Shown here: positions 1-64,000 of the stretch, piece by piece
Layout: each line of letters starts with the position of its first letter
Numbering within the stretch: the stretch's first letter is position 1
Source of the DNA: Myxococcaceae bacterium
GTDB lineage: Bacteria > Myxococcota > Myxococcia > Myxococcales > Myxococcaceae
DNA length: 64,000 bases
Reading direction: 5' to 3'
Assembly (NCBI GenBank): GCA_016793095.1
Contig: JAEUJQ010000024.1
Coordinates: 1-64,000 of the forward strand
Notes under the pieces: generated by a model
Told to the model about the DNA's origin: nothing
The model's input: only the letters and a program-made list of their open reading frames with translations
The model's database searches: none
Program-made: the position numbers and the translations under genes

Positions 1-220
1 CGGGTTGCTCAGTTCGACTTCGCCTTCGTTCGGCCTGCGCTCCTCGGCCTGACGGTGACGAGGGGGTCGCTGGCCTCGTCGACTCCGCCCTCGCTCCCGG
101 CTTCGTCTCACGGGTTGCTCAGTTCGACTTCGCCTTCGTTCGGCCTGCGCTCCTCGGCCTGACGGTGACGAGGGGGTCGCTGGCCTCGTCGACTCCGCCC
201 TCGCTCCCGGCTTCGTCTCA
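1..220. repeat. Perfect 110-bp tandem duplication
   Basis: Bases 1-110 and 111-220 are identical, and the second copy ends where unique sequence begins at 221. The window starts inside the array, so more copies may lie upstream. The unit has no convincing gene and ends 65 bp before the HAD-GNAT gene. It could be a recent slippage duplication, a VNTR-like spacer or an assembly artefact. Confidence 0.9.
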
Positions 221-285
221 CGCTTCTCCTGTCTTCGCGCGAGAGAGAAGCTGCGCAGCGCAGGGTTCTGCGCCAGAACGCCCGC

Positions 286-1323
286 ATGCGCGCCGTGCTG
301 TTCGACATGGATGGCGTCCTCGTGCGCAGCGAGGAGGTCTGGTTCAAGGTGGTGGAGGCCGCAGGGGTGCGCTTTCGCGGCCGACCAGTGACGCGCGAGG
401 AGTTCTTCCCCACCTTCGGCCAGGGCACCGCCACCGACATTCCCGTCTTCGGCTTCTCGTGCACCGTGCCCGAGCTCGACGCCTTCTACGTGCGGGAGTT
501 CGTCAAGCACCTCGCCGCGATCTGGGTGAACCCCGAGGCGCGGCCGCTCGCCGAGCAGCTCCACGCCCGCGGGGTGCGCGTCGGCGTGGTGACCAACACC
601 GTGGCCCCGCTCACCGCCGAGATCCTCAGGCACGCACGCCTCGACGAGCTCTTCGAGGTGCGCGCGACGGCGGACCGGGTCGAGCACGCCAAACCGGCGC
701 CCGATCTCGTGCTGCTCGCGCTGCGCGAGCTCGGCGTAGACGCATCGGAGGCAGTGATGGTGGGTGACTCCCGCTTCGACCGGGAGGCGGCGAGGGCGGC
801 CAGCGTGCCCTTCATCGGCCTCAAGCTGGACGGCGACGCGCGGGTGGAGCGGCTGGGCGATCTTCCGGTCCAGCTCGGGTGGCGACAGGGCTGGCGGCTG
901 CGACCCGCGACGACCGGGGATCAACGGAACGTCGAGGCTCTGCTCACCGCCGCGGGGTTGCCGCTCGACGGCGTGGGCACCCAGTTCCCCGGCGCGTTCG
1001 TCGTCGCCGAGGAGCGGGGCGTGGTGTTGGGCGTCGCGGCGCTCGAGCGCTACGGCAGCGACGGCCTCCTGCGCTCGGTCGCGGTGGCGGCGGATCGGCG
1101 GGGCGGTGGTGTCGGCGGGGCCCTCGTCGAGGAACGCCTCGCGGAGGCGCGCAAGGCCGGGCTCGTCTCGGTCTCGCTGCTCACCACGACGGCGCGTGAC
1201 TACTTCCGCCTGAAGGGGTTCGCCGAGGCGTCGCGCGAGTCGGTATCGCCCGCGCTCGCCGCGTCTGCGGAGTTCGCGAGGGCGTGTCCGTCCACCGCGG
1301 TTCACCTCGTCTGGAGGCCCTGA
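286..1323 (+). CDS. HAD-family hydrolase fused to ArsN2-like GNAT acetyltransferase
   Basis: This is a 345-residue two-domain protein. Residues 1-200 form a HAD-superfamily phosphatase: the motif I aspartates are D7 and D9 in FDMDGV, a motif II Thr lies in VVTNT, a motif III Lys in AKPAPD, and motif IV is GDSRFD. Residues from about 205 onward form a GNAT acetyltransferase that resembles ArsN2-type proteins (RPATTGD start, LLRSVAV and a RRGGGVGGAL acetyl-CoA loop, LLTTTARDYF near the end). ATG 286 starts directly at the HAD motif. The family match suggests phosphate removal plus N-acetylation of a small molecule, but the substrate cannot be read from sequence. It stands alone, with no arsenic-resistance neighbours in view. 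Confidence 0.9.
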   Translation: MRAVLFDMDGVLVRSEEVWFKVVEAAGVRFRGRPVTREEFFPTFGQGTATDIPVFGFSCTVPELDAFYVREFVKHLAAIWVNPEARPLAEQLHARGVRVGVVTNTVAPLTAEILRHARLDELFEVRATADRVEHAKPAPDLVLLALRELGVDASEAVMVGDSRFDREAARAASVPFIGLKLDGDARVERLGDLPVQLGWRQGWRLRPATTGDQRNVEALLTAAGLPLDGVGTQFPGAFVVAEERGVVLGVAALERYGSDGLLRSVAVAADRRGGGVGGALVEERLAEARKAGLVSVSLLTTTARDYFRLKGFAEASRESVSPALAASAEFARACPSTAVHLVWRP

Positions 1324-1919
1324 CCGGTGCGCCGGCTGCGCGGGTCTCCACGTGGTGAGCTCGCGCGAACTCAGCGCGGACGGGTGACGGAGCCGCTCTC
1401 GGGCCTGTGTGCCGACCGGAGGCTGGCGCTGGCGAGCGATCAGGCGATCAGGGGCAGGTCCGCGTGGTGAACTCCTCAGGGCGACCCGAGCGCCCTCGGG
1501 CCTTCACCGCGGCCGGTGAAGCCTCGCTCCAGCTCACCGCGCGTCGTGATGGCTGCGCCGTGTGCATGCCCACCGAACGCAAGGCGACGCAGGCTCTCCA
1601 GGCTTCTGCGCTGGGGCAGTTGGCGCTGTCCGATGCCATCGAGGCGACGCTCGCCGGGAAGATGGACCCCGTGGCGGCGTTGGCGGCGGCGACGGAGGCA
1701 GCAGGCGCTCTCCGGGTGAGCCGACCCGGCGGCGGGGCGCACGCGCCACCCCCGGAGCAGCCACCGCGGGTCGCTCGACCACCGCGGAGCCAGCCGGTCG
1801 GCGACGCGAAGCAGAACGAGGCTCTCTCGGAGGCCTCGAGGCGCCTCGCAGTCCAGCGGGAGCGCCCTTCACGCCTTCGCTGGAGCGCCAGTCGGGCGAC
1901 GCACGTTCACAGGACCGGC
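1324..1919. other. Stretch without a supported gene
   Basis: A plus-strand frame is open here and runs into the CapA-like gene (possible starts GTG 1407 and ATG 1566). Its third-position G+C is lower than in the clear genes and its translation is low-complexity Pro/Arg/Ala. It may be noncoding, or an N-terminal extension of the next gene. I see no promoter, terminator or RNA gene. Confidence 0.4.
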
Positions 1920-2777
1920 TTGTCGAGTGCCTCGGTCCTCTGCGCCGTCTCGCTGGTGTGCCTGTCGGCGTGTGCCCGGAGCACGCTGTCCGAGCGCCCA
2001 CGCGTGCTCTGGTTCGGCGGCGATGTGCACTTCGGGCTCGACGGCGGCGCTGCCCTCGAGGGGCTCTCGCTCGACGGGCCGCTCGTCGTGAACCTCGAAG
2101 GCCCCATCTCGCGTGCGCCGCGTGCGTCGCGCGCAGACGCGCTCTTCAACCCACCCGACGCGGCGAAGCGGCTCGCGGCGGCGCGCGTGATCGCGGCGGG
2201 CGTCGACAACAACCACGCGCTCGACGACGGGCCAGCCGGCGTCGCCTTCACGAACGCGACCCTGCGCGCCGTCGGCATCGAGCCGCTCGGCGCCACCTCG
2301 TCGCCCGTGCCGATGTTGCAGGTCGATCTCTCCCGGGGCGTGCCCGCGGAGCTCCGCGCGCAGCTCGAGGTGCACCGACCAACCGTGCTGCTCCTGCACG
2401 TGCTGGCGCCGCCGCTCTACCTGCCAGAGCCGCCGCTCCGCGAAGCCGTCGAGCTCGCCGTCTCGCAACGTGTGCCCGCCGTGCTCGCCCATGGCAGTCA
2501 CGCCCTCGGCGCGGTGGAGCGACGAGGCGACACCGTCATCGCCTGGGGGCTCGGCAACCTGGCCTTCGACTGCGCGTGCACCACCGAGGACGAGGGGCTG
2601 CTGGTTCGCCTCGAGCTCGAGCCGCAGCGCGTGACGCGCGCGACGGTTGCGCCGGTCCGCGCCGGGCTGCAGGGTCGAGCCGTTCGTCTGCCAGACGACG
2701 CGAGCGCCGACCTCGCGTTGCTCGAGTCGCTGGGCTCGCGGCTTCACCAGAAGACGGCCACTCGCGCCGACTGGTGA
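1920..2777 (+). CDS. CapA-family metallophosphatase-like lipoprotein
   Basis: The protein matches the CapA/PgsA (PGA_cap) fold, which is calcineurin-like. In order it has a GGDVHFG motif (usually GDxxxG), NLEGPIS, an NNHALDDG block typical of the family, AHGSHALG (usually a GHHPHxxQ block), and a late WGLGNLAFD strand. The start is uncertain. TTG 1920 puts a hydrophobic segment and an LSAC lipobox at the N-terminus, giving about 285 residues, which fits an exported lipoprotein. ATG 1566 or GTG 1407 would place that segment internally. The metal-binding His pattern is altered, so polyglutamate-synthesis activity should not be assumed. It converges on mfd. Confidence 0.7.
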   Translation: MSSASVLCAVSLVCLSACARSTLSERPRVLWFGGDVHFGLDGGAALEGLSLDGPLVVNLEGPISRAPRASRADALFNPPDAAKRLAAARVIAAGVDNNHALDDGPAGVAFTNATLRAVGIEPLGATSSPVPMLQVDLSRGVPAELRAQLEVHRPTVLLLHVLAPPLYLPEPPLREAVELAVSQRVPAVLAHGSHALGAVERRGDTVIAWGLGNLAFDCACTTEDEGLLVRLELEPQRVTRATVAPVRAGLQGRAVRLPDDASADLALLESLGSRLHQKTATRADW

Positions 2778-3108
2778 ACTGCGCGCCGGTCGTCAGATCG
2801 ACTCGACGACGCGAACGTCGGGCTCGTGCTCGTCGCGACGCCGACGCCGACGGGTGGCTCCATGGCGGGCGTGAGGAGCGACTCGACGATGGCGCCGGGC
2901 CCGGACCTCCCACGCCGGGGCTCTGCGAGAGGGCGCAGGTCGCAGGCCGCGCGTCCTGGCGCCGGAGGAACGAGCTCCGTCGAGCCGATCCCCGTCGCCG
3001 CGCGGCCCGACACGACGTCGCCCTCGCGCAGGCCGGCGAGGTTGGCGAGCACCGTGTTCTGCCCCGCGCGCCTTCACCCACGGTTCGATGGCCTCGCGCC
3101 AACCGGGC
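2778..3108. other. Convergent intergenic region with a faint minus-strand coding trace
   Basis: This lies between the stops of the CapA-like gene and mfd. On the minus strand a short frame (about 3052 down to 2800) reads like a conserved-protein fragment (LANLAGLREGDVVSG, then a possible C-terminus DVRVVESI in another frame). Two frames would have to be joined, so a decayed gene is possible but unproven. No terminator hairpin with a U-tract is visible. Confidence 0.25.
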
Positions 3109-6804
<3,696 letters not shown>

Positions 6805-6889
6805 GGGTGGCTCGCTCGAGGCAGCGGTCGACCCCGGGAGGAGCAACGCGAACGTCACGCTGGTCGGCCGGCGCATCGGCTCGTCCCGC

Positions 6890-7156
6890 TCACTTCGTGC
6901 ACGGCGACTGCATGGGCGACGACGTCGGCGCGGCGACGCAGAACGTGAGGCCGTTCGCGTCCGAGCCGCAGCCGCACCCGTCGGGGCAGGGGCAGGGCTT
7001 CGCGCAGACGCGGGCGCACTCGGCCCGGCACGTGCCGTCGCGCAGGGCGACGCAGACCAACCCGGCCCGGCAGCCGCCGACGCCGCAGCCATCACCCGTC
7101 GCGCCGCAGCCGCTCGCGACGAGGCCGGCCACCAGCACGAGCACGAGCCGCGTCAT
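6890..7156 (-). CDS. Small cysteine-rich lipoprotein
   Basis: The 88-residue protein has a short signal peptide and an ASGC lipobox followed by about 65 residues containing many cysteines (patterns CGVGGC, CAKPCPC, CGCG), probably disulfide-bonded. ATG 7156 overlaps the stop of the upstream subtilase by an ATGA tetranucleotide, so the two are likely translationally coupled. Longer in-frame starts would destroy the signal peptide. The function is unknown. The Cys-rich part resembles the C-terminus of the neighbouring protease, so it may have arisen from similar modules. Confidence 0.75.
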   Translation of the reverse strand: MTRLVLVLVAGLVASGCGATGDGCGVGGCRAGLVCVALRDGTCRAECARVCAKPCPCPDGCGCGSDANGLTFCVAAPTSSPMQSPCTK

Positions 7157-9687
7157 TCGCAGTAGCCGCTCGCCTGGTTGCACGTCTGCGGCGCGTCGCA
7201 GAAGTCCTGAATCGTCGCGCACGCGGGAATGCACACGCCGGCGCCCGCGCCGTCGTCCTCACAGACGTAGTTCGCGCGGCAGGTCGATTGGCCGCGCCGC
7301 GGCGCCGTGCAGGTGTCGAGGCAGAGCGACACGGTCTGGCCCGAGAGGCACTTCGAGCCCGCGGGGCAGGCTGCCGAGGCGCAGTCGCGCGTGCAGTAGC
7401 CCTGCGGGAAGCCGGTCGCGCACACGCCGCCGGCGCCGCACATCGGGTCGCCGGTGCACGCCGTGCCGATGACGCGTGCCTCGTCGCCGCTCAGGTTCAC
7501 CTGCGGCGCCACCACGAAGTTCCTTCCCGTCACGTTCGCGCCGTCGGCCACCGCGATGGCTTTGGGCGAGTCGGTGTTCGGCCACAGGCCCACTGGCTCG
7601 TTGTCTTCGAACTGGCCGTTGCCGTTGGCGTCCTGCGCGGCGAACAGGAAGTACGTACCCGGAGGCGCGGACACGGTGTAGCTGAAGGCGTTGACGGCCG
7701 TCGCCTCGGTCACCCCTGCCACCTTCCACTCGCCGTTGACCTGATGCACCAGGGCGACCGCCACCGGCCGCCCGCTCGCCCCGCCGGGCCGCAGCTTCAC
7801 GCCGATGTTCGCCGAGCCGCCGTTCGACGCGACGTCGATGGTGGCTGCGGCCGTCATGCCGTCGGGCAGCCCCTGGAGATCGGCCGTCACCTGCACCGAC
7901 GCGCTCTGGCCCGCCGGCACCGTGCGACCCCCGCCGCCCTGGAACGAGAGGCGCGAGCCGTTGGCGCCGCCCGCGGTGAACGTCACCGTGAGGGGCATGC
8001 CGCCGACGTTGGTGACGCTGACCGTCTGCGTCGCCGCCGCCGAGGTGAAGAAGAGCTCGGTGGCGCTCAGCGAGAGCTTCGCCGGCCCGGTCGGTTGCAT
8101 GCCCGACACGCGGAGCAGCGCGGCGTGCACGTTGACGAGCCCGGCCCCGCACCCCTCGTTGCACCGGGAGGCCGGGTTCGCGGTCTCGGTGAGGATCTGC
8201 TTCGCCTGCGCGAACGTGAGGCCCATGTTGCGTGCCTTCATGAGCGAGACGATGCCGGCGACGTGCGGCGTCGCCATCGAGGTGCCCTGCTCGAAGGAGT
8301 ACGTCGGCGCCCCGGTGGCGTCGTTCTTCACGGTGGACAGCACGCCGTCAGGGTTGTTGTCGCCGTTGGAGTCCTCGGCCACCTCTCCGCCCGGCGCCAT
8401 CACGTCGATGCGGGCGCCGAAGTTCGAGTAGCTCGCGCGCGTGCCGTTGAAGCGGGTGGCGCCGATGCACAGCACACCCGACTGGTTGCAGGGCGTGAAG
8501 CCTTGCGCGTCGACCGCGTCGTTCCCCGCGGCGATGACGTAGATGGCGTTGCGCGCCGCGCCCTGGTCGATGGCGTCCTGGTACGTCTGGGTCGGCTGGC
8601 CCTGGCCGCCGAGGCTCACGCTGACGACCTGCGCAGGGTTCGCGTTCGCGGGCATGCCAGGCACGGCGACGCCCGCCGCCCACGCCAGCCCTGCCGCGAT
8701 GTCGAAGTCGGTGCCCCCTCCCTTCCCGAGCACCCGCACCGGCACGATGCGCGCGTTCCAGTTCACGCCCGCGATGCCTGCGCCGTTGTCGGTGACGGCC
8801 CCGATGGTGCCCGCGCAGTGCGAGCCGTGCCAGCTCGACTGGCTGTTGGGCAGATCGCGGCCTGGATCGGTGGCGTTCGAGTCGCGGCCGTCGCCGTCCA
8901 TCGCGCGATCAGGGTCCTCGATGAAGTCGGCGCCCGGCAGCACGCGCGCGTCGAGGTCGGGGTGCGAGATGATGCCCGTGTCGACGACGGCCACGGTGAC
9001 GGCCGCGGTCGCGCCCTTCTCGAGGTCCCACGCGGCGGGCATGTTGATGGGCACGAGGTGCCACATCGTCGCGTAGAGGCTGTCGTTGGGCACCGCGAGG
9101 GCGTGCCGCACGTGGTTGAGCTCCACGAACTTCACGCCACGCAGGCGCGAGGCGGGCGCGACGAGCTCGCGGGTCTCTCCGCCGGTCAACGGCCGGCCGT
9201 CTTCACGACGGAAGCGCACCAGGTGCAGGAAGTCCGAGGCAAAGCCGCCGTGCGCGGCGACGAGGCCAGGCAGCGCGAGCCGCTCGAGCACCTCGTGGGC
9301 AGGCAGCTTCTCGTGCATGCGGACGATGAGCTCGGACTCGATGAAGCGCGAGGGCTCACGCACGCCGAGGAGCCTCCCCGACGTCCCGAAGCGTGGAGGC
9401 GGGCTGAAGGCGCGGTCGAGAGAGCCCGGCGGCGCCTGCCGCGCGGGGCTGGGACGCCCGGCGTTCATCACCGCGAGCGCAGCGGCCTTGAGCTGGCCCT
9501 CGACGACAGCCGGCCGCTGCACCGAGTCAGCGCCGCGGAAGGGCGTCACGGTGCCGCTCACCCGGCCCTGGGCCCCTGCGATGCCTCCGCCAAAGCTCCC
9601 GCCGTCAGGCTCGTTGAAGAGGTCGTCGCAGGAGCAGCCTGGCACGAACGGAAGCACAGCGAGGAGACTGAGCAGGGCGCGTCGCAT
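7153..9687 (-). CDS. Secreted subtilisin-family (S8) serine protease with Cys-rich C-terminus
   Basis: The 844-residue protein begins with a signal sequence and a PGC lipobox-like site. The peptidase S8 domain (about 220-510) contains D236 in AVVDTGI, H287 in WHGSHCAG, the oxyanion Asn389 in AAGND and S470 in GTSMATPHVAG, so it should be active. A pro-region precedes it. It is followed by an Ig-like/DUF1573-type beta domain (about 540-640), a second beta domain (NGNGQFEDNEP) and a C-terminal cysteine-rich region with repeated CxxxxxC spacing. It is encoded 12 bp after a small secreted protein and overlaps the next lipoprotein gene, giving a three-gene export operon. It probably acts extracellularly or at the cell surface. 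Confidence 0.93.
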   Translation of the reverse strand: MRRALLSLLAVLPFVPGCSCDDLFNEPDGGSFGGGIAGAQGRVSGTVTPFRGADSVQRPAVVEGQLKAAALAVMNAGRPSPARQAPPGSLDRAFSPPPRFGTSGRLLGVREPSRFIESELIVRMHEKLPAHEVLERLALPGLVAAHGGFASDFLHLVRFRREDGRPLTGGETRELVAPASRLRGVKFVELNHVRHALAVPNDSLYATMWHLVPINMPAAWDLEKGATAAVTVAVVDTGIISHPDLDARVLPGADFIEDPDRAMDGDGRDSNATDPGRDLPNSQSSWHGSHCAGTIGAVTDNGAGIAGVNWNARIVPVRVLGKGGGTDFDIAAGLAWAAGVAVPGMPANANPAQVVSVSLGGQGQPTQTYQDAIDQGAARNAIYVIAAGNDAVDAQGFTPCNQSGVLCIGATRFNGTRASYSNFGARIDVMAPGGEVAEDSNGDNNPDGVLSTVKNDATGAPTYSFEQGTSMATPHVAGIVSLMKARNMGLTFAQAKQILTETANPASRCNEGCGAGLVNVHAALLRVSGMQPTGPAKLSLSATELFFTSAAATQTVSVTNVGGMPLTVTFTAGGANGSRLSFQGGGGRTVPAGQSASVQVTADLQGLPDGMTAAATIDVASNGGSANIGVKLRPGGASGRPVAVALVHQVNGEWKVAGVTEATAVNAFSYTVSAPPGTYFLFAAQDANGNGQFEDNEPVGLWPNTDSPKAIAVADGANVTGRNFVVAPQVNLSGDEARVIGTACTGDPMCGAGGVCATGFPQGYCTRDCASAACPAGSKCLSGQTVSLCLDTCTAPRRGQSTCRANYVCEDDGAGAGVCIPACATIQDFCDAPQTCNQASGYCE

Positions 9688-9699
9688 GGAAGCCTCCGG

Positions 9700-10041
9700 T
9701 CACTTCGAGCAGGCGTCGATCTCTTTGACGGTCTTCGCCTTGAGCAGGCACAGCTCGGCCTTCTTGTCGTAGCGGGCGGGACAGTCCTTCTTGAGCTCGG
9801 TGAGCTTCGGGTCCGCGAGCGCTTCCCGCTTCGCGAGGCGCTCAGTCACCTCCCGCTCCTTCGGCGACATCTTCTTCACCTCGGGGTCGTCGGCCAGGGA
9901 CTCGGTCAGCGCCACCAGGACGATGTGCTCGACGAGCTTGTCGCAGGCGGTGGCCGAGAGGTCGGGCTTCGCCCCGCCGTCCCGTGACTGGGCGACGACG
10001 CCGGTGGAAGAGAGGAGCACCGCGACGAGCAGTGGACGCAT
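9700..10041 (-). CDS. Small secreted hypothetical protein
   Basis: The 113-residue protein has a signal peptide (cleavage probably after VVAQS) and a charged helical mature part with three cysteines. I do not recognise a family. It is the first gene of the run leading into the subtilase (12-bp gap), so it could be a co-secreted partner or inhibitor; this is inference from position only. Confidence 0.75.
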   Translation of the reverse strand: MRPLLVAVLLSSTGVVAQSRDGGAKPDLSATACDKLVEHIVLVALTESLADDPEVKKMSPKEREVTERLAKREALADPKLTELKKDCPARYDKKAELCLLKAKTVKEIDACSK

Positions 10042-10091
10042 GGGCGCGGGTTATCGCAGAGCCGGCGGGCCCCGTCACCGGCTCTCGGCCC

Positions 10092-10748
10092 TCACTCCAA
10101 CAGGTAGACGATGACCGCCGCGACGGCGGCGCTCGCGGCCAGAATCCACGCGATGTTGGCGCCGGTGGCGTTGGCGCGGGCCGCCGCGGCTTTGTCTCCG
10201 AACTCCCGGTCGGTGCGCGCCTCGTTCGCTTGAATGGCGAGGTTCCGCGCGTTCACCCCGAGGCCGACCGCGACCGCCATCGAGACTCCTGCGGTGATGC
10301 CGAGCACCATCGGGCCGGGGTGCCGCTCGAACAGCGAGGGCGGAGCAGGTGGTGGCCTGGGCTCGAGCTTCGGCTGCCGGGGCGCGTCTGGAGGCAGATC
10401 GCTGTCCGGCAACGGCTCGGGTGGCGCCTGGAGCGACCGCTTCACCTTGAGGAAGAGATCGACGGCCTTGGGGCTCGAGTAGGGCGGCAGGTCGGCCGTC
10501 TCGTCGATGCGCAGCGCTGTGCGGAAGTGCTCGGCGGCCTTCTTCGCCTGCCCGAGGTTGAAGCGGCACAGCCCCGCGTACAGCTCGATGTCGCGCAGCT
10601 CGTCCTTCGTGGACTGCCACTGAGAGGAGGCCTGCGCGAGGCGCTCGACGCACTGCTCGAAGTCGAGGCCTTCGTAGAGCTCCTTCCCCTGGGCGAGGAA
10701 GGGGTTCGGCTGCGCCCCGAGCGCGAGGGCAACCACGAGCGCCGTCAC
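10092..10748 (-). CDS. TPR-like envelope protein with two C-terminal membrane segments
   Basis: The 218-residue protein starts at GTG 10748, overlapping the stop of the upstream lipoprotein gene (GTGA); longer starts give nonsense N-termini. A signal-like segment (VTALVVALALGA) is followed by TPR-like helices (FLAQGKELYEG, AGLCRFNLGQAKKAAEHFRTAL), a proline-rich linker and two hydrophobic segments at the C-terminus. The arrangement is common among myxobacterial envelope proteins of unknown role. Coupling to the LamG-like lipoprotein suggests a shared function. Confidence 0.75.
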   Translation of the reverse strand: MTALVVALALGAQPNPFLAQGKELYEGLDFEQCVERLAQASSQWQSTKDELRDIELYAGLCRFNLGQAKKAAEHFRTALRIDETADLPPYSSPKAVDLFLKVKRSLQAPPEPLPDSDLPPDAPRQPKLEPRPPPAPPSLFERHPGPMVLGITAGVSMAVAVGLGVNARNLAIQANEARTDREFGDKAAAARANATGANIAWILAASAAVAAVIVYLLE

Positions 10749-11659
10749 GGGACGTCTCCCAGCACCGCGTCGGCGTCTTCCGCGAGCTGCCAGCTGTTCA
10801 GCGTGACCGAGAACGGGCCGCCGTCGGTCGGGCCGTCGAGGCGCATGATGCCCAGCCGGAGACGATCGGGAGGAGCGGGCGTCGAGGTCGAGGGCAGGTT
10901 CACCTGACCGAGCAGCTGGCCGTTGAGCCACACCGCCCGGGTGGCGCCCCGACGCCAGCGCACCTCGAAGAGGTAGTCGCCCCGCTGCCACCCACCGTCG
11001 ATGGCGTAGCGCGCAGAGACGGCCGAGTCGGCCACCGTCATCGCCTGGCTCGACACCACGAGCTCGTTGGTGGGCGCGATGGCGAGCTGCAGGTGCACCC
11101 CGCTGGGCTGGGCGCCGAGCTCGACGAACGGCGCGTTGCCGACCAGGCGGGGCACCGCGCCCAGCGTCAGGCGGCCGCGAACCCGGCCTTCGGCGCGCGT
11201 GGGCAGGCGCAGCGGCGGCAGCACGTTCGCCGAGGCGGTGTCTTCGGCGTCGCGTGACGACATCACCGAGGCCACCACCAGGTTGCCGCGCGAGGGATCG
11301 ATCGTGGCGTCACAGCCCGTGTCTTCGGTGACGTCAGAGAAGCCGTGTACGCGCTGCTGCCAGATGGGCTGCGGACCGGCGTCGACCGCTCCGCCGGCGA
11401 CGCCTCCGCCCGTCGTGCCCCCCGCCGCGCCGCCTCCCGCCACGCCTCCAGACGAGCCCCCGGCCGCGCCGCCCGCGCCGCCCCCGCCTGCGCCAGCGTC
11501 GAGCTCCGTGTCCGCGAAGCAGGCGCCCGCGACGCAGCGCCTCGGCTCGCGACACGGGTTGGCGTCGTCGCAGGCGCGGCCCGGGCGATCATCGAGCTCG
11601 ACGAAGCAGCCGGCGAGCGCCACGAGCGCGACGGCGAAGAGGCGGAGCCAGCCGGACAC
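10745..11659 (-). CDS. Lipoprotein with Gly-rich linker and LamG-like domain
   Basis: GTG 11659 gives a compact signal peptide ending in a LAGC lipobox and a protein of 304 residues; GTG 11695 would add 12 residues. After the lipobox there is a Cys-rich CDDANPCREPRRC segment, then a Gly/Ala linker (GGVAGGGAAGG type). The C-terminal half looks like a concanavalin/LamG beta-sandwich (HLQLAIAPTNELVV, WLNGQLLGQVNL). This suggests a surface-displayed carbohydrate- or protein-binding lipoprotein. The specific role is unknown. Confidence 0.75.
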   Translation of the reverse strand: MSGWLRLFAVALVALAGCFVELDDRPGRACDDANPCREPRRCVAGACFADTELDAGAGGGGAGGAAGGSSGGVAGGGAAGGTTGGGVAGGAVDAGPQPIWQQRVHGFSDVTEDTGCDATIDPSRGNLVVASVMSSRDAEDTASANVLPPLRLPTRAEGRVRGRLTLGAVPRLVGNAPFVELGAQPSGVHLQLAIAPTNELVVSSQAMTVADSAVSARYAIDGGWQRGDYLFEVRWRRGATRAVWLNGQLLGQVNLPSTSTPAPPDRLRLGIMRLDGPTDGGPFSVTLNSWQLAEDADAVLGDVP

Positions 11660-11763
11660 CCGCCTGACGTACCACCTCGCCGCCGGGGCCGTCACGTGCG
11701 AGCGGTGCCGGGCGGCGTCAAGGGGACAGTCGACACCGACGGCGGGGCGGGTAGAACCCCGTC

Positions 11764-12609
11764 GTGGGCCTCGGAGACTCGGTCAAGGACAGCCTCAGGC
11801 AGTGGACGCTCGCGATGGGCGGCGAAGATCTCGACGAGCGCCTGCGCGGCAATCGCTCGGAGAACGAGTACGGGGTCGATCCGTTCGGCTTCTCGCTCGA
11901 CTATGCGCTCTCGGCGGTCGGGCCGCTGCTCTGGCTCTACAAGCACTACTTCCGCGCGCGCACGTTCGGCATCGAGCACGTGCCGGCGGGTCGGGTGCTG
12001 CTCGTCTCGAACCACGGAGGCCAGCTGCCCTTCGACGGCATGATGATCGGCTGCGCGATCCTCACCGAGGCGAAGCCGCCCCGCGTCGTCCGCTCGATGG
12101 TGGAGAAGTGGGTCGGCTCGCTGCCGTTCGTCTCGACGTTCTTCTCGCGCATCGGCCAGATCGTCGGCACTCCGGAGAACTGCCGGCGTCTGCTCGAGGC
12201 CGACGAGGCCATTCTGGTGTTCCCCGAAGGCGTGAAGGGCATCTCGAAGCTCTACGCGCAGCGCTACCAGCTCCAGGACTTCGGGCTCGGCTTCATGCGG
12301 CTCGCGCTCGAGACGAAGACGCCCATCGTGCCGGTGGCGGTGATCGGCAACGAGGAGCAGGCGCCCGCGCTGCTCAACCTGAAACCCATCGGCAAGCTCT
12401 TCGGCATGCCGGCCTTCCCGATCACCCCGTACGGCCTGCCGCTGCCCCTCCCCACGAAGTACCGCATCTACTTCGGTGAGCCGCTCCACTTCTCGGGCCG
12501 CGGCGACGACGAAGACGCCGAGCTCGAGAAGAAGGTGAAGGTGGTGAAGGGCGCGATCCAGTCGATGCTGGAGAAGGGCCTGGCCGAGCGGAAGGGGATC
12601 TTCTTTTGA
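11764..12609 (+). CDS. Lysophospholipid acyltransferase (PlsC/MGAT-like)
   Basis: The 281-residue protein begins at GTG 11764. It carries the LPLAT signature: a catalytic His in NHGGQLPFDG, then FPEG (motif III) and the VPVAVIGNEE block (motif IV). The spacing between His and Asp is HX6D rather than the usual HX4D of PlsC, as in MGAT/DGAT-like bacterial acyltransferases. It probably transfers an acyl chain to a lysolipid or glycerolipid at the inner membrane. Its stop overlaps the start of the SDR gene (TTGA), so a joint lipid-modification pathway is likely. Confidence 0.85.
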   Translation: MGLGDSVKDSLRQWTLAMGGEDLDERLRGNRSENEYGVDPFGFSLDYALSAVGPLLWLYKHYFRARTFGIEHVPAGRVLLVSNHGGQLPFDGMMIGCAILTEAKPPRVVRSMVEKWVGSLPFVSTFFSRIGQIVGTPENCRRLLEADEAILVFPEGVKGISKLYAQRYQLQDFGLGFMRLALETKTPIVPVAVIGNEEQAPALLNLKPIGKLFGMPAFPITPYGLPLPLPTKYRIYFGEPLHFSGRGDDEDAELEKKVKVVKGAIQSMLEKGLAERKGIFF

Positions 12610-13541
12610 GCGGCGACGGCGTGGTGGTGGTGACGGGCATCTCGGGGAACCTGGGCCGCGTGGTGGCGAAGCTGCTCCACCGCACCGAGCGCGTGGCGGG
12701 CATCGACCGGCGGCCGTTCATCGGCAAGCCGAAGGACGTCGAGCACTTCCAGATCGACCTGCGGAAGAAGAAGACCGACGAGGTCTTCCGCCGGTTGCCG
12801 GTGAAGGCCATCGTGCACATGGGCATCATGCACGACCCGCGCATGAGCGCCGAAGATCACCACTCGTTCAACGTGCTCGGCACCACGCGCGTGCTCGAGT
12901 GCGCGGCGAAGTTCGGCGTGAAGAAGCTCGTCGTGCTCTCGAGCGCGAACGTCTACGGCCCGTCGCCCGAGAACTCGAACTTCCTGACCGAGGAGGCGCC
13001 GCTGATGGCGGCGAGCCGCTTCCCGTCGGTGCGCGATCTGATCGAGGTGGACATGCTCGCGCACGGCTTCTTCTGGCGGCAGCCGAGCGTCGAGACGGTG
13101 GTGCTGCGGCCGGTGCACATCGTCGGCCCCACCATCAAGAACGCGCCGTCGAACTACCTGCGCCTCAAGCGGCCGATGACGCTGATGGGCTTCGACCCGA
13201 TGGTGCAGCTCATCCACATGTTCGACGTCGGCGCGGCCCTCGTGCGGGCGCTCCAGCCGGGCCTCAAGGGCGTCTACAACGTCACCGGGCCCGGCGAGGT
13301 GCCGCTGTCGGCGTGCTTCAGGGAGCTCGGCGCGCGGCCAGTGCCCGTGCCGCACCCGCTCGCCCGCGGGCTCCTCTCGACGATGTTCCGCTACCGGCTC
13401 GCGAGCTACCCCCCTGAGGAGCTCGACCACATCCAGTTCCTGTGCATGGTGGACGGCGGTCGATGGCGGAAGGAGACCGACTGGCAGCCTGCGTTCTCGG
13501 TGCGCGACACCATTCGCGCGGTGGTGTCGGATCTCTCCTGA
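12606..13541 (+). CDS. NAD-dependent epimerase/dehydratase-like SDR
   Basis: The 311-residue extended SDR protein starts at TTG 12606, overlapping the acyltransferase stop. The Rossmann motif is TGISGNLG, and a strand-4 LSSANVYGPS block precedes where the catalytic Tyr should be. The expected YxxxK is not visible; the corresponding stretch reads RDLIEVDML. It may therefore bind NAD(P) without classic dehydrogenase chemistry, or use other residues. The C-terminal RWRKETDWQP block is typical of the family. The pairing with the acyltransferase suggests lipid or sugar-lipid metabolism. Confidence 0.8.
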   Translation: MSGDGVVVVTGISGNLGRVVAKLLHRTERVAGIDRRPFIGKPKDVEHFQIDLRKKKTDEVFRRLPVKAIVHMGIMHDPRMSAEDHHSFNVLGTTRVLECAAKFGVKKLVVLSSANVYGPSPENSNFLTEEAPLMAASRFPSVRDLIEVDMLAHGFFWRQPSVETVVLRPVHIVGPTIKNAPSNYLRLKRPMTLMGFDPMVQLIHMFDVGAALVRALQPGLKGVYNVTGPGEVPLSACFRELGARPVPVPHPLARGLLSTMFRYRLASYPPEELDHIQFLCMVDGGRWRKETDWQPAFSVRDTIRAVVSDLS

Positions 13542-13665
13542 TCCGCACCGGTTTTCACCCAACCATGACGCGGCTGTCAGGATCGCCCGTGGGTTTGTCG
13601 CAGTCTGTGAAGCGTCCGATCGGGTAACGCCTCGATTTGATTCCGCGAATGTACTCAACCCAACG

Positions 13666-13681
13666 TGGCACCGGTGTTGCT
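13666..13681 (+). promoter_or_regulatory. Sigma-54 (-24/-12) promoter
   Basis: TGGCAC (13666-13671), a 5-bp spacer and TTGCT (13677-13681) match the sigma-54 consensus exactly, with GG and GC 12 bp apart. Predicted +1 is near 13692. It lies 125 bp after the SDR stop and drives a short transcript that ends in a strong terminator before the ECF sigma gene. An enhancer-binding protein should be needed; no clear enhancer repeat is visible in 13542-13665. Confidence 0.85.
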
Positions 13682-13691
13682 CAAGAAAGCC

Positions 13692-13770
13692 TTCGGTAAG
13701 GGGGTTCCATAGGGGAACTCCCGACGCCCGTCGCCTCGGCCGGCCCCGAGACGACGGGCGCTTTTTTTTT
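13692..13770 (+). ncRNA. Candidate sigma-54-dependent small RNA
   Basis: The predicted transcript is about 79 nt, from +1 of the sigma-54 promoter to the T-tract. It holds two hairpins: a 9-bp stem 13700-13708/13714-13722 with a 5-nt ATAGG loop and one G-U pair, then the terminator stem. No open reading frame fits. Myxobacteria have a developmental sRNA, Pxr, of similar size; whether this is a homologue cannot be decided without alignment. Confidence 0.65.
13725..13770 (+). terminator. Rho-independent terminator
   Basis: A 9-bp arm 13725-13733 (CGCCCGTCG) pairs with 13752-13760, and CTCGG 13735-13739 pairs with 13746-13750, separated by one mismatch. Nine to ten T residues follow at 13762-13770. 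It is the clearest intrinsic terminator in the window. It ends the candidate sRNA and insulates the sigma-factor gene. Confidence 0.92.
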
Positions 13771-13865
13771 GTGCGCGAGCCTCGCCGGACCCCGGTAACC
13801 GGCGGCCAGGGCTCGTCGTAACGAGGTGGATGACGACGATCGCGCTCTGGTGGAAGGAGCCAGCC

Positions 13866-14417
13866 ATGCTGGCGAGCGCCGCCGACGACTCGGACGAAGG
13901 GTTGATGGCGCGGTTCCAGTCCGGTGAGCGCGCCGCCTTCGATGCCCTCTTCCGCCGGCATGCGGCGCCGCTGACGAGCTACCTCGCCCGCCTGACGAAC
14001 AGCGCCGCGGCCGCCGAGGACGCGGTGCAGCACACCTTCTTGTCGGTGTTGCGCTCGAAGGGCCAGTTCCTGCGCGGGCTCCGGTTCAAGCCCTGGCTCT
14101 ACGCGATCGCCTCGAACGCGGCGCGCGATCGCCACCGTCGGACCCGACGCGAGGTGAGCGCAGGGGACGACCCGGTCGAGGCCGGGCTCGACGCCGTGCA
14201 CGGTGATCCCGGCTTGCGGCGTCGGTTGATCGCCGCCCTTCAGCAGCTCCCGGAGCCGCAGCGCGAAGCCGTCGTGCTCCATCGCCTCGAGGGGTGGAGC
14301 TTCCCTGAGATCGCGGACGCCGTGGGCGCCAACGAGACCACGGTGAAGGTGCGCGCGTTCCGCGGCACCCAGCGGCTGCGCGAGCTGCTTCAAGACGCGT
14401 GGGAGGTCGAGCCATGA
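13866..14417 (+). CDS. ECF-family RNA polymerase sigma factor
   Basis: The 183-residue protein has region 2 (FDALFRRHAAPLTSYLARL to DAVQHTFLSVL) and region 4 (LPEPQREAVVLHRLEGWSFPEIA, then ETTVKVRAFRG), in the usual ECF order. ATG 13866 was chosen because an AAGGAG ribosome-binding site lies at 13854-13859; an in-frame ATG at 13830 lacks one. The gene ends in an ATGA overlap with an NrsF-like membrane protein, which probably holds it inactive at the membrane. The target promoter is unknown. Confidence 0.93.
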   Translation: MLASAADDSDEGLMARFQSGERAAFDALFRRHAAPLTSYLARLTNSAAAAEDAVQHTFLSVLRSKGQFLRGLRFKPWLYAIASNAARDRHRRTRREVSAGDDPVEAGLDAVHGDPGLRRRLIAALQQLPEPQREAVVLHRLEGWSFPEIADAVGANETTVKVRAFRGTQRLRELLQDAWEVEP

Positions 14418-15064
14418 GTACTCCAGCACCCTTCGGCCGGGCCCCCGCGGCGCTCCCCGCGGAGCTCGAAGCGCGGCTCACTCAGGCCCTCGCGGCAGAG
14501 CACGCGGCGCCCACCCGACCCTGGTGGCGAGACGCGGCGATCTTCGTCGGCGTGACGGTGGCGCTCTTCGGCCTCGGCAGCCTGTTGTTCAACGCCGCGC
14601 TGCCGCCGCTCGAGGTCGAGGGCGGGGTGTGGGCGCAGGCGGTCGCGCTGCTGGTGGTGTCGCTCGTCGCGGGGGTCGCCGGCCTGGCTCCATGGCCGCA
14701 GCGCACCTCGAGGCCGCTGATCCTCGGCGGCCTGGCAGCGGCGACGGTGGTGGTGACGCAGCTGGTGTCGCTGACGGTCGGGCCGCTCAAGCTGGTGATG
14801 GGGTGCTTCCTCTGGGAGATCGCGTGCTCGCTCGTCCCGGCTGCGCTGGCGCTGCTCGCCGCGCGTGCCTACGCCCCGCGGCTCTCGCGCGCGATGGTGC
14901 TGGGCTGGGCCGCCGGCACGCTGGCCCTCGCGGTGATGCAGCTGAAATGCCCGCACCGGGACGTCGGCCACGTGCTGCTGCTGCACCTGCTCCCGCTCGG
15001 CCTGGTCGTCGCCGCGACCGTGCTGGTGCGGCGCCGGTTGTCCACGAGCAGCTACGCCCCCTGA
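14414..15064 (+). CDS. NrsF/DUF1109-like membrane anti-sigma factor
   Basis: The 216-residue protein has a soluble N-terminus of about 40 residues and then six predicted membrane helices. The C-terminal KCPHRDVGHVLLLHLLPL block resembles the conserved Cys/His region of DUF1109 (NrsF) proteins. In Caulobacter, NrsF is the anti-sigma for SigF. Start ATG 14414 overlaps the sigma-factor stop, which fixes the start and argues for 1:1 co-expression. The conserved Cys suggests redox or metal sensing, but this is inference. Confidence 0.75.
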   Translation: MSTPAPFGRAPAALPAELEARLTQALAAEHAAPTRPWWRDAAIFVGVTVALFGLGSLLFNAALPPLEVEGGVWAQAVALLVVSLVAGVAGLAPWPQRTSRPLILGGLAAATVVVTQLVSLTVGPLKLVMGCFLWEIACSLVPAALALLAARAYAPRLSRAMVLGWAAGTLALAVMQLKCPHRDVGHVLLLHLLPLGLVVAATVLVRRRLSTSSYAP

Positions 15065-15065
15065 C

Positions 15066-15521
15066 TCACGCTCCGCCGTCAGCCGCGGGGGCCTCGTCCT
15101 TCTTCGGGGCCGGCGCCAGCTCGGGGAACGGGCCGTCGTCCTGGCTCTCGAGCCACCACTTCCCTTCGCGCCAGACGAAGACGCTCGTCACCGTCGCCGT
15201 CTTCTCGACGTTCGAAGGCAGGCGGTACCAGTTGATGTGCGAGACGACCTCGGCGGTCCCGTCGCTCGAGATCTTCGCGTCTTCGAGATCGAAGTTGGTG
15301 ACGAACAGGTCCTTCTCGTCGCCCGCCCTGGTCCGCGCCTTGATGAACGACGTGCGCCGCTCGGGGACGATCAGCTCGGCGGCGCCGCGGAAGTCCTTCC
15401 ACCGGGCGCGCTGGTGAAACGCCTCGATGCTGGGCTTGAGCTCGTCGACGTCGGGCTTCGCGCGCAGGCCCGCACAGGAGAGGCCCAACCACAGGAACAG
15501 CAGCGTCGTCCGTCGCGTCAT
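15066..15521 (-). CDS. Small lipoprotein, NTF2-like size
   Basis: The 151-residue protein begins at ATG 15521 with a short signal and a GLSC lipobox. The mature part (SIEAFHQRARWKDFRGAAELI, then VFVWREGKWWLES near the end) has the length and alternating pattern of an NTF2-like/cystatin-type fold, but I cannot assign a family. It converges with the NrsF-like gene, one base apart. Confidence 0.75.
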   Translation of the reverse strand: MTRRTTLLFLWLGLSCAGLRAKPDVDELKPSIEAFHQRARWKDFRGAAELIVPERRTSFIKARTRAGDEKDLFVTNFDLEDAKISSDGTAEVVSHINWYRLPSNVEKTATVTSVFVWREGKWWLESQDDGPFPELAPAPKKDEAPAADGGA

Positions 15522-15645
15522 GGCGGCGCAGGGTAGCACCCGGTCTCTGGCCGGCCACTCCGTGCCCTGCCCATTGTCCAGTGGCCGTCTGCACAGGGAA
15601 GGGTATGGTTCCGCGGCTGCTCCAGCCCCGTTCCGAAAAACGCCC

Positions 15646-18600
15646 ATGTCGAAGTCGATGGTTGAGAAGTACGAGCAGATGCTCTCGCAGGATCCCACCT
15701 CGACCGTCTTCGTCGAGCTGGCGCGCGCCTATCTGGACAAGGGCGAGAACGACAAGGCCATCGAGGTCTGCAAGCAGGGGTGCACGCACCACCCGGAGTC
15801 GGTCGCCGGACGGGTGCTGTGGGGCAAGGGGCTCATCAACAGCGGCCGGGCTGCCGAGGCGATGCAGCAGTTCGACGCCGCAGCGAACATCGACAAGGAC
15901 AACCCCCACGCCTACAACCTGATCAGCGAAGTCCTGCTGCGGAAGGGCCTGTACCGGTCGGCGCTGCCGATCCTGCGGAAGGCCTCGACGCTGCAGCCCA
16001 ACGACGGGCGCATCAAGCAGTGGCTCGAGCAGGCGCGAGCAGCCCTCGCGGGTGGGCCGGCGCCGATCCTCTACGACGAGACCTCGGTCACGCAGGCCCT
16101 CCCGTCGGCCGTTCCCGCTGCGCCTGCGCTGGGCGACGGGCCCGCCGCCGCGACCTCACCGGTGGTGCCTGTCGTCGCGGCGCCCGCTGCCCGGCCCAGC
16201 GGACCGAGACCCCCAGCCAGCACGGAGCAGCACCCCAGCGGCCGGCATGACGCGGCGCCCGCTGCCCGGCCCAGCGGACCGAGACCCCCGGCCAGCGCGG
16301 AGCAGCACCCCAGCGGCCGGCACCACGCGGCGCCTCCGTCACCGGGCGACCAGCGACCCAGCGGCCGGCACCCTCAGGCCCAGACCGCCGAGCTGCCCGC
16401 CCCGCCCACCGACTCGTCGCCGTCCGGCGAGTTCCCCAACGCCGACCCCGACGTGTTCGCCGCGTTCGCGCCCGCGAAGCCTGACCCGCGCGCCGAGCCC
16501 ACCGTCGTCATGTCGGCCCTGGGAGAAGAGCGCACGACCGAGGTTCCGACGCAGACCGCTCAGGTGCCCGAGGCGTGGCCGTCAGCGCCCCGCCCGATGG
16601 ATCACCGGCCCGGCCCGCCCGTGCCGACCGGCGATCTGCCGATCGTCGGGGGCAGCGTCGCGGCGCGCAGCGACGACAACCGCCCGACGATGGAGCTCCC
16701 CGTGCCGGCGCACGGCTCGGGTCCAGTCGTGGTGGGCGCCCTCGAGGATCGGACGGCGACCGCCGAGCTGCCGATTCCCGTCGCGAGGTCGGCGCCGCCG
16801 GTCGGCGAGGCGCCCGACCCGTTCGCCGCCCTCACCGGTCGCACCGAGTCCACCGAGACGTTCCGGGGGCTGACCAGCACGTTCCAGGCGCTCGAGGAGG
16901 CCGAGGCGGCTCCGCTCCCGCTGCCGCTGCCGCCCGCACCGCCAGTGCCGAGCGACCCCAACCTGCCGTCCGTCATCCCCTCCGACGAGCTGCAGCTGCC
17001 GCCCGCCACGCCAGCCGCGCCCGCGAAGCCGCCGGGCCTGCTCGACGACGTCGTCTCAGCGCAGAACGAGGTGCCGACGAGCGAGTTCCAGATGCCGGGC
17101 ATGAACCAGGTCCCGGCGAGGGCCGCGCCCGCACCCGTCGCGGCGCCCCGGGCGGGTTCGGGCGGGCTGCTCGACGAGATCCCCGATCACTTCGAGCCGC
17201 CGTCGGCCGTCGAGGCGCCGCGCGTCGAGTTCTCGACCCAGGCCACCGAGGCCATCGCGCGCGAGTACGAGCGCGAGCTGCGCGAGAAGCTGCAGGCGAA
17301 GGTGCAGGAGAAGACCTTCTTCCAGAAGCACGGCGTCAAGCTCGGCGTCGGCGCCGCGGTGGTGGTGGTGGGCATCGCGCTGGTCGGCTCGTTCCTCTAC
17401 ACGCGGCAGCGCCACGGCGGAGAGAACCTCGAGTCGGCGCTGGCGAAGGGGCTGCTGGCCATCAACGCCGACACGAAGGAGCAGTACACGCTCGCCCTTC
17501 AGTCGCTCGAGCAGGCCCTCTCGATGGACGAAGGGAACGCCGATGCGTGGGCCAACATCGCGCTGGCGAAGGCGATCCTCTACGCCGAGCACGGTGGCGC
17601 GCTCGCCGATCGCACCGCGGCGCAAGACGCGCTCAACAAGCCGAAGGTGCGCGAGGCTCACCCCGAGATCGCCGTGGTGGTGGACTACCTCGTCGCCGAC
17701 GCGGCGGACCTCGCAGGGCGGCGCCAGCAGCTGCTGGGCTCGGAGCTGAGCCAGAGCCTGGTCGAAGCCCAGGCGGGGCGGGTGCTGCTGACGGACAGGA
17801 AGCTCGACGAAGCCTTCAAGCACCTGCAGCGCGCGACCGAGCTCAACAGCCGCAACCTGCGCGCCCTGGTGACGCTCGGCGAGTACTACCTGCTCTCGGA
17901 GGACTACGAGAGCGCAGCCCGCATTCTCTCCACGGCCGAGACGCTGTCGAAGTACCACCCACAGCGGGTGATGGGGCTCGCCGAGGCGCGGCTCGAGCTC
18001 GCCCGCGAGAGCCAGGAGGCGCTCGCCGATCTCGAAGGGCTGCCGGCGAACGCCGCGGTGCGTGAGGCGCTGAAGGGCCGCTACACGCTGCTGCTCGGCC
18101 GCGCACAGTCGGCGGCGGGAAGACACGACGACGCGGCGAAGACGCTCACCGAGGGAATGGCGGCGAACAAGGACCTCGCCTTCGACTTCGAGATGGCGCT
18201 CGGCATGGCCGCGCGCAACGCAGGCCGCATGGCTGAAGCGCAGAAGGCCTACGAGGCGGCCATCGCGCTCCGCCCGAAGAGCGAAGAGGCGAAGGAGGGG
18301 CTGGGCCGCGTCCTGCTGGCGCGCAGCCGCGAGAAGGAGCTGCTCGAGCGCTTCAACAAGCCCGACGACAACCAGCGCAAGGTGGCGCTCGTGCGCGGCA
18401 TCGCCGCGGTGCGCCTCGAAGACCCCCGGCGCGCGCGCGCGGAGTTCGACCGCACCCGGGTGAGCGGGAAGTACCCCGCCGAAGCCGTCGTCTACCTCGC
18501 CCTCATCGACGCGGCGGAGGAGAGCGGTGACAAGGCCGTCCAGGCGCTCGAGAAGCTCGTCGCGACGCAGAAGCGGCACAAGGCCACGGCGCAGATCGCC

Positions 18601-19683
18601 CTCGCGCGGGTCTACATGAAGCGCAACGAGCTGATGAAGGCCCGCGCGCAGCTCGAGGAGGCCGCGCGGGATCCCCAGGACTACGAGGCCAACGCGCTCC
18701 TCGGCCAGCTCTACCTCGAGGCCGTGGACATGGGCGTGCCGCCCGAGACCGCGCTGGCGCCGCTCCAGAAGGCCGTCGAACGAAACGGCAGCCATGGCCC
18801 GTCTCGGCACCTGCTCACGCGCACGCTGCTGGCCCTCGGCCAGTTCCCCGAGGCGACGAAGATGGTGGAGTCGTGGACGGCGGACAACCCTCAGAGCGAG
18901 GAGGCGTGGGTGGACGCCGCGTTCGTCTACCTGCACACCGGGCGGTTCAAGGACGCCGAGGCCGCCATCGCGAAGCTGAAGCCCGACTCGACGGATCCCC
19001 AGGCCTTCCGCGTGAAGGCGCAGGTCCTCTACGCGCGAGGCGATGCGCGCAACGGCCTCGCCTCGCTCGAGCGCGCCAACAAGCTCAACCCGAAGGACGC
19101 CGAGACGTTCTGCGAGATCGGCAACGCCTTCGTGCGCCAGGGCAACGCCGACACGGCGCTCAAGGCCTACGAGGCGGCGCGGCGCGAGAACGCGAAGGCG
19201 CTGTGCGGCCTCGTCGGGCCCCACCACGCGAAGCCCACCGCGAAGGGCGCGCGCCCGACTCCGAAGGAAGAGCTGCTGGCGCTGCAGAAGCAGGCCTTCG
19301 CCGTGTGGGATCGTGCGCTGGTGGACGCGTCGCTCGCCCGGGTGCTGCTCGAGGAGCGCGACCTGAAGCACGCCCTCGAACAGGCTGAAGCCGCCACCCG
19401 CGCCGCGCCGTTCTCCGCGCCCGCCTGGTTCGCGATGGGCGAGGTCGCCCGCAAGCAGAAGAACGACGCGAAGGCGCTCGAGGCGTGGGGCAAGGCGGCC
19501 GAGTACGACCCGTCGTGGGCCCAGGCCCGGCTGGCCTATGCCGACGCGCTGATGCGGGCTGGCGGCGAGGGCCCCGCGAAGGCGCTCCCGGAGTACGAGG
19601 CGGTGCTGGGCCTGACTCAGAACGAGGCTGAGCTCGCGCGGGTGAAGAAGGTCGTCACCGCGCTGAAGAAGCAGCTCAAGTGA
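15646..19683 (+). CDS. Large TPR-repeat single-pass membrane protein
   Basis: The 1345-residue protein starts at ATG 15646. Residues 1-130 carry about three TPRs, and 140-540 form a Pro/Ala-rich disordered linker with a duplicated 25-residue block. A transmembrane helix lies near 565-585 (GVGAAVVVVGIALVGSFLY), and the remaining 750 residues are dense TPR helices. The cytoplasmic N-terminal TPR and the large C-terminal TPR region are thus on opposite sides of the membrane. TPR arrays are protein scaffolds; myxobacteria use several in motility and development, but no specific name can be given. The downstream small membrane protein gene overlaps its stop. Confidence 0.9.
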   Translation: MSKSMVEKYEQMLSQDPTSTVFVELARAYLDKGENDKAIEVCKQGCTHHPESVAGRVLWGKGLINSGRAAEAMQQFDAAANIDKDNPHAYNLISEVLLRKGLYRSALPILRKASTLQPNDGRIKQWLEQARAALAGGPAPILYDETSVTQALPSAVPAAPALGDGPAAATSPVVPVVAAPAARPSGPRPPASTEQHPSGRHDAAPAARPSGPRPPASAEQHPSGRHHAAPPSPGDQRPSGRHPQAQTAELPAPPTDSSPSGEFPNADPDVFAAFAPAKPDPRAEPTVVMSALGEERTTEVPTQTAQVPEAWPSAPRPMDHRPGPPVPTGDLPIVGGSVAARSDDNRPTMELPVPAHGSGPVVVGALEDRTATAELPIPVARSAPPVGEAPDPFAALTGRTESTETFRGLTSTFQALEEAEAAPLPLPLPPAPPVPSDPNLPSVIPSDELQLPPATPAAPAKPPGLLDDVVSAQNEVPTSEFQMPGMNQVPARAAPAPVAAPRAGSGGLLDEIPDHFEPPSAVEAPRVEFSTQATEAIAREYERELREKLQAKVQEKTFFQKHGVKLGVGAAVVVVGIALVGSFLYTRQRHGGENLESALAKGLLAINADTKEQYTLALQSLEQALSMDEGNADAWANIALAKAILYAEHGGALADRTAAQDALNKPKVREAHPEIAVVVDYLVADAADLAGRRQQLLGSELSQSLVEAQAGRVLLTDRKLDEAFKHLQRATELNSRNLRALVTLGEYYLLSEDYESAARILSTAETLSKYHPQRVMGLAEARLELARESQEALADLEGLPANAAVREALKGRYTLLLGRAQSAAGRHDDAAKTLTEGMAANKDLAFDFEMALGMAARNAGRMAEAQKAYEAAIALRPKSEEAKEGLGRVLLARSREKELLERFNKPDDNQRKVALVRGIAAVRLEDPRRARAEFDRTRVSGKYPAEAVVYLALIDAAEESGDKAVQALEKLVATQKRHKATAQIALARVYMKRNELMKARAQLEEAARDPQDYEANALLGQLYLEAVDMGVPPETALAPLQKAVERNGSHGPSRHLLTRTLLALGQFPEATKMVESWTADNPQSEEAWVDAAFVYLHTGRFKDAEAAIAKLKPDSTDPQAFRVKAQVLYARGDARNGLASLERANKLNPKDAETFCEIGNAFVRQGNADTALKAYEAARRENAKALCGLVGPHHAKPTAKGARPTPKEELLALQKQAFAVWDRALVDASLARVLLEERDLKHALEQAEAATRAAPFSAPAWFAMGEVARKQKNDAKALEAWGKAAEYDPSWAQARLAYADALMRAGGEGPAKALPEYEAVLGLTQNEAELARVKKVVTALKKQLK
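16177..16326 (+). repeat. Two 75-bp in-frame direct repeats within the TPR gene
   Basis: Copies at 16177-16251 and 16252-16326 differ at only a few bases and encode a 25-residue Pro/Ser/His-rich unit (core RPSGPRPPAS and EQHPSGRH). A diverged third copy begins at 16327. The array lies in the disordered linker, so copy-number change would only alter linker length. Confidence 0.9.
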
Positions 19684-20060
19684 ACCAGCCGACGTCACCA
19701 CCGCCCGCCGAGCAGGCGGGGATCCCCGTCTTCCGCATCAGCTTCGCCAACGCCACCATCCTCTCGGTCCTGTACCTGGTGGTGGGCGCGATCATCGAGC
19801 TGGTGCGGCGCCAGTGGAACCCGCGCTGGGCCGAGCACGTGTCCTGGTCGCTGGAGGCGTTCCCGGCGGGCATCCTGCGCACGCTCGGGGTGCTCAACCC
19901 GCTGCGCGACGCGTACGCGCAGGGCTCGCTCAAGGAGACGCACGTGCGCCTCGTCTACGCGGCCTCGGTGGTGCTCAGCATCTACGTCATCGGCCTCGGG
20001 GTCGGGTTTCTCATGTGGCTCCTGACCCGGTCGCGCGCGAGGTCAGCCGGCGAGCCCTGA
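19680..20060 (+). CDS. Small membrane protein coupled to the TPR gene
   Basis: The 126-residue protein starts at GTG 19680, overlapping the stop of the large TPR gene (GTGA). It has two hydrophobic segments (ILSVLYLVVGAIIEL near the N-terminus and VVLSIYVIGLGVGFLMWLL near the C-terminus) joined by about 60 residues with a short amphipathic helix. No family is recognised. Strict coupling suggests that it forms a complex with the TPR protein. Confidence 0.75.
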   Translation: MNQPTSPPPAEQAGIPVFRISFANATILSVLYLVVGAIIELVRRQWNPRWAEHVSWSLEAFPAGILRTLGVLNPLRDAYAQGSLKETHVRLVYAASVVLSIYVIGLGVGFLMWLLTRSRARSAGEP

Positions 20061-20065
20061 ATCGC

Positions 20066-21235
20066 TCACAGCCAGTGCCGCAGCTGGAACGCGAGCCACG
20101 AGAGGAAGCGCCGCCCCAGCCCGTACGCCTTGACCGTCGCCTTCGTCACCCGCTCGCAGTGCGCGAGATCCTCGAGGAACAACGCCTCCATCGCCCTCGC
20201 GAACTCCGCGTCATTCACGACCGCGTTCACCTCGAGGTTCTGCCGGAGCGAGAGCGCGTCGAGGTTCGAGCTGCCCACCGTCGACCAGCGCCCGTCCACC
20301 ACCGCGGTCTTCGCGTGCAGGACGCGCCCCTGCCACTCGTAGATCTCCACGCCGTGCCGGAGCAGCTTCGGGTACAGCCCGCGCGCGCCCCACAGCACCA
20401 GCTTCACGTCGGTGGTGGCGGCGACGATGACGGCCACGCGCACGCCACGCCGCACCGCCCGGTAGAGCCCCTTGAGCACCTTCCCCGGGGGCAGGAAGTA
20501 CGCCTGGGTGAGGAAGATGCGCTGCTGAGCGCCGGCGAAGGCCTCGAGGTAGGCCTTGCGGATCGCCTTCTGGTGCAGGGCGAAGTCGTTGCCGATGACG
20601 GCCAGCTTGGCGCACGGCGCCCCGCGGCCACGCACGAAGCGCTGCTCGTCGAAGCGGGGGCCCTTCTGCCGCCGCCAGGTGATGAGGAAGAGGGCCTCGA
20701 GCTCCTGCGCTGACGGCCCCTCGACGCGCACGTGGGTGTCGCGCCAGCCCTCGCCGCCGTCGGTGACCGCCGCGTACTCGTCGCTGATGTTGAGGCCGCC
20801 CGTGAAGCCCACCTGGCCGTCCACCACGAGCGACTTGCGGTGGTTGCGGCGCATGAGCCGCGACATGAGGCGCTTGAGGCCGAGGGTGACGCGCAGCGGC
20901 TGGAACGCCTTCACCTTCACGCCCGCCGAGCGCAGCAGCGCGACTGACGCTTCCGACACCGACGAGCCCCAGGCGTCGAACAGCAGCAGCACCTCGACCC
21001 CCGCGCGCGCTCGTTCGCACAGCGCGTCGATGAAGCGCTTCCCGGTGCCGTCGTCGCGGAGGATGTACGTCTCGAAGGTGATGGTGTGCTGGGCCGCGGC
21101 GATGGCTGCCAGCATCGCCGGGTAGGCCTGGTAGCCATCGCGCAGCAACGCCACGCGGTTGGGCCCGAGGAGCAGCTCGGCGTACGGCTCCCGCCCTTCG
21201 AGCAGCGGAGATCGTCTCGCCAGCGCGGCGTCCAT
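20066..21235 (-). CDS. Phospholipase D-family cardiolipin synthase-like enzyme
   Basis: The 389-residue protein has two HKD motifs: H132/K134/D139 (NHRKSLVVDG) and H307/K309/D314 (LHAKTAVVDG), each followed by GG/GS-N. This pattern and length fit ClsB-type cardiolipin synthases or related PLD phosphatidyltransferases, which act at the inner membrane. It lacks the N-terminal transmembrane pair of ClsA. The gene lies 4 bp after a PPC-repeat lipoprotein gene and converges with the small membrane protein gene. Confidence 0.88.
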   Translation of the reverse strand: MDAALARRSPLLEGREPYAELLLGPNRVALLRDGYQAYPAMLAAIAAAQHTITFETYILRDDGTGKRFIDALCERARAGVEVLLLFDAWGSSVSEASVALLRSAGVKVKAFQPLRVTLGLKRLMSRLMRRNHRKSLVVDGQVGFTGGLNISDEYAAVTDGGEGWRDTHVRVEGPSAQELEALFLITWRRQKGPRFDEQRFVRGRGAPCAKLAVIGNDFALHQKAIRKAYLEAFAGAQQRIFLTQAYFLPPGKVLKGLYRAVRRGVRVAVIVAATTDVKLVLWGARGLYPKLLRHGVEIYEWQGRVLHAKTAVVDGRWSTVGSSNLDALSLRQNLEVNAVVNDAEFARAMEALFLEDLAHCERVTKATVKAYGLGRRFLSWLAFQLRHWL

Positions 21236-21239
21236 CGGG

Positions 21240-22775
21240 TCAGCGGCGGACGGAGAGGGTGACGCGCCCGGCGGTGCCGGGCTGGGTGGCGTCGAGCCAC
21301 ACGTAGTAGGTGTCGGGAGCGAGCGTGGCGCTGAAGCTGGCGGGCTGGTCGGGCGCGGGGGCCACCGCGCACTGCTCGCTCGTCATGGCGGCGCAGGACG
21401 CGCGGCGCAGCGACAACACCGGCACGCCGTTGCTCCCGGCCTCGGGCGTGGCGGTGAACGTGTAGAGCGCGGTGGTGGGCACCGAGAGGCGGAACACCTG
21501 GTCGGGGCTGCCGGCGCCGCCGCAAGGCGCCTGGGTGTCGTCGGTGCCGAGGCTGGTGTCCACGGTCTGGGAGAGCTCGTTCATGCCGGCGGGGAACGAG
21601 AGGTCTCGTGGCAGCGCGCAGCTGTCGTTGGACGGCGGCACCGACGCGGGCGACGCCGTCGAGGTGAGCTCGATTCGACCCATCGTCACGGCGCCGGGCG
21701 TCTCGACGACCAGCGTGTAGTCGCCTGCGGGCAGCCGGCGCGCGACGAGGCGCCCGGTCTGCGAGGTCGCCGGGGAGCAGGACTGTTGCGAGGGCGTCCG
21801 GCAGCCACCGGTCCAGAGGGCCATCACCGGCTGCTGCGGCGCCTGGGCGGTCGCGTTCACCACGACGTCGGCCGTCTGTGGGAGCGTGAAGCCATAAAAG
21901 AGCTCGGGGCTGCGCACGGTCGGGTTGCACGAGAGCTGCACGTCATCATCGGCGTCGATCAGATCGACCCGGGTCGTGCCCCCATCGAGCGGCAGGGGCT
22001 GCGCCTGGAGGCAGGTCTCGTTGGTGGAGCCGGTGGGCGGGGCGACCTCGACTCGCGCCAGCGTGGGCCCCGAGCCCGAGCGGTCGTAGCCCTGGAGCAC
22101 GAGGGTGTAGACGCCCGGCTGCAGCCGCCTCGCGCGGAAGACGCCCTGGATGCCGCCCGAGTCCACGCAGGCGAGGTCGACGTCGGCGGAGCACTGCCGG
22201 CGCAGCGCGGCGACCGGCTGCGCGCCGCCCGGACCTGCGGCGACGCTGACGCGGAGATCCGACGCGACGCCCAGCAGCACGTTGAACATGACGTCGGCGC
22301 CGCCCGCATCGGGCGCGGCGCAGGTGGTCTGCACGTCGCGGCCCTTCGTCGCGAGGTTCACGTCCACGTCGAAGACCCTCGGGCCGCACGCGATGACGGT
22401 GGGCGCGCCGGCGCAGGTCTCGGACGGGGTGATCCCTCCGTCCTCCACCGCGTCCACGCAGGCGAAGCCCTGACACACCGGCGTCGGGCAGGCGCAGTGG
22501 GCCGAGGTGAGGCACTGCACGCAGCGGCCGGTGGCGCGATCGCACTGCGGGGTCGCGCCGGTGCAGGCGGTGGCACAGTCGAGCCCGGCGTCCGCGGTCG
22601 TGCCCCCGCCGTCGTAGCCAGCGGGGAGCTCGCAGGTGCCGTTCGACGGGTTGCAGACCCTCGGGGCGTCGCACTTCACCTTCGCGCAGGGCGGCACGGT
22701 GTCGCAGGCGGACCAGAGCGCAGCCAGGAGCCCGGCGGTGAGGGAGAGGACGGCCAGACGGCGAGCGACGAACAT
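21240..22775 (-). CDS. Cys-rich lipoprotein with three PPC-like beta repeats
   Basis: The 511-residue protein starts at ATG 22775 (GTG 22784 is an alternative) with a signal ending in a WSAC lipobox. A cysteine-rich region of about 90 residues follows. Three repeats of a bacterial pre-peptidase C-terminal-like beta-sandwich come next, each containing a RxLxPGxYTLVL-type strand (RRLQPGVYTLVL, RRLPAGDYTLVV, TLAPDTYYVWL). It is probably a surface lipoprotein of adhesive or unknown role. It is transcribed into the PLD gene, 4 bp downstream. Confidence 0.85.
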   Translation of the reverse strand: MFVARRLAVLSLTAGLLAALWSACDTVPPCAKVKCDAPRVCNPSNGTCELPAGYDGGGTTADAGLDCATACTGATPQCDRATGRCVQCLTSAHCACPTPVCQGFACVDAVEDGGITPSETCAGAPTVIACGPRVFDVDVNLATKGRDVQTTCAAPDAGGADVMFNVLLGVASDLRVSVAAGPGGAQPVAALRRQCSADVDLACVDSGGIQGVFRARRLQPGVYTLVLQGYDRSGSGPTLARVEVAPPTGSTNETCLQAQPLPLDGGTTRVDLIDADDDVQLSCNPTVRSPELFYGFTLPQTADVVVNATAQAPQQPVMALWTGGCRTPSQQSCSPATSQTGRLVARRLPAGDYTLVVETPGAVTMGRIELTSTASPASVPPSNDSCALPRDLSFPAGMNELSQTVDTSLGTDDTQAPCGGAGSPDQVFRLSVPTTALYTFTATPEAGSNGVPVLSLRRASCAAMTSEQCAVAPAPDQPASFSATLAPDTYYVWLDATQPGTAGRVTLSVRR

Positions 22776-23048
22776 GCCGGGCACCTTACCTCAGCGACCG
22801 CGCTCGTCTCGGCCCTGTCGGAGACCTGCAGGCGGACGCCCGGCGTCAACGTGCTGCGGCGGGTGAGGGCATGTCGAGCCCAACTGTGCGGGGAACCTCG
22901 CGACAGCGACCCGCAACCGCCGCAGGTGCGCAGCGTCGACGGAGTCGACCGGCACGGCTTGAAGGACTCGAGTCCGGCTCTCTGGACGAATCATGCGCGT
23001 CGGTGGACTCGGCGATTCCCACGCGACCTGTTTGCATACGGTAAGGGC

Positions 23049-23064
23049 TGGCACCCTTCCTGCG
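23049..23064 (+). promoter_or_regulatory. Possible sigma-54 promoter of the MopE-repeat gene
   Basis: TGGCAC (23049-23054), 5 bp, then CTGCG (23060-23064) keeps the GG-N10-GC spacing but departs from TTGCW at -14 and -11. It lies 36 bp before GTG 23100. I see nothing else in the 324-bp divergent gap 22776-23099. Confidence 0.35.
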
Positions 23065-23099
23065 GCGTCCACGCGCTCACCCTTCACCGGAGAGTGCTC

Positions 23100-25622
23100 G
23101 TGGAGAAGCGATGGTTCGTGGGACTGTGTGTCGCGATTATCGGTGCCTGTCAGGGCTCCAAACCGTGTGATGGCTCATGTCCGCAAGGTGCGACCTGCGA
23201 TCTGGCCCTCGGCTTGTGCGTGCTCGATGAGGGTGACGCGGGCTCCTTTGCTGGCGGCCTGGTTGGGGGTGGCACTGGAGTCGCCGGAGGACGCGGGGCA
23301 GGCGGGGTTGGGGGTGGAGTGGCTGGTGGAAGCGTGGCCGGCGGAGCGGTTGGGGGCGGAGAGGCTGGTGGGAACTCTGCGGGGGGAGCCGTTGGGGGCG
23401 GAGCGGCGGTTCCTGACGCGGGGACGTGCTCCACCATGTTCTGGTACGAGGACGCCGACGGCGATGGCTTTGGCTCCAACGCGCGGTCATCGACGGGCTG
23501 CCAGGCGCCGCCGGGCTTCGTTGCGTCGAACACCGACTGCGACGACTCCAGCCCAGGCGTGAATCCTGGCAGTGTCGAGCTGTGCGACTCGGCGAATACG
23601 GACGAAGACTGTGATGGGTTGCGGAACGAGGGGTGCCAGTGCTCGGGCATTGGTTCGACCCGGTCTTGCTGCAGCGGGCGAGGGGTTCAAACCTGTCAAG
23701 GAGATGATGCCGGAGCGAGCTTCTCGAGTTGCACGGCATCGGTCAGCGCCGAGATCTGCAACGGTGTCGATGACGACTGCAACGAGTTGATTGACGACCT
23801 GCCAGTTTCCGATGGTGGCGTTTCGGTCGACGGCGGCCAGGTCGGGTTGAGCTGTTCCGTCGGCGTTGGAGCCTGCCGTCGATCTTCCTTCGAGGTGTGC
23901 CAGGCAGGGAGCCTGGTTTGTCCGACCGACGCCGGTATTCCCTCCTCTGAGACCTGCAACGGCATCGATGACGACTGCAACGGCATGACGGACGAGGCGT
24001 CCAACCTGTGCTCGAGCATCGCCGGTCAGGCCTGTGTCGCTGGACAGTGCGCGTGCCCGGCCGGCCAGTCGACCTGCGGCTCGGCGTGCCGCACGCTCGG
24101 AGGGAATTGCTCTGTCGGTGTCGGCGCGTGCCGCCGGACGGGAAACGACGTCTGTCAGGCTGGCGCGGTCACCTGTAGCTCCACGGCCGGAATGCCAACC
24201 ACCGAGACCTGCAACGGCATCGATGACGACTGCAACGGCATGACCGACGACGGGGCCAACCTGTGCGGGAGCATCGCCGGCCAGGCGTGCATCGCCGGCG
24301 CATGCGCCTGCCCCTCGGGCCAGAGCGTGTGCGGAGCAGCCTGCCGCACGATCGGAGGCAGCTGCGCCGTGGGCGTTGGGGCCTGCCGTCGAATGGGCGC
24401 CGACGTGTGCCGCTCGGGCGCCGTCACCTGCGACGCGACTGCAGGCACGCCGGGCGTCGAGAGCTGCAATGGCATCGACGACGACTGCGACGGCCTCACC
24501 GACGAGGCCGGACCCGGACTCTGCCCCGCCTCGGGCCAGAGCTGTTCGGGCGCGGCGTGCGAGTGTCCGTCGGGGCAAGTGGTGTGTGGGTCGGCGTGCG
24601 TCGGGCTCGGAGGAAGCTGCACGGTCGGGACTGGCGGCTGCGCGCGAACCGGCGCCGACACCTGCTCGAACGGCGCCATCACCTGCAGTGCGGTGGCGGG
24701 CACGCCCGGAGAAGAACGCTGCAACGGCGTGGACGATGACTGTGATGGACTCATCGACGAGGTGGGTTTTGGTCTCTGTCCCGTCACCGGCCAGATCTGC
24801 GGCGGTGGGAGCTGCACCTGCCCGTCGGGTCAGGTCGCCTGCGACGGGGTCTGCACGGCGCTGGTGACGTGCGTCTCCGATCGGGACAACGACCTCTACG
24901 CAGGAGGAACCGTCACCACGCAGTACTGCCCCAACCCCGCTCGTGCAGCTGCTGGCTTTTGTCCGGTGACGTTCGTCGGTCTGGCTGCCTCGCTGGGCTC
25001 CGACTGCAACGACGCGGACCCGGCGCGCTACCGAATCGCGAACATCGCGGTCGATATTGATGCCGACCTGTACTGCGGTGGCCCGGCGGAAAGCCGGTGC
25101 ATCGGCGCAACGCTGCCGGCCAACACCCGTTTCGCAACCGAATGCCGTTCGAATAACGACTGCAACGACCTGGACCCAGCTCGCTACCAGATCATGACCC
25201 TGCGCACAGACGCGGACGGTGACGGCTACTGCATCAACCCGTCGGCCCAGAGCTGCCAGGGCGCGTCACCACCTTCTGGACTACGGCTGGCAACGACGTG
25301 CCTCGGAGACGACTGCAGGGACACCAACTTCTTCGCCAACACGACATGCTCCATCCCGTGGGGCACGACCTCTGCGACGAAGAGCTGCGGCATTGGGCCG
25401 CCTCCGAGTGAGACGTTCATGGTCTCGGTGAACCAACCCAGCATTGCCGGTTGTCCTATCGGCTTCAGGCTCACGAGCTTCACTGCACGGCAGACGAGCG
25501 GGAGCATCACTGGCTTCTGCATAGCAGCCAACCTCAGTGGTACCGCGATTCGAATGGACTGCCCCGGACCCAGCTTCGGCTCATTCACCTGTCGAACAAC
25601 AGGTGAATGCACGCCAGACTGA
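23100..25622 (+). CDS. Lipoprotein with MopE-like metal-binding repeats
   Basis: The 840-residue protein starts at GTG 23100, six bases after GGAGA; GTG 23094 is too close to that site. The signal ends in an IGAC lipobox at Cys17. A Gly/Ala linker (about 45-110) leads to many copies of the MopE-type motif CNGxDDDCxGxxDE, plus DCNDxDP variants near the C-terminus. Four 85-residue modules with GACRR, CNGIDDDC and CACPxGQ blocks are almost identical in places. Related motifs are annotated as putative copper- or calcium-binding. It is probably an exposed metal-binding surface protein; partner and metal are unknown. Confidence 0.88.
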   Translation: MEKRWFVGLCVAIIGACQGSKPCDGSCPQGATCDLALGLCVLDEGDAGSFAGGLVGGGTGVAGGRGAGGVGGGVAGGSVAGGAVGGGEAGGNSAGGAVGGGAAVPDAGTCSTMFWYEDADGDGFGSNARSSTGCQAPPGFVASNTDCDDSSPGVNPGSVELCDSANTDEDCDGLRNEGCQCSGIGSTRSCCSGRGVQTCQGDDAGASFSSCTASVSAEICNGVDDDCNELIDDLPVSDGGVSVDGGQVGLSCSVGVGACRRSSFEVCQAGSLVCPTDAGIPSSETCNGIDDDCNGMTDEASNLCSSIAGQACVAGQCACPAGQSTCGSACRTLGGNCSVGVGACRRTGNDVCQAGAVTCSSTAGMPTTETCNGIDDDCNGMTDDGANLCGSIAGQACIAGACACPSGQSVCGAACRTIGGSCAVGVGACRRMGADVCRSGAVTCDATAGTPGVESCNGIDDDCDGLTDEAGPGLCPASGQSCSGAACECPSGQVVCGSACVGLGGSCTVGTGGCARTGADTCSNGAITCSAVAGTPGEERCNGVDDDCDGLIDEVGFGLCPVTGQICGGGSCTCPSGQVACDGVCTALVTCVSDRDNDLYAGGTVTTQYCPNPARAAAGFCPVTFVGLAASLGSDCNDADPARYRIANIAVDIDADLYCGGPAESRCIGATLPANTRFATECRSNNDCNDLDPARYQIMTLRTDADGDGYCINPSAQSCQGASPPSGLRLATTCLGDDCRDTNFFANTTCSIPWGTTSATKSCGIGPPPSETFMVSVNQPSIAGCPIGFRLTSFTARQTSGSITGFCIAANLSGTAIRMDCPGPSFGSFTCRTTGECTPD
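23853..24872 (+). repeat. Four 255-bp tandem repeats inside the MopE-like gene
   Basis: Equivalent Cys codons occur at 23853, 24108, 24363 and 24618, exactly 255 bp apart. Copies 1 and 2 share an identical stretch over the CNGIDDDCNGM segment, and copies 3 and 4 are more diverged. The reading frame is kept throughout (85 residues per unit). Recent duplication or gene conversion is likely. Confidence 0.92.
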
Positions 25623-25703
25623 GCGCCGAACGCTCGGCGACTGGCAACGAGTTGAAGCGCCGCGTCTCAACGAAGCGGTGAGTCCGATCACGCGCGGGTG
25701 GCC

Positions 25704-27461
25704 TCAGCCGGCCGCGACCACCCGCGCGAACGCACCCTTCGCGGCGACCAGCTCGTCCCACGTCCCCTGCTCGACGACGCGGCCCTGCTCCATCACCACG
25801 ATGCGATCGGCCTTGCGCACGGTGGCGAGGCGGTGGGCGATGACGAGCACCGCGCGGTCCTGCATCAGCTCCTCGAGGCCGGCCTGCACCTCGAGCTCGG
25901 TGGCGGCGTCGAGGGCGCTGGTGGGCTCGTCGAGGATGAGCAGGCTCGGCGCCTTGAGGAACGCGCGCGCGATGGCGAGGCGCTGCCGCTGGCCGCCCGA
26001 GAGGGTCGCGCCCCGCTCGCCGATGGGCTCGTCCAGGCCCTTCGGGAGCGCCTCGACGAACGCCTTCGCGTGCGCGTGCTCGAGGGCTGTCCACAGCTCG
26101 GCGTCGGTGGCGTTCTCTTTCGCCATCCACAGGTTCTCGCGCACGGTGCCCGACAGCAGCACGGGCTCCTGCGGCACCCAGGCGAGCTGATCGCGCAGCG
26201 ATCGCCGGGAGCGCGTGGAGAGCTCGGCGCCGTTCCAGCGGATCGCGCCGGCGCCGGGCGTGGCGAAGCCGAGCAGCATGGACACCACCGTGGACTTGCC
26301 GGCGCCCGAGGGGCCCACGAGCGCGACGTGCTCACCGGCGTTCACGAAGAACGACACCCCCGAGAGCGCCTCGCGCCCGTCGCCGTACGAGAAGCGCACG
26401 CCGTCGAGCTCGAGCGCCCGGAGCGGCTCCGCTGGCGCCCCCACGTCTGGCTCCACCGTGGCGTCGAGGAGCTCGAAGAGCCGCTCGGCGGCCCCCAGCC
26501 CCACCAGCACCTGGGAGAAGTTGCCCGCGAGGCTCTTCACCGGCTGGTACATGAGCAGCGCGGCCGCGAGGAACGACACGAGGTGGCCTGCGAGCTGTGG
26601 CTCGAGCGCGACCGCCTTCGCGCCGAAGACGAGGGCCACCGCCACGCCGACGATGCCGAGGAACTCGGTCGTCGGGGTGAAGGCGCCGCGGACGAAGAGC
26701 GAGCGCTTCATCACCGCGAGGTAGCGGCCCTGCTCGGCGTCGAAGGCCGCGAGCGCACGCGGCTCCTGGCCGTAGGCCTGCACGATGGGCAGCGCCTGCA
26801 GGTGCTCGGAGGCGAGCTGCGTGAGGGCGCCCAGTGACGCCTGGCCCTTCGTCGCCGCCTTGCGCGCGCTCTTCGCGAAGCGGCTCACCGGCAGCACCAT
26901 GCCGGGGATGACGAGGAAGGTGAGCAGGAAGAGCCGGCCGTCGATGCTCGCGCAGACGGCCAGCAGCGCGAGCGTCTGCAGCGTGTCCTTGAGCCAGGCG
27001 GACAACGAGGTGCCGACCGCGAACTCGACCTGCGCGACGTCGGCGGTGAAGCGCGAGAGCAGCTCGCCGGAGTGGCGCTTCTCGAACCACGCCGGGGGCA
27101 GGGCGAGCACGCGGTCGTAGAGGGCCTTGCGGAGCGAGGCGAGCGCGCGCTGCGCCACGGTGGACATGAGGCCCGAGTGCAGCCAGGTGGACAGCGCCTT
27201 CAACACCGCCATGCCCACGATGGCGAACGGAAGCCGGAGGGCGAGATCGCGCGGCTCGAAGGTGACGCCGCCGAGGGTGATGGCGCCCCCCTTGAGCACC
27301 GCCTCGAGCAGCGGGCCGAGCAGCCTGGCCCAGGCGGCGGTCGCGGACGCGGCCACGAGCCCCGCCACCGTGGCGAGGGCAACCTGACCCCGCCAGGGGC
27401 GCACGAAGCCGACGAGGCGCCACCACGAGGCCAGCGCAGAGCGGAGAGGTGGTTTCTTCAC
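25704..27461 (-). CDS. MsbA-like ABC exporter (fused permease and ATPase)
   Basis: The 585-residue half-transporter starts at GTG 27461. Six membrane helices in the first 320 residues form an ABC type-1 exporter domain. The C-terminal ATPase has Walker [10 protein letters not shown] near 387, signature [13 protein letters not shown] near 485, Walker [13 protein letters not shown] and an H-loop IAHRL. The length and layout fit a homodimeric MsbA/lipid or multidrug exporter; the substrate cannot be told. It diverges from dnaJ with a 62-bp shared upstream region. Confidence 0.93.
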
Positions 27462-27488
27462 CGTTGGCGAATACCCGTCACCCGTCGA

Positions 27489-27516
27489 TTGCCCGGGGGA
27501 AGACCTGCGTTATATG
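27489..27516 (+). promoter_or_regulatory. Possible sigma-70-type promoter of dnaJ
   Basis: TTGCCC (27489-27494), 16 bp, then TATATG (27511-27516) is a fair vegetative match in this very GC-rich genome. The -10 lies only 7 bp before ATG 27524, so the mRNA would be nearly leaderless. Confidence is low. Confidence 0.25.
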
Positions 27517-27523
27517 CGCCCGC

Positions 27524-28639
27524 ATGCCGGCTGGCTCGAAGCGCGACTACTACGAAGTGCTGGGCGTGGATCGCAACGCGGACGCGGACCAGTTGAAGAA
27601 GGCCTTCCGCAAGCTGGCGATGGACTTCCACCCCGATCGCAACCCGGGCAACAAGGAAGCCGAGGAGAAGTTCAAGGAGATCTCCGAGGCGTACGAGGTG
27701 CTCTCGGACCCCGACAAGCGCGCGCGCTTCGATCGCTTCGGCCACGCGGGCCTGGGCGGCTTCCAGCCGGGCGAGGGCTTCGCGGGCGCGAACATCAACG
27801 ACATCTTCGGAGAGATCTTCGGCGAGTTCTTCGGCGGTGGGCGCGGGCGCCGCCAGCGCAACCGGGGGGCCGACCTTCGCTACAACCTCGAGCTGTCGTT
27901 CGAGGAGGCGGCCTTCGGGGCCGAGGTGACGGTGAAGATGCCGCGCCCGAAGCGCTGCGACGCCTGCGAGGGCACCGGCTCGAAGTCGAAGCAGATGCGC
28001 ACGTGCCCCACCTGCGGCGGCGCGGGCGAGGTGCGCTTCACGCAGGGCTTCTTCGCGGTCGCGCGCACCTGCAGCCAGTGCGGCGGCTCGGGTCAGGTGG
28101 TGTCGGATCCCTGCCGGACCTGCAGCGGCTCGGGCAAGCTCGAGTCCACCAGCGAGCTGACGGTGAAGATCCCCCCGGGCGTGGACACGGGCACGCGGGT
28201 GCGCCTGGCAGGCGAGGGTGAGCCGGGAGAACACGGCGGCCCGCCGGGCGATCTCTACGTCGTGGTGCACGTGAAGGAGCACCCGCTCTTCCACCGCGAG
28301 GACCAGGACGTCTTCGTCGTCGTGCCCATCAGCTTCGTGCAGGCGGCGCTCGGCGCGCAGATCGACGTGCCGACGCTCGACGGCGTGGTGAAGATGAAGA
28401 TCCCCGACGGCACGCAGACGGACAAGGTGTTCCGCCTCAAGGGCAAGGGCATTCCTTCCCTGCACGGCGGCGGGCGCGGCGACCAGCACGTGAAGGTCGT
28501 CGTCGAGGTGCCGACCAACCTGTCCTCGAAGCAGAAGAAGCTGCTCGAGGAGTTCGCTGGTGGCGACCACGACGAGGCGCACCCGCAGTCCAAGAGCTTC
28601 TTCGCGAAGGTGAAGGAGCTCTTCGGCGCGAAGGGCTGA
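27524..28639 (+). CDS. dnaJ: Chaperone DnaJ
   Basis: DnaJ is the Hsp40 co-chaperone that stimulates DnaK ATPase. The 371-residue protein has a J domain with HPD at 36-38, a Gly/Phe region ([11 protein letters not shown], then FGGGRGRR), four zinc-binding repeats ([32 protein letters not shown]) and the two C-terminal beta domains. ATG 27524 begins just before the conserved DYYEVLGV; the frame is open further upstream but is not coding-like there. No dnaK or grpE is in the window. Confidence 0.97.
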
Positions 28640-28743
28640 TTCCGTCCACGTCGGTGGCCGTCCCAGGCTCCCTTCACAGGGTGAGGAAGCACTTGCGACG
28701 CGGGAGGAGGCTCCTTTGGGGGTGAGGAGGGGGTTCGCCTCCA

Positions 28744-28820
28744 TGAGGAGGCACTTACGAGGGGTGAGGAGGCACTTACGAGGGGTGAGGAAGCACTTAC
28801 GAGGGGTGAGGAAGACGTAA
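28744..28820. repeat. 21-bp tandem repeats
   Basis: Three units of TGAGGARGCACTTACGAGGGG occupy 28744-28806 (units 1 and 2 identical, unit 3 with one change), and a decayed unit runs to about 28820. A diverged copy lies near 28681. On the minus strand the units would read as a 7-residue SSPLVSA repeat, but no gene is supported there. It is the only feature of the 203-bp gap after dnaJ. Confidence 0.85.
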
Positions 28821-28842
28821 GCCAGGGTTTTTCCGACACGGC

Positions 28843-29640
28843 TCAGGCGATGACGACCTCGAGGGGTCTGGGGAGTGACGCTGCGGCCTCGCGAAGTTGC
28901 GCGACGTCGATCGGCGGCGGCCAGCGAGCGCTCGGCGTCTCAGGCGCCACGACGAGGGTCAGCTTGCGGAGCCGTTGCAGCATCGGGTGGGCCGCCAGCA
29001 CGGGCAGGTCACGCTCCATGCCGCGCCACGCACGGATGACGACCTCCTCGAAGAAGCCACCGCAGTGGCTCCCCTCGAAGGCGGGACGCACGATCGCGCC
29101 AGCGGTCGACGCATAGGGGCTCCACAGCGTGCGCACACTCGGCTCGTCTCCGGCCGCTGCGGCGTTCAAGAGCGGCGCGGCCACGTCGCCGTGCATCGCC
29201 AGGGCGTCAGCGAAGACGGCGACGAGTCCGCCAGAGAGTGGGCCGGCTGGCAGCAGCCGCTCCCCTGCGAGAAAGGCCGAGGGGCCGGGAAGGAGCAGAA
29301 AGTCGTCCGGGAGCGTACTCGCGTGCTTGCCGCGCTGAGGCCGCTCGTGCCAGCGCACCGGGTTGGCCAACACCTCTCCCGTCGCGAGCCGCTCGTACAG
29401 CGAGCCGTCGCGCTCCTGCCACCGCAGGACGACTCCGCGATGCTCGAGGACCCACAGGGCTTCCTGCCTCCGGAGAGGAAGAGACCGCCAGGGCGCTCCG
29501 GGGAAGAGCGCGTGCGGCGTGAGCTCCGGTCCTTCGTCTCCCCTCGGCGGGCGCGCGCGGTGACCGAGCGCCTTCGGCGGTGGCTCCAACGCGTCGGCCT
29601 TCGCGTGCGAGCGCTCGTCGGCTTTCGTGACGAGCCGCAC
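28843..29640 (-). CDS. Hypothetical protein, possibly N-terminally truncated
   Basis: The 265-residue protein starts at GTG 29640. The C-terminal third (FFEEVVIRAWRG, then HPMLQRLRKLTLVV) resembles leucine-rich-repeat-type C-termini found in some myxobacterial proteins; the family is not certain. The frame stays open for about 85 bp upstream and reads SLAEHRATAKLAGFE, which looks like protein but has no ATG/GTG start. A frameshift may have cut off the N-terminus. It borders a patch of decayed sequence. Confidence 0.6.
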   Translation of the reverse strand: MRLVTKADERSHAKADALEPPPKALGHRARPPRGDEGPELTPHALFPGAPWRSLPLRRQEALWVLEHRGVVLRWQERDGSLYERLATGEVLANPVRWHERPQRGKHASTLPDDFLLLPGPSAFLAGERLLPAGPLSGGLVAVFADALAMHGDVAAPLLNAAAAGDEPSVRTLWSPYASTAGAIVRPAFEGSHCGGFFEEVVIRAWRGMERDLPVLAAHPMLQRLRKLTLVVAPETPSARWPPPIDVAQLREAAASLPRPLEVVIA

Positions 29641-29684
29641 CTCGAAGCCAGCCAGCTTCGCGGTCGCCCGGTGCTCGGCCAGGG

Positions 29685-30069
29685 ATGTCGATGGCGTTTG
29701 GGGTGACGAGGTGGCGGTGGGCGAGGGACATCAGCCTGCTTGCCACCACGTCGGCCATCCAGCCGGTGGCCGTCAGCCGGGCGGGGCTGGAGGTGACGGC
29801 GGTGCAGGACAGGCCCGGCAGCGCGCCGCGGGTGGTGGCGTGGGGAGCGGTGACGGTGGGGACGGTGACGGCGGGCCCGGTGGTGGGGGCGACGGAGGTG
29901 TGGGTGGGTACTGCGAGCGGGACCGGCGCCACAGCATCAACCCAACTCCAGTCATTCAGCGTGGCCGGCGGCGCAGGAGGCCTGACGAGCTGCATTCAGC
30001 AGCAGTCAGCGGGACAACGGCAACACGGGCAACATCAACTCCGACATCTCCTTCTGGAGTTGTCCGTGA
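29685..30069 (+). pseudogene. Probable decayed gene, beta-rich fragment
   Basis: The frame from ATG 29685 has near-total G/C at third positions for about 80 codons (LLATTSAIQPVAVSRAGLEV, then WVGTASGTG). It then loses coding quality near 29990. A natural-looking C-terminus (DNGNTGNINSDISFWSCP, stop at 30067-30069) continues in the next frame, which suggests a 1-nt insertion. The opposite strand shares the same codon-third phase, so the strand is not certain. No family is recognised. Confidence 0.35.
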
Positions 30070-30075
30070 GGTGAC

Positions 30076-30560
30076 ATGCGGCGACTCCTTTGGGCGAGCG
30101 CAGTGGTGTTGGCCGCGGGGTGTCCGGAGCCGCTGGCGAAGCGGTGTGGCCCTGACTTGCCGCCCTGTGCCGCGGGAGAGGTGTGCGTGGCCGGACTGTG
30201 CGCCACGCGGACCTGCGCGAGCTCGGTCGTGAGGTCGATGCGGCAACGACTCCCGAAGACTGTGAGCGCATCACGGCCAACTGGGAGGGGCTCGTCCAGC
30301 GCCGCGGCAAGCCCAGCGCGAAGCCATCGCCGCCTGCCCTCAGCCCTGCCTGCGTGCCCGATGAAGACTGGCGCAGGGACCAGGAGCGCACGCTTCGTGA
30401 GCTCGGCCAGCTCTCCGCGAAGGACGACCTGCTGAATGCGAGGTGGGAGGCCGACGAGCCCGCGCTCAGCCGCGCGATCCTCAAGGCGTCGTCCAGCGCC
30501 GAGTGCACCGCTGTCACTCGGGGCGTCGAGCGGCTTCGTAAGGCCATCGTCGGCGAGTGA
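30076..30560 (+). pseudogene. Frameshifted small lipoprotein gene
   Basis: ATG 30076 opens a clear lipoprotein signal (LAAGC lipobox) and a Cys-rich segment (CGPDLPPCAAGEVCVAGLC). After about 40-45 residues the frame degrades. The continuation (DLRELGREVDAATTPEDCERI to the stop at 30560) lies one base back, as if one nucleotide were lost near 30200-30215. The second part is a helical, charged domain of unknown family. It could be a pseudogene, a programmed frameshift or a sequencing error. Confidence 0.6.
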
Positions 30561-30583
30561 GACTGCCGCCGCGGGTTGGCTGA

Positions 30584-32215
30584 TCAGTAGTCGTCGCCGT
30601 TGGGCGCTCCGGGCGGGCCCGCCTTCGCCTTCGGCTCGGGCACCTCGACCAGCGTCGCCTCGGTGAGCAGCAGCGTGGACGCCGACGAGACGGCGTTCTC
30701 GAGCGCGAGCCGCAGCACCTTCACCGGGTCGATCACGCCCATCTCGACGAGATCGCCGTACTGCCCGGTCGCGGCGTTGAAGCCGAAGTTGCCCGATCCG
30801 CTCTTCATCTTGTCCACCACCACGCCGCCGTCGGCCCCGCTGTTCTGCGCGATGGTGCGGGTGATGACCTCGAGCGCCGTGCGGACGATGCGCGCGCCCG
30901 TCTTGAGGTCGCCCTCCAGCGTCTTCTCCAGCTCGAGCACCGGCCCGACCGCGCGCAGGAAGGCGAGGCCCGCGCCCGGCACGATGCCCTCGGCGATGGC
31001 CGCCCGGGTCGCGCTGACCGCGTCGTCGAACGCGTCCTTCCGGTTCTTGAGCTCGGCCTCGCTCGCCGCGCCGACGCGCACCACCGCCACGCCGCCCGAC
31101 AGCCGCGCGATGCGCTCCTGCAGCTTCTCCTTGTCGTAGTCGCTGGTGCTGCGCTGCCACTCCTTGCGGATGTTCTCCACCCGCGCGGTGATGTTCGCCT
31201 TCACGCCGGCGCCGCCCACCAGCGTCGTGTGATCCTTCGTCACCACCACGCGCTGCACGCGGCCCAGCTGCTCGAACTTCGCGTCCTCGAGCAGCACGCC
31301 GAGCTCCTCGGCGATCACCTGGCCGCCGGTGAGCACCGCCATGTCCTCGAGCATCGCCTTGCGCCGGTCGCCGAAACCGGGCGCCTTCACCGCCACGCAC
31401 CGCAGCGCGCCCCGCACCTTGTTCACCACCAGCGTCGCGAGGGCCTCGGCCTCGACGTCTTCGGCGACGATGAGCAGCGCCGCGTTCTTCTGCACCACCT
31501 GCTCCAGCAGCGGCAGCAGCGGCTTCATGGTCGAGATCTTCTTGTCGTAGAAGAGCACGTGCGCGTCGGTGAGCACGCACTCCATCTTCTCGGCGTCGGT
31601 GACGAAGTAGGCCGAGAGGTAGCCGTTGTCGACCTGCATGCCCTCGACGACCTCGAGTTGCGTCTGGGTGCCCTTGGCCTCCTCGACGGTGATGACGCCC
31701 TCGCTGCCCACCTTCTCGATGGCGTCGGCGACCAGCTCGCCGACCCACGTGTTGCCGTGCGCGGAGATGGTGGCGACCTGCGCCTTCTCCTTCTTCGACT
31801 GCACTGGCCGCGCGAGCCCCTTGAACGCCTCGATGGCGCGCTGGGAGGCCTGCTCGATGCCGCGCTTCAGGTCCACCGCGTTCGCGCCGGCCACGATGTT
31901 GCGCACGCCCTCGCCGAAGATCGCGTGCGCCAGCAACGTCGCGGTGGTGGTGCCGTCACCGACCTCGCTCTGGGTGCGCTCCGCCGGCTCGCGGAGCATC
32001 TGCACGCCCATGTTCTCCTGCGGATCCTTGAGCGCGACCTCCTTGGCGATGGTCACGCCGTCGTCGCACACGTGCGGTCGCCCCCACTTCTTCTCGATGA
32101 GCACGGCGCGGGACCGCGGCCCCAGCGTGAGGCTCACGGCATCGGCGAGCTGCTGCGCGCCCTTGAGCAGCTTCTCGCGGGCTTCACTCCTGAAGTGCAG
32201 TTCTCTGGCGGTCAT
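30584..32215 (-). CDS. groEL: Chaperonin GroEL (Hsp60)
   Basis: The 543-residue protein spans the whole GroEL fold: equatorial motifs GDGTTTATLLA and EGIVPGAG, an apical domain with KAPGFGDRRKAML, and an NAATGQYGDLVEMGVIDPVKV block. ATG 32215 starts at the usual N-terminus. The C-terminus ends in a Pro/Gly/Asp tail (GPPGAPNGDDY) instead of the GGM repeats of the major GroEL. No groES is adjacent. This suggests a specialised second chaperonin, as is known in myxobacteria with two GroELs. Confidence 0.95.
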   Translation of the reverse strand: MTARELHFRSEAREKLLKGAQQLADAVSLTLGPRSRAVLIEKKWGRPHVCDDGVTIAKEVALKDPQENMGVQMLREPAERTQSEVGDGTTTATLLAHAIFGEGVRNIVAGANAVDLKRGIEQASQRAIEAFKGLARPVQSKKEKAQVATISAHGNTWVGELVADAIEKVGSEGVITVEEAKGTQTQLEVVEGMQVDNGYLSAYFVTDAEKMECVLTDAHVLFYDKKISTMKPLLPLLEQVVQKNAALLIVAEDVEAEALATLVVNKVRGALRCVAVKAPGFGDRRKAMLEDMAVLTGGQVIAEELGVLLEDAKFEQLGRVQRVVVTKDHTTLVGGAGVKANITARVENIRKEWQRSTSDYDKEKLQERIARLSGGVAVVRVGAASEAELKNRKDAFDDAVSATRAAIAEGIVPGAGLAFLRAVGPVLELEKTLEGDLKTGARIVRTALEVITRTIAQNSGADGGVVVDKMKSGSGNFGFNAATGQYGDLVEMGVIDPVKVLRLALENAVSSASTLLLTEATLVEVPEPKAKAGPPGAPNGDDY

Positions 32216-32378
32216 GACCGCGGGTCTGGCGAAGCGCGTGCCACGCGGATCGACTGGGGAAAGGCGCGTGCCTCGCGAAACCGATGCAGGGGCACCGGGC
32301 CCGACGCGAACTTCTTTCGCCCGCCCGGCGTCCCCCCGTCCCCCGGCTCGGCGTGAGGAATGCAAGCCGGGAGACGCC

Positions 32379-32852
32379 ATGACGCTCACCCTGCGCTCCT
32401 CCGACTTCTTCGACGGCGGCGAGATCGCCGTCGCCTGCACCTGCCAGGGCGCCGATCGCTCGCCCGCGCTCGAGTTCAGCGGAGTGCCCGCCAGCGCCCG
32501 CGCGCTGGTGCTCATCGTCGACGACCCCGACGCTCCCGACCCGGCGGCGCCGAAGATGACGTGGGTCCATTGGGTGCTCTACGACCTGCCGCCCGACTGT
32601 GCCGGCCTGGCGGCGGGCGTGAAGAAGCTGCCGGCGGGGACCCGCGACGGCCTCAACGACTGGAAGCGCACGGGCTACGGCGGCCCCTGCCCACCCGTCG
32701 GCAGGCATCGGTATTTCTTCAAGCTCTACGCGCTCGACGCCCCCCTCGGAGAGCTGGGGACCCCGACGAAGGCGCAGGTGGAGCAGGCGATGCACGGCCA
32801 TGTCGTTGCGCAGGCGCAGATCATGGCCACCTTCCAGAAGGCGCGTCGCTGA
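32379..32852 (+). CDS. YbhB/YbcL-family PEBP-like protein
   Basis: The 157-residue protein belongs to the phosphatidylethanolamine-binding/Raf-kinase-inhibitor-like family. It has the DDPDAPDP block, the WVHWVLYDLP strand and the GYGGPCPPVGRHRYFFKLYALD ligand-pocket region, all in order. ATG 32379 begins the family N-terminus. It ends 19 bp before the MEMO-like gene on the same strand, so it may be transcribed with the AmmeMemoRadiSam genes, though it is not a known member of that system. Confidence 0.9.
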   Translation: MTLTLRSSDFFDGGEIAVACTCQGADRSPALEFSGVPASARALVLIVDDPDAPDPAAPKMTWVHWVLYDLPPDCAGLAAGVKKLPAGTRDGLNDWKRTGYGGPCPPVGRHRYFFKLYALDAPLGELGTPTKAQVEQAMHGHVVAQAQIMATFQKARR

Positions 32853-32871
32853 CGAGGCGTCGCGAGTCATC

Positions 32872-33672
32872 ATGAGCCCTCACGTTCGCCCCCCAGCCGT
32901 CGCCGGAGCCTTCTACCCGGGGAGCGGCGCCACGCTGCTCGGCGAGGTCGACGCGCTGCTCGCGGGCGCAGAGGCCAACGGCTCGACCGCGAAGGCCTTC
33001 ATCGTGCCGCACGCGGGCTACGTCTACTCGGGGCCGATCGCCGCGAGCGTCTACGCGCAGCTCGCCCGCCGCGCGCCGAAGCCGACGCGGGTCGTGCTGC
33101 TCGGCCCGTCGCACCACGTGGGCTTCCTGGGGCTGGCGCTGCCGGGCTGCGAGTTCTTCGACACGCCGCTCGGGCGCGTCCCCCTCGACGTCGACTCGAT
33201 GAAGCAGCTCTCCCGCTTCGAGCAGGTGCGCGTGCTGCCCCGGGCCCACGCGAAGGAGCACTCGCTCGAGGTGCAGCTGCCCTTCCTGCAGCGGGCCCTC
33301 GGTGACTTCACGCTGGTGCCGCTGGTCGTCGGCGACGCCAGCCCCGCCGAGGTCGCCGAGGTGCTCGAGGTCCTGTGGGGTGGGCCGGAGACGGTGGTGC
33401 TGGTGAGCTCCGATCTCTCGCACTTCCTTCCCTCGGCCGAGGCCCGCGTCCTCGACGGTGAGACGGCGCGGCGCATCGTCGCGCTCGACGCCGCGCCCCT
33501 CGAGGGTGAAGAGGCCTGCGGCTGCCGGCCGGTGAACGGGCTGCTCGAGGTGGCGCGCCGCAAGCGCCTGGTGGCGTCAGCGCTCGACGTGCGCAACTCG
33601 GGAGACACCGCGGGAGACCGCTCGCGGGTCGTCGGCTACGGCGCCTTCGCGTTCACGGAGACGGCGTCGTGA
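32872..33672 (+). CDS. amrB: AmmeMemoRadiSam system protein B (MEMO1-like)
   Basis: The 266-residue MEMO-family protein is related to class III extradiol dioxygenases. Conserved blocks are AVAGAFYPG at the N-terminus, IVPHAGYVYSGP, LGPSHHVGF, a KEHSLEVQLPFLQ segment and SSDLSHF; the histidines form the metal-site pattern of the family. ATG 32872 was chosen at the family N-terminus. The stop overlaps the next gene (GTGA). In the family it works with the AMMECR1-like and radical SAM partners, but the reaction is not established. Confidence 0.93.
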   Translation: MSPHVRPPAVAGAFYPGSGATLLGEVDALLAGAEANGSTAKAFIVPHAGYVYSGPIAASVYAQLARRAPKPTRVVLLGPSHHVGFLGLALPGCEFFDTPLGRVPLDVDSMKQLSRFEQVRVLPRAHAKEHSLEVQLPFLQRALGDFTLVPLVVGDASPAEVAEVLEVLWGGPETVVLVSSDLSHFLPSAEARVLDGETARRIVALDAAPLEGEEACGCRPVNGLLEVARRKRLVASALDVRNSGDTAGDRSRVVGYGAFAFTETAS

Positions 33673-34226
33673 GCCGGGGCGACACGCTGCTCAAGCTCGC
33701 CCGGGCGACGCTCGAGCACGCCTTCGGAGGCCGGGCGCCCGACAAGCCCGACGACGCACCCTGGCTCGACGACAAGCGCGCCGTCTTCGTGACGCTGAAG
33801 AAGCACGGCGACCTCAGGGGCTGCGTCGGTCAGCTCGTCGCCCGCCTCACGCTCTTCGAGGCCGTGCAGGACGCCGCGCGGGCCGCCGCCTTCCACGACA
33901 CGCGCTTCTCCCCGCTCCGCAAGGACGAGCTCGACGACGTGCACCTCGAGATCTCGGTGCTCTCTCCGCTCGAGCGCCTCGACGTGCACACCGAGCAGCA
34001 GACCCTCGACGCGCTGCGGGTCGGCGTTGACGGCGTCGTGCTGAGCGCCGGCTCGCGGAGCGCCGTCTTCATCCCCGAGATGTGGAAGGAGCTCCCCGAC
34101 CCGAAGCAGTTCCTCTGGTACCTGCGGAGGAAGGGCCGCCTGCCGCTCGACCGGTGGCCCGAGGACATGAAGGTCGAGCGTTTCACCGCCGAGCTCTTCG
34201 AGGAGCCGGCAGGAGCAGTCGCATGA
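33669..34226 (+). CDS. amrA: AmmeMemoRadiSam system protein A (AMMECR1-like)
   Basis: The 185-residue AMMECR1-domain protein starts at GTG 33669. It carries the family hallmark LRGCVGQL at 49-56 and the AAFHDTRFSPL and LEISVLSPLE segments. GTGA and ATGA overlaps fix both ends within the operon. The conserved Cys52 is a candidate catalytic or acceptor residue (inference from the family). Confidence 0.93.
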   Translation: MSRGDTLLKLARATLEHAFGGRAPDKPDDAPWLDDKRAVFVTLKKHGDLRGCVGQLVARLTLFEAVQDAARAAAFHDTRFSPLRKDELDDVHLEISVLSPLERLDVHTEQQTLDALRVGVDGVVLSAGSRSAVFIPEMWKELPDPKQFLWYLRRKGRLPLDRWPEDMKVERFTAELFEEPAGAVA

Positions 34227-35320
34227 AGAAGGGTCCCGTCGTTCCCGCCAACTGGTGGCACCGCCTCGACGATGGCCGGGTGCAGTGCGATCTCTGTCCC
34301 CGCGACTGCAAGCTGCACGAAGGCCAGCGCGGGTTCTGCTTCGTGCGCGCCCGCGAAGGCGACGGCCTGGTGCTCACCACCTACGGGCGCTCGTCGGGCT
34401 TCTGCGTCGATCCCATCGAGAAGAAGCCGCTGCACCACTTCTACCCGGGCTCGAGCGTGCTCTCGTTTGGCACCGCCGGCTGCAACCTGGGCTGTCGCTT
34501 CTGCCAGAACTGGGACATCTCGAAGGCGCGCGAGCTCGACGCGCTCCAGGACGCCGCGAGCCCCGAGGCCATCGCGCAGCGGGCGAAGGCGCTGGGCGCG
34601 AAGAGCGTGGCCTTCACCTACAACGACCCGACGATCTTCGCCGAGTACGCGATGGACACCGCCGACGCCTGTCACGCGCTGGGCATCAAGACGGTGGCCG
34701 TCACCGCCGGCTATATCCACGCGACGCCGCGCCGCGCCTTCTACGAGAAGATCGACGCCGCCAACGTCGACTTGAAGGCCTTCACCGACGAGTTCTACGT
34801 GAAGCAGACCTTCAGCCACCTCGCGCCGGTGCTCGAGACGCTCGAGTACCTGGTGAAGGAGACGAAGACCTGGCTCGAGGTGACGACGCTGCTCATCCCC
34901 ACGCTGAACGACTCGGAGCAGGAGGTCGCGCAGTTGTCGGAGTGGATGGTGACGCACCTCGGCCCGGACGTGCCGCTGCACTTCTCGGCCTTCCACCCCG
35001 ACTACAAGCTCGCCGAGCTGCCGAAGACGCCGCGGAGCACCCTGGAGCGCGCGCGGCGGCAGGCGCTGCAGGCCGGCCTCCGGTACGTCTACACGGGCAA
35101 CGTGCACGACGCCGAGGGCGACACGACCTTCTGTCCGTCGTGCAGGAAGCCCGTCATCGAGCGCGACTGGTACGAGCTCGAGGGCTACCACCTCGACGAG
35201 CAGGGTCGCTGCGGCGCGTGCGGGGCAGCCATCGCCGGGCACTTCGACGCGACGGCCGGGCACTTCGGGCGGCGGCGTATTCCCGTGCGCATGGCCGCGG
35301 GCGACGACGCGCTCGCGTGA
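34223..35320 (+). CDS. amrS: AmmeMemoRadiSam system radical SAM enzyme
   Basis: The 365-residue radical SAM protein has the cluster motif CNLGCRFC (C87, C91, C94). An extra N-terminal Cys group precedes it (CDLCPRDC, C39). The core includes FTYNDPTIF and the AANVDLKAFTDEFY block. A C-terminal zinc-ribbon-like pair (CPSC, CGAC) follows. It resembles PflA-like activases and is the catalytic member of the trio. ATG 34223 overlaps the AMMECR1-like stop. Confidence 0.93.
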   Translation: MKKGPVVPANWWHRLDDGRVQCDLCPRDCKLHEGQRGFCFVRAREGDGLVLTTYGRSSGFCVDPIEKKPLHHFYPGSSVLSFGTAGCNLGCRFCQNWDISKARELDALQDAASPEAIAQRAKALGAKSVAFTYNDPTIFAEYAMDTADACHALGIKTVAVTAGYIHATPRRAFYEKIDAANVDLKAFTDEFYVKQTFSHLAPVLETLEYLVKETKTWLEVTTLLIPTLNDSEQEVAQLSEWMVTHLGPDVPLHFSAFHPDYKLAELPKTPRSTLERARRQALQAGLRYVYTGNVHDAEGDTTFCPSCRKPVIERDWYELEGYHLDEQGRCGACGAAIAGHFDATAGHFGRRRIPVRMAAGDDALA

Positions 35321-35361
35321 GCCACTGATTCAGTCCATCCTCCCGCTGCCGGGGTGACCGC

Positions 35362-36537
35362 GTGGCGCAAGAGGGCCGCATCGACGTGACCGTGCAGTGG
35401 GCGCAGGGCCGCTGCGTCGACGTCGAGGTCGCCTCGACGCGCAAGGTGGACGTCTGGCGGGCGCTCGAGGGACGCCGCGTGGACGAAGCCCTGGTGCTCG
35501 CGCCGCTGCTCTCGTCGATCTGCTCCACCGCGCACGGGCTGGCCGGGCTCTCCGCGGTCGAGGCAGCCCTCGGCGTCGGGGTGGATGACGTTCAGCGCGC
35601 GCTCCGGCAGGTCCTGGTCGCCAGCGAGGTGCTGCAGAACCACCTCTGGTTCTGGTTGCTCACCGCGCCCGAGCTGATGGGCGCGGCGCCCGACGCGACG
35701 ACTCTGCGTCAGGTGCGCGCCCAGGTGGCCGAGCTTCACGGCGCCATCGGCTTCGAGAGACCCTGGGCGCGGGTCGGGGGCACCTCGCTCGCGCCGTCAC
35801 CTGACCGGATCGCCGTGTCGCTCGACGCTCTGCACCGGGTGCTGGCGTCGGTCGGGGCAACGCGCTGCACGTCCTTCGAGGAGCTGCCCCGCCTGCCCGG
35901 CCCCATCGGCGCCACCCTGCGCTTCGTGCTCAACGGCCCCCTCGCCCGCCTGGGCCTCACCCCGCCCGTCACCGACACCCCGGCGGCCCAGGCCGTCGCG
36001 GAGCTGCTCGCGGTCGAGCCCGGGTTTGCGGCGGCGCCAGTCTGGCGGGGGACTCCGCTCGAGCGGGGCCCGCTGCCCGCGCAGGCCACCCATCCCCTGG
36101 TTCGAGGCGTCATCGCTCGCGCCGGCCATGGCCTCGCCGCCCGCCTCGTCGCCCGCCTCGTCGAGACCTGCGCCGTCGCCGCCGACCTGCACGAGGCTGC
36201 GCAGAATCTGCGTGCCGCCACGGGAACGCGCACAAGTCCGCACGGAAGCGGACGAGGCGTGGGGCAGGCGCCCACCTCGCGCGGCCCGCTCGTTCACAGC
36301 GTTCACGTTGAGCAGGGTCAAGTCGTTGTCTGGAGGGTGGTTGCGCCAACGGAGTGGACCTTCCACCCCCGTGGCGCCGTGCGTGAGGCGCTGATCGGCC
36401 TGTCGGCACCCGACGTGCACCTCGCGGCCGATTGGAGTCGATGGGTAGTCGCGACGCTCGACCCGTGCGTCGCCTCTGAAGTCCACGTGCGGGAGCGTGT
36501 TGATGCACGAGGTAGCGCTGGCCCAGAGCATCGTTGA
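35362..36537 (+). CDS. HupK/HoxV-like degenerate [NiFe]-hydrogenase large-subunit protein
   Basis: The 391-residue protein starts at GTG 35362. Its first 100 residues follow the hydrogenase large-subunit pattern (EGRRVDEALVLAP, then SSICSTAHGLAGLSAVEAALG), and its C-terminus retains DPCVASEVH. In true large subunits these are RICGVCxxxH and DPCxxCxxH. Here each motif keeps its first Cys but has lost the second (to Ala and Ser). It therefore cannot ligate the NiFe site normally and fits the HupK/HoxV scaffold family that assembles the Fe(CN)2CO unit. It overlaps hypA by 35 bp. Confidence 0.8.
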   Translation: MAQEGRIDVTVQWAQGRCVDVEVASTRKVDVWRALEGRRVDEALVLAPLLSSICSTAHGLAGLSAVEAALGVGVDDVQRALRQVLVASEVLQNHLWFWLLTAPELMGAAPDATTLRQVRAQVAELHGAIGFERPWARVGGTSLAPSPDRIAVSLDALHRVLASVGATRCTSFEELPRLPGPIGATLRFVLNGPLARLGLTPPVTDTPAAQAVAELLAVEPGFAAAPVWRGTPLERGPLPAQATHPLVRGVIARAGHGLAARLVARLVETCAVAADLHEAAQNLRAATGTRTSPHGSGRGVGQAPTSRGPLVHSVHVEQGQVVVWRVVAPTEWTFHPRGAVREALIGLSAPDVHLAADWSRWVVATLDPCVASEVHVRERVDARGSAGPEHR

Positions 36538-36844
36538 GATCGTGCGCGAGCAGGCGCGCCGCGATCACGTGCGCTCGGTGAAGGCCGTCCACCTCCGCAT
36601 CGGCGCGCTGGCGAACGTCGAGCCCGAGGCGTTGAGCTTCGGCTTCGATGCGGCCGCGAAGGGCACGCTCGTCGAAGGCGCCGCGCTGGCCATCGAGCGC
36701 ACCCCGGGCGCCGCGTTCTGTGGCGCGTGCGGGAAGGACGTAGCGGTCGAGTCGCGGCTCGATCTCTGTCCGTCCTGCGGGAGCGCGCAGTTGTTGATCA
36801 CCGGCGGCGAGGAGCTGCGGGTGACTGAGCTGGAGGTGACGTGA
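36503..36844 (+). CDS. hypA: Hydrogenase nickel-incorporation protein HypA
   Basis: The 113-residue HypA delivers nickel to [NiFe] hydrogenase with HypB. The N-terminal MHE nickel site is intact if translation starts at ATG 36503, which has GGGAG 7 bases upstream; GTG 36497 would bury it. The structural zinc site is formed by CGAC and CPSC near residues 73-95. The gene starts inside the HupK-like gene and ends at hypB. Confidence 0.93.
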
Positions 36845-37803
36845 TGTGCGGAACGTGTGGGTGCGGAGACGAAGCAGCGGTTCATGTCGAGGGCGACGGC
36901 GAACACGTTCACGTCCAGGCGGATGGGACCGTGGTGCGGCATCGGCACGATCCGATCGCCGACGATCAGCACGAGCACCTGCTGCCTGACGGGCGCGTGG
37001 TGCGGCACAGCCACCCGGGCGGGCGCGAACCGCACCTGGCCCACGGGGTGTTCACGGGCCATGAGCACCCGGCGGAGCACCACCACGGCCTGTCGGACAG
37101 CGAGGTGCGCCGCATCGCCGTCGAGCAGGACGTGATGGCCAGGAACGATCGCGCCGCGGACCTGAATCGCACCCGCTTCGCCGTCGAGGGGTGCTTCGTC
37201 CTCAACCTGATGTCGGGGCCGGGCGCGGGCAAGACGACGCTGCTGGTGCGCACGCTCGACGCCCTCAAGGGCCGGGGGAAGAAGCTGGCCGTCATCGAGG
37301 GCGATCAGCAGACGAGCCTCGACGCCGATCGCATTCGCGCCACCGGGGTGCCCGCGGTGCAGGTGAACACCGGCAAGGGCTGTCACCTCGACGCCGAGAT
37401 GGTGATGCGGGCCCTCGCGAAGCTGCCTCCGCCGACCGGTGGCCAGCTCTACATCGAGAACGTCGGCAACCTCGTCTGTCCCGCCGGGTTCGATCTCGGC
37501 GAGGCGAAGCGCGCCGTGGTGGTCTCGGTCACCGAGGGCGAGGACAAGCCGCTCAAGTACCCCGACATGTTCGCGAAGGCCGACGTGGTGTTGGTGAACA
37601 AGGTCGATCTCGTCCAGGCGCTCGGCTTCGACCTCGCGACGCTGAAGGCGAACGTGCGCCGGGTGAACCCGAAGGCCGAGGTGCTCGACGTGTCGGCCCG
37701 CACCGGCGAGGGCTTCGACCGCTGGATCGCGTGGCTCGACGCGGCGGCGACGCAGCTCGCGTCCCCGGCGGCGGCAGCGCGGGTGGAGGCGACGGCTGGA
37801 TGA
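36844..37803 (+). CDS. hypB: Hydrogenase nickel-incorporation GTPase HypB
   Basis: The 319-residue protein has the MCGTCGCG N-terminal high-affinity nickel site, a His-rich nickel-storage stretch (about 16 His in residues 14-81), Walker [10 protein letters not shown] near 124, a [12 protein letters not shown] switch and the NKVDLV G4 motif. ATG 36844 puts the Cys motif at the very N-terminus; GTG 36841 is an alternative. It is coupled to hypA and overlaps hypF (ATGA). Confidence 0.95.
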
Positions 37804-40058
37804 CGGCCCAGCCCTCCATGCGGCTCCGCATTCGCGTGCGTGGCCTCGTGCAGGGCGTCGGGTTTCGGCCCTTCGTCTACCGCCTCGCCACCGAGCGCGG
37901 GTTGAGCGGCTGGGTGCGAAACGACGAGCAAGGGGTGGTGCTCGAGGCGCAGGGCGTGGGCGTCGAGGCGCTGCCGGCGCTCCTCGAACGCTCGGCGCCG
38001 CCGCTCGCGAGGGTGGACGCGGTGGAGGTCGAGCGGCAGCCCGTGCGTGAGGAGGAGCCGTCCGGCTTCGTCATCGACGCGAGCCACCGCGAGGGCAGGG
38101 CGATGGCGGCCATCGGGCCCGACGCCGGCATCTGCGACGCCTGCATCGCCGAGGTGTGCGACCCGCGCGAGCGCCGCTTCCGCTACCCGTTCACCACCTG
38201 CACGCACTGCGGGCCCCGCTACACCATCACCCGCGCGCTGCCGTACGACCGCCCGCAGACCTCGATGGCGAAGTTCCCGCTGTGCGCCGACTGCGCGCGC
38301 GAGTACGGCGACCCCGACGACCGCCGCTTCCACGCGCAGCCGCTCGCCTGCCCGCGCTGCGGCCCGGCGCTGTCGATGCCGCTCGAGGAGCTCGTCGCGA
38401 AGCTGCGCGCTGGCGCGATCGTGGCGCTGAAGGGGCTCGGCGGGTTCCAGCTGGTGTGCGATGCCCGGAACAATGACGCCGTCTCGGCGCTGCGCCGGCG
38501 CAAGCAGCGTGACGCGAAGCCCTTCGCGGTGATGGTCGCGTCGCTGGCGTCGGCGCGGGCCATCGTGGATCTCGAGCCCGCCGAGGCGGCGCTGCTCACC
38601 TCGTGGCAGCGCCCCATCGTGCTCGCCCGCCGCCGGCCAGACGTGGCGCTCGCCGAGGACCTGGCGCCCGGGCTCGCGTGGGTAGGCGTGATGCTGCCGA
38701 CCTCGCCGCTGCACCTGCTGCTGTTTCACGAGGCCGCCGGTCGGCCCACGGGCACCGCGTGGCTCGACGCGCCCACCGAGCTGTGCCTCGTCGCCACCTC
38801 GGCGAACCCCGGCGGGGAGCCGCTCGTCATCACCGACGACGAGGCGCAGGAGCGCCTCCTCACCGTCAGCGACGGCCACCCTGCCATCGCCGACGCGCTG
38901 GTGACGCACGATCGCGAGATCCTCGTGCGCAACGACGACAGCGTCGCGCGCGTCATCGCGGGGGCGCCGGTGCTCTACCGCCGGGCGCGCGGCTACGTGC
39001 CCGGCGCGGTGCAGCTCCCGCGAACCACGCGGCCGGTCCTCGCCCTCGGCGCACACCAGAAGGTGACCGCGACGCTCACCCGCGGTCGCGAGGCCTTCGT
39101 CTCGCAGCACGTCGGCGATCTCGACGACGCCGCCACCTTCCGCTTCCTCGAGGAGACGCTCGCGCACCTCGAGAAGACGCTCGAGGTGGAGCCGACGCTG
39201 GTGGCGCACGACCTCCACCCGGACTTCCTGTCGACGCGGTTGGCGCAGTCGCTGGGGCTGCCCACCATCGCCGTGCAGCACCACCACGCGCACCTCGCGG
39301 CCGTGCTCGCCGAGCACGGGCGGACGGCTCCGACGGTCGGCCTCGCGCTCGATGGGTTCGGCCTCGGCAGCGACGGGGCCTCGTGGGGTGGTGAGCTGCT
39401 GCGGCTGTCGGGGGCGCGCTTCACCAGGCTGGGGCACCTCGCGCCGCTCCGTCAGCCGGGAGGAGACCGGGCTGCGCGCGAGCCGTGGCGCATGGCGGCG
39501 GCGGCGCTGCACCAGCTCGGCAGGGCAGACCTCATCCCCGCGCGGTTCCGCGCCGTGGGGCCAGCCGAGGCGCTGGTGTCGCTGCTCGACAAGGGCGTGA
39601 ACGCGCCGTGGACGACCTCGTGCGGCCGCCTCTTCGACGCCGCCTGCGGCCTGCTGGGCGTGAAGCCGGTGGCCACCTTCGAGGGCGAGGCGCCGATGGC
39701 GCTGGAGTCGCTCGTGACGCGCCCCGAGGTGCTGCGCGGCGCGTGGCGCGTGAAGGACCGCGTGCTCGACCTGCTGCCGTTGCTCGAGGCGCTCATCGAC
39801 CGCGGGCCGGTTGACGGCGCGAACGTGTTCCACGGCACGCTCGCCGCGGCGCTGATCGACTGGGCAGCGCCGGCGGCCCTCGACGGCGTCATCGCGCTGG
39901 GCGGCGGGTGTCTGATGAACCAGGTGTTGGCGGAGGCGGTGATCGACGGCTTCGCGACCCGCGGCATCACCGCGCTCATCGCCCGGCAGGTCCCGTCGAA
40001 CGACGGCGGCCTCTCACTGGGGCAGGCGTGGATCGCCGCGCTGTCGATGGAGGAATGA
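37800..40058 (+). CDS. hypF: Carbamoyltransferase HypF
   Basis: The 752-residue protein makes the cyanide ligand precursor of [NiFe] hydrogenases from carbamoyl phosphate. It has an N-terminal acylphosphatase domain ([17 protein letters not shown]), a zinc-finger pair ([23 protein letters not shown]), a YrdC-like domain ([13 protein letters not shown], then SANPGGEP) and a Kae1-like C-terminal half with [13 protein letters not shown]. All domains are complete. HypC, HypD and HypE do not follow; the next gene is ung on the other strand. Confidence 0.95.
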
Positions 40059-40067
40059 TCGCCGCCT

Positions 40068-40760
40068 TCAGGGCAGGGACCAGTCGATGGGCCCGCGGCC
40101 TGCGGCGACGAGGCGCTCGTTGGCCCTGGTGAAGGGCCTGTCCTTCGTGACGGCGTCGACGAACGCCTCCTTGTTCAGCGGCGACGGGTGCGGCGTCACC
40201 AGCACGACCTGCCTGGTCGCGTCGACGTGCTTCGTCACCATCACCTCCGCCGGCTTGCCGAAGCAGAAGAAGACGATGGGGCCTGGCAGGGACGCGACGT
40301 GGCGCAGCACGGCCTCGGTGAACGGCTCCCAGCCCTTCTTCTTGTGGGAGTTCGCCTCTCCCTCACGCACCGTCAGCACGGTGTTGAGCAGCAGCACGCC
40401 GCGATCGGCCCAGGGCGTGAGATCACCGCTCGTCGGTGCGGTGATGCCCGCGTCGATGACGAGGCCCTTGAAGAGGTTGCGCAGCGAGCCGGGCGGCTTC
40501 ACTCCGGGGCTGACCGAGAACGCGAGGCCGTTCGCGTGACCGGGCTTCGGGTACGGGTCCTGCCCGAGGATGACGGCGCGCACCGACGGGGGCGGGGTGT
40601 GAGCGAGGGCCGCGAAGACCTGCTCGCGCGCGGGGAAGACCTTCGCTGTCTGCCACTCGGTCGTGAGGAAGGCGTCGAGCGCCGAGAAGGTGTCGGTCGC
40701 GAGGGCGGGGCCGAGCGGCGAGCGCCAGGGCGCGGGGACGAGATCAGCGAGCGTCGTCAT
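40068..40760 (-). CDS. ung: Uracil-DNA glycosylase (family 1)
   Basis: The 230-residue Ung removes uracil from DNA. The catalytic Asp is D68 in GQDPYPKPGHANGLAFSV and the active-site His is H191 in HPSPLN; LLLNTVLTV precedes the latter. The residue after GQDPY is Pro rather than the usual His, an unusual variation of motif A. ATG 40760 gives the expected length. It converges with hypF. Confidence 0.93.
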   Translation of the reverse strand: MTTLADLVPAPWRSPLGPALATDTFSALDAFLTTEWQTAKVFPAREQVFAALAHTPPPSVRAVILGQDPYPKPGHANGLAFSVSPGVKPPGSLRNLFKGLVIDAGITAPTSGDLTPWADRGVLLLNTVLTVREGEANSHKKKGWEPFTEAVLRHVASLPGPIVFFCFGKPAEVMVTKHVDATRQVVLVTPHPSPLNKEAFVDAVTKDRPFTRANERLVAAGRGPIDWSLP

Positions 40761-40798
40761 CGGCGCGCACCGTAGCTGGATCTGATTGAATCGCGCGC

Positions 40799-41383
40799 AT
40801 GCGATCCACCACCGCCCTGCTCGTCGTCGCCGTCGTCTCGTGTGGCCCTCCGCAGGTGTCGTCGGAGGAGACGGCCCGGCGCGCGTACCTCGGGCTCGAT
40901 CGGTCGATCGGCAAGTCACTCACGCTCGGCTTCGCGGGCTTCAACGCCGCGACCAGCGCGAACATCCCCGACCAGTCCACCAGCGGTGACGACGGCGGGA
41001 CGCTCATCGTCAGCGGCCAGGTGGACCAGGGCGCGTCGGCCAACAAGGGCATGCGCCTGAAGGTGGCGATGGCGCAGTACAGCGACGGCGTCGTGTCGTT
41101 CGACGGCGGAACGGTGCGGCTCGTCTACGCGACCGACGCGGGCGCGTTGCCGGCGCTCGACCTGCAGCTGCGGAACATTCCCGACGGCACCTGGAGCGGT
41201 ACCCTCGCCGGCACGTACCAGATGGACGGCGACCTCAAGGGCTCGGTGACGCTGAACCTGCAGCTCAGCGGCCAGCTCGAGAACGACGGCACCGGCAAGC
41301 CGCGGCGCAAGGCCGGCGTCACCTCGGTCACCGGCACGGCGACGTCGTCGTCGGGAGTGTACCAGGTGAACGTGACGCAGTGA
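40799..41383 (+). CDS. Hypothetical lipoprotein
   Basis: The 194-residue protein has a short signal ending in a VVSC lipobox. The mature part is rich in beta-type strands and Gly/Asp/Ser, with no recognised domain. ATG 40799 lies 38 bp from the divergent ung start. The stop overlaps the alpha/beta hydrolase gene (GTGA), so the two are likely one unit. Confidence 0.7.
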   Translation: MRSTTALLVVAVVSCGPPQVSSEETARRAYLGLDRSIGKSLTLGFAGFNAATSANIPDQSTSGDDGGTLIVSGQVDQGASANKGMRLKVAMAQYSDGVVSFDGGTVRLVYATDAGALPALDLQLRNIPDGTWSGTLAGTYQMDGDLKGSVTLNLQLSGQLENDGTGKPRRKAGVTSVTGTATSSSGVYQVNVTQ

Positions 41384-42534
41384 CCCGCGCGGCGCGGCTG
41401 CTCGCGTTCACGTGGCTCCTGCTGCTGGCGGGGCCGACGTTGCTGGCGGCGCTGCTGCTGGCCGTGGCAGCGACGTGGCGTGGGCAGATCTTCGCGCTGA
41501 CGGCGCTGTGCTTCGTCGCCGTTCCCATCCTCGGGCTGCGACGCCTCGCCGTACGCACCCGCGCCCGCCTCGCGCAGCTCGCCGTCACCTCGGCCGCCGG
41601 CGCCCTGGGGCTGGTGACCCTCGTGCTCGCGACGCCGCGCCCCCGGCACGGCCTGGAGGAAGGAGCCTGGGCCGTCTCTCCGCAGGCGCCCGGCCGCTTC
41701 GCGCTGACGACGCTGTTGCCCGAGGTCGATCAGCTCGTGCTCGGCTCGCACCTCATCGCCGCGGTCGATCCGTACATCACCCTCGAGTCGTCACGGCGCA
41801 TTCGCCGGCTCTTCCTGTCGGTCTACCAGCCGATGCTCGAAGACCCACGGTTCGCGGCGCTCCCGACGCAGATGGGGGAGGCCTGGGCCGACGAGGCGAC
41901 TGGCCAGCGCTTCGTCTACGTGCCGCCGCACGCGCCGGGCGAGCAGCTGCCCTGCGTCGTCTTTCTTCACGGCAGCGGCGGCAACTTCCAGGGCTACCTC
42001 TGGGTGTGGAAGAGCCTCGCCGACGCCGGGCGGTTCGTCGTCGTCGCGCCGGGCTTCGGCTTCGGCAACTGGCACCGCGCCGGCGGAGTCGAGGCGATCG
42101 AGGCGGCGCGCCGGTTCGCCATCGGGTCGCTGCCGGTCGATCCGCAGCGCCTGGTGCTCGCGGGCCTCTCGAACGGCGGGCGCGGGGTGATGCGCGCGAT
42201 CGAAGCCGATCAGGCGCGCGCCTGGAGCGCCGTGGTGCTCATCTCGGCCGTCGTCGACGTCGACCCGACGCCAGAGGCCTGGCGAGGTCGGCCGGTGCTC
42301 CTCGTTCACGGACTGAAGGACGATCGAATCGCCGCGAAGTGGTTCTCGCTGGCGACCGACGCGCTCCGGGGCGCAGGGGCGTCGGTGACGCCGTGCTTCG
42401 ACGCGGAGGAAGACCACTTCCTCTTCTTCTCCCGGCCGGACCAGGTGCAGTCGTGGGTGTTGGGCTTCCTGCACTCCGAGGTGGGCCTCGCGCCGCCTGC
42501 GCCGGATCAGGTGGTGAGTCCCGAGGTGCGCTGA
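41380..42534 (+). CDS. Membrane-anchored alpha/beta-hydrolase (dienelactone-hydrolase-like)
   Basis: The 384-residue protein starts at GTG 41380. Three N-terminal hydrophobic segments (LLAFTWLLLLAGP, then ATWRGQIFALTALCFVAVPIL) anchor it. The hydrolase domain has the oxyanion HGSGGNFQG, a nucleophile Ser in GLSNGGRG, an Asp in HGLKDDRI and a His in EDHFLFF. It is probably an esterase or peptidase at the cytoplasmic membrane. It is coupled to the upstream lipoprotein. Confidence 0.85.
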   Translation: MTRAARLLAFTWLLLLAGPTLLAALLLAVAATWRGQIFALTALCFVAVPILGLRRLAVRTRARLAQLAVTSAAGALGLVTLVLATPRPRHGLEEGAWAVSPQAPGRFALTTLLPEVDQLVLGSHLIAAVDPYITLESSRRIRRLFLSVYQPMLEDPRFAALPTQMGEAWADEATGQRFVYVPPHAPGEQLPCVVFLHGSGGNFQGYLWVWKSLADAGRFVVVAPGFGFGNWHRAGGVEAIEAARRFAIGSLPVDPQRLVLAGLSNGGRGVMRAIEADQARAWSAVVLISAVVDVDPTPEAWRGRPVLLVHGLKDDRIAAKWFSLATDALRGAGASVTPCFDAEEDHFLFFSRPDQVQSWVLGFLHSEVGLAPPAPDQVVSPEVR

Positions 42535-42599
42535 CCGGCCTCACCTCCGAACAGCCGTGCCGTACGGAGACCCGAACCGAGGAGCCGGGTGCGGGGAAC

Positions 42600-44558
42600 T
42601 CACAGGCGGGCTTCGAGCCCGAGCACGGGAATCGGGAACCCCAGCGGAGATGACGCAGGCCTCGAGGTGAGCGTCACCTCTCCGCGGGCCTGCTCGCCGA
42701 GCGTGGCGGGCGCCGTGCCGTACGTCAGGCCCGTCGGCTGCGCCCACACGGACAGGTTCTGCACGTCGAGGAACAGCTCGAGCTCGAGCGGTGTCGGGCG
42801 CCAGGTCTTCGAGAAGCGACCGTCGACGCGCAGCCATGGAGAAGCGCGCCCGACGAGATCACGATCGACGGGGACCCAGCGCGGGGTCCGGCGAATGGAG
42901 TCGAGCCCCTCGCGCTGCTCCTGCCCGTACAGTCCGCCGATGAGGGGCGCGCCCGACTGCAGCGTCAGCGTGGCGCCCAGCGCCCAGCCGTTGCCGAAGC
43001 GCCAGCCGCTCGCGCCTTGCAGCAGGTGTGTCTGGTCGAACGCCCACGGCACCAGCCCCGACGTCTCGCTGGTGGCCAGCCCGTCCACGCCGGAGCGGGT
43101 GATGGTCGCCGTGCGCCACGAGCTGACGAGACTGTACGAGGCGCGCAGCCAGAGCGTCTCAGAGGGCGTGTAGCTCCAGGCGATCGAACCGCCCGCGGCG
43201 AACCCCGGGCCGCTGCGCCGCGCGAGGTCTTCAGCCGACTGGTTGACCTCGGGGAGAAACGTGTCGTCGAACGGTGAGAGCTCGACGGAGCGGCGGAGCG
43301 AGGTGCCAAACACCCGCGCCTCGAGCCGGTGCTTCGTCGCCGGGGCGACGCGCGCGGCGAGGTCGGCCACCACCGCCTGCTGCAGGCCCCACCTCCACGA
43401 GCTGGTGTCCAGCACGGGCACCGGGACGAGCCAGGTCGCAGGCTGGTGACGCAGGCCAGCGCTCGCGAGCAGCGTGAAGGTGTCTCCGAAGTCGCGCTCC
43501 ACCGACAGGCGGGGGTCGAGCGACCAGAGCACCGTGCCCTCGAGGGTGCGCCAGAGGTCGCCTCTCAGTCCTGCTCGCCAGCGGAAGGGCCCCTGCGTGT
43601 CCGAGGCCTCGAAGAACGCGCCGCCGACCACCGCGGTGCCGAGGTCTCGTCTCGTCGAGGCGGTCACCACGGAAGGATCGAGCCCCGGCAGCGGGGGCAA
43701 GGCGCTCTCGCTCGTCCGCGCCAGCACCACCCGCCGCGCTGACGCGTCCGCACCCACGGCGAGCCGCACCTGGCCAGCCACCACCGGACGCCAGGCCCCG
43801 CGGGCCGTCAGCACCTGCTCGCCACCGACGAGGTCGTTCCGCGTCTGCGCGCCGCGGATGCCGAGCGCGAGGCTGTCGTGGCTCGCCGTCAGCCCCGTCT
43901 CCAGGGCGCCGCTCATCCACCGCACGTCCACCAGCTGGCTGACGACTCGAGCCGAGAGCGGAATGCCGGAGACGGTGAGCGCCGCGTCGTCGGCCGCACC
44001 CAGCGCGAGCACCCGCACCTCGGAGCCCGCTACCGGCTGCACCACGCGGAGCTGCCAGTCCCCGAGCAGCGCGCGGACCCGGAGGAACGAGGCCGCCACC
44101 GCCGGGAGCGTGAAGAAGCGCGCGGCCGCCTGCACGCCCGTGCCTGTGCCCGGGAGCTCTCCGCTCACCGAGAGACCGGTCGCCAACACGTCCACCCGCG
44201 CGGCCGCGTGCCAGCCCGCCGCTGGCTTCTTCGCCATCAGCGTGAGCTCGCGGCCGAGGGAGCGCGCCACCTCGACGCCGTCGGCCGCCCGGCCCACCTG
44301 CACGCCGTCGAGCCAGGACGCAGGCAGCGCCGTGGGCCCGAGGAAGCCATGCGCCGGCAGCCGCAGCAGGACACCGTCGTAGCGCACGGCTGACGCGGCC
44401 GGCTGCAGGCCGTCGAAGGAGACCGGGCTGAAGCCCGAGAGCAGAGCCCGCGCGCCCGGGACGAGGAACGCCGAGCGCGCCGGGTCCGCCCAGGCTCCGG
44501 CGGCGTCAGGCGGCACCTCGGCCTGAGCCAGGACGACGGCGAGCAGGAGCGCGCTCAT
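42600..44558 (-). CDS. TonB-dependent-receptor-like outer-membrane beta-barrel
   Basis: The 652-residue protein has a short signal peptide (SALLLAVVLAQA) and a short plug-like region (FSPVSFDGLQ, then GVEVARSLG). A long array of amphipathic strands with aromatic girdles and Arg/Thr loops follows, as in TonB-dependent receptors. No clear TonB box is visible. ATG 44558 overlaps the PHP gene stop (ATGA), so the two are co-translated. It converges with the alpha/beta-hydrolase gene, with no terminator seen in the 65-bp gap. Confidence 0.8.
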   Translation of the reverse strand: MSALLLAVVLAQAEVPPDAAGAWADPARSAFLVPGARALLSGFSPVSFDGLQPAASAVRYDGVLLRLPAHGFLGPTALPASWLDGVQVGRAADGVEVARSLGRELTLMAKKPAAGWHAAARVDVLATGLSVSGELPGTGTGVQAAARFFTLPAVAASFLRVRALLGDWQLRVVQPVAGSEVRVLALGAADDAALTVSGIPLSARVVSQLVDVRWMSGALETGLTASHDSLALGIRGAQTRNDLVGGEQVLTARGAWRPVVAGQVRLAVGADASARRVVLARTSESALPPLPGLDPSVVTASTRRDLGTAVVGGAFFEASDTQGPFRWRAGLRGDLWRTLEGTVLWSLDPRLSVERDFGDTFTLLASAGLRHQPATWLVPVPVLDTSSWRWGLQQAVVADLAARVAPATKHRLEARVFGTSLRRSVELSPFDDTFLPEVNQSAEDLARRSGPGFAAGGSIAWSYTPSETLWLRASYSLVSSWRTATITRSGVDGLATSETSGLVPWAFDQTHLLQGASGWRFGNGWALGATLTLQSGAPLIGGLYGQEQREGLDSIRRTPRWVPVDRDLVGRASPWLRVDGRFSKTWRPTPLELELFLDVQNLSVWAQPTGLTYGTAPATLGEQARGEVTLTSRPASSPLGFPIPVLGLEARL

Positions 44559-46096
44559 CGGCGCCTCCGACGCATCAGGGCGAGCAGACCCAGCGACGCG
44601 GCGGCGTCGCTCACGGAGCAGCCCTGACAGCCGCGCGCCGTCGGCTTCGCGCGCACCACGGGCGGCCCTGGTGGCGAGTCGGGCGCGAGCCAGAGGTGCG
44701 AGGTCACCGTGCGCGGGGCGCTCCCCAGCCGCACCTCGGCCCGCGCGCGCGCCGAACGCCCGGCGGGCGCCTCGAGCACGTGCTCGTCGGTGAACGGATC
44801 GCTCGTGATCGCCACCTCCCGCGCCTCGACGCCGTTCTCGATCCACGCCAGCGTCGCGCCCACGCCGCCCGTCACGCGCGCCAGCAGCGTCGCGCGCTCG
44901 CCCACGAGCGTGTCCTGCACGCGGGGCAGCACCGTGAGGCTGGAGACCGAGAGGAAGGGGTCGTCGGGCCCACGCAGCTTCACCACCGCGCGCCCTTCGC
45001 GGAGCGCCCGCGTCAGCCCCGCGACGGACAGCTCGGTCGCGTAGAGCAGGGTGGTGGGCGAGCCGATCGGGCTCTGCGTCTGGTTCAGGCCGACGCCCGC
45101 CCGATGATCGTCGCTGCCGCCGACCGCCGTCAGGTGCACGCCTTGATCGGCCAGCGCCTCCCAGTACGCGATGGCCGGCTCGTCGAAGAGCGCCCCGGTC
45201 TCGTCCCAGCCGCCGACGCCGATCTCGATCGCCCGCACGAGGCTCGGCACCACCGGTTGCTGCCACGCACACCCGATGCAGAAGGTGCCGAGGTCGAGCG
45301 TCGGGTGGTTGATGGTCGCCACGGCGTTCTGCGCGTCGAAGGCCTGCAGCGCGCGCTGCATGGTGACGCCGTCGCGGCCGAGCCAGAAGGGCACGAACTG
45401 CGACGCGCCGAAGGCGTTGAGGTGGCCGGCATAGGTGGTGAACTCGACCGAGGGGACGAGCAGGAGCGTGGGGTGTCGGGCCTGGGCGGGCGTGATGAAG
45501 TCGTAGTGCGCGCTCGTGTTGTGATCGCTCAGCGCCACGAAGTCGAGGCCGCGGGCCTTCGCGAAGGTGGCGATCTCGTCGAGCGACGGCCGCGCGTCAC
45601 CGCTCTCGATCGAGTGCACGTGGAGATCCCCCGCGTACCACCGGGCGATCGACTCGAGCGGCGGCGCGGGCGCGTACGGACTCCGGTCCTGCAGGGCCAG
45701 GGTGGGCCGCTCGCGCGGCTGAACCTCGATGCGGTACTTCGCCGGGCGTTGGCTGATCTGCGCCTTGCCGACCAGCACCTGCCACTGACCAGCAGGGAGC
45801 GGCCCGGCGAGGTAGCTGCGGCTCGCCGAGCGGACGCCGACGACCGCGGGCTCCGGGTTGCCGCCTCCCCACCCGCGAAACCCGCCGTCTGGCTCCAGCA
45901 GCCCCCAGTCGAGGATGTTGGCGCTCGAGAGGTCGTCGTGGCGCACCTCGAGCTCCTGCACGCCGCGCGCGATGGGGAACGCCACGGTGAAGAAGGCGCC
46001 GCCGTCTTCGGGCACCTCGCCCTCGATGACGAGCGGCTGGGCGAACGAGCCCCGCGCGAAGCTGGCCACCACGACGAGCAGCAGGCGCGAGCGCAT
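44555..46096 (-). CDS. CehA/McbA-type PHP-domain metallohydrolase with MYXO-CTERM-like tail
   Basis: The 513-residue secreted protein has a signal peptide, a beta domain (about 25-140), and a PHP domain with GDLHVHS near 158, a SDHNTSAHYD block, INHPTLDLG and GGSDDHRAG. These are the metal ligands of the CehA phosphoesterase family. The C-terminus CQGCSVSDAAASLGLLALM followed by six Arg/Met residues has the Cys pair, short hydrophobic stretch and Arg cluster of MYXO-CTERM sorting signals. It is probably lipid-anchored at the surface and coupled to the outer-membrane barrel. Confidence 0.88.
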   Translation of the reverse strand: MRSRLLLVVVASFARGSFAQPLVIEGEVPEDGGAFFTVAFPIARGVQELEVRHDDLSSANILDWGLLEPDGGFRGWGGGNPEPAVVGVRSASRSYLAGPLPAGQWQVLVGKAQISQRPAKYRIEVQPRERPTLALQDRSPYAPAPPLESIARWYAGDLHVHSIESGDARPSLDEIATFAKARGLDFVALSDHNTSAHYDFITPAQARHPTLLLVPSVEFTTYAGHLNAFGASQFVPFWLGRDGVTMQRALQAFDAQNAVATINHPTLDLGTFCIGCAWQQPVVPSLVRAIEIGVGGWDETGALFDEPAIAYWEALADQGVHLTAVGGSDDHRAGVGLNQTQSPIGSPTTLLYATELSVAGLTRALREGRAVVKLRGPDDPFLSVSSLTVLPRVQDTLVGERATLLARVTGGVGATLAWIENGVEAREVAITSDPFTDEHVLEAPAGRSARARAEVRLGSAPRTVTSHLWLAPDSPPGPPVVRAKPTARGCQGCSVSDAAASLGLLALMRRRRR

Positions 46097-46229
46097 GCGT
46101 CCGGGATAGCACGTGTACTCGTGCGCGGGCGTGTGCACCGTCACCCAGGTGGGCTCCTCCCGCGGGTCCACGCGTTCGTTGTTGAGCCCTGCCCGCCGAA
46201 CGGACATGGTCGGGGCCGGAGGTTGAACC

Positions 46230-46688
46230 ATGGCCAGCAAGAAGAAGGCGACGGCGAAGGGCCTCGATCCGGTCTCGACGACCGTGAAGTCGATCATGTC
46301 GAAGAAGGTCCAGGCCGTTCGTCCCGACACCAGCCTCGACACCGCGGTCGAGCTGCTCATGACGAAGGACATCAGCCACCTGCCCGTCACCGAAGACGGC
46401 AAGCTGGTCGGCATTCTCTCGAAGACCGACGTCGTGCGGGATCTCTTCCTCAACGGGAACGACGGCGAGGTGGACAAGACGCTCGAGGTCGGCTTCCAGG
46501 TCGAGTCCAGCCGCGTCGTCTCTGACCTCATGGCGAAGCGCGTGCGCACGGTGCAGAGCGGCTCGAGCGTCGCCGAGGCCGCCGCCGCGATGGCGCGGTT
46601 CCGGGTGCACGGTATGCCGGTCGTCGATGACGAGCAGCTCGTGGGCTTCGTGTCCACCATCGACATCGCGCGGTGGGTCGTCGGCTGA
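46230..46688 (+). CDS. CBS-domain-pair protein
   Basis: The 152-residue protein has two CBS domains: residues 18-75 (SIMSKKVQAVRPDTSL, HLPVTEDGKLVGILSKTDV) and 90-150 (DLMAKRVRTVQSGSSV, MPVVDDEQLVGFVS). They usually bind adenine nucleotides and act as an energy sensor. The start is ATG 46230. It is followed after 31 bp by a lipoprotein gene on the same strand. Confidence 0.9.
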   Translation: MASKKKATAKGLDPVSTTVKSIMSKKVQAVRPDTSLDTAVELLMTKDISHLPVTEDGKLVGILSKTDVVRDLFLNGNDGEVDKTLEVGFQVESSRVVSDLMAKRVRTVQSGSSVAEAAAAMARFRVHGMPVVDDEQLVGFVSTIDIARWVVG

Positions 46689-46719
46689 CGTTCATGAAGG
46701 GCTTCGCTCGGGGGTTGTC

Positions 46720-48474
46720 ATGGTCTTCCGCATCGCGGTCGTGGGGTTCTGCTGTCTTGGGCTGATTGGCTGCAAGAAGGACAAGCCTGAGGGAGGGCAG
46801 GCCGGCAGCGCGCAGGGCAGTCAGCAAGGCGCGGCCGGTGACCAGCCCGCGCCACCCTCGCAGGCAGGCAAGAAGGCCCCCGAAGGGTGCAACAGCGATC
46901 TGTCGCAGCGGATCGAGGTGGACTTCACCTTCACCGAGAAGTGCAGCCCCTACACCGTGGACGGCGAGCTCCACGTCGACGGGTGGACCCTCACCATCGA
47001 GCCGGGCGTCGAGGTGCGCTTCAAGGACCAGGCCGCGCTGCACGTCGGCTACGTCTCGGTCGCCCGCCTCCTCGTGAAGGGCACGCCCGAGAAGCCGGTG
47101 AAGTTCACCGGTGAGCGCAAGGAGCCCGGCGCGTGGAAGTCGATTCAGCTCTACGAGCGCGCCGAGCAGTCGTCATTGGAGAACGCCGTCATCGAGTTCG
47201 CCGGTGGCGGCGATCTGCCCGCGCTGTATGTCCAGGCCGCTGACGTCTCGGTGAAGGGCCTCACGGTCGTCTCCGTGAAGGGCACCGCGCTCAAGGCCGA
47301 GCTCGAGAAGCCGATGAAGGCGCTCGGCGGGCTCGACCTCTCGAAGGCCGGCGGCGACCCCGACGCGCTGCTCCAGCTGAGCTTCGCGACGGCGGGCCTG
47401 CTGGGCGAAGGGAACGTGTACCCCGAGAAGGCCGTCGTCGGCCTGGTCGGCAACGTGGTGCGCGACGTGAAGCTCACCGCGCAGGCCGCGCCGTTTCGCG
47501 TGCCGGGTGAGCTGCACGTCAACGCGCCCGAGGGGAAGTCCGCCGCGCTCACCATCTCGGCCGGCACGACGCTGCAGCTGGGCGAGACCGCGGCCATCTA
47601 CGTCGGCTACGCGGGGCCCGGCGCGCTCAAGGTCCTCGGAACGAAGGAGCGGCCGGTCGTCTTCACGCGGTACGGCGACGATCAGCAGGCGACCCCGTGG
47701 AAGGGCTTCGTCTTCTACGGAGGCGCACGTGCTCCCGAGCTCGACTTCGCGGTGGTGGAGTACGCGGGCCGGCCCGATGACGCCGCGCTGCACTTCGCCG
47801 ACCCACGCGGCCTCGGGAAGATCACCAACTGCACCTTCCGCCACTCGGCCGGCGCCGGCCTCAAGATCGATCAGCCGAAGGCGCGCTTCGAGGCCTTCGA
47901 CGGCAACGTCTTCGAAGACCTCGCTGGCCCCGCCCTCGACATGCCCATCGAGTTCGCCCACGCGCTCGGGGCGGGGAACAAGCTGGGGCAGGCCGCCGTG
48001 CTGCTCCGCGACGCGACGCACCGCGACACCACCTTGACCGCGCTCGACGGTCCTTACTGGCTGCGTGGCGAGGTCTACGTCGACGGCGAGACCGGCAAGA
48101 CCGCCGCGCTCACGATCGACCCCGGCGCGAAGCTCAAGGCGCTCGAGAACGCGTCGCTCTCCATCGGCTACTCCGGCGCGGCGAAGCTCATCGCGAAGGG
48201 CACCGCCGACAAGCCCATCGTCTTCGACGCGGTGCAGGGCTCGTGGAAGGGCGTGCACAACTACCCCGCCGCGACGGTCGAGCTCGACAACGTCACCATC
48301 TCGGGCGTGGGCGACGACGACTCCCCGCTCGTGCTCGACGCGGACTCGAAGGGCGAGGTGAAGGGCCTCACCCTCAAGGGCACGAAGAAGGGCGTCAAGG
48401 CGTGCGGCAGCAAGGCCACCATCTCGGGCGTGAAGGCCGACAAGGGCGTCGCCGCGCAGGAGAAGTGCGACTGA
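46720..48474 (+). CDS. Lipoprotein with parallel beta-helix-like repeats
   Basis: The 584-residue protein has a signal ending in a LIGC lipobox, a Gln/Ala/Pro-rich linker, and at least three repeats of about 150 residues. Each begins with a beta-helix-like block: LTIEPGVEVRFKDQAALHVG, LTISAGTTLQLGETAAIYVG, LTIDPGAKLKALENASLSIG, each followed by LxxKGTxxxPVxF. This is the right-handed parallel beta-helix pattern of some surface or pectate-lyase-like proteins. No catalytic residues are seen, so a structural or adhesive role is more likely. ATG 46720 was chosen for the signal peptide. Confidence 0.85.
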   Translation: MVFRIAVVGFCCLGLIGCKKDKPEGGQAGSAQGSQQGAAGDQPAPPSQAGKKAPEGCNSDLSQRIEVDFTFTEKCSPYTVDGELHVDGWTLTIEPGVEVRFKDQAALHVGYVSVARLLVKGTPEKPVKFTGERKEPGAWKSIQLYERAEQSSLENAVIEFAGGGDLPALYVQAADVSVKGLTVVSVKGTALKAELEKPMKALGGLDLSKAGGDPDALLQLSFATAGLLGEGNVYPEKAVVGLVGNVVRDVKLTAQAAPFRVPGELHVNAPEGKSAALTISAGTTLQLGETAAIYVGYAGPGALKVLGTKERPVVFTRYGDDQQATPWKGFVFYGGARAPELDFAVVEYAGRPDDAALHFADPRGLGKITNCTFRHSAGAGLKIDQPKARFEAFDGNVFEDLAGPALDMPIEFAHALGAGNKLGQAAVLLRDATHRDTTLTALDGPYWLRGEVYVDGETGKTAALTIDPGAKLKALENASLSIGYSGAAKLIAKGTADKPIVFDAVQGSWKGVHNYPAATVELDNVTISGVGDDDSPLVLDADSKGEVKGLTLKGTKKGVKACGSKATISGVKADKGVAAQEKCD

Positions 48475-49616
48475 CCTCGTACAAGGCTCACTTCCGCCGG
48501 TTCCTCGACGCGGCGCCCGAACGCCTCCACTTCGCCGCGCACAGCCACCACCCGTGGCCTGACGTGAGCTTCGACGCGCACCAACAGGCGTGGCTCGACG
48601 CGGCGAAGCACGTGGACGACAAGTGGGACGTGATCTTCGGCGAGGTGATCCCCGAGGCGCAGCGGCACATCGCCCGCGAGCTGGGCCTGTCGGACCCGTC
48701 GAGCCTCGTCTTCGCCCCCAACACCCACGAGCTCGTGTTGCGGGTGCTGTCGTGCCTGCCGGAGCGCCCGCGCGTCGTGACCAGCGACGCCGAGTTCCAT
48801 TCGTTCGAGCGCCAGACCCGCCGCCTCGAGGAGGAAGGCCTGGTCCACGTGACGCGCGTGCCTGCCGAGCCGTTCGCGACCTTCTCCCAGCGGCTCGCGC
48901 ACGCCGCTGCCGAGCAGCAGGCCCAGCTCGTCTTCGTGAGCCACGTCTTCTTCAACTCCGGCCGCGTGCTGAGCGACCTCGACGCGCTGGTGGCCGATCT
49001 GCCGGCCGACGCGATGGTGGTGCTCGACGGCTACCACGGCTTCTGCGCCGTCCCGACGTCCCTGCGCACCGTCGAGGCGCGCTGCTTCTACCTCGCTGGC
49101 GGCTACAAGTACGCGATGGCCGGCGAAGGGGTCTGCTTCCTCCACGTGCCGCCGTCAGCGTGGCGCCCACGCAACACCGGCTGGTTCGCCGCGTTCGGCG
49201 CCCTCCAGGAGCGCCAGCGCGATCGGGTCCCCTACGCTCGCGGGAGCGGGGCCTTCTGGGGCGCCACCTTCGACCCCTCGGGCCTGTACCGGTTGAACGC
49301 CGTGATGCGCTGGCGGGTCGAGCTCGGCCTCACGACCTCACGGGCCCGCGAGCACGCCCACGCGCTGCAGCGCCGCTTCGTCGATGGGCTCGGCCCCCGC
49401 CACCTCGCGAGCGCGCCCGACCTCGTCGTGCCCGTCACCGACCCCGCCCGCGGCCAGTTCCTCACCTTCCGGACGGCTGACGCGCAGGCGCGCTGCGCGA
49501 CGCTGAAGGGCCGGCAGGTCGTCACCGACGCCCGTGACGATCGCTGGCGCTTCGGCTTCGGGCCCTACCAGGACGACGCCGACGTGGACGCGCTCCTCGA
49601 CCGGCTCGAGGCCTGA
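48465..49616 (+). CDS. Kynureninase/aminotransferase class V-like PLP enzyme
   Basis: The 383-residue PLP-dependent fold-type I enzyme has HFAAHSHHPWPD near the N-terminus, DGYHGF near 188 and GGYKYAMAGEG with the Schiff-base Lys near 214. A late RFGFGPYQDDADVD segment follows. It resembles kynureninases and class V aminotransferases; the reaction cannot be decided. The start is uncertain: GTG 48465 overlaps the previous gene by 10 bp, and an AGGAGA lies just upstream; CTG 48471 would give a CTGA overlap with better spacing. Confidence 0.8.
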   Translation: MRLTSYKAHFRRFLDAAPERLHFAAHSHHPWPDVSFDAHQQAWLDAAKHVDDKWDVIFGEVIPEAQRHIARELGLSDPSSLVFAPNTHELVLRVLSCLPERPRVVTSDAEFHSFERQTRRLEEEGLVHVTRVPAEPFATFSQRLAHAAAEQQAQLVFVSHVFFNSGRVLSDLDALVADLPADAMVVLDGYHGFCAVPTSLRTVEARCFYLAGGYKYAMAGEGVCFLHVPPSAWRPRNTGWFAAFGALQERQRDRVPYARGSGAFWGATFDPSGLYRLNAVMRWRVELGLTTSRAREHAHALQRRFVDGLGPRHLASAPDLVVPVTDPARGQFLTFRTADAQARCATLKGRQVVTDARDDRWRFGFGPYQDDADVDALLDRLEA

Positions 49617-49714
49617 CTGAACGGGCGACGGCCTGGCTGACACGTGGGCCCGCAGCCGCGGAGCGCGCGCACTGAAATCGCCGCGCGGCTGCCGCGGTTT
49701 GCTATGTGAGCTGC

Positions 49715-51787
49715 ATGGTGCGCCGCCTCTCCATTCTGCTCGTGGCCTCCGCGCTGCTGGGCTGCCCGAAGCCCACCGGCCCCACCGGCGGCCCCGGCCC
49801 GACGAAGCCTCGCGACGTGAAGGCCGTGCCCGCCGCCGACGAGGCGCTCCAGAAGGCCATCGTCGTCGCCGACACCCGCTCGCGGAAGGAAGGCCTCGAG
49901 GCCCTCTTCGCCGTGCGCAAGGCCTTCCCCGACAGCACCGCCGGCCAGGACGCGCTCTACCGCGCTGGCGTGCTCGCCTTCGAAGAGGGCGACTTCGTCA
50001 CCGCCCGCAAGGCCTTCAACGAGCTCGTCTTCGAGAACCCGCTCCACCCCCAGGCCGATCAAGCGCGCCTCAAGTCCGGCCTCGCGTCCGTCGAGCTGAA
50101 GGCGTGGCGCGACGCGTACCAGGTGCTCTCCCCGCTGGTGGACAAGCTGCAGGGCGGCGATCGCAAGGCCGCCGAAGACGCGCTCCAGAAGGCGGCCGCC
50201 GGCACGCAGCAGTACGGCGAGGCCCTCAAGCTCGCGATGAAGGCCATCGACGCCGCGCAGACCGACGACGAGAAGGCGGCTGCGCTCGCCCGCCTCGAAG
50301 ACGTCGTCGAGACGAAGACGAACTTCCTGTCGATCACCGAGGTCTGGCACGAGCTGCCGACGACGCACCCGGCGTGGCCGATGCTCACCTTCAAGATGGC
50401 GCGCGTGTACTACCACCTGCGCGACTGGACGAACCTCGACACCACCCTCAAGTCGCTGCTGCAGCACGCGCCGGGCTCTCCCTACACGCCCGAGGCGAAG
50501 CAGCTGCTCGCCCGCGTGTCCCGTCGAGCCGACACGAAGCCGAAGGTGGTGGGCGCGGTGCTGCCGCTGACGAGCAAGAAGTACAAGGCCATCGCCGAGA
50601 CCGTCCAGCGGGGCCTGCAGCTCGGGTTCAAGGGCAGCGACCTCGAGCTCGTCGTGAAGGACAGCGGCGACGACCCGGCCATGGCCGCGAAGCTCGTCGA
50701 GCAGCTCGTCTTCGACGACGGCGCCATCGCCATCATCGGGCCGCTCTTCACCGACGACTCCCGCCGGGCCGCGCTCGTCGCCGAGGAGCTGCAGATTCCC
50801 CTCATCACCCTGAGCCGCGCCGAGGGCCTCACCGACATCGGGCCGCACGTCTTCCGCACCATGGTGACGAACGCGCAGCAGGCCGAGGCGCTGGTGGACT
50901 ATTCGATGGCGACGCTCGGCTACAAGACGTTCGCCGTGCTCTTCCCCAACACGTCGTTCGGCACCGAGTTCACCAACGCCTTCTGGGACGCCGTCGAGGC
51001 CCGCGGCGGGACGATCCGCGGGGCCGAGACCTACCCGCACGACGCCACCACGTTCACCGACGAGGCGAAGAAGGTGGTGGGCCGCTACTACCTCGAAGAT
51101 CGCGCCGACTACCTCGAGAAGCTGCGCGACATTCGCGACAACGAGACCGACGCGTTCCGCAAGCGCAAGGCGCTCGAGAAGGCGAAGGCGGGCCTCGACC
51201 CGGTCATCGACTTCGACGCGCTGCTCCTGCCCGACAGCTGGCAGAAGGTGTCGCTCGTCGCGCCAGCGCTCGCCGTCGAGGAGATGGTCACCAACGCCTG
51301 CGACAAGCGCGATCTCGAGCGCATTCAGAAGACGACCGGCAAGGACCGGCTGAAGACGGTGACGCTGCTGGGCCCCTCGACCTGGACGAGCCCGAAGGGG
51401 CCGTCGGGCGATCCGCAGCTCCTCGAGCGCGGCGGCAAGTACGTGCTGTGCAGCGTCTTCGTCGATGGCTTCTACGAGAACAGCGATCGCCCCAGCACGA
51501 AGGCGTTCGTCACCACCTTCCGTGAGGCGTTCCAGGGTCAGTCCATCACGCTGCTCGACGCCGTCGCCTTCGACACGGCCGGGGTGGTGCGCAAGGTCAT
51601 CGACACCGCGGCTCCGAAGTCGCGCGCGGCCTTTCGCGAGGCGCTGCAGCAGCTCAAGGGCTACGAGGGCGCGACGGGCTCCATGTCGTTCACCGACAAG
51701 CGCGAGGCGAAGCGGCAGCTCTTCATCCTCAACATCACGACGAAGGGCGTCCGCGAGGTGGCCATCGTCAAGAAGCCGGAGGGCTGA
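49715..51787 (+). CDS. LpoA/LivJ-like periplasmic-binding lipoprotein with TPR domain
   Basis: The 690-residue lipoprotein starts at ATG 49715 (GTG 49706 possible) with an LLGC lipobox. Residues 40-270 form TPR helices, and 275-690 form a type I periplasmic-binding domain (VVGAVLPLTSKKYKAIAETV, IIGPLFTDDSR, VFRTMVTNAQQ, FAVLFPNTSFG). This TPR-plus-PBP1 layout matches LpoA, the outer-membrane activator of class A PBPs, or extracellular ligand-binding receptors. The outer-membrane location is inferred. It is 2 bp from the WD40 gene. Confidence 0.88.
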   Translation: MVRRLSILLVASALLGCPKPTGPTGGPGPTKPRDVKAVPAADEALQKAIVVADTRSRKEGLEALFAVRKAFPDSTAGQDALYRAGVLAFEEGDFVTARKAFNELVFENPLHPQADQARLKSGLASVELKAWRDAYQVLSPLVDKLQGGDRKAAEDALQKAAAGTQQYGEALKLAMKAIDAAQTDDEKAAALARLEDVVETKTNFLSITEVWHELPTTHPAWPMLTFKMARVYYHLRDWTNLDTTLKSLLQHAPGSPYTPEAKQLLARVSRRADTKPKVVGAVLPLTSKKYKAIAETVQRGLQLGFKGSDLELVVKDSGDDPAMAAKLVEQLVFDDGAIAIIGPLFTDDSRRAALVAEELQIPLITLSRAEGLTDIGPHVFRTMVTNAQQAEALVDYSMATLGYKTFAVLFPNTSFGTEFTNAFWDAVEARGGTIRGAETYPHDATTFTDEAKKVVGRYYLEDRADYLEKLRDIRDNETDAFRKRKALEKAKAGLDPVIDFDALLLPDSWQKVSLVAPALAVEEMVTNACDKRDLERIQKTTGKDRLKTVTLLGPSTWTSPKGPSGDPQLLERGGKYVLCSVFVDGFYENSDRPSTKAFVTTFREAFQGQSITLLDAVAFDTAGVVRKVIDTAAPKSRAAFREALQQLKGYEGATGSMSFTDKREAKRQLFILNITTKGVREVAIVKKPEG

Positions 51788-51789
51788 AG

Positions 51790-53361
51790 GTGCGCCCCGC
51801 GATGCTCGTCGCGCTGGCGCTCGTCGCCAGCTGCAAGACGTTGCCGAAGAACGACCCGAAGGTGCTCGAGGCCCTCAAGGCCAGGCCCACCGGTCACCTG
51901 AGCGGCGCCGTCGTGGCCCTCGGCGCCCCGCGGGTGCTCAACCGCGAGGACTTCGTCTGGGACACGCGGGCCGCGCCGGACTCGAGGTCGGTCGCCGTCA
52001 GCCGGCTCGGCATGAAGTCGTTCCACCTCTCGCTGTTCGGGCTCGAGGACCCGGCGAAGCCGCGCGCCGACGTGGTGGTGAACGCCCTCGAGTTCAACGT
52101 CGAGGCGCTCGACTGGTCGGCTGACGGCGCCCTCGTCGCTGCGGTGAGCCGCGATCGGTCGGTGCGCCTCTTCGACGCCGCCAACGGCGCCCAGAAGGGG
52201 GCGTGGCTGACCGACGAGGCGCTCACCGCCGTCGCCTTCCACCCGTCGGCGCCGTTGCTCGCGGTGGCCAGCACGAAGGGCCTCGTCACCGTGCTGAGCT
52301 ACCCCGAGCTCGGCTTCGTCGCGGAGGTGCGCGGGCACACCGATGAGATCACCGCCCTCGCGTGGGCCGCGACGGGAGAGCTCTTCTCGTCGAGCTGGGA
52401 TCGCTCGGTGTCGGTGTGGTCGGTGCAGGAGAGCCAGGCCGGGGCGCAGGTCGCCCGCGCCCGGTACGAGAAGAAGTCGGGGGTGCAGCCCTTCCGCGCC
52501 GTGTTCGACGGCAAGGCCTCGGCGTCGTTCGTCATCGACGCGCGGGTGCCGATGGTGGTGGTGCGGCCGACGCTCGCGCAGACCGCTGGCATCGACGTGC
52601 TCGCGCTCACTGACGAGGCGTCGATCCCCACGGCCATGGGCGCCCAGGTCTCTCGGGTCGCGAAGGGCAAGACGTTGTCCTTCAAGGGCCTCACCGTGCG
52701 CGGCGTCGACGTGGCGGTCTGCGACGCCTGCGTGCCGCAAGACGCGCAGGTGGTGCTCGGCCAGGCGTTCCTCGACCGGGTCGACGTCGCGACCGACGCC
52801 CTCACCCAGGAGTTCGTCTTCACGGCGAAGGCTGGCGCGACTGACGTCGTGGCGACGTCTCCCAGGGCGCTCGTCCGCGACCGGCGCTTCACCTTCGAGG
52901 GCTCGGTGAACGACGTGTCGGTCGATGCCTCGGGGGCAGTGCTGGCCGTGGCGCTCAGCGAGGCGAAAGGCGAGCGCACCCGCGAGGTCTACGAGCGCGA
53001 GAAGAAGAAGGAGACCGAGCCGCTTCGCCCGTGGGACTGCGCGGCCCGCGTCGACGCCCGCACGGGGAAGGTGCTCGAGACGTTGACGGGCCACCGGGGC
53101 GTCGTCTCCACCGCCGGCATCAGCCCCGACGGGAGGACGGTGGTGAGCGGCGGGTGGGACAGGACGGTGGTGCTGCACAAGGCCGTGGAGCCGCAGGTCG
53201 AGTCGTTCGGCTGGGCGGTGCGTCGCGTGCGGTTCTCCCGTGATGGCTCACTGGTGACGGTGGCCGCGTGGACGCCGCAGAACCCGCTCAACGATCACCA
53301 GAGCGATCCAGCGGCCGTCGTCTACGAGGTCGTCTACGCCGACGCCACCGTCGTGCCGTGA
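51790..53361 (+). CDS. WD40-repeat lipoprotein with retropepsin-like insert lacking DTG
   Basis: The 523-residue protein starts at GTG 51790 with an ASC lipobox. WD40 blades lie at about 100-230 (VEALDWSADGALVAAVSRDRSV, ITALAWAATGELFSSSWDRSV) and 410-500 (GVVSTAGISPDGRTVVSGGWDRTV). Between them, residues 233-340 look like a retropepsin/gag-type aspartyl protease: FVIDARVPMVVVRPTLAQ where DTGA is expected, then VVLGQAFLDRVDV. The catalytic Asp250 is kept but DTG has become DAR, so proteolysis is unlikely. It probably has a binding or scaffolding role at the envelope. Confidence 0.85.
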   Translation: MRPAMLVALALVASCKTLPKNDPKVLEALKARPTGHLSGAVVALGAPRVLNREDFVWDTRAAPDSRSVAVSRLGMKSFHLSLFGLEDPAKPRADVVVNALEFNVEALDWSADGALVAAVSRDRSVRLFDAANGAQKGAWLTDEALTAVAFHPSAPLLAVASTKGLVTVLSYPELGFVAEVRGHTDEITALAWAATGELFSSSWDRSVSVWSVQESQAGAQVARARYEKKSGVQPFRAVFDGKASASFVIDARVPMVVVRPTLAQTAGIDVLALTDEASIPTAMGAQVSRVAKGKTLSFKGLTVRGVDVAVCDACVPQDAQVVLGQAFLDRVDVATDALTQEFVFTAKAGATDVVATSPRALVRDRRFTFEGSVNDVSVDASGAVLAVALSEAKGERTREVYEREKKKETEPLRPWDCAARVDARTGKVLETLTGHRGVVSTAGISPDGRTVVSGGWDRTVVLHKAVEPQVESFGWAVRRVRFSRDGSLVTVAAWTPQNPLNDHQSDPAAVVYEVVYADATVVP

Positions 53362-54008
53362 GCCGGTTCGCGAAGACCCGCACCGACGACCTGCTCGCGC
53401 TGCTCCGCTACGCGGTCCGCCGGCGAACCAGCCCCTTCGAGGTCGCCGCTGCGCTCCGCGAGGTGCTCGAGCGCCGGGTGGCGCCGCCAGAGGTGGGCGC
53501 CGCGGTCGAGGCGTTCGACGCGACGCTCGCCGCCGAGGTGAGGGACTCCCTCGAGGGCCTGCGCGTGCCCATCGCGCGGTTCCTGCAGGCGACCGTGCCC
53601 GCCGACGTCGATGGCGTGAGGGTGGAGACGGCGTGGCAGGCGGCCGCGCACGCGCTCACGAAGCTGATCCGCCTCGAGCGGCGGCCGACGAAGCCCGAGC
53701 TGGCCCAGCTCAGGAAGCTCGCCGTCGATGACGTGCTGCTCGAGGGCGCACAGGTGGCGCTCGCGACGGCCGACCCGGCGCGGGTCGAAGAGAACCGCTG
53801 GTTCCTGCCGCTGCTCCTGCTCGATGGCGGGGAGGCCTCGCTCGACGCGTTGCTGCCCCACGTCGACGCGGCGCTCACGGGCGCGGACGACGCCCTCGAG
53901 GCGCTGAGGCCGCTCTTGCCAGTGGCCCCCGCGACGGCGCCCGTTCAGCGGCTCGTGGAGCGGTGTAACGAACGCCTCGGCCCTCGTCGCGCTCGCCGCC
54001 GCGGCTGA
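53358..54008 (+). CDS. Hypothetical helical protein
   Basis: The 216-residue protein starts at GTG 53358, overlapping the WD40 stop (GTGA). It is mostly alpha-helical (LLALLRYAVRRR, then FLPLLLLDGG), with no signal peptide, and no family is recognised. It ends the run of tightly coupled genes from 49715, so it may be a cytoplasmic partner of the two lipoproteins. Confidence 0.75.
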   Translation: MSRFAKTRTDDLLALLRYAVRRRTSPFEVAAALREVLERRVAPPEVGAAVEAFDATLAAEVRDSLEGLRVPIARFLQATVPADVDGVRVETAWQAAAHALTKLIRLERRPTKPELAQLRKLAVDDVLLEGAQVALATADPARVEENRWFLPLLLLDGGEASLDALLPHVDAALTGADDALEALRPLLPVAPATAPVQRLVERCNERLGPRRARRRG

Positions 54009-54080
54009 GTCTTCGTCGCAGGCGAAGGCGCCCTGCACGTGAGCGTCTCGGGCGGCGTCGGCTTGAACCGAACGGCGGGC

Positions 54081-54344
54081 TCAAGGTGAGCGGACCCGGT
54101 CGCGCCACCAGCCCGGCACGAGCACCGGGTAGAGGACGAGCGGCCAGCACATCGAGCCCCCCTGGTGGGCGATGCATGGCCGGTTCGCCCCGCCGGGGTT
54201 CATCACCAGCGCGCGGTGATCGGGTTCCTTCAGCACCCGCACCCGGACGAAGCCGTCGATCAGCGGCGCGAAGAAGAAGACGGCGCCAGCGAGCAGGGAG
54301 GCGGCAGCGACGGTGGCTCCGCCGGTCGGAACAGGAACGCGCAT
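54081..54344 (-). CDS. Small membrane hypothetical protein
   Basis: The 87-residue protein has one clear membrane helix (AAASLLAGAVFFFAPLI) and a second, weaker one near the C-terminus (MCWPLVLYPVLVPGWW). It lies 59 bp after the hybrid kinase gene on the same strand. It is plausible as a gene, but the support is only composition. Confidence 0.45.
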   Translation of the reverse strand: MRVPVPTGGATVAAASLLAGAVFFFAPLIDGFVRVRVLKEPDHRALVMNPGGANRPCIAHQGGSMCWPLVLYPVLVPGWWRDRVRSP

Positions 54345-54403
54345 GGGCGTGCGGGACGGGCTGCGGAGGACAACCGGCGCCGGCTGGCGGAATTCCCGGC
54401 TCG

Positions 54404-56140
54404 TCAGCTCGCAGCCGAACGGGGCCGCCGGGCGAACGCGCGCTCGAGGCTCTGTCGAAGGGCCTCGAGGTTCACCGGCTTCGACACGAAGTCATCGACG
54501 CCCGCGCTCCGCGCCGCCCGCTCGTCCTCGGGCAGCGCGCTCGCGGTGAGCGCGACGATCCACGGCTTCTCGCCGTGCTGCGCGCGGAGCCGCCGCGTCG
54601 TCTCGCGCCCATCGAGGCCCGGCATCATGATGTCCATCAGGATGACGTCGAACGGCTCGCGGGTGCAGCGCTCGAGCGCGTCGGCTCCCGAGTCCACCAC
54701 GGCGACCGTGCACCCGAGCTGCTCGATGAGCGTCGTCACGATGCGTTGGTTGGCGGCGTTGTCTTCGACCACCAGGACCCGACGCGGAAGCGGACCGCCC
54801 GTGGGAGCAGGCGCGGCGACGGGCTCGGGTCGGGTGGCCGTGGGCGCGTGCACGGTGAACCAGAAGGTGCTGCCGACGCCGACCGCGCTGGTGACGCCGA
54901 TCGCGCCGTTCATCAGCTCGGCCAGCTGCCGGCTGATGGCGAGGCCCAGGCCCGTGCCGCCGTGACGCCGGGTCGTCGTGGAGTCGAGCTGCTCGAACGG
55001 GCGGAAGAGCCGCTCCTGCTCGGCGGGGTCGATGCCGCGACCGGTGTCTCGCACCGAGAACCGCAGCCGCTCGTCGGGCGCGGTCGAGACCGACAGCTCC
55101 ACCACGCCGCGGTCGGTGAACTTGAGCGCGTTGGCGGTCAGGTTGAGCAGGATCTGCCGCACCCGGGTGCGATCGCCCAGCACCGTCTGCGGCACGTCAT
55201 CGGCGATCGACGACGAGATCGCCAGGCGGCGGGCGCGGGCCTGGGGCGTCATCAGCGCGATCACCTCGGTGACGGTCGCGCGCACGTCCCACGCCGAGCG
55301 CTCGATCACCAGCCGCCCGGCCTCGATCTTCGCGAGGTCGAGCACGTCGTCGAGCAGCTTCACCAGCGCGTCGGCGCTGTCCGACATGAGCTTCACGAAC
55401 TCGGAGGACTCGGCGTCGAGCGGGCGCAGCTTGAGCAGCTCGGTGACACCGACGATCGCGTTCATCGGCGTGCGCAGCTCATGGCTCATGTTGGCGAGGA
55501 ACGACATCTTCGTGCGGGCCGCCGCGAGCGCCTGGTCGCGCGCCTCGAGCAGGCTCTGCGTGCGCTGGCGAACCACCTCCTCGAGGCCGGCCTGGGCGAG
55601 CCGCAGCTCGTCGTTGCCGCGCAGCAGCTCCTCGCGAGCGGCCCTCGTCTCAGCCAGCGACCGACGAAGGCGCCGCAGCGCGACGAGGAACACCGCGGTC
55701 GTCACGCCGAGCGTCAGCACCGCCGTCAGCCCGCGCTGGAAGAGGGACATGCCCGGATCCGCGCGGATCAGGCCCGCGTCCTCTCCGAGGAGGAGCCCGA
55801 GACAGCCTGCGACCGACAGCCCGCAGACGATCACCGCGGCGCGCGCCGAGACGATCACCCCGGCCAGCACCGTGCACAGCAGGTAGAGCCCTACGGTGCC
55901 CGAGTAGAGGCCGCCCCGGGCGACGCTGATGGCGCCCACCATCGCCCACGCGAGCGGGAGGAAGAGCCAGGCGGCCGCGTCGATGCGCCCCCGCCGGGCG
56001 AGCAGCACGGTCAGCGCGCAGCCCGCGGCGAGGACCAGGCCGACGACGATCGCGCCGCTGCTCCCCGTTCCCGACACCAGCCGTGAGGTGAGGCCGAGCA
56101 GCGCCGAGAGGCCGACGAGGGTGGCCGACAACACGAGCAC
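54404..56140 (-). CDS. Hybrid sensor histidine kinase with receiver domain
   Basis: About 578 residues. Five or six membrane helices occupy the first 165 residues, then a coiled coil, HisKA with H220 in MSHELRTPMNAIVG, and HATPase_c (NLTANALKFTD N-box, DTGRGI and GTGLGL G-boxes). A receiver domain has D503 in LMDIMMPG and Lys in SKPVN. GTG 56140 is the first standard start after the copper-protein stop; the true start may be slightly upstream at a rare codon. The extensive membrane sensor suggests an embedded or lipid-soluble signal. Confidence 0.92.
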   Translation of the reverse strand: MLVLSATLVGLSALLGLTSRLVSGTGSSGAIVVGLVLAAGCALTVLLARRGRIDAAAWLFLPLAWAMVGAISVARGGLYSGTVGLYLLCTVLAGVIVSARAAVIVCGLSVAGCLGLLLGEDAGLIRADPGMSLFQRGLTAVLTLGVTTAVFLVALRRLRRSLAETRAAREELLRGNDELRLAQAGLEEVVRQRTQSLLEARDQALAAARTKMSFLANMSHELRTPMNAIVGVTELLKLRPLDAESSEFVKLMSDSADALVKLLDDVLDLAKIEAGRLVIERSAWDVRATVTEVIALMTPQARARRLAISSSIADDVPQTVLGDRTRVRQILLNLTANALKFTDRGVVELSVSTAPDERLRFSVRDTGRGIDPAEQERLFRPFEQLDSTTTRRHGGTGLGLAISRQLAELMNGAIGVTSAVGVGSTFWFTVHAPTATRPEPVAAPAPTGGPLPRRVLVVEDNAANQRIVTTLIEQLGCTVAVVDSGADALERCTREPFDVILMDIMMPGLDGRETTRRLRAQHGEKPWIVALTASALPEDERAARSAGVDDFVSKPVNLEALRQSLERAFARRPRSAAS

Positions 56141-56222
56141 GCCCTCGCGCTCGTCGGCGACCGGGCCCTTCAGGTTGGCTGGGTCCTCGACGATGGCGCC
56201 CCCCGGGTGGACGCCTGCCTGT

Positions 56223-57488
56223 CTACTCCGACGAGAGCAGGTTCGCGACGCACATCTCTTCGTCGCTGTTCTCGCCCCAGTTGCTCGGCTTCGAGCCGGG
56301 CTTCGAGTTGTCGAAGACGCACCGCACGCGCAGCTCGTCGCCGGGGTTGAAGCGCACCGGCTCGGCGAGCTGGTACTCCTGCTGCCAGTGGAAGTCCCAG
56401 CGAGGGAGCACGAGGATCTGCTGCTTCGTCTTGTCCGCGCGGTGGATCCACAGCTCACCGCGAGACCCGAGCGTGTGCATGTGGAACATGACGGCCTCGA
56501 TGTTGAAGCCGTTCTTCGTGTCGAGCGGTGAGCCGAGCAGGCCGAAGTTCGGGCGCGGGTCGGCGCGGTGCTCGTGAACGACCTCGTTCGAGTTCGGAGG
56601 GATCGGCATCTGCCCCGCGACCCAGTCGAACTTGAGGAAGGGCTGGTACGCGAGCCGCCGCGAGACCGAGTCTGCGACCGAGAACTCCATGGCCGTCTGA
56701 TCGGGCGAGGGCGCCGCCTCGAGCGACGAGTAGTGCATCTGCAGCACCACCGTCGCGCCGGGGGGAATCGCGACGCCGCCGCCGCGCGGGAACACCTGGC
56801 CCTGGTAGCCGGGGAGCCACGCGGTGAGCAGCTTCACCGGGAACTGCTGTGGGCGGTTGCCGAAGGGGCCGCCGAAGCACTCGTAGCCGGGCAGCGCGTC
56901 CTCCGCGTCCCACTCCGGCGGGTACCTCGCAGCGGCGCCTTCCACCAGGTACAGCGCCACGTGGTGCACGATCTTCGCGTTGCCAGGCACGCCGTTGACG
57001 CCGGTGACGTACGAGGGCGTGGTCATCGGCCAGCGCAGCACGAAGCAGCGGTAGTCGTCGGGCAGCTTCTGCGGCGTGTAGGGTTCAGCCATCTTGAGCG
57101 TGAGATCGACCTTCGGCAGGCCGGTCGAGAGCGGGGGCAGCGCCCCGCCCGGCTTCTTTGGATCGCCCTCGGGCATGCCGGCCGCGACCCACTTCGACAG
57201 CACGTCCTTCTGCGCGGCGGTGAGCGAGGGGTCCTTCAGCCAGCCGCCGACCTCGTTCGGGCTCGCGAGCCAGGGCGGCATGCGGCCCTTCTGCGTCGAG
57301 TCGGCGACCGCGGGGCCCATCGCCTTCACCGCCGCATAGGTGTCGAGGACGAACGGCGCGATGCCCCCCGCGACGTGACAGTTGACGCAGCGCCCTTCGA
57401 CGATCGGCCTGACGTCCTGGTGGTAGGTGGGCGCCGGTGGCCCGCAGGCGGCGACGAACGAGGCGAAGGCGAACACGGTGAAGCGCAT
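56223..57488 (-). CDS. c-type cytochrome fused to PHM-like copper monooxygenase domain
   Basis: The 421-residue secreted protein has an AAC lipobox-like signal and one c-heme site (C34-V-N-C37-H38) with a Met in GRMPPW as possible sixth ligand. The main domain (about 135-415) resembles ascorbate-dependent copper type II monooxygenases of the PHM/DBM family: IVHHVALYL, VLQMHYSS and FHMHTLGSRGEL supply candidate Cu ligands. The heme domain suggests electron delivery in place of ascorbate. ATG 57488 lies 46 bp after the FNR-like gene. Confidence 0.85.
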   Translation of the reverse strand: MRFTVFAFASFVAACGPPAPTYHQDVRPIVEGRCVNCHVAGGIAPFVLDTYAAVKAMGPAVADSTQKGRMPPWLASPNEVGGWLKDPSLTAAQKDVLSKWVAAGMPEGDPKKPGGALPPLSTGLPKVDLTLKMAEPYTPQKLPDDYRCFVLRWPMTTPSYVTGVNGVPGNAKIVHHVALYLVEGAAARYPPEWDAEDALPGYECFGGPFGNRPQQFPVKLLTAWLPGYQGQVFPRGGGVAIPPGATVVLQMHYSSLEAAPSPDQTAMEFSVADSVSRRLAYQPFLKFDWVAGQMPIPPNSNEVVHEHRADPRPNFGLLGSPLDTKNGFNIEAVMFHMHTLGSRGELWIHRADKTKQQILVLPRWDFHWQQEYQLAEPVRFNPGDELRVRCVFDNSKPGSKPSNWGENSDEEMCVANLLSSE

Positions 57489-57534
57489 GGGCCCGCTCCA
57501 TAGCTGACGTGGGCCTCGCCGCACCACGGGCCGT

Positions 57535-58209
57535 TCAGACATTGAGGAAGACGCGGTCGCGAGGCAGTCCGGCCCGCTCGAGGAGCGCCCGCACGTCGTC
57601 CGTCATCTCCCGCTGCCCGACGAGGAACGCGACGGTGTCGGCCGTCACCACGCGGGGGACGATGGCCTGCACGAAGCCGACCTGCCCCACCCAGCCCGGC
57701 GCCGCCTCGGTGACGACGGTGTGCACCTCGACGCCGGGCAGCGCACGCAGCTCGGACCGCCAGGGGAGCTGCCGTGGCGTCCGGTGGCCCTCGACCAGCG
57801 TGATCCGCCCGAAGTCGGCGCGCGCCGCGGCGACCAGCCCCAGCACCGAGCGAATGGGCGCCAGCGCGGTGCCCGTGCAGACGAGCAGCAGGTCGTGGCC
57901 CTGCGCCGCCTCCAGCGGAAAGCCCGGCCCCTCGGGAGCGGTGGCCTCGAGGGTCGTGCCGAGGGGCAGCGAGGCCAGCGCCTCGGTCACGCCCGCACCC
58001 CGGCGGATCAGGTAGTCGAACGAGGTCGCGCCCGGGGACGAGGCGATGGCGAACATCGACTCCTGTCCAGGCGCAACCCGGAGCCGATGGAACTGGCCAG
58101 GCCGCGCGAAGGCGGCCGACACGGCTCCGGCGACCTCGAGCCTGAGCTCCAGCAGCCCGTCATCGATGAAGGTCCGCCCCTTGATGGCGGCGGAATGCCA
58201 CGAACGCAT
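57535..58209 (-). CDS. FNR-like FAD/NAD(P)H oxidoreductase
   Basis: The 224-residue protein follows ferredoxin-NADP reductase order: an FAD-binding barrel (FARPGQFHRLRVAP, then FAIASSPG), LLLVCTGTALAPIRSVL for nucleotide binding, and FLVGQREMTDDVRALLERAG near the end. No 2Fe-2S domain is present. ATG 58209 was chosen; GTG 58230 adds seven residues. It may pass electrons to the heme/copper protein encoded next, but location (cytoplasm versus periplasm) makes direct transfer uncertain. Confidence 0.85.
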   Translation of the reverse strand: MRSWHSAAIKGRTFIDDGLLELRLEVAGAVSAAFARPGQFHRLRVAPGQESMFAIASSPGATSFDYLIRRGAGVTEALASLPLGTTLEATAPEGPGFPLEAAQGHDLLLVCTGTALAPIRSVLGLVAAARADFGRITLVEGHRTPRQLPWRSELRALPGVEVHTVVTEAAPGWVGQVGFVQAIVPRVVTADTVAFLVGQREMTDDVRALLERAGLPRDRVFLNV

Positions 58210-58254
58210 CGAGCCGTGGCATAACGGCACCGCCTCGTCTCCGGCAGGGAAAAC

Positions 58255-59043
58255 GTGCGCGCTCTTCGCAGCCTCATCTTCATCTCGCTGATCCTCACCG
58301 CGATCCTCGCCATGCTCGGCTCGGGCTGGTGGCTGTACACGGCGAGTCAGTTGCCGAACCAGATCGAGAGCGAGATGGACCTCGAGACGTTCCTTCGCCA
58401 GTCCATCGAGAGCGATCGGCAGAGCATTCAGTTCAACAAGCGCGTCGCCGAGCGCGAGAAGGTGACCTGGCCACGGCCCGACTTCTCGCGCCTGCCGAAG
58501 AACATGGTGGCGCTCTACATCACCGAGTGGGGCTGCCCGACCTACTTCCAGACGCCCCGCGAAGACGGCTGGCCGTGGATGAAGCGGGTGCTGAACAGCG
58601 CGCGCGGCGTGTACAGCGATGGGGACGGGTCGTGCGAGCTCGCGTTCGCGCGGCGGCTGGCGTCACGGCTCGGCGCGGGCAGCCCGTCGCAGCTGGCCGT
58701 GATGAGCGACCGGATCCACAAGTTCCTCAAGAAGGACCAGCTCGTCGCGTACGACCTGCACTCGATGCAGTTCGATCAGGGGGTCATCGGGGTCGAGGCC
58801 GCGGCACGCTTCCTCATGCAACGGGAGCTGCTCGATCTCTCGCTCGCCGAGCTCGCGGAGCTGCAGCTGGGGATCCCGCCCTACAACCTGTGGGGCGAGG
58901 TGATGCTCTGCACCAACGCCGCCCAGATCAAGCTCGCGCGCGATGCGCTGCTGCAAAACCTCATCAACGTCTCCCTCGTGTCCGAGGAGCAGGCGAAGGC
59001 AGCCATCGCCCAGCCGGTGCGCTGCCTCAGCGTGAAGCGGTGA
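58255..59043 (+). CDS. GT51-like transglycosylase-family protein, motifs degenerate
   Basis: The 262-residue protein starts at GTG 58255 with one N-terminal membrane helix (5-29). The C-terminal block DQGVIGVEAAARFLM, SLAELAELQLGIPP and SEEQAKAAI matches the end of GT51 peptidoglycan transglycosylases. Upstream, motif 1 keeps a Glu (ITEWGCPTYF), but motif 2 GxSTITQQ is GDGSCELAF and motif 3 is altered. There is no transpeptidase domain. It may be a monofunctional enzyme of unusual type or a non-catalytic regulator. Confidence 0.75.
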   Translation: MRALRSLIFISLILTAILAMLGSGWWLYTASQLPNQIESEMDLETFLRQSIESDRQSIQFNKRVAEREKVTWPRPDFSRLPKNMVALYITEWGCPTYFQTPREDGWPWMKRVLNSARGVYSDGDGSCELAFARRLASRLGAGSPSQLAVMSDRIHKFLKKDQLVAYDLHSMQFDQGVIGVEAAARFLMQRELLDLSLAELAELQLGIPPYNLWGEVMLCTNAAQIKLARDALLQNLINVSLVSEEQAKAAIAQPVRCLSVKR

Positions 59044-59140
59044 GCCTGCTCTTCGAATTTGTGGAGGTCCGACCCAGAGCTTCTTGAAGGCGCGCTGGTG
59101 GGCCTGTTGTGCGCGCACCGGGTTGGGATAGGTGTCGGGC

Positions 59141-60610
59141 ATGCCCGATCGCATTGGAAACCGACCCACGCCAGTCGTTCCCCAGAGCACCTCGTCTTCG
59201 AGCGGCAGCTACACGATTCAGTCTGGTGACACGCTCTCGAGGATCGCGCAGCGGCACGGGGTCTCGACGCAGGCGCTGATCAACGCCAACACGGCCCGCT
59301 ACCCGAACCTGGCGACCAACCCGGGCGCCATTCAGGTCGGCTGGAGCCTCTCGATCCCGACCGGTGGCACGACGCCCTCTCAGCCGTCGGCGCCGACGCA
59401 GCCGCAGGGGTGGGCGCCGCGGAGCAACGACAACGTGCTGCTCGTCGGCATGAACGCGACCTCGCAGCACGAGGTCGATCAGCTCAAGGCGCGGGGCACC
59501 AACGTCACCTACGTGAAGGACACGAAGGAGAACGACAAGATCACGACCCGCGACGCGACCGGCACGTCGGTGACGCATGACCTGTCCACCGAGGCTGGCG
59601 CGAGGTCGTTCGCGCTCACGCTGGGGTTGCCGGCCGAGCAGACGGCGAAGATCGCGAGCGCGATTCATGGCGCCGGGAGCGACGCGCGGGACGAGCTGGC
59701 GCAGGTCGCGCAGGTCTGGGCGAAGGCAGAGCAGGGCGGCCAGGTGCCCTCGCGCATGGTGCTGTCAGGGCACAACGTCGGCTCCGGCGTGTGGGGCGAC
59801 GACAACGGGCGCATGAGCTTCGACTCGCTGGCGCAGCTGGCCGACGCCATGCCGAAGGCGGCGCGCTCGGTCGAGGACCTGCACCTGTCCGCCTGCTACT
59901 CGGGCGGCGAGCACCTGATGGACAAGTACCGGGCGATGTTCCCGAACGCGAAGACCATCTGGGCCTACACGGGCTCGGCCCCCGGCTCGTACTCGGGCGC
60001 GACGGCGCACATGGCGCGGTGGGATCGCGCGACCCGCGGCACGAAGGACGAGCTCGACCGCGCCATCGCCGAGGGCACCCGCAAGGGCGAGAACGTGGCG
60101 GTGTGGAGCGCGGCGCACGGCTACGTGGACGGCAAGCCGCCCGCGCCGCTGGCCGAGGTGCGCGCCGCGGTGCAGAACAACGAGGGCACCTTCAAGCGCT
60201 TCCAGTCGGGCCAGGAGAAGGTCCAGGACACGCAGAGCGGCCCCCTGCGCGAGTACTACAACCAGGTGCAGCGCCTGCTGCAGCACCCCGAGCTGCCCGC
60301 GGGAGAGCGGGCCCCGCTCGAGGGCCGGCGCGACGAGACGATTCGCCTCATCTACTACTCGAAGACGGTGGCGCCGAAGTTCGCCGAGCACCACGCGGCC
60401 ACGATCCGCGACGGGTTCGCCGCGGTGGGAATGCCGGCGCCGAAGTTCGGAGAGCTGTCGCGCGGCGACGCGCTGGCTCAGATCGCCCAGTTCGAGGCGA
60501 AGCTGGCGAGCACGAACCCGAAGCCGGCGGTGGCCGACCGCCTGCTGCCGCTGCTGCAGAACGGCCTTCGCGATCTGAAGCCGAACACGATCCCCGACGC
60601 CTGGATCTGA
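59141..60610 (+). CDS. LysM protein with caspase-clan-like His/Cys pair
   Basis: The 489-residue protein has a LysM domain at about 22-73 (SYTIQSGDTLSRIAQRHGVS) after a Ser-rich stretch. No signal peptide is visible. A later region has MVLSGHNVGSG (H211) and DLHLSACYSGG (C252), which resembles the hG-H and A-C motifs of clan CD cysteine peptidases (caspase/gingipain/CHAT-like). The rest is helical. ATG 59141 was chosen; GTG 59132 is possible. It is exported by another route or acts in the cytoplasm. Confidence 0.75.
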   Translation: MPDRIGNRPTPVVPQSTSSSSGSYTIQSGDTLSRIAQRHGVSTQALINANTARYPNLATNPGAIQVGWSLSIPTGGTTPSQPSAPTQPQGWAPRSNDNVLLVGMNATSQHEVDQLKARGTNVTYVKDTKENDKITTRDATGTSVTHDLSTEAGARSFALTLGLPAEQTAKIASAIHGAGSDARDELAQVAQVWAKAEQGGQVPSRMVLSGHNVGSGVWGDDNGRMSFDSLAQLADAMPKAARSVEDLHLSACYSGGEHLMDKYRAMFPNAKTIWAYTGSAPGSYSGATAHMARWDRATRGTKDELDRAIAEGTRKGENVAVWSAAHGYVDGKPPAPLAEVRAAVQNNEGTFKRFQSGQEKVQDTQSGPLREYYNQVQRLLQHPELPAGERAPLEGRRDETIRLIYYSKTVAPKFAEHHAATIRDGFAAVGMPAPKFGELSRGDALAQIAQFEAKLASTNPKPAVADRLLPLLQNGLRDLKPNTIPDAWI

Positions 60611-60644
60611 GCGGTCGCGCCCCCCGTGGGGTCGGCTGGGAGCG

Positions 60645-61118
60645 TCAGCCGAACGCGCGGGCGGGCAGCGGGGTGGGCTCGAGGCGCGCGCCGACCCGCA
60701 GCTGAACCGTGTCGCCATCGAGCTCGAGGTGCTGTGCCACCTGGAACTGGGCGTCGCGGCCGAAGCGGGCCTTCGCCCGGCCGGCCTTCACGCGCACCGA
60801 GAGCACTCCGTCGTCGTCGAGGCCGAGGGAGTTCACGTCGAGCCACTCGGCCGTGCGATCAGAGAGGCGAACGCTCAGGCGATCGCCTTCCGAGACATCC
60901 ACCGCCACCACCCGGAAGGGCGCATCCTCGACCTCGATGAAGCACCAGTCGCCGCCGAAGTGCAGCGTCACCCGCCCGTCGTCGCCCACCCGCACGCCGC
61001 GGTTGAAGGCCTCGATGATGTTGGGGTGATCGATCAGCTCGCCGTCGTGCCACCAGCGGAGCTCGCGGTCGAGGCGAAGGCCGCTGTCTTCCCGGGTGTG
61101 CCAACGCTTCGGCTGCAT
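60645..61118 (-). CDS. DUF1285-family protein
   Basis: The 157-residue protein resembles DUF1285: LRWWHDGELIDHPNIIEAF at the start, then VTLHFGGDWCFIEVEDAPF and a beta-rich C-terminus. ATG 61118 has a GGAGAG ribosome-binding site. The function is unknown. It stands between the LysM gene and a polytopic membrane gene. Confidence 0.8.
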   Translation of the reverse strand: MQPKRWHTREDSGLRLDRELRWWHDGELIDHPNIIEAFNRGVRVGDDGRVTLHFGGDWCFIEVEDAPFRVVAVDVSEGDRLSVRLSDRTAEWLDVNSLGLDDDGVLSVRVKAGRAKARFGRDAQFQVAQHLELDGDTVQLRVGARLEPTPLPARAFG

Positions 61119-61153
61119 GAGGTCTCTCCGACGGTGGCAGGCTCCGCTAAAGC

Positions 61154-61255
61154 ATGTCGATGGCGCTCCAACTGCGCTACTCCTCTGACGACGACCGGCG
61201 CGTCACGTTCGAGGTCGATCGGATCTCCTCGGGTGTTCCGCTCGATCCGTCGTGA
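61154..61255 (+). CDS. Possible 33-residue small ORF
   Basis: ATG 61154 opens 33 codons (MALQLRYSSDDDRRVTFEVD core) to TGA 61253-61255 in the 179-bp gap between DUF1285 and the membrane protein. It looks like a protein fragment or a small protein. No ribosome-binding site is convincing. Confidence 0.2.
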   Translation: MSMALQLRYSSDDDRRVTFEVDRISSGVPLDPS

Positions 61256-61297
61256 GCTTCCGACCAGCACACCGGCCCGTGAGCCACGACCAGCGCC

Positions 61298-62653
61298 TCA
61301 CCACCCGCGCATCAGCTCGGTGTACCCTTTGAAGCCCAGCGCGCCCCAGAAGTTCACCAGCACGCCGAGCGCGAGCAGTCCCGCGGCGAGCGGCTTCTTC
61401 AGGCTCCAGCCGCCGACGGCGAGCAGCAACAGCAGGTAGGGCGTGTAGTCGAGCGAGAAGCGGAACCCGAACTGGGCGTAGCCGGTGTTCTGGTAGAAGA
61501 AGCCCGGCAGCGCGCACGCGCCCACGGTCAGCCACAGGGGCCAGTGCAGCCGCGGCTTCTCCTTCGGCATCACGAGCAGCACGAGCGCCGGCAGGGTGAG
61601 GAGCAGCGACATGCCCCACGGGGAGTACTCGAGGCGGCCGTTCGCGTACTTCGGGAAGAGCAGGAACGCGGCCTCGAGGTTGCGCGACAGGTAGCTCGGG
61701 TGGAACAGCCCGTACGTGTCGATGTCCTGGTTCACCCGGTTCTCGAAGAAGAACCGGTGCCCGAACTCGGCGATGGAGCCGAAGCGCGACTGGTTCATGG
61801 CCATCGCGATGACGGCCAGCGGCGCCGCGCCGACGAGGAAGGGCTGCAGCTTCTCTTTGAAGATCGCGCCCGGCTTCGCGAAGAACGCCTTCACGTCCTC
61901 CATGCGCTTGCCCGGCGTCGGGGCCACCGCCTCGAGGAAGAAGAAGACGCCCGTGAAGAGCAGCGGCGTGCGCGTCAACACCGCCATCGACCAGAAGACG
62001 CCCGCGAGCAGCGGCCGTCGCGCGCCCACCGCGTTGCGCACGTAGAGACAGGTGAGCGCCACGCCCATCACCTCGGCCGAGAACCAGACCTCTCCGCGGA
62101 TGGCGCAGTAGAAGAACAGCGTGCCGAACCCGAGGATGAGCGCGAGCGCGGCGTTCTCCAGCTCCTTGCGCGCCGAGCCCTCGTGCTCCGAGAGCAGCCG
62201 CAGCACCGAGTAGAAGAGGGCGATGGCCAGCGCGCCGATGAGGACGCCGAAGCTCGTGTCGTTGAACTGGTACCCGTGCAGCGCGACGAAGGGCAGCATC
62301 ACCGCCGACGGGAACATCGGGAACGACGAGAACCACTTGTCCGTCGTCGTCAGGGGCCGCGTGCACCGCTGCTTGACGCCGTTCACCTCGCGCACGCACG
62401 CCCAGTCTTCGAGGTTGGGCAGCACCTCGGGGTCGATGTCCTGTCGGCCGTCGAGCCACGCCTTCGCCTGGTACACGAAGTGCGGGGCCGCGCTCTGCCG
62501 CAGGAAGCGCTGCCCCGAGAACATCGTCAGGGTGAAGAACGAGACGGCGAACAGCACCAGCTCGATGCGGTACGCCTGCGCCCACAGCTTCAGCGCGGTC
62601 ATCGTGGCTCCCGGTGGCGGCGCTTCGGGAGTCGCCCTGGCCTCGTCGCTCAT
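61298..62653 (-). CDS. Polytopic membrane protein, GT-C-like
   Basis: The 451-residue protein has about ten membrane helices and a large first periplasmic loop (about 50-120) with two Cys. The arrangement and charged loop residues suggest a GT-C-type mannosyltransferase/PMT-like enzyme, but no DxD or EE motif is decisive. ATG 62653 is clear. It diverges from the RapA-like gene by 103 bp. Confidence 0.7.
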   Translation of the reverse strand: MSDEARATPEAPPPGATMTALKLWAQAYRIELVLFAVSFFTLTMFSGQRFLRQSAAPHFVYQAKAWLDGRQDIDPEVLPNLEDWACVREVNGVKQRCTRPLTTTDKWFSSFPMFPSAVMLPFVALHGYQFNDTSFGVLIGALAIALFYSVLRLLSEHEGSARKELENAALALILGFGTLFFYCAIRGEVWFSAEVMGVALTCLYVRNAVGARRPLLAGVFWSMAVLTRTPLLFTGVFFFLEAVAPTPGKRMEDVKAFFAKPGAIFKEKLQPFLVGAAPLAVIAMAMNQSRFGSIAEFGHRFFFENRVNQDIDTYGLFHPSYLSRNLEAAFLLFPKYANGRLEYSPWGMSLLLTLPALVLLVMPKEKPRLHWPLWLTVGACALPGFFYQNTGYAQFGFRFSLDYTPYLLLLLAVGGWSLKKPLAAGLLALGVLVNFWGALGFKGYTELMRGW

Positions 62654-62756
62654 GGGAGCCGCTTTTGTGCCGGTTTTCCCCGTCGGGCAACGGCCTCGTC
62701 GCAGGTCCTGAATGCTGGTGCACCTGCTGGCTCAAGCCGCTATGCACCGCGCGTCC

Positions 62757-64000
62757 ATGGCGGTCGCGCTGCTCGTCGGAATGAAGGTCAAGTACCTGCC
62801 CCAGCCGGAGTGGGGCACGGGCCACCTGTTGAGCCTCGAGGACGAGGGCACGAAGGCCGTGGTGGCCTTCCCGGCGCGGGAGAACGGCGCGCCCATTCTC
62901 GTCTCGACGAAGGGCGGCGCCCTGGTGCCGACGGCGCTCAAGCCCGGCGACGGCGTGCGCACGGCGAAGGGCAAGGTGGGGGTGGTGGTGCAGGAGGAGG
63001 AGGGCGGCCGCGGCCTGCGCCGGTACTCCATCAAGCTCGAGGACGGCACCGACACCGAGCTGCCCGAGACCGAGGTGCGTGCCCTGCCGCCGAAGCCCGA
63101 TCTCATCGCCATGATGAAGGAGGGCCGCGTCGCCGACGGGAAGAACTTTCTGCTGCGCAAGGCCACGCTGCGCATGGACGACGAGCGCCGCAACGACGCC
63201 TTCGGCGCCCTGCTGGCCTCGCGGGTGATGGTGAAGCCGCACCAGGTGGGCGTGGTGCAGCGGGTGCTCTCGTCGCGGCGGCCACGCTTCGTGCTCGCCG
63301 ACGAGGTCGGCCTCGGCAAGACGATCGAGGCGGGCATGATCTTCTCGGCCCTGCGCCTCGCCGGGCTCGCACGGCGGGTGCTGGTCGTCACCCCGTCCCA
63401 CCTCACCGTGCAGTGGCTGGTCGAGCTCTTTCACAAGTTCAACCAGCTCTTCACGCTGATGGACTCGGAGCGCCACGAGCAGTCCCTCGAGGCACAACCG
63501 ACGTTGAACCCGTGGGCGCGCTTCGATCACGTCGTCACGAGCCTCGAGCTGCTCCAGCGCTCGGAGCAGTTCCGCGACGAGGCCGGCGCCCCCGAGGCCT
63601 TCTGGGATCTCGTCATCATCGATGAGGCCCACCACCTGAAGGGCGAGAAGGCCTACGAGGCCGCGCAGGCGCTCGCGAAGAACTCGTGGGGGCTGTTGCT
63701 GTTGACCGCGACGCCGATGCAGCTCGACCCGGCTGAGTACCAGTCGCTGCTCTCGCTCATCGATCCACTCACCGCGCCCTCGGCGAAGGAGTTCGAGGCG
63801 CGCCTGACCCGCCAGGAGGACCTCTCGAAGGCGATCCGCGCGCTGATGGAAGGGAAGCAGGCGAAGGCGGCGGTGAAGGACCTCGCGGCGCGCTTCCCCA
63901 GGGACCAGGCGCTGCAGGAGATCGAAGATCCCGACGAGATGCTCACGCACCTCGCCGAGACGTACTCGTTGTCCGACCGGCTCATCCGCAACCGGCGCGT
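62757..64000 (+). CDS. RapA/HepA-like SNF2 helicase, truncated by the window
   Basis: At least 414 residues are present and the frame runs off the right edge. After a small N-terminal domain (GMKVKYLPQPEWGTGHLLSL) there is the SNF2 helicase core: Walker A FVLADEVGLGKTIEAG, DEAH box VIIDEAHHLKGE, TATPMQLDPAEY and a RapA-type SDRLIRNRR segment at the edge. RapA recycles RNA polymerase; family members also act in stress responses. The start is uncertain (ATG 62712, 62742, 62757 or 62781). Confidence 0.88.
   Translation, partial: MAVALLVGMKVKYLPQPEWGTGHLLSLEDEGTKAVVAFPARENGAPILVSTKGGALVPTALKPGDGVRTAKGKVGVVVQEEEGGRGLRRYSIKLEDGTDTELPETEVRALPPKPDLIAMMKEGRVADGKNFLLRKATLRMDDERRNDAFGALLASRVMVKPHQVGVVQRVLSSRRPRFVLADEVGLGKTIEAGMIFSALRLAGLARRVLVVTPSHLTVQWLVELFHKFNQLFTLMDSERHEQSLEAQPTLNPWARFDHVVTSLELLQRSEQFRDEAGAPEAFWDLVIIDEAHHLKGEKAYEAAQALAKNSWGLLLLTATPMQLDPAEYQSLLSLIDPLTAPSAKEFEARLTRQEDLSKAIRALMEGKQAKAAVKDLAARFPRDQALQEIEDPDEMLTHLAETYSLSDRLIRNRR

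Follow-up and report, generated by a model that had tools for sequence, protein, structure and literature searches.

The question raised by this locus is whether a short intergenic stretch that begins with a sigma-54 promoter and ends in a terminator is a gene for a small RNA (sRNA) in its own right and, if so, what such an RNA might do. A sequence-only reading of the window, by which we mean the whole 64,000-nucleotide stretch of Myxococcaceae DNA that was analysed, had proposed an exact -24/-12 promoter match, a transcription start near 13692 followed by a 9-bp hairpin and a strong terminator, and an absence of any fitting open reading frame. The promoter lies at 13666-13681 as described, and no sequence other than TGGCACCGGTGTTGCT comes within 1 mismatch of the consensus anywhere in the 64 kb (features are collected in Table 1). 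By itself this motif proves nothing, because approximately 1.3 matches with at most 1 mismatch are expected by chance in DNA of this length. The predicted transcript folds as had been claimed, with a free energy of -44.0 kcal/mol and a z-score of -3.7, and 0 of 200 shuffled sequences were as stable. What places the element beyond chance is the conservation of its promoter, stems, and loops in relatives.

Table 1. Coordinates of the predicted sRNA gene, its control region, and conserved neighboring genes in the window.
Feature	Position	Strand	Basis or remark
NAD-dependent epimerase gene, conserved upstream neighbor	12606..13541	+	PF01370; conserved synteny
Putative enhancer (UAS) ATGACGCGGCTGTCAG, CTGACA-N4-TGTCAG palindrome	13565..13580	+	first T of promoter lies 101 nt downstream; 2 mismatches
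IHF-like site TAACGCCTCGATT	13625..13637	+	motif match; 1 mismatch to YAANNNNTTGATW
Sigma-54 -24/-12 promoter TGGCAC-N5-TTGCT, TGGCACCGGTGTTGCT	13666..13681	+	exact match; GG-N10-GC core kept in relatives
Predicted sRNA transcript, 79 nt	13692..13770	+	start inferred from promoter; fold
Stem-loop 1, 9 bp, 23 nt, loop AUAGG (family AUNGG)	13700..13722	+	fold; both-sided changes in 8/9 pairs, three families
Terminator hairpin, 14 bp, apical sequence CGGCCGGCCCCG invariant	13725..13760	+	fold and conservation
T-run (nine T) of intrinsic terminator	13762..13770	+	sequence
Putative lipoprotein-like gene, convergent	15066..15698	-	adjoins sRNA in most other genera; no Pfam match

By blastn, for which the loop letters were not a criterion, the element was found in 39 of 60 related genomes. 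A search that did use the loop letters as a criterion returned, among others, named records of Myxococcus, Corallococcus, Pyxidicoccus, Archangium, Hyalangium, and Citreicoccus. A covariance model derived from the element and weighted toward the loop letters matches 95 of the 96 genomes of the window's family (family f1 of our genome sample, which we read as Myxococcaceae) and all 83 family genomes of at least 90% completeness and at most 5% contamination, and in a 195-genome sample of the phylum it also matches 1 genome of sister family f2 and 5 of sister family f3. The reduced genomes of genus g20 (2.1-2.7 Mb) retain both RNA and promoter, and the leader from the predicted start to hairpin 1 varies across loci from 7 to about 107 nt. 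One genome has an additional copy of the RNA (L134, G013:C6:375228-375288), diverged in sequence and located elsewhere, that has a sigma-54 promoter and an enhancer of its own.

Examined as a structured noncoding RNA, the element has compensatory base changes above those of controls. In the family f1 alignment of 54 distinct cores, two-sided changes occur in 13 of 23 base pairs, and paired cells or a covariation score as high as those observed were reached in 0 of 500 shuffles; once the f2 and f3 copies are included, covariation extends to 16 of 23 pairs, and pairing holds in 97% of cells. The closing pair of loop 1 itself varies, C-G being replaced by A-U or G-C, whereas the loop reads AUNGG throughout, bar one T-for-G change in one genome. 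At the apex of the terminator hairpin, CGGCCGGCCCCG is unchanged across all 34 aligned copies. That CGGCCGGCCCCG is a generic terminator loop was rejected because, followed by a T-run, it is confined to copies of the element in the 1.45 Mb of DNA scanned, some of these having slightly different flanks. Among its checks, the sequence-only reading had named a covariance-model search, compensatory changes within the stems, and conservation of promoter and stems in related genomes, and these support it.

Its statement that no reading frame fits also agrees with the family as a whole, since neither a conserved start codon nor a conserved frame was found across 39 copies of the element. One frame is open in 38 of the 39, which is unsurprising at high GC, and we rejected coding potential given the lack of a conserved start and the fact that the sequence changes are explained by covariation. 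Searches of the window and of seven loci from relatives gave no Rfam 15 family at or above its gathering score. A 20-bit match of the Burkholderia RNA ncS035 (RF02870) over the terminator region, versus a gathering score of 79 and with many nonpairing positions, was set aside as chance.

The control region is conserved along with the RNA. A GG-N10-GC core is found in 39 of 39 elements examined, the window's included, most of them with at least 10 of the 11 consensus bases. Upstream, the CTGACA-N4-TGTCAG palindrome that we designate the putative enhancer has a best match of at most 2 mismatches at 28 of 39 loci, versus about 0.5% of shuffled upstream regions. The distances from the promoter follow the helical repeat, clustering in steps of roughly one turn near 91, 101, and 112 nt and, where a second palindrome is present, near 147 and 157 nt. 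Between enhancer and promoter in the window lies the IHF-like site; such sites, with at most 1 mismatch, occur at 14 of 39 loci (versus 1.1% of shuffles) and usually precede the promoter by 41 or 52-54 nt. The palindromes of the window's genus are weaker, with 2-4 mismatches, and in genus g20 the upstream sequence differs and the enhancer is absent. Three g20 loci (L130, L131, and L132) carry two TGTTGCAttTnGCA-like repeats at the enhancer's expected place. A -24/-12 promoter with GG and GC ten bases apart, an enhancer, and an IHF-like site are all present as sequence motifs, and together with the covarying stems they support the earlier proposal of a sigma-54-dependent, enhancer-dependent sRNA gene. 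The sigma-54 gene itself, rpoN, is reported to be essential in M. xanthus. As judged from sequence, positions 13565-13770 almost certainly constitute an independent gene of this kind.

The genomic neighborhood offers two other ways of explaining the element. Family-wide, the gene order is PlsC-like acyltransferase, epimerase, sRNA, and convergent lipoprotein-like gene. In the window, positions 13830-15064 hold an ECF sigma factor gene followed by an NrsF-like gene whose score falls just under the Pfam cutoff. The ECF gene is on the same strand as the sRNA and begins 60 nt beyond it, an arrangement that recurs in most of the genus, and from this position the element could be taken for a cis-acting terminator or attenuator leader of the ECF operon. 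This is highly improbable, since in other genera the downstream gene is convergent and no adjoining ECF gene was found, yet promoter and RNA are conserved. The proximity to an ECF/NrsF pair that had been pointed out earlier is thus correct for the window, but we rejected a functional link because the pair separates the sRNA from the lipoprotein-like gene only in the window's genus, and we regard the adjacency as incidental. Alternatively, the RNA could be an antisense or 3′ UTR pairing partner of the convergent gene, which in most genera lies tail to tail at a distance of 26-224 nt. We consider this unlikely as well, although less so than control of the ECF operon, because in the window's genus the distance grows to 1.3-2.3 kb, because f3 showed no such gene close to the element, and because invariant loops do not need overlap. 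The element's surroundings differ in sister family f3, so the RNA does not depend on any one neighbor.

A further candidate identity, raised in the sequence-only reading together with the comparison that would address it, was homology to Pxr. Pxr of M. xanthus and other Cystobacterineae resembles the element in being intergenic and sigma-54-driven, in forming stable stem-loops with a terminator-like hairpin at the 3′ end, and in occurring in the same group of bacteria (PMC5684412, PMC5568312). Some genera have tandem paralogs of Pxr (PMC5568312); the element, too, has tandem copies in one genus. However, a Pxr query reconstructed from the primers printed in PMC5568312 matches other, separate loci in 20 of the 60 relatives; G028 carries both RNAs, Pxr at 1.33 Mb and the element at 2.36 Mb, and a Pxr-like copy is present elsewhere in the genome from which the window comes. 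Pxr has three stem-loops with different loops and sits beside the NtrC-like regulator gene pxrR, whereas the element has two hairpins between an epimerase and a lipoprotein-like gene; the two have no common sequence, and tandem Pxr paralogs each have their own promoter, unlike the element's tandem units, which have one in common. Because the Pxr query finds other loci in genomes that also have the element, the element is not Pxr: at the level of sequence, orthology is already refuted, and that this RNA is Pxr or a direct homolog of it controlling the switch to development is extremely improbable. The Pxr-like sRNA of the window's genome (L255, G000:C65:4500-10000) has a possible sigma-54 promoter of its own.

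Most genera carry a single unit of the element. In genus g23 (Myxococcus/Pyxidicoccus), all sampled genomes have one sigma-54 promoter followed by 2-4 tandem units that repeat every 71 nt (L045, L057, L062, L065, L068, L076, and L081), the array of M. xanthus consisting of two units. Most internal units have GATTCTTGTA or GTTTCTTGTA at their end, and the last unit has GTTTCTTTTC. This weakening of the internal T-tails suggests partial read-through, by which the arrays may yield RNAs of several lengths. One Myxococcus-type array (L065, BNCN01000011.1) is in a record labelled Comamonas sp. KCTC 72670, which is probably a mislabelled or contaminated genome.

The enhancer provides a way to look for genes that could respond together with the sRNA. 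Exact CTGACANNNNTGTCAG is rare, with 14 sites in six genomes versus 0 for the reversed control, and in M. xanthus AM003 (G116, the genome of array L057 as judged by contig position) the 18-base form of the enhancer, allowing at most 1 mismatch, has two sites in the genome, both upstream of the sRNA. Enhancer and sigma-54 promoter also precede a homologous putative lipoprotein gene in seven genomes, 78-79 nt apart in G028, G060, G087, G088, G009, and G019, and 103 nt apart in G037, which belongs to another family. The product of this gene has a lipoprotein-like signal sequence and matched no Pfam family; among 40 relatives sampled, the gene was found in only 6, none of them of the window's genus. 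Since it has the same enhancer and promoter as the sRNA, the sequences make a dedicated activator regulon for the two likely. The same combination stands before other secreted or lipoprotein-like frames at L186 (G087:C2:1562543) and L165 (G088:C1:2616360), which are possible further members.

As to the activator itself, 5-7 bacterial enhancer-binding proteins (bEBPs) are kept in the small genomes. A group with FHA-GAF-AAA-HTH architecture (orthologs G053_L211, G044_L202, and G026_L239; in the window's own genome at G000:C69:132761) is strongly matched in 54 of 60 relatives, and not at all in G025 of genus g20, whose enhancer has changed. The group is, however, also present in families where no sRNA was detected, and the 12 loci checked show no such enhancer near the bEBP's own gene. 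By phyletic pattern this group is a candidate activator, as a lead only. The known M. xanthus enhancer motifs of NmpR, GCGCA-N5-TGCGC (PMC11841059), and Nla28, CT(C/G)CG(C/G)AG (PMC9765219), both differ from CTGACA-N4-TGTCAG.

If these features operate as they do in other sigma-54 systems, an enhancer-binding protein would occupy the palindrome, IHF would bend the DNA, and sigma-54 RNA polymerase would start from the promoter to give an untranslated RNA of approximately 79 nt ending at its own terminator. The two hairpins would then present AUNGG and CGGCCGGCCCCG to a partner, which could be an mRNA, another RNA loop, or a protein, and, with the putative lipoprotein gene as regulon mate, the sRNA would, within an envelope-related sigma-54 response, be the arm that represses or tunes. 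Taken as a whole, an enhancer-driven sigma-54 sRNA of this kind is the best explanation and a probable one, although its parts differ in strength. Action in trans through the loops has a good likelihood, because the stems drift freely and the loops do not. An envelope-related tuning role is the likeliest function given that a lipoprotein gene has the same enhancer and promoter, and we put it forward tentatively, as something close to an even matter.

What the loops might contact is constrained by their sequence. Within the terminator hairpin, GGCCGGCC is an invariant, self-complementary, GC-only palindrome of eight letters, a poor seed for choosing specific mRNAs in GC-rich genomes, so loop-loop or protein contacts are serious options. 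A narrower form of trans action would be a protein sponge, in which the hairpins titrate an RNA-binding protein and arrays add sites, as in CsrB/RsmZ or CrcZ. The 2-4 units under one promoter in g23, the loop sequence that stays invariant while stems covary, and the lack of a reported Hfq homolog in myxobacteria (PMC5568312) would fit such a sponge, but most genera have a single unit, the loops do not contain the ANGGA core of CsrA-type sites, and the protein partner is hypothetical; we think it rather unlikely. A CsrA/RsmA sponge in particular was rejected, since the loops are AUNGG and CCGGCC, with no repeated ANGGA. Slightly more doubtful still is a model with the terminator loop as the active part, in which GGCCGGCC would kiss its own copies or a matching RNA loop, and the g23 transcripts of 2-4 units with weakened internal terminators would be a multivalent RNA made in steps.

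GlmY/GlmZ, Qrr1-5, CrcZ/CrcY, and NrsZ are sigma-54-dependent sRNAs of gammaproteobacteria. Like the element, as far as its motifs indicate, they use sigma-54 polymerase, an enhancer-binding protein, and often IHF, but they have no recognised relation to it in sequence or structure, and the element's hosts have no reported Hfq. The LhrC family of Listeria comprises multicopy sRNAs with a functional terminator loop and an envelope-stress regulon. It is a possible model, by analogy, for how the element might work, although it belongs to another phylum and differs in its promoter type, its C-rich loops, and its separate promoter for each copy. In the myxobacterial sRNA literature consulted (a review and the Pxr papers), Pxr is the only sRNA described by name, and a 2020 survey by Whitworth and Swain is cited as reporting tens of ncRNAs in M. 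xanthus (PMC8538405). Our best reading of the sequences is that the element represents a new, widely conserved family of sigma-54-dependent sRNAs, which may overlap transcripts of that survey. The family is ordinary in kind and unusual in its invariant terminator loop and its tandem arrays.

For the biology of these bacteria, it matters that, by blastn, the element is found in more of the searched genomes than the Pxr query (39 versus 20 of 60), that it has been retained in genomes reduced to about 2 Mb, and that it has its own enhancer. The two-unit array of M. xanthus places it in a genetically tractable model, and the locus, its mutable bases, and its regulon mate offer an entry both to how sRNAs act in bacteria without a reported Hfq and to what a family-wide sigma-54 circuit is used for.
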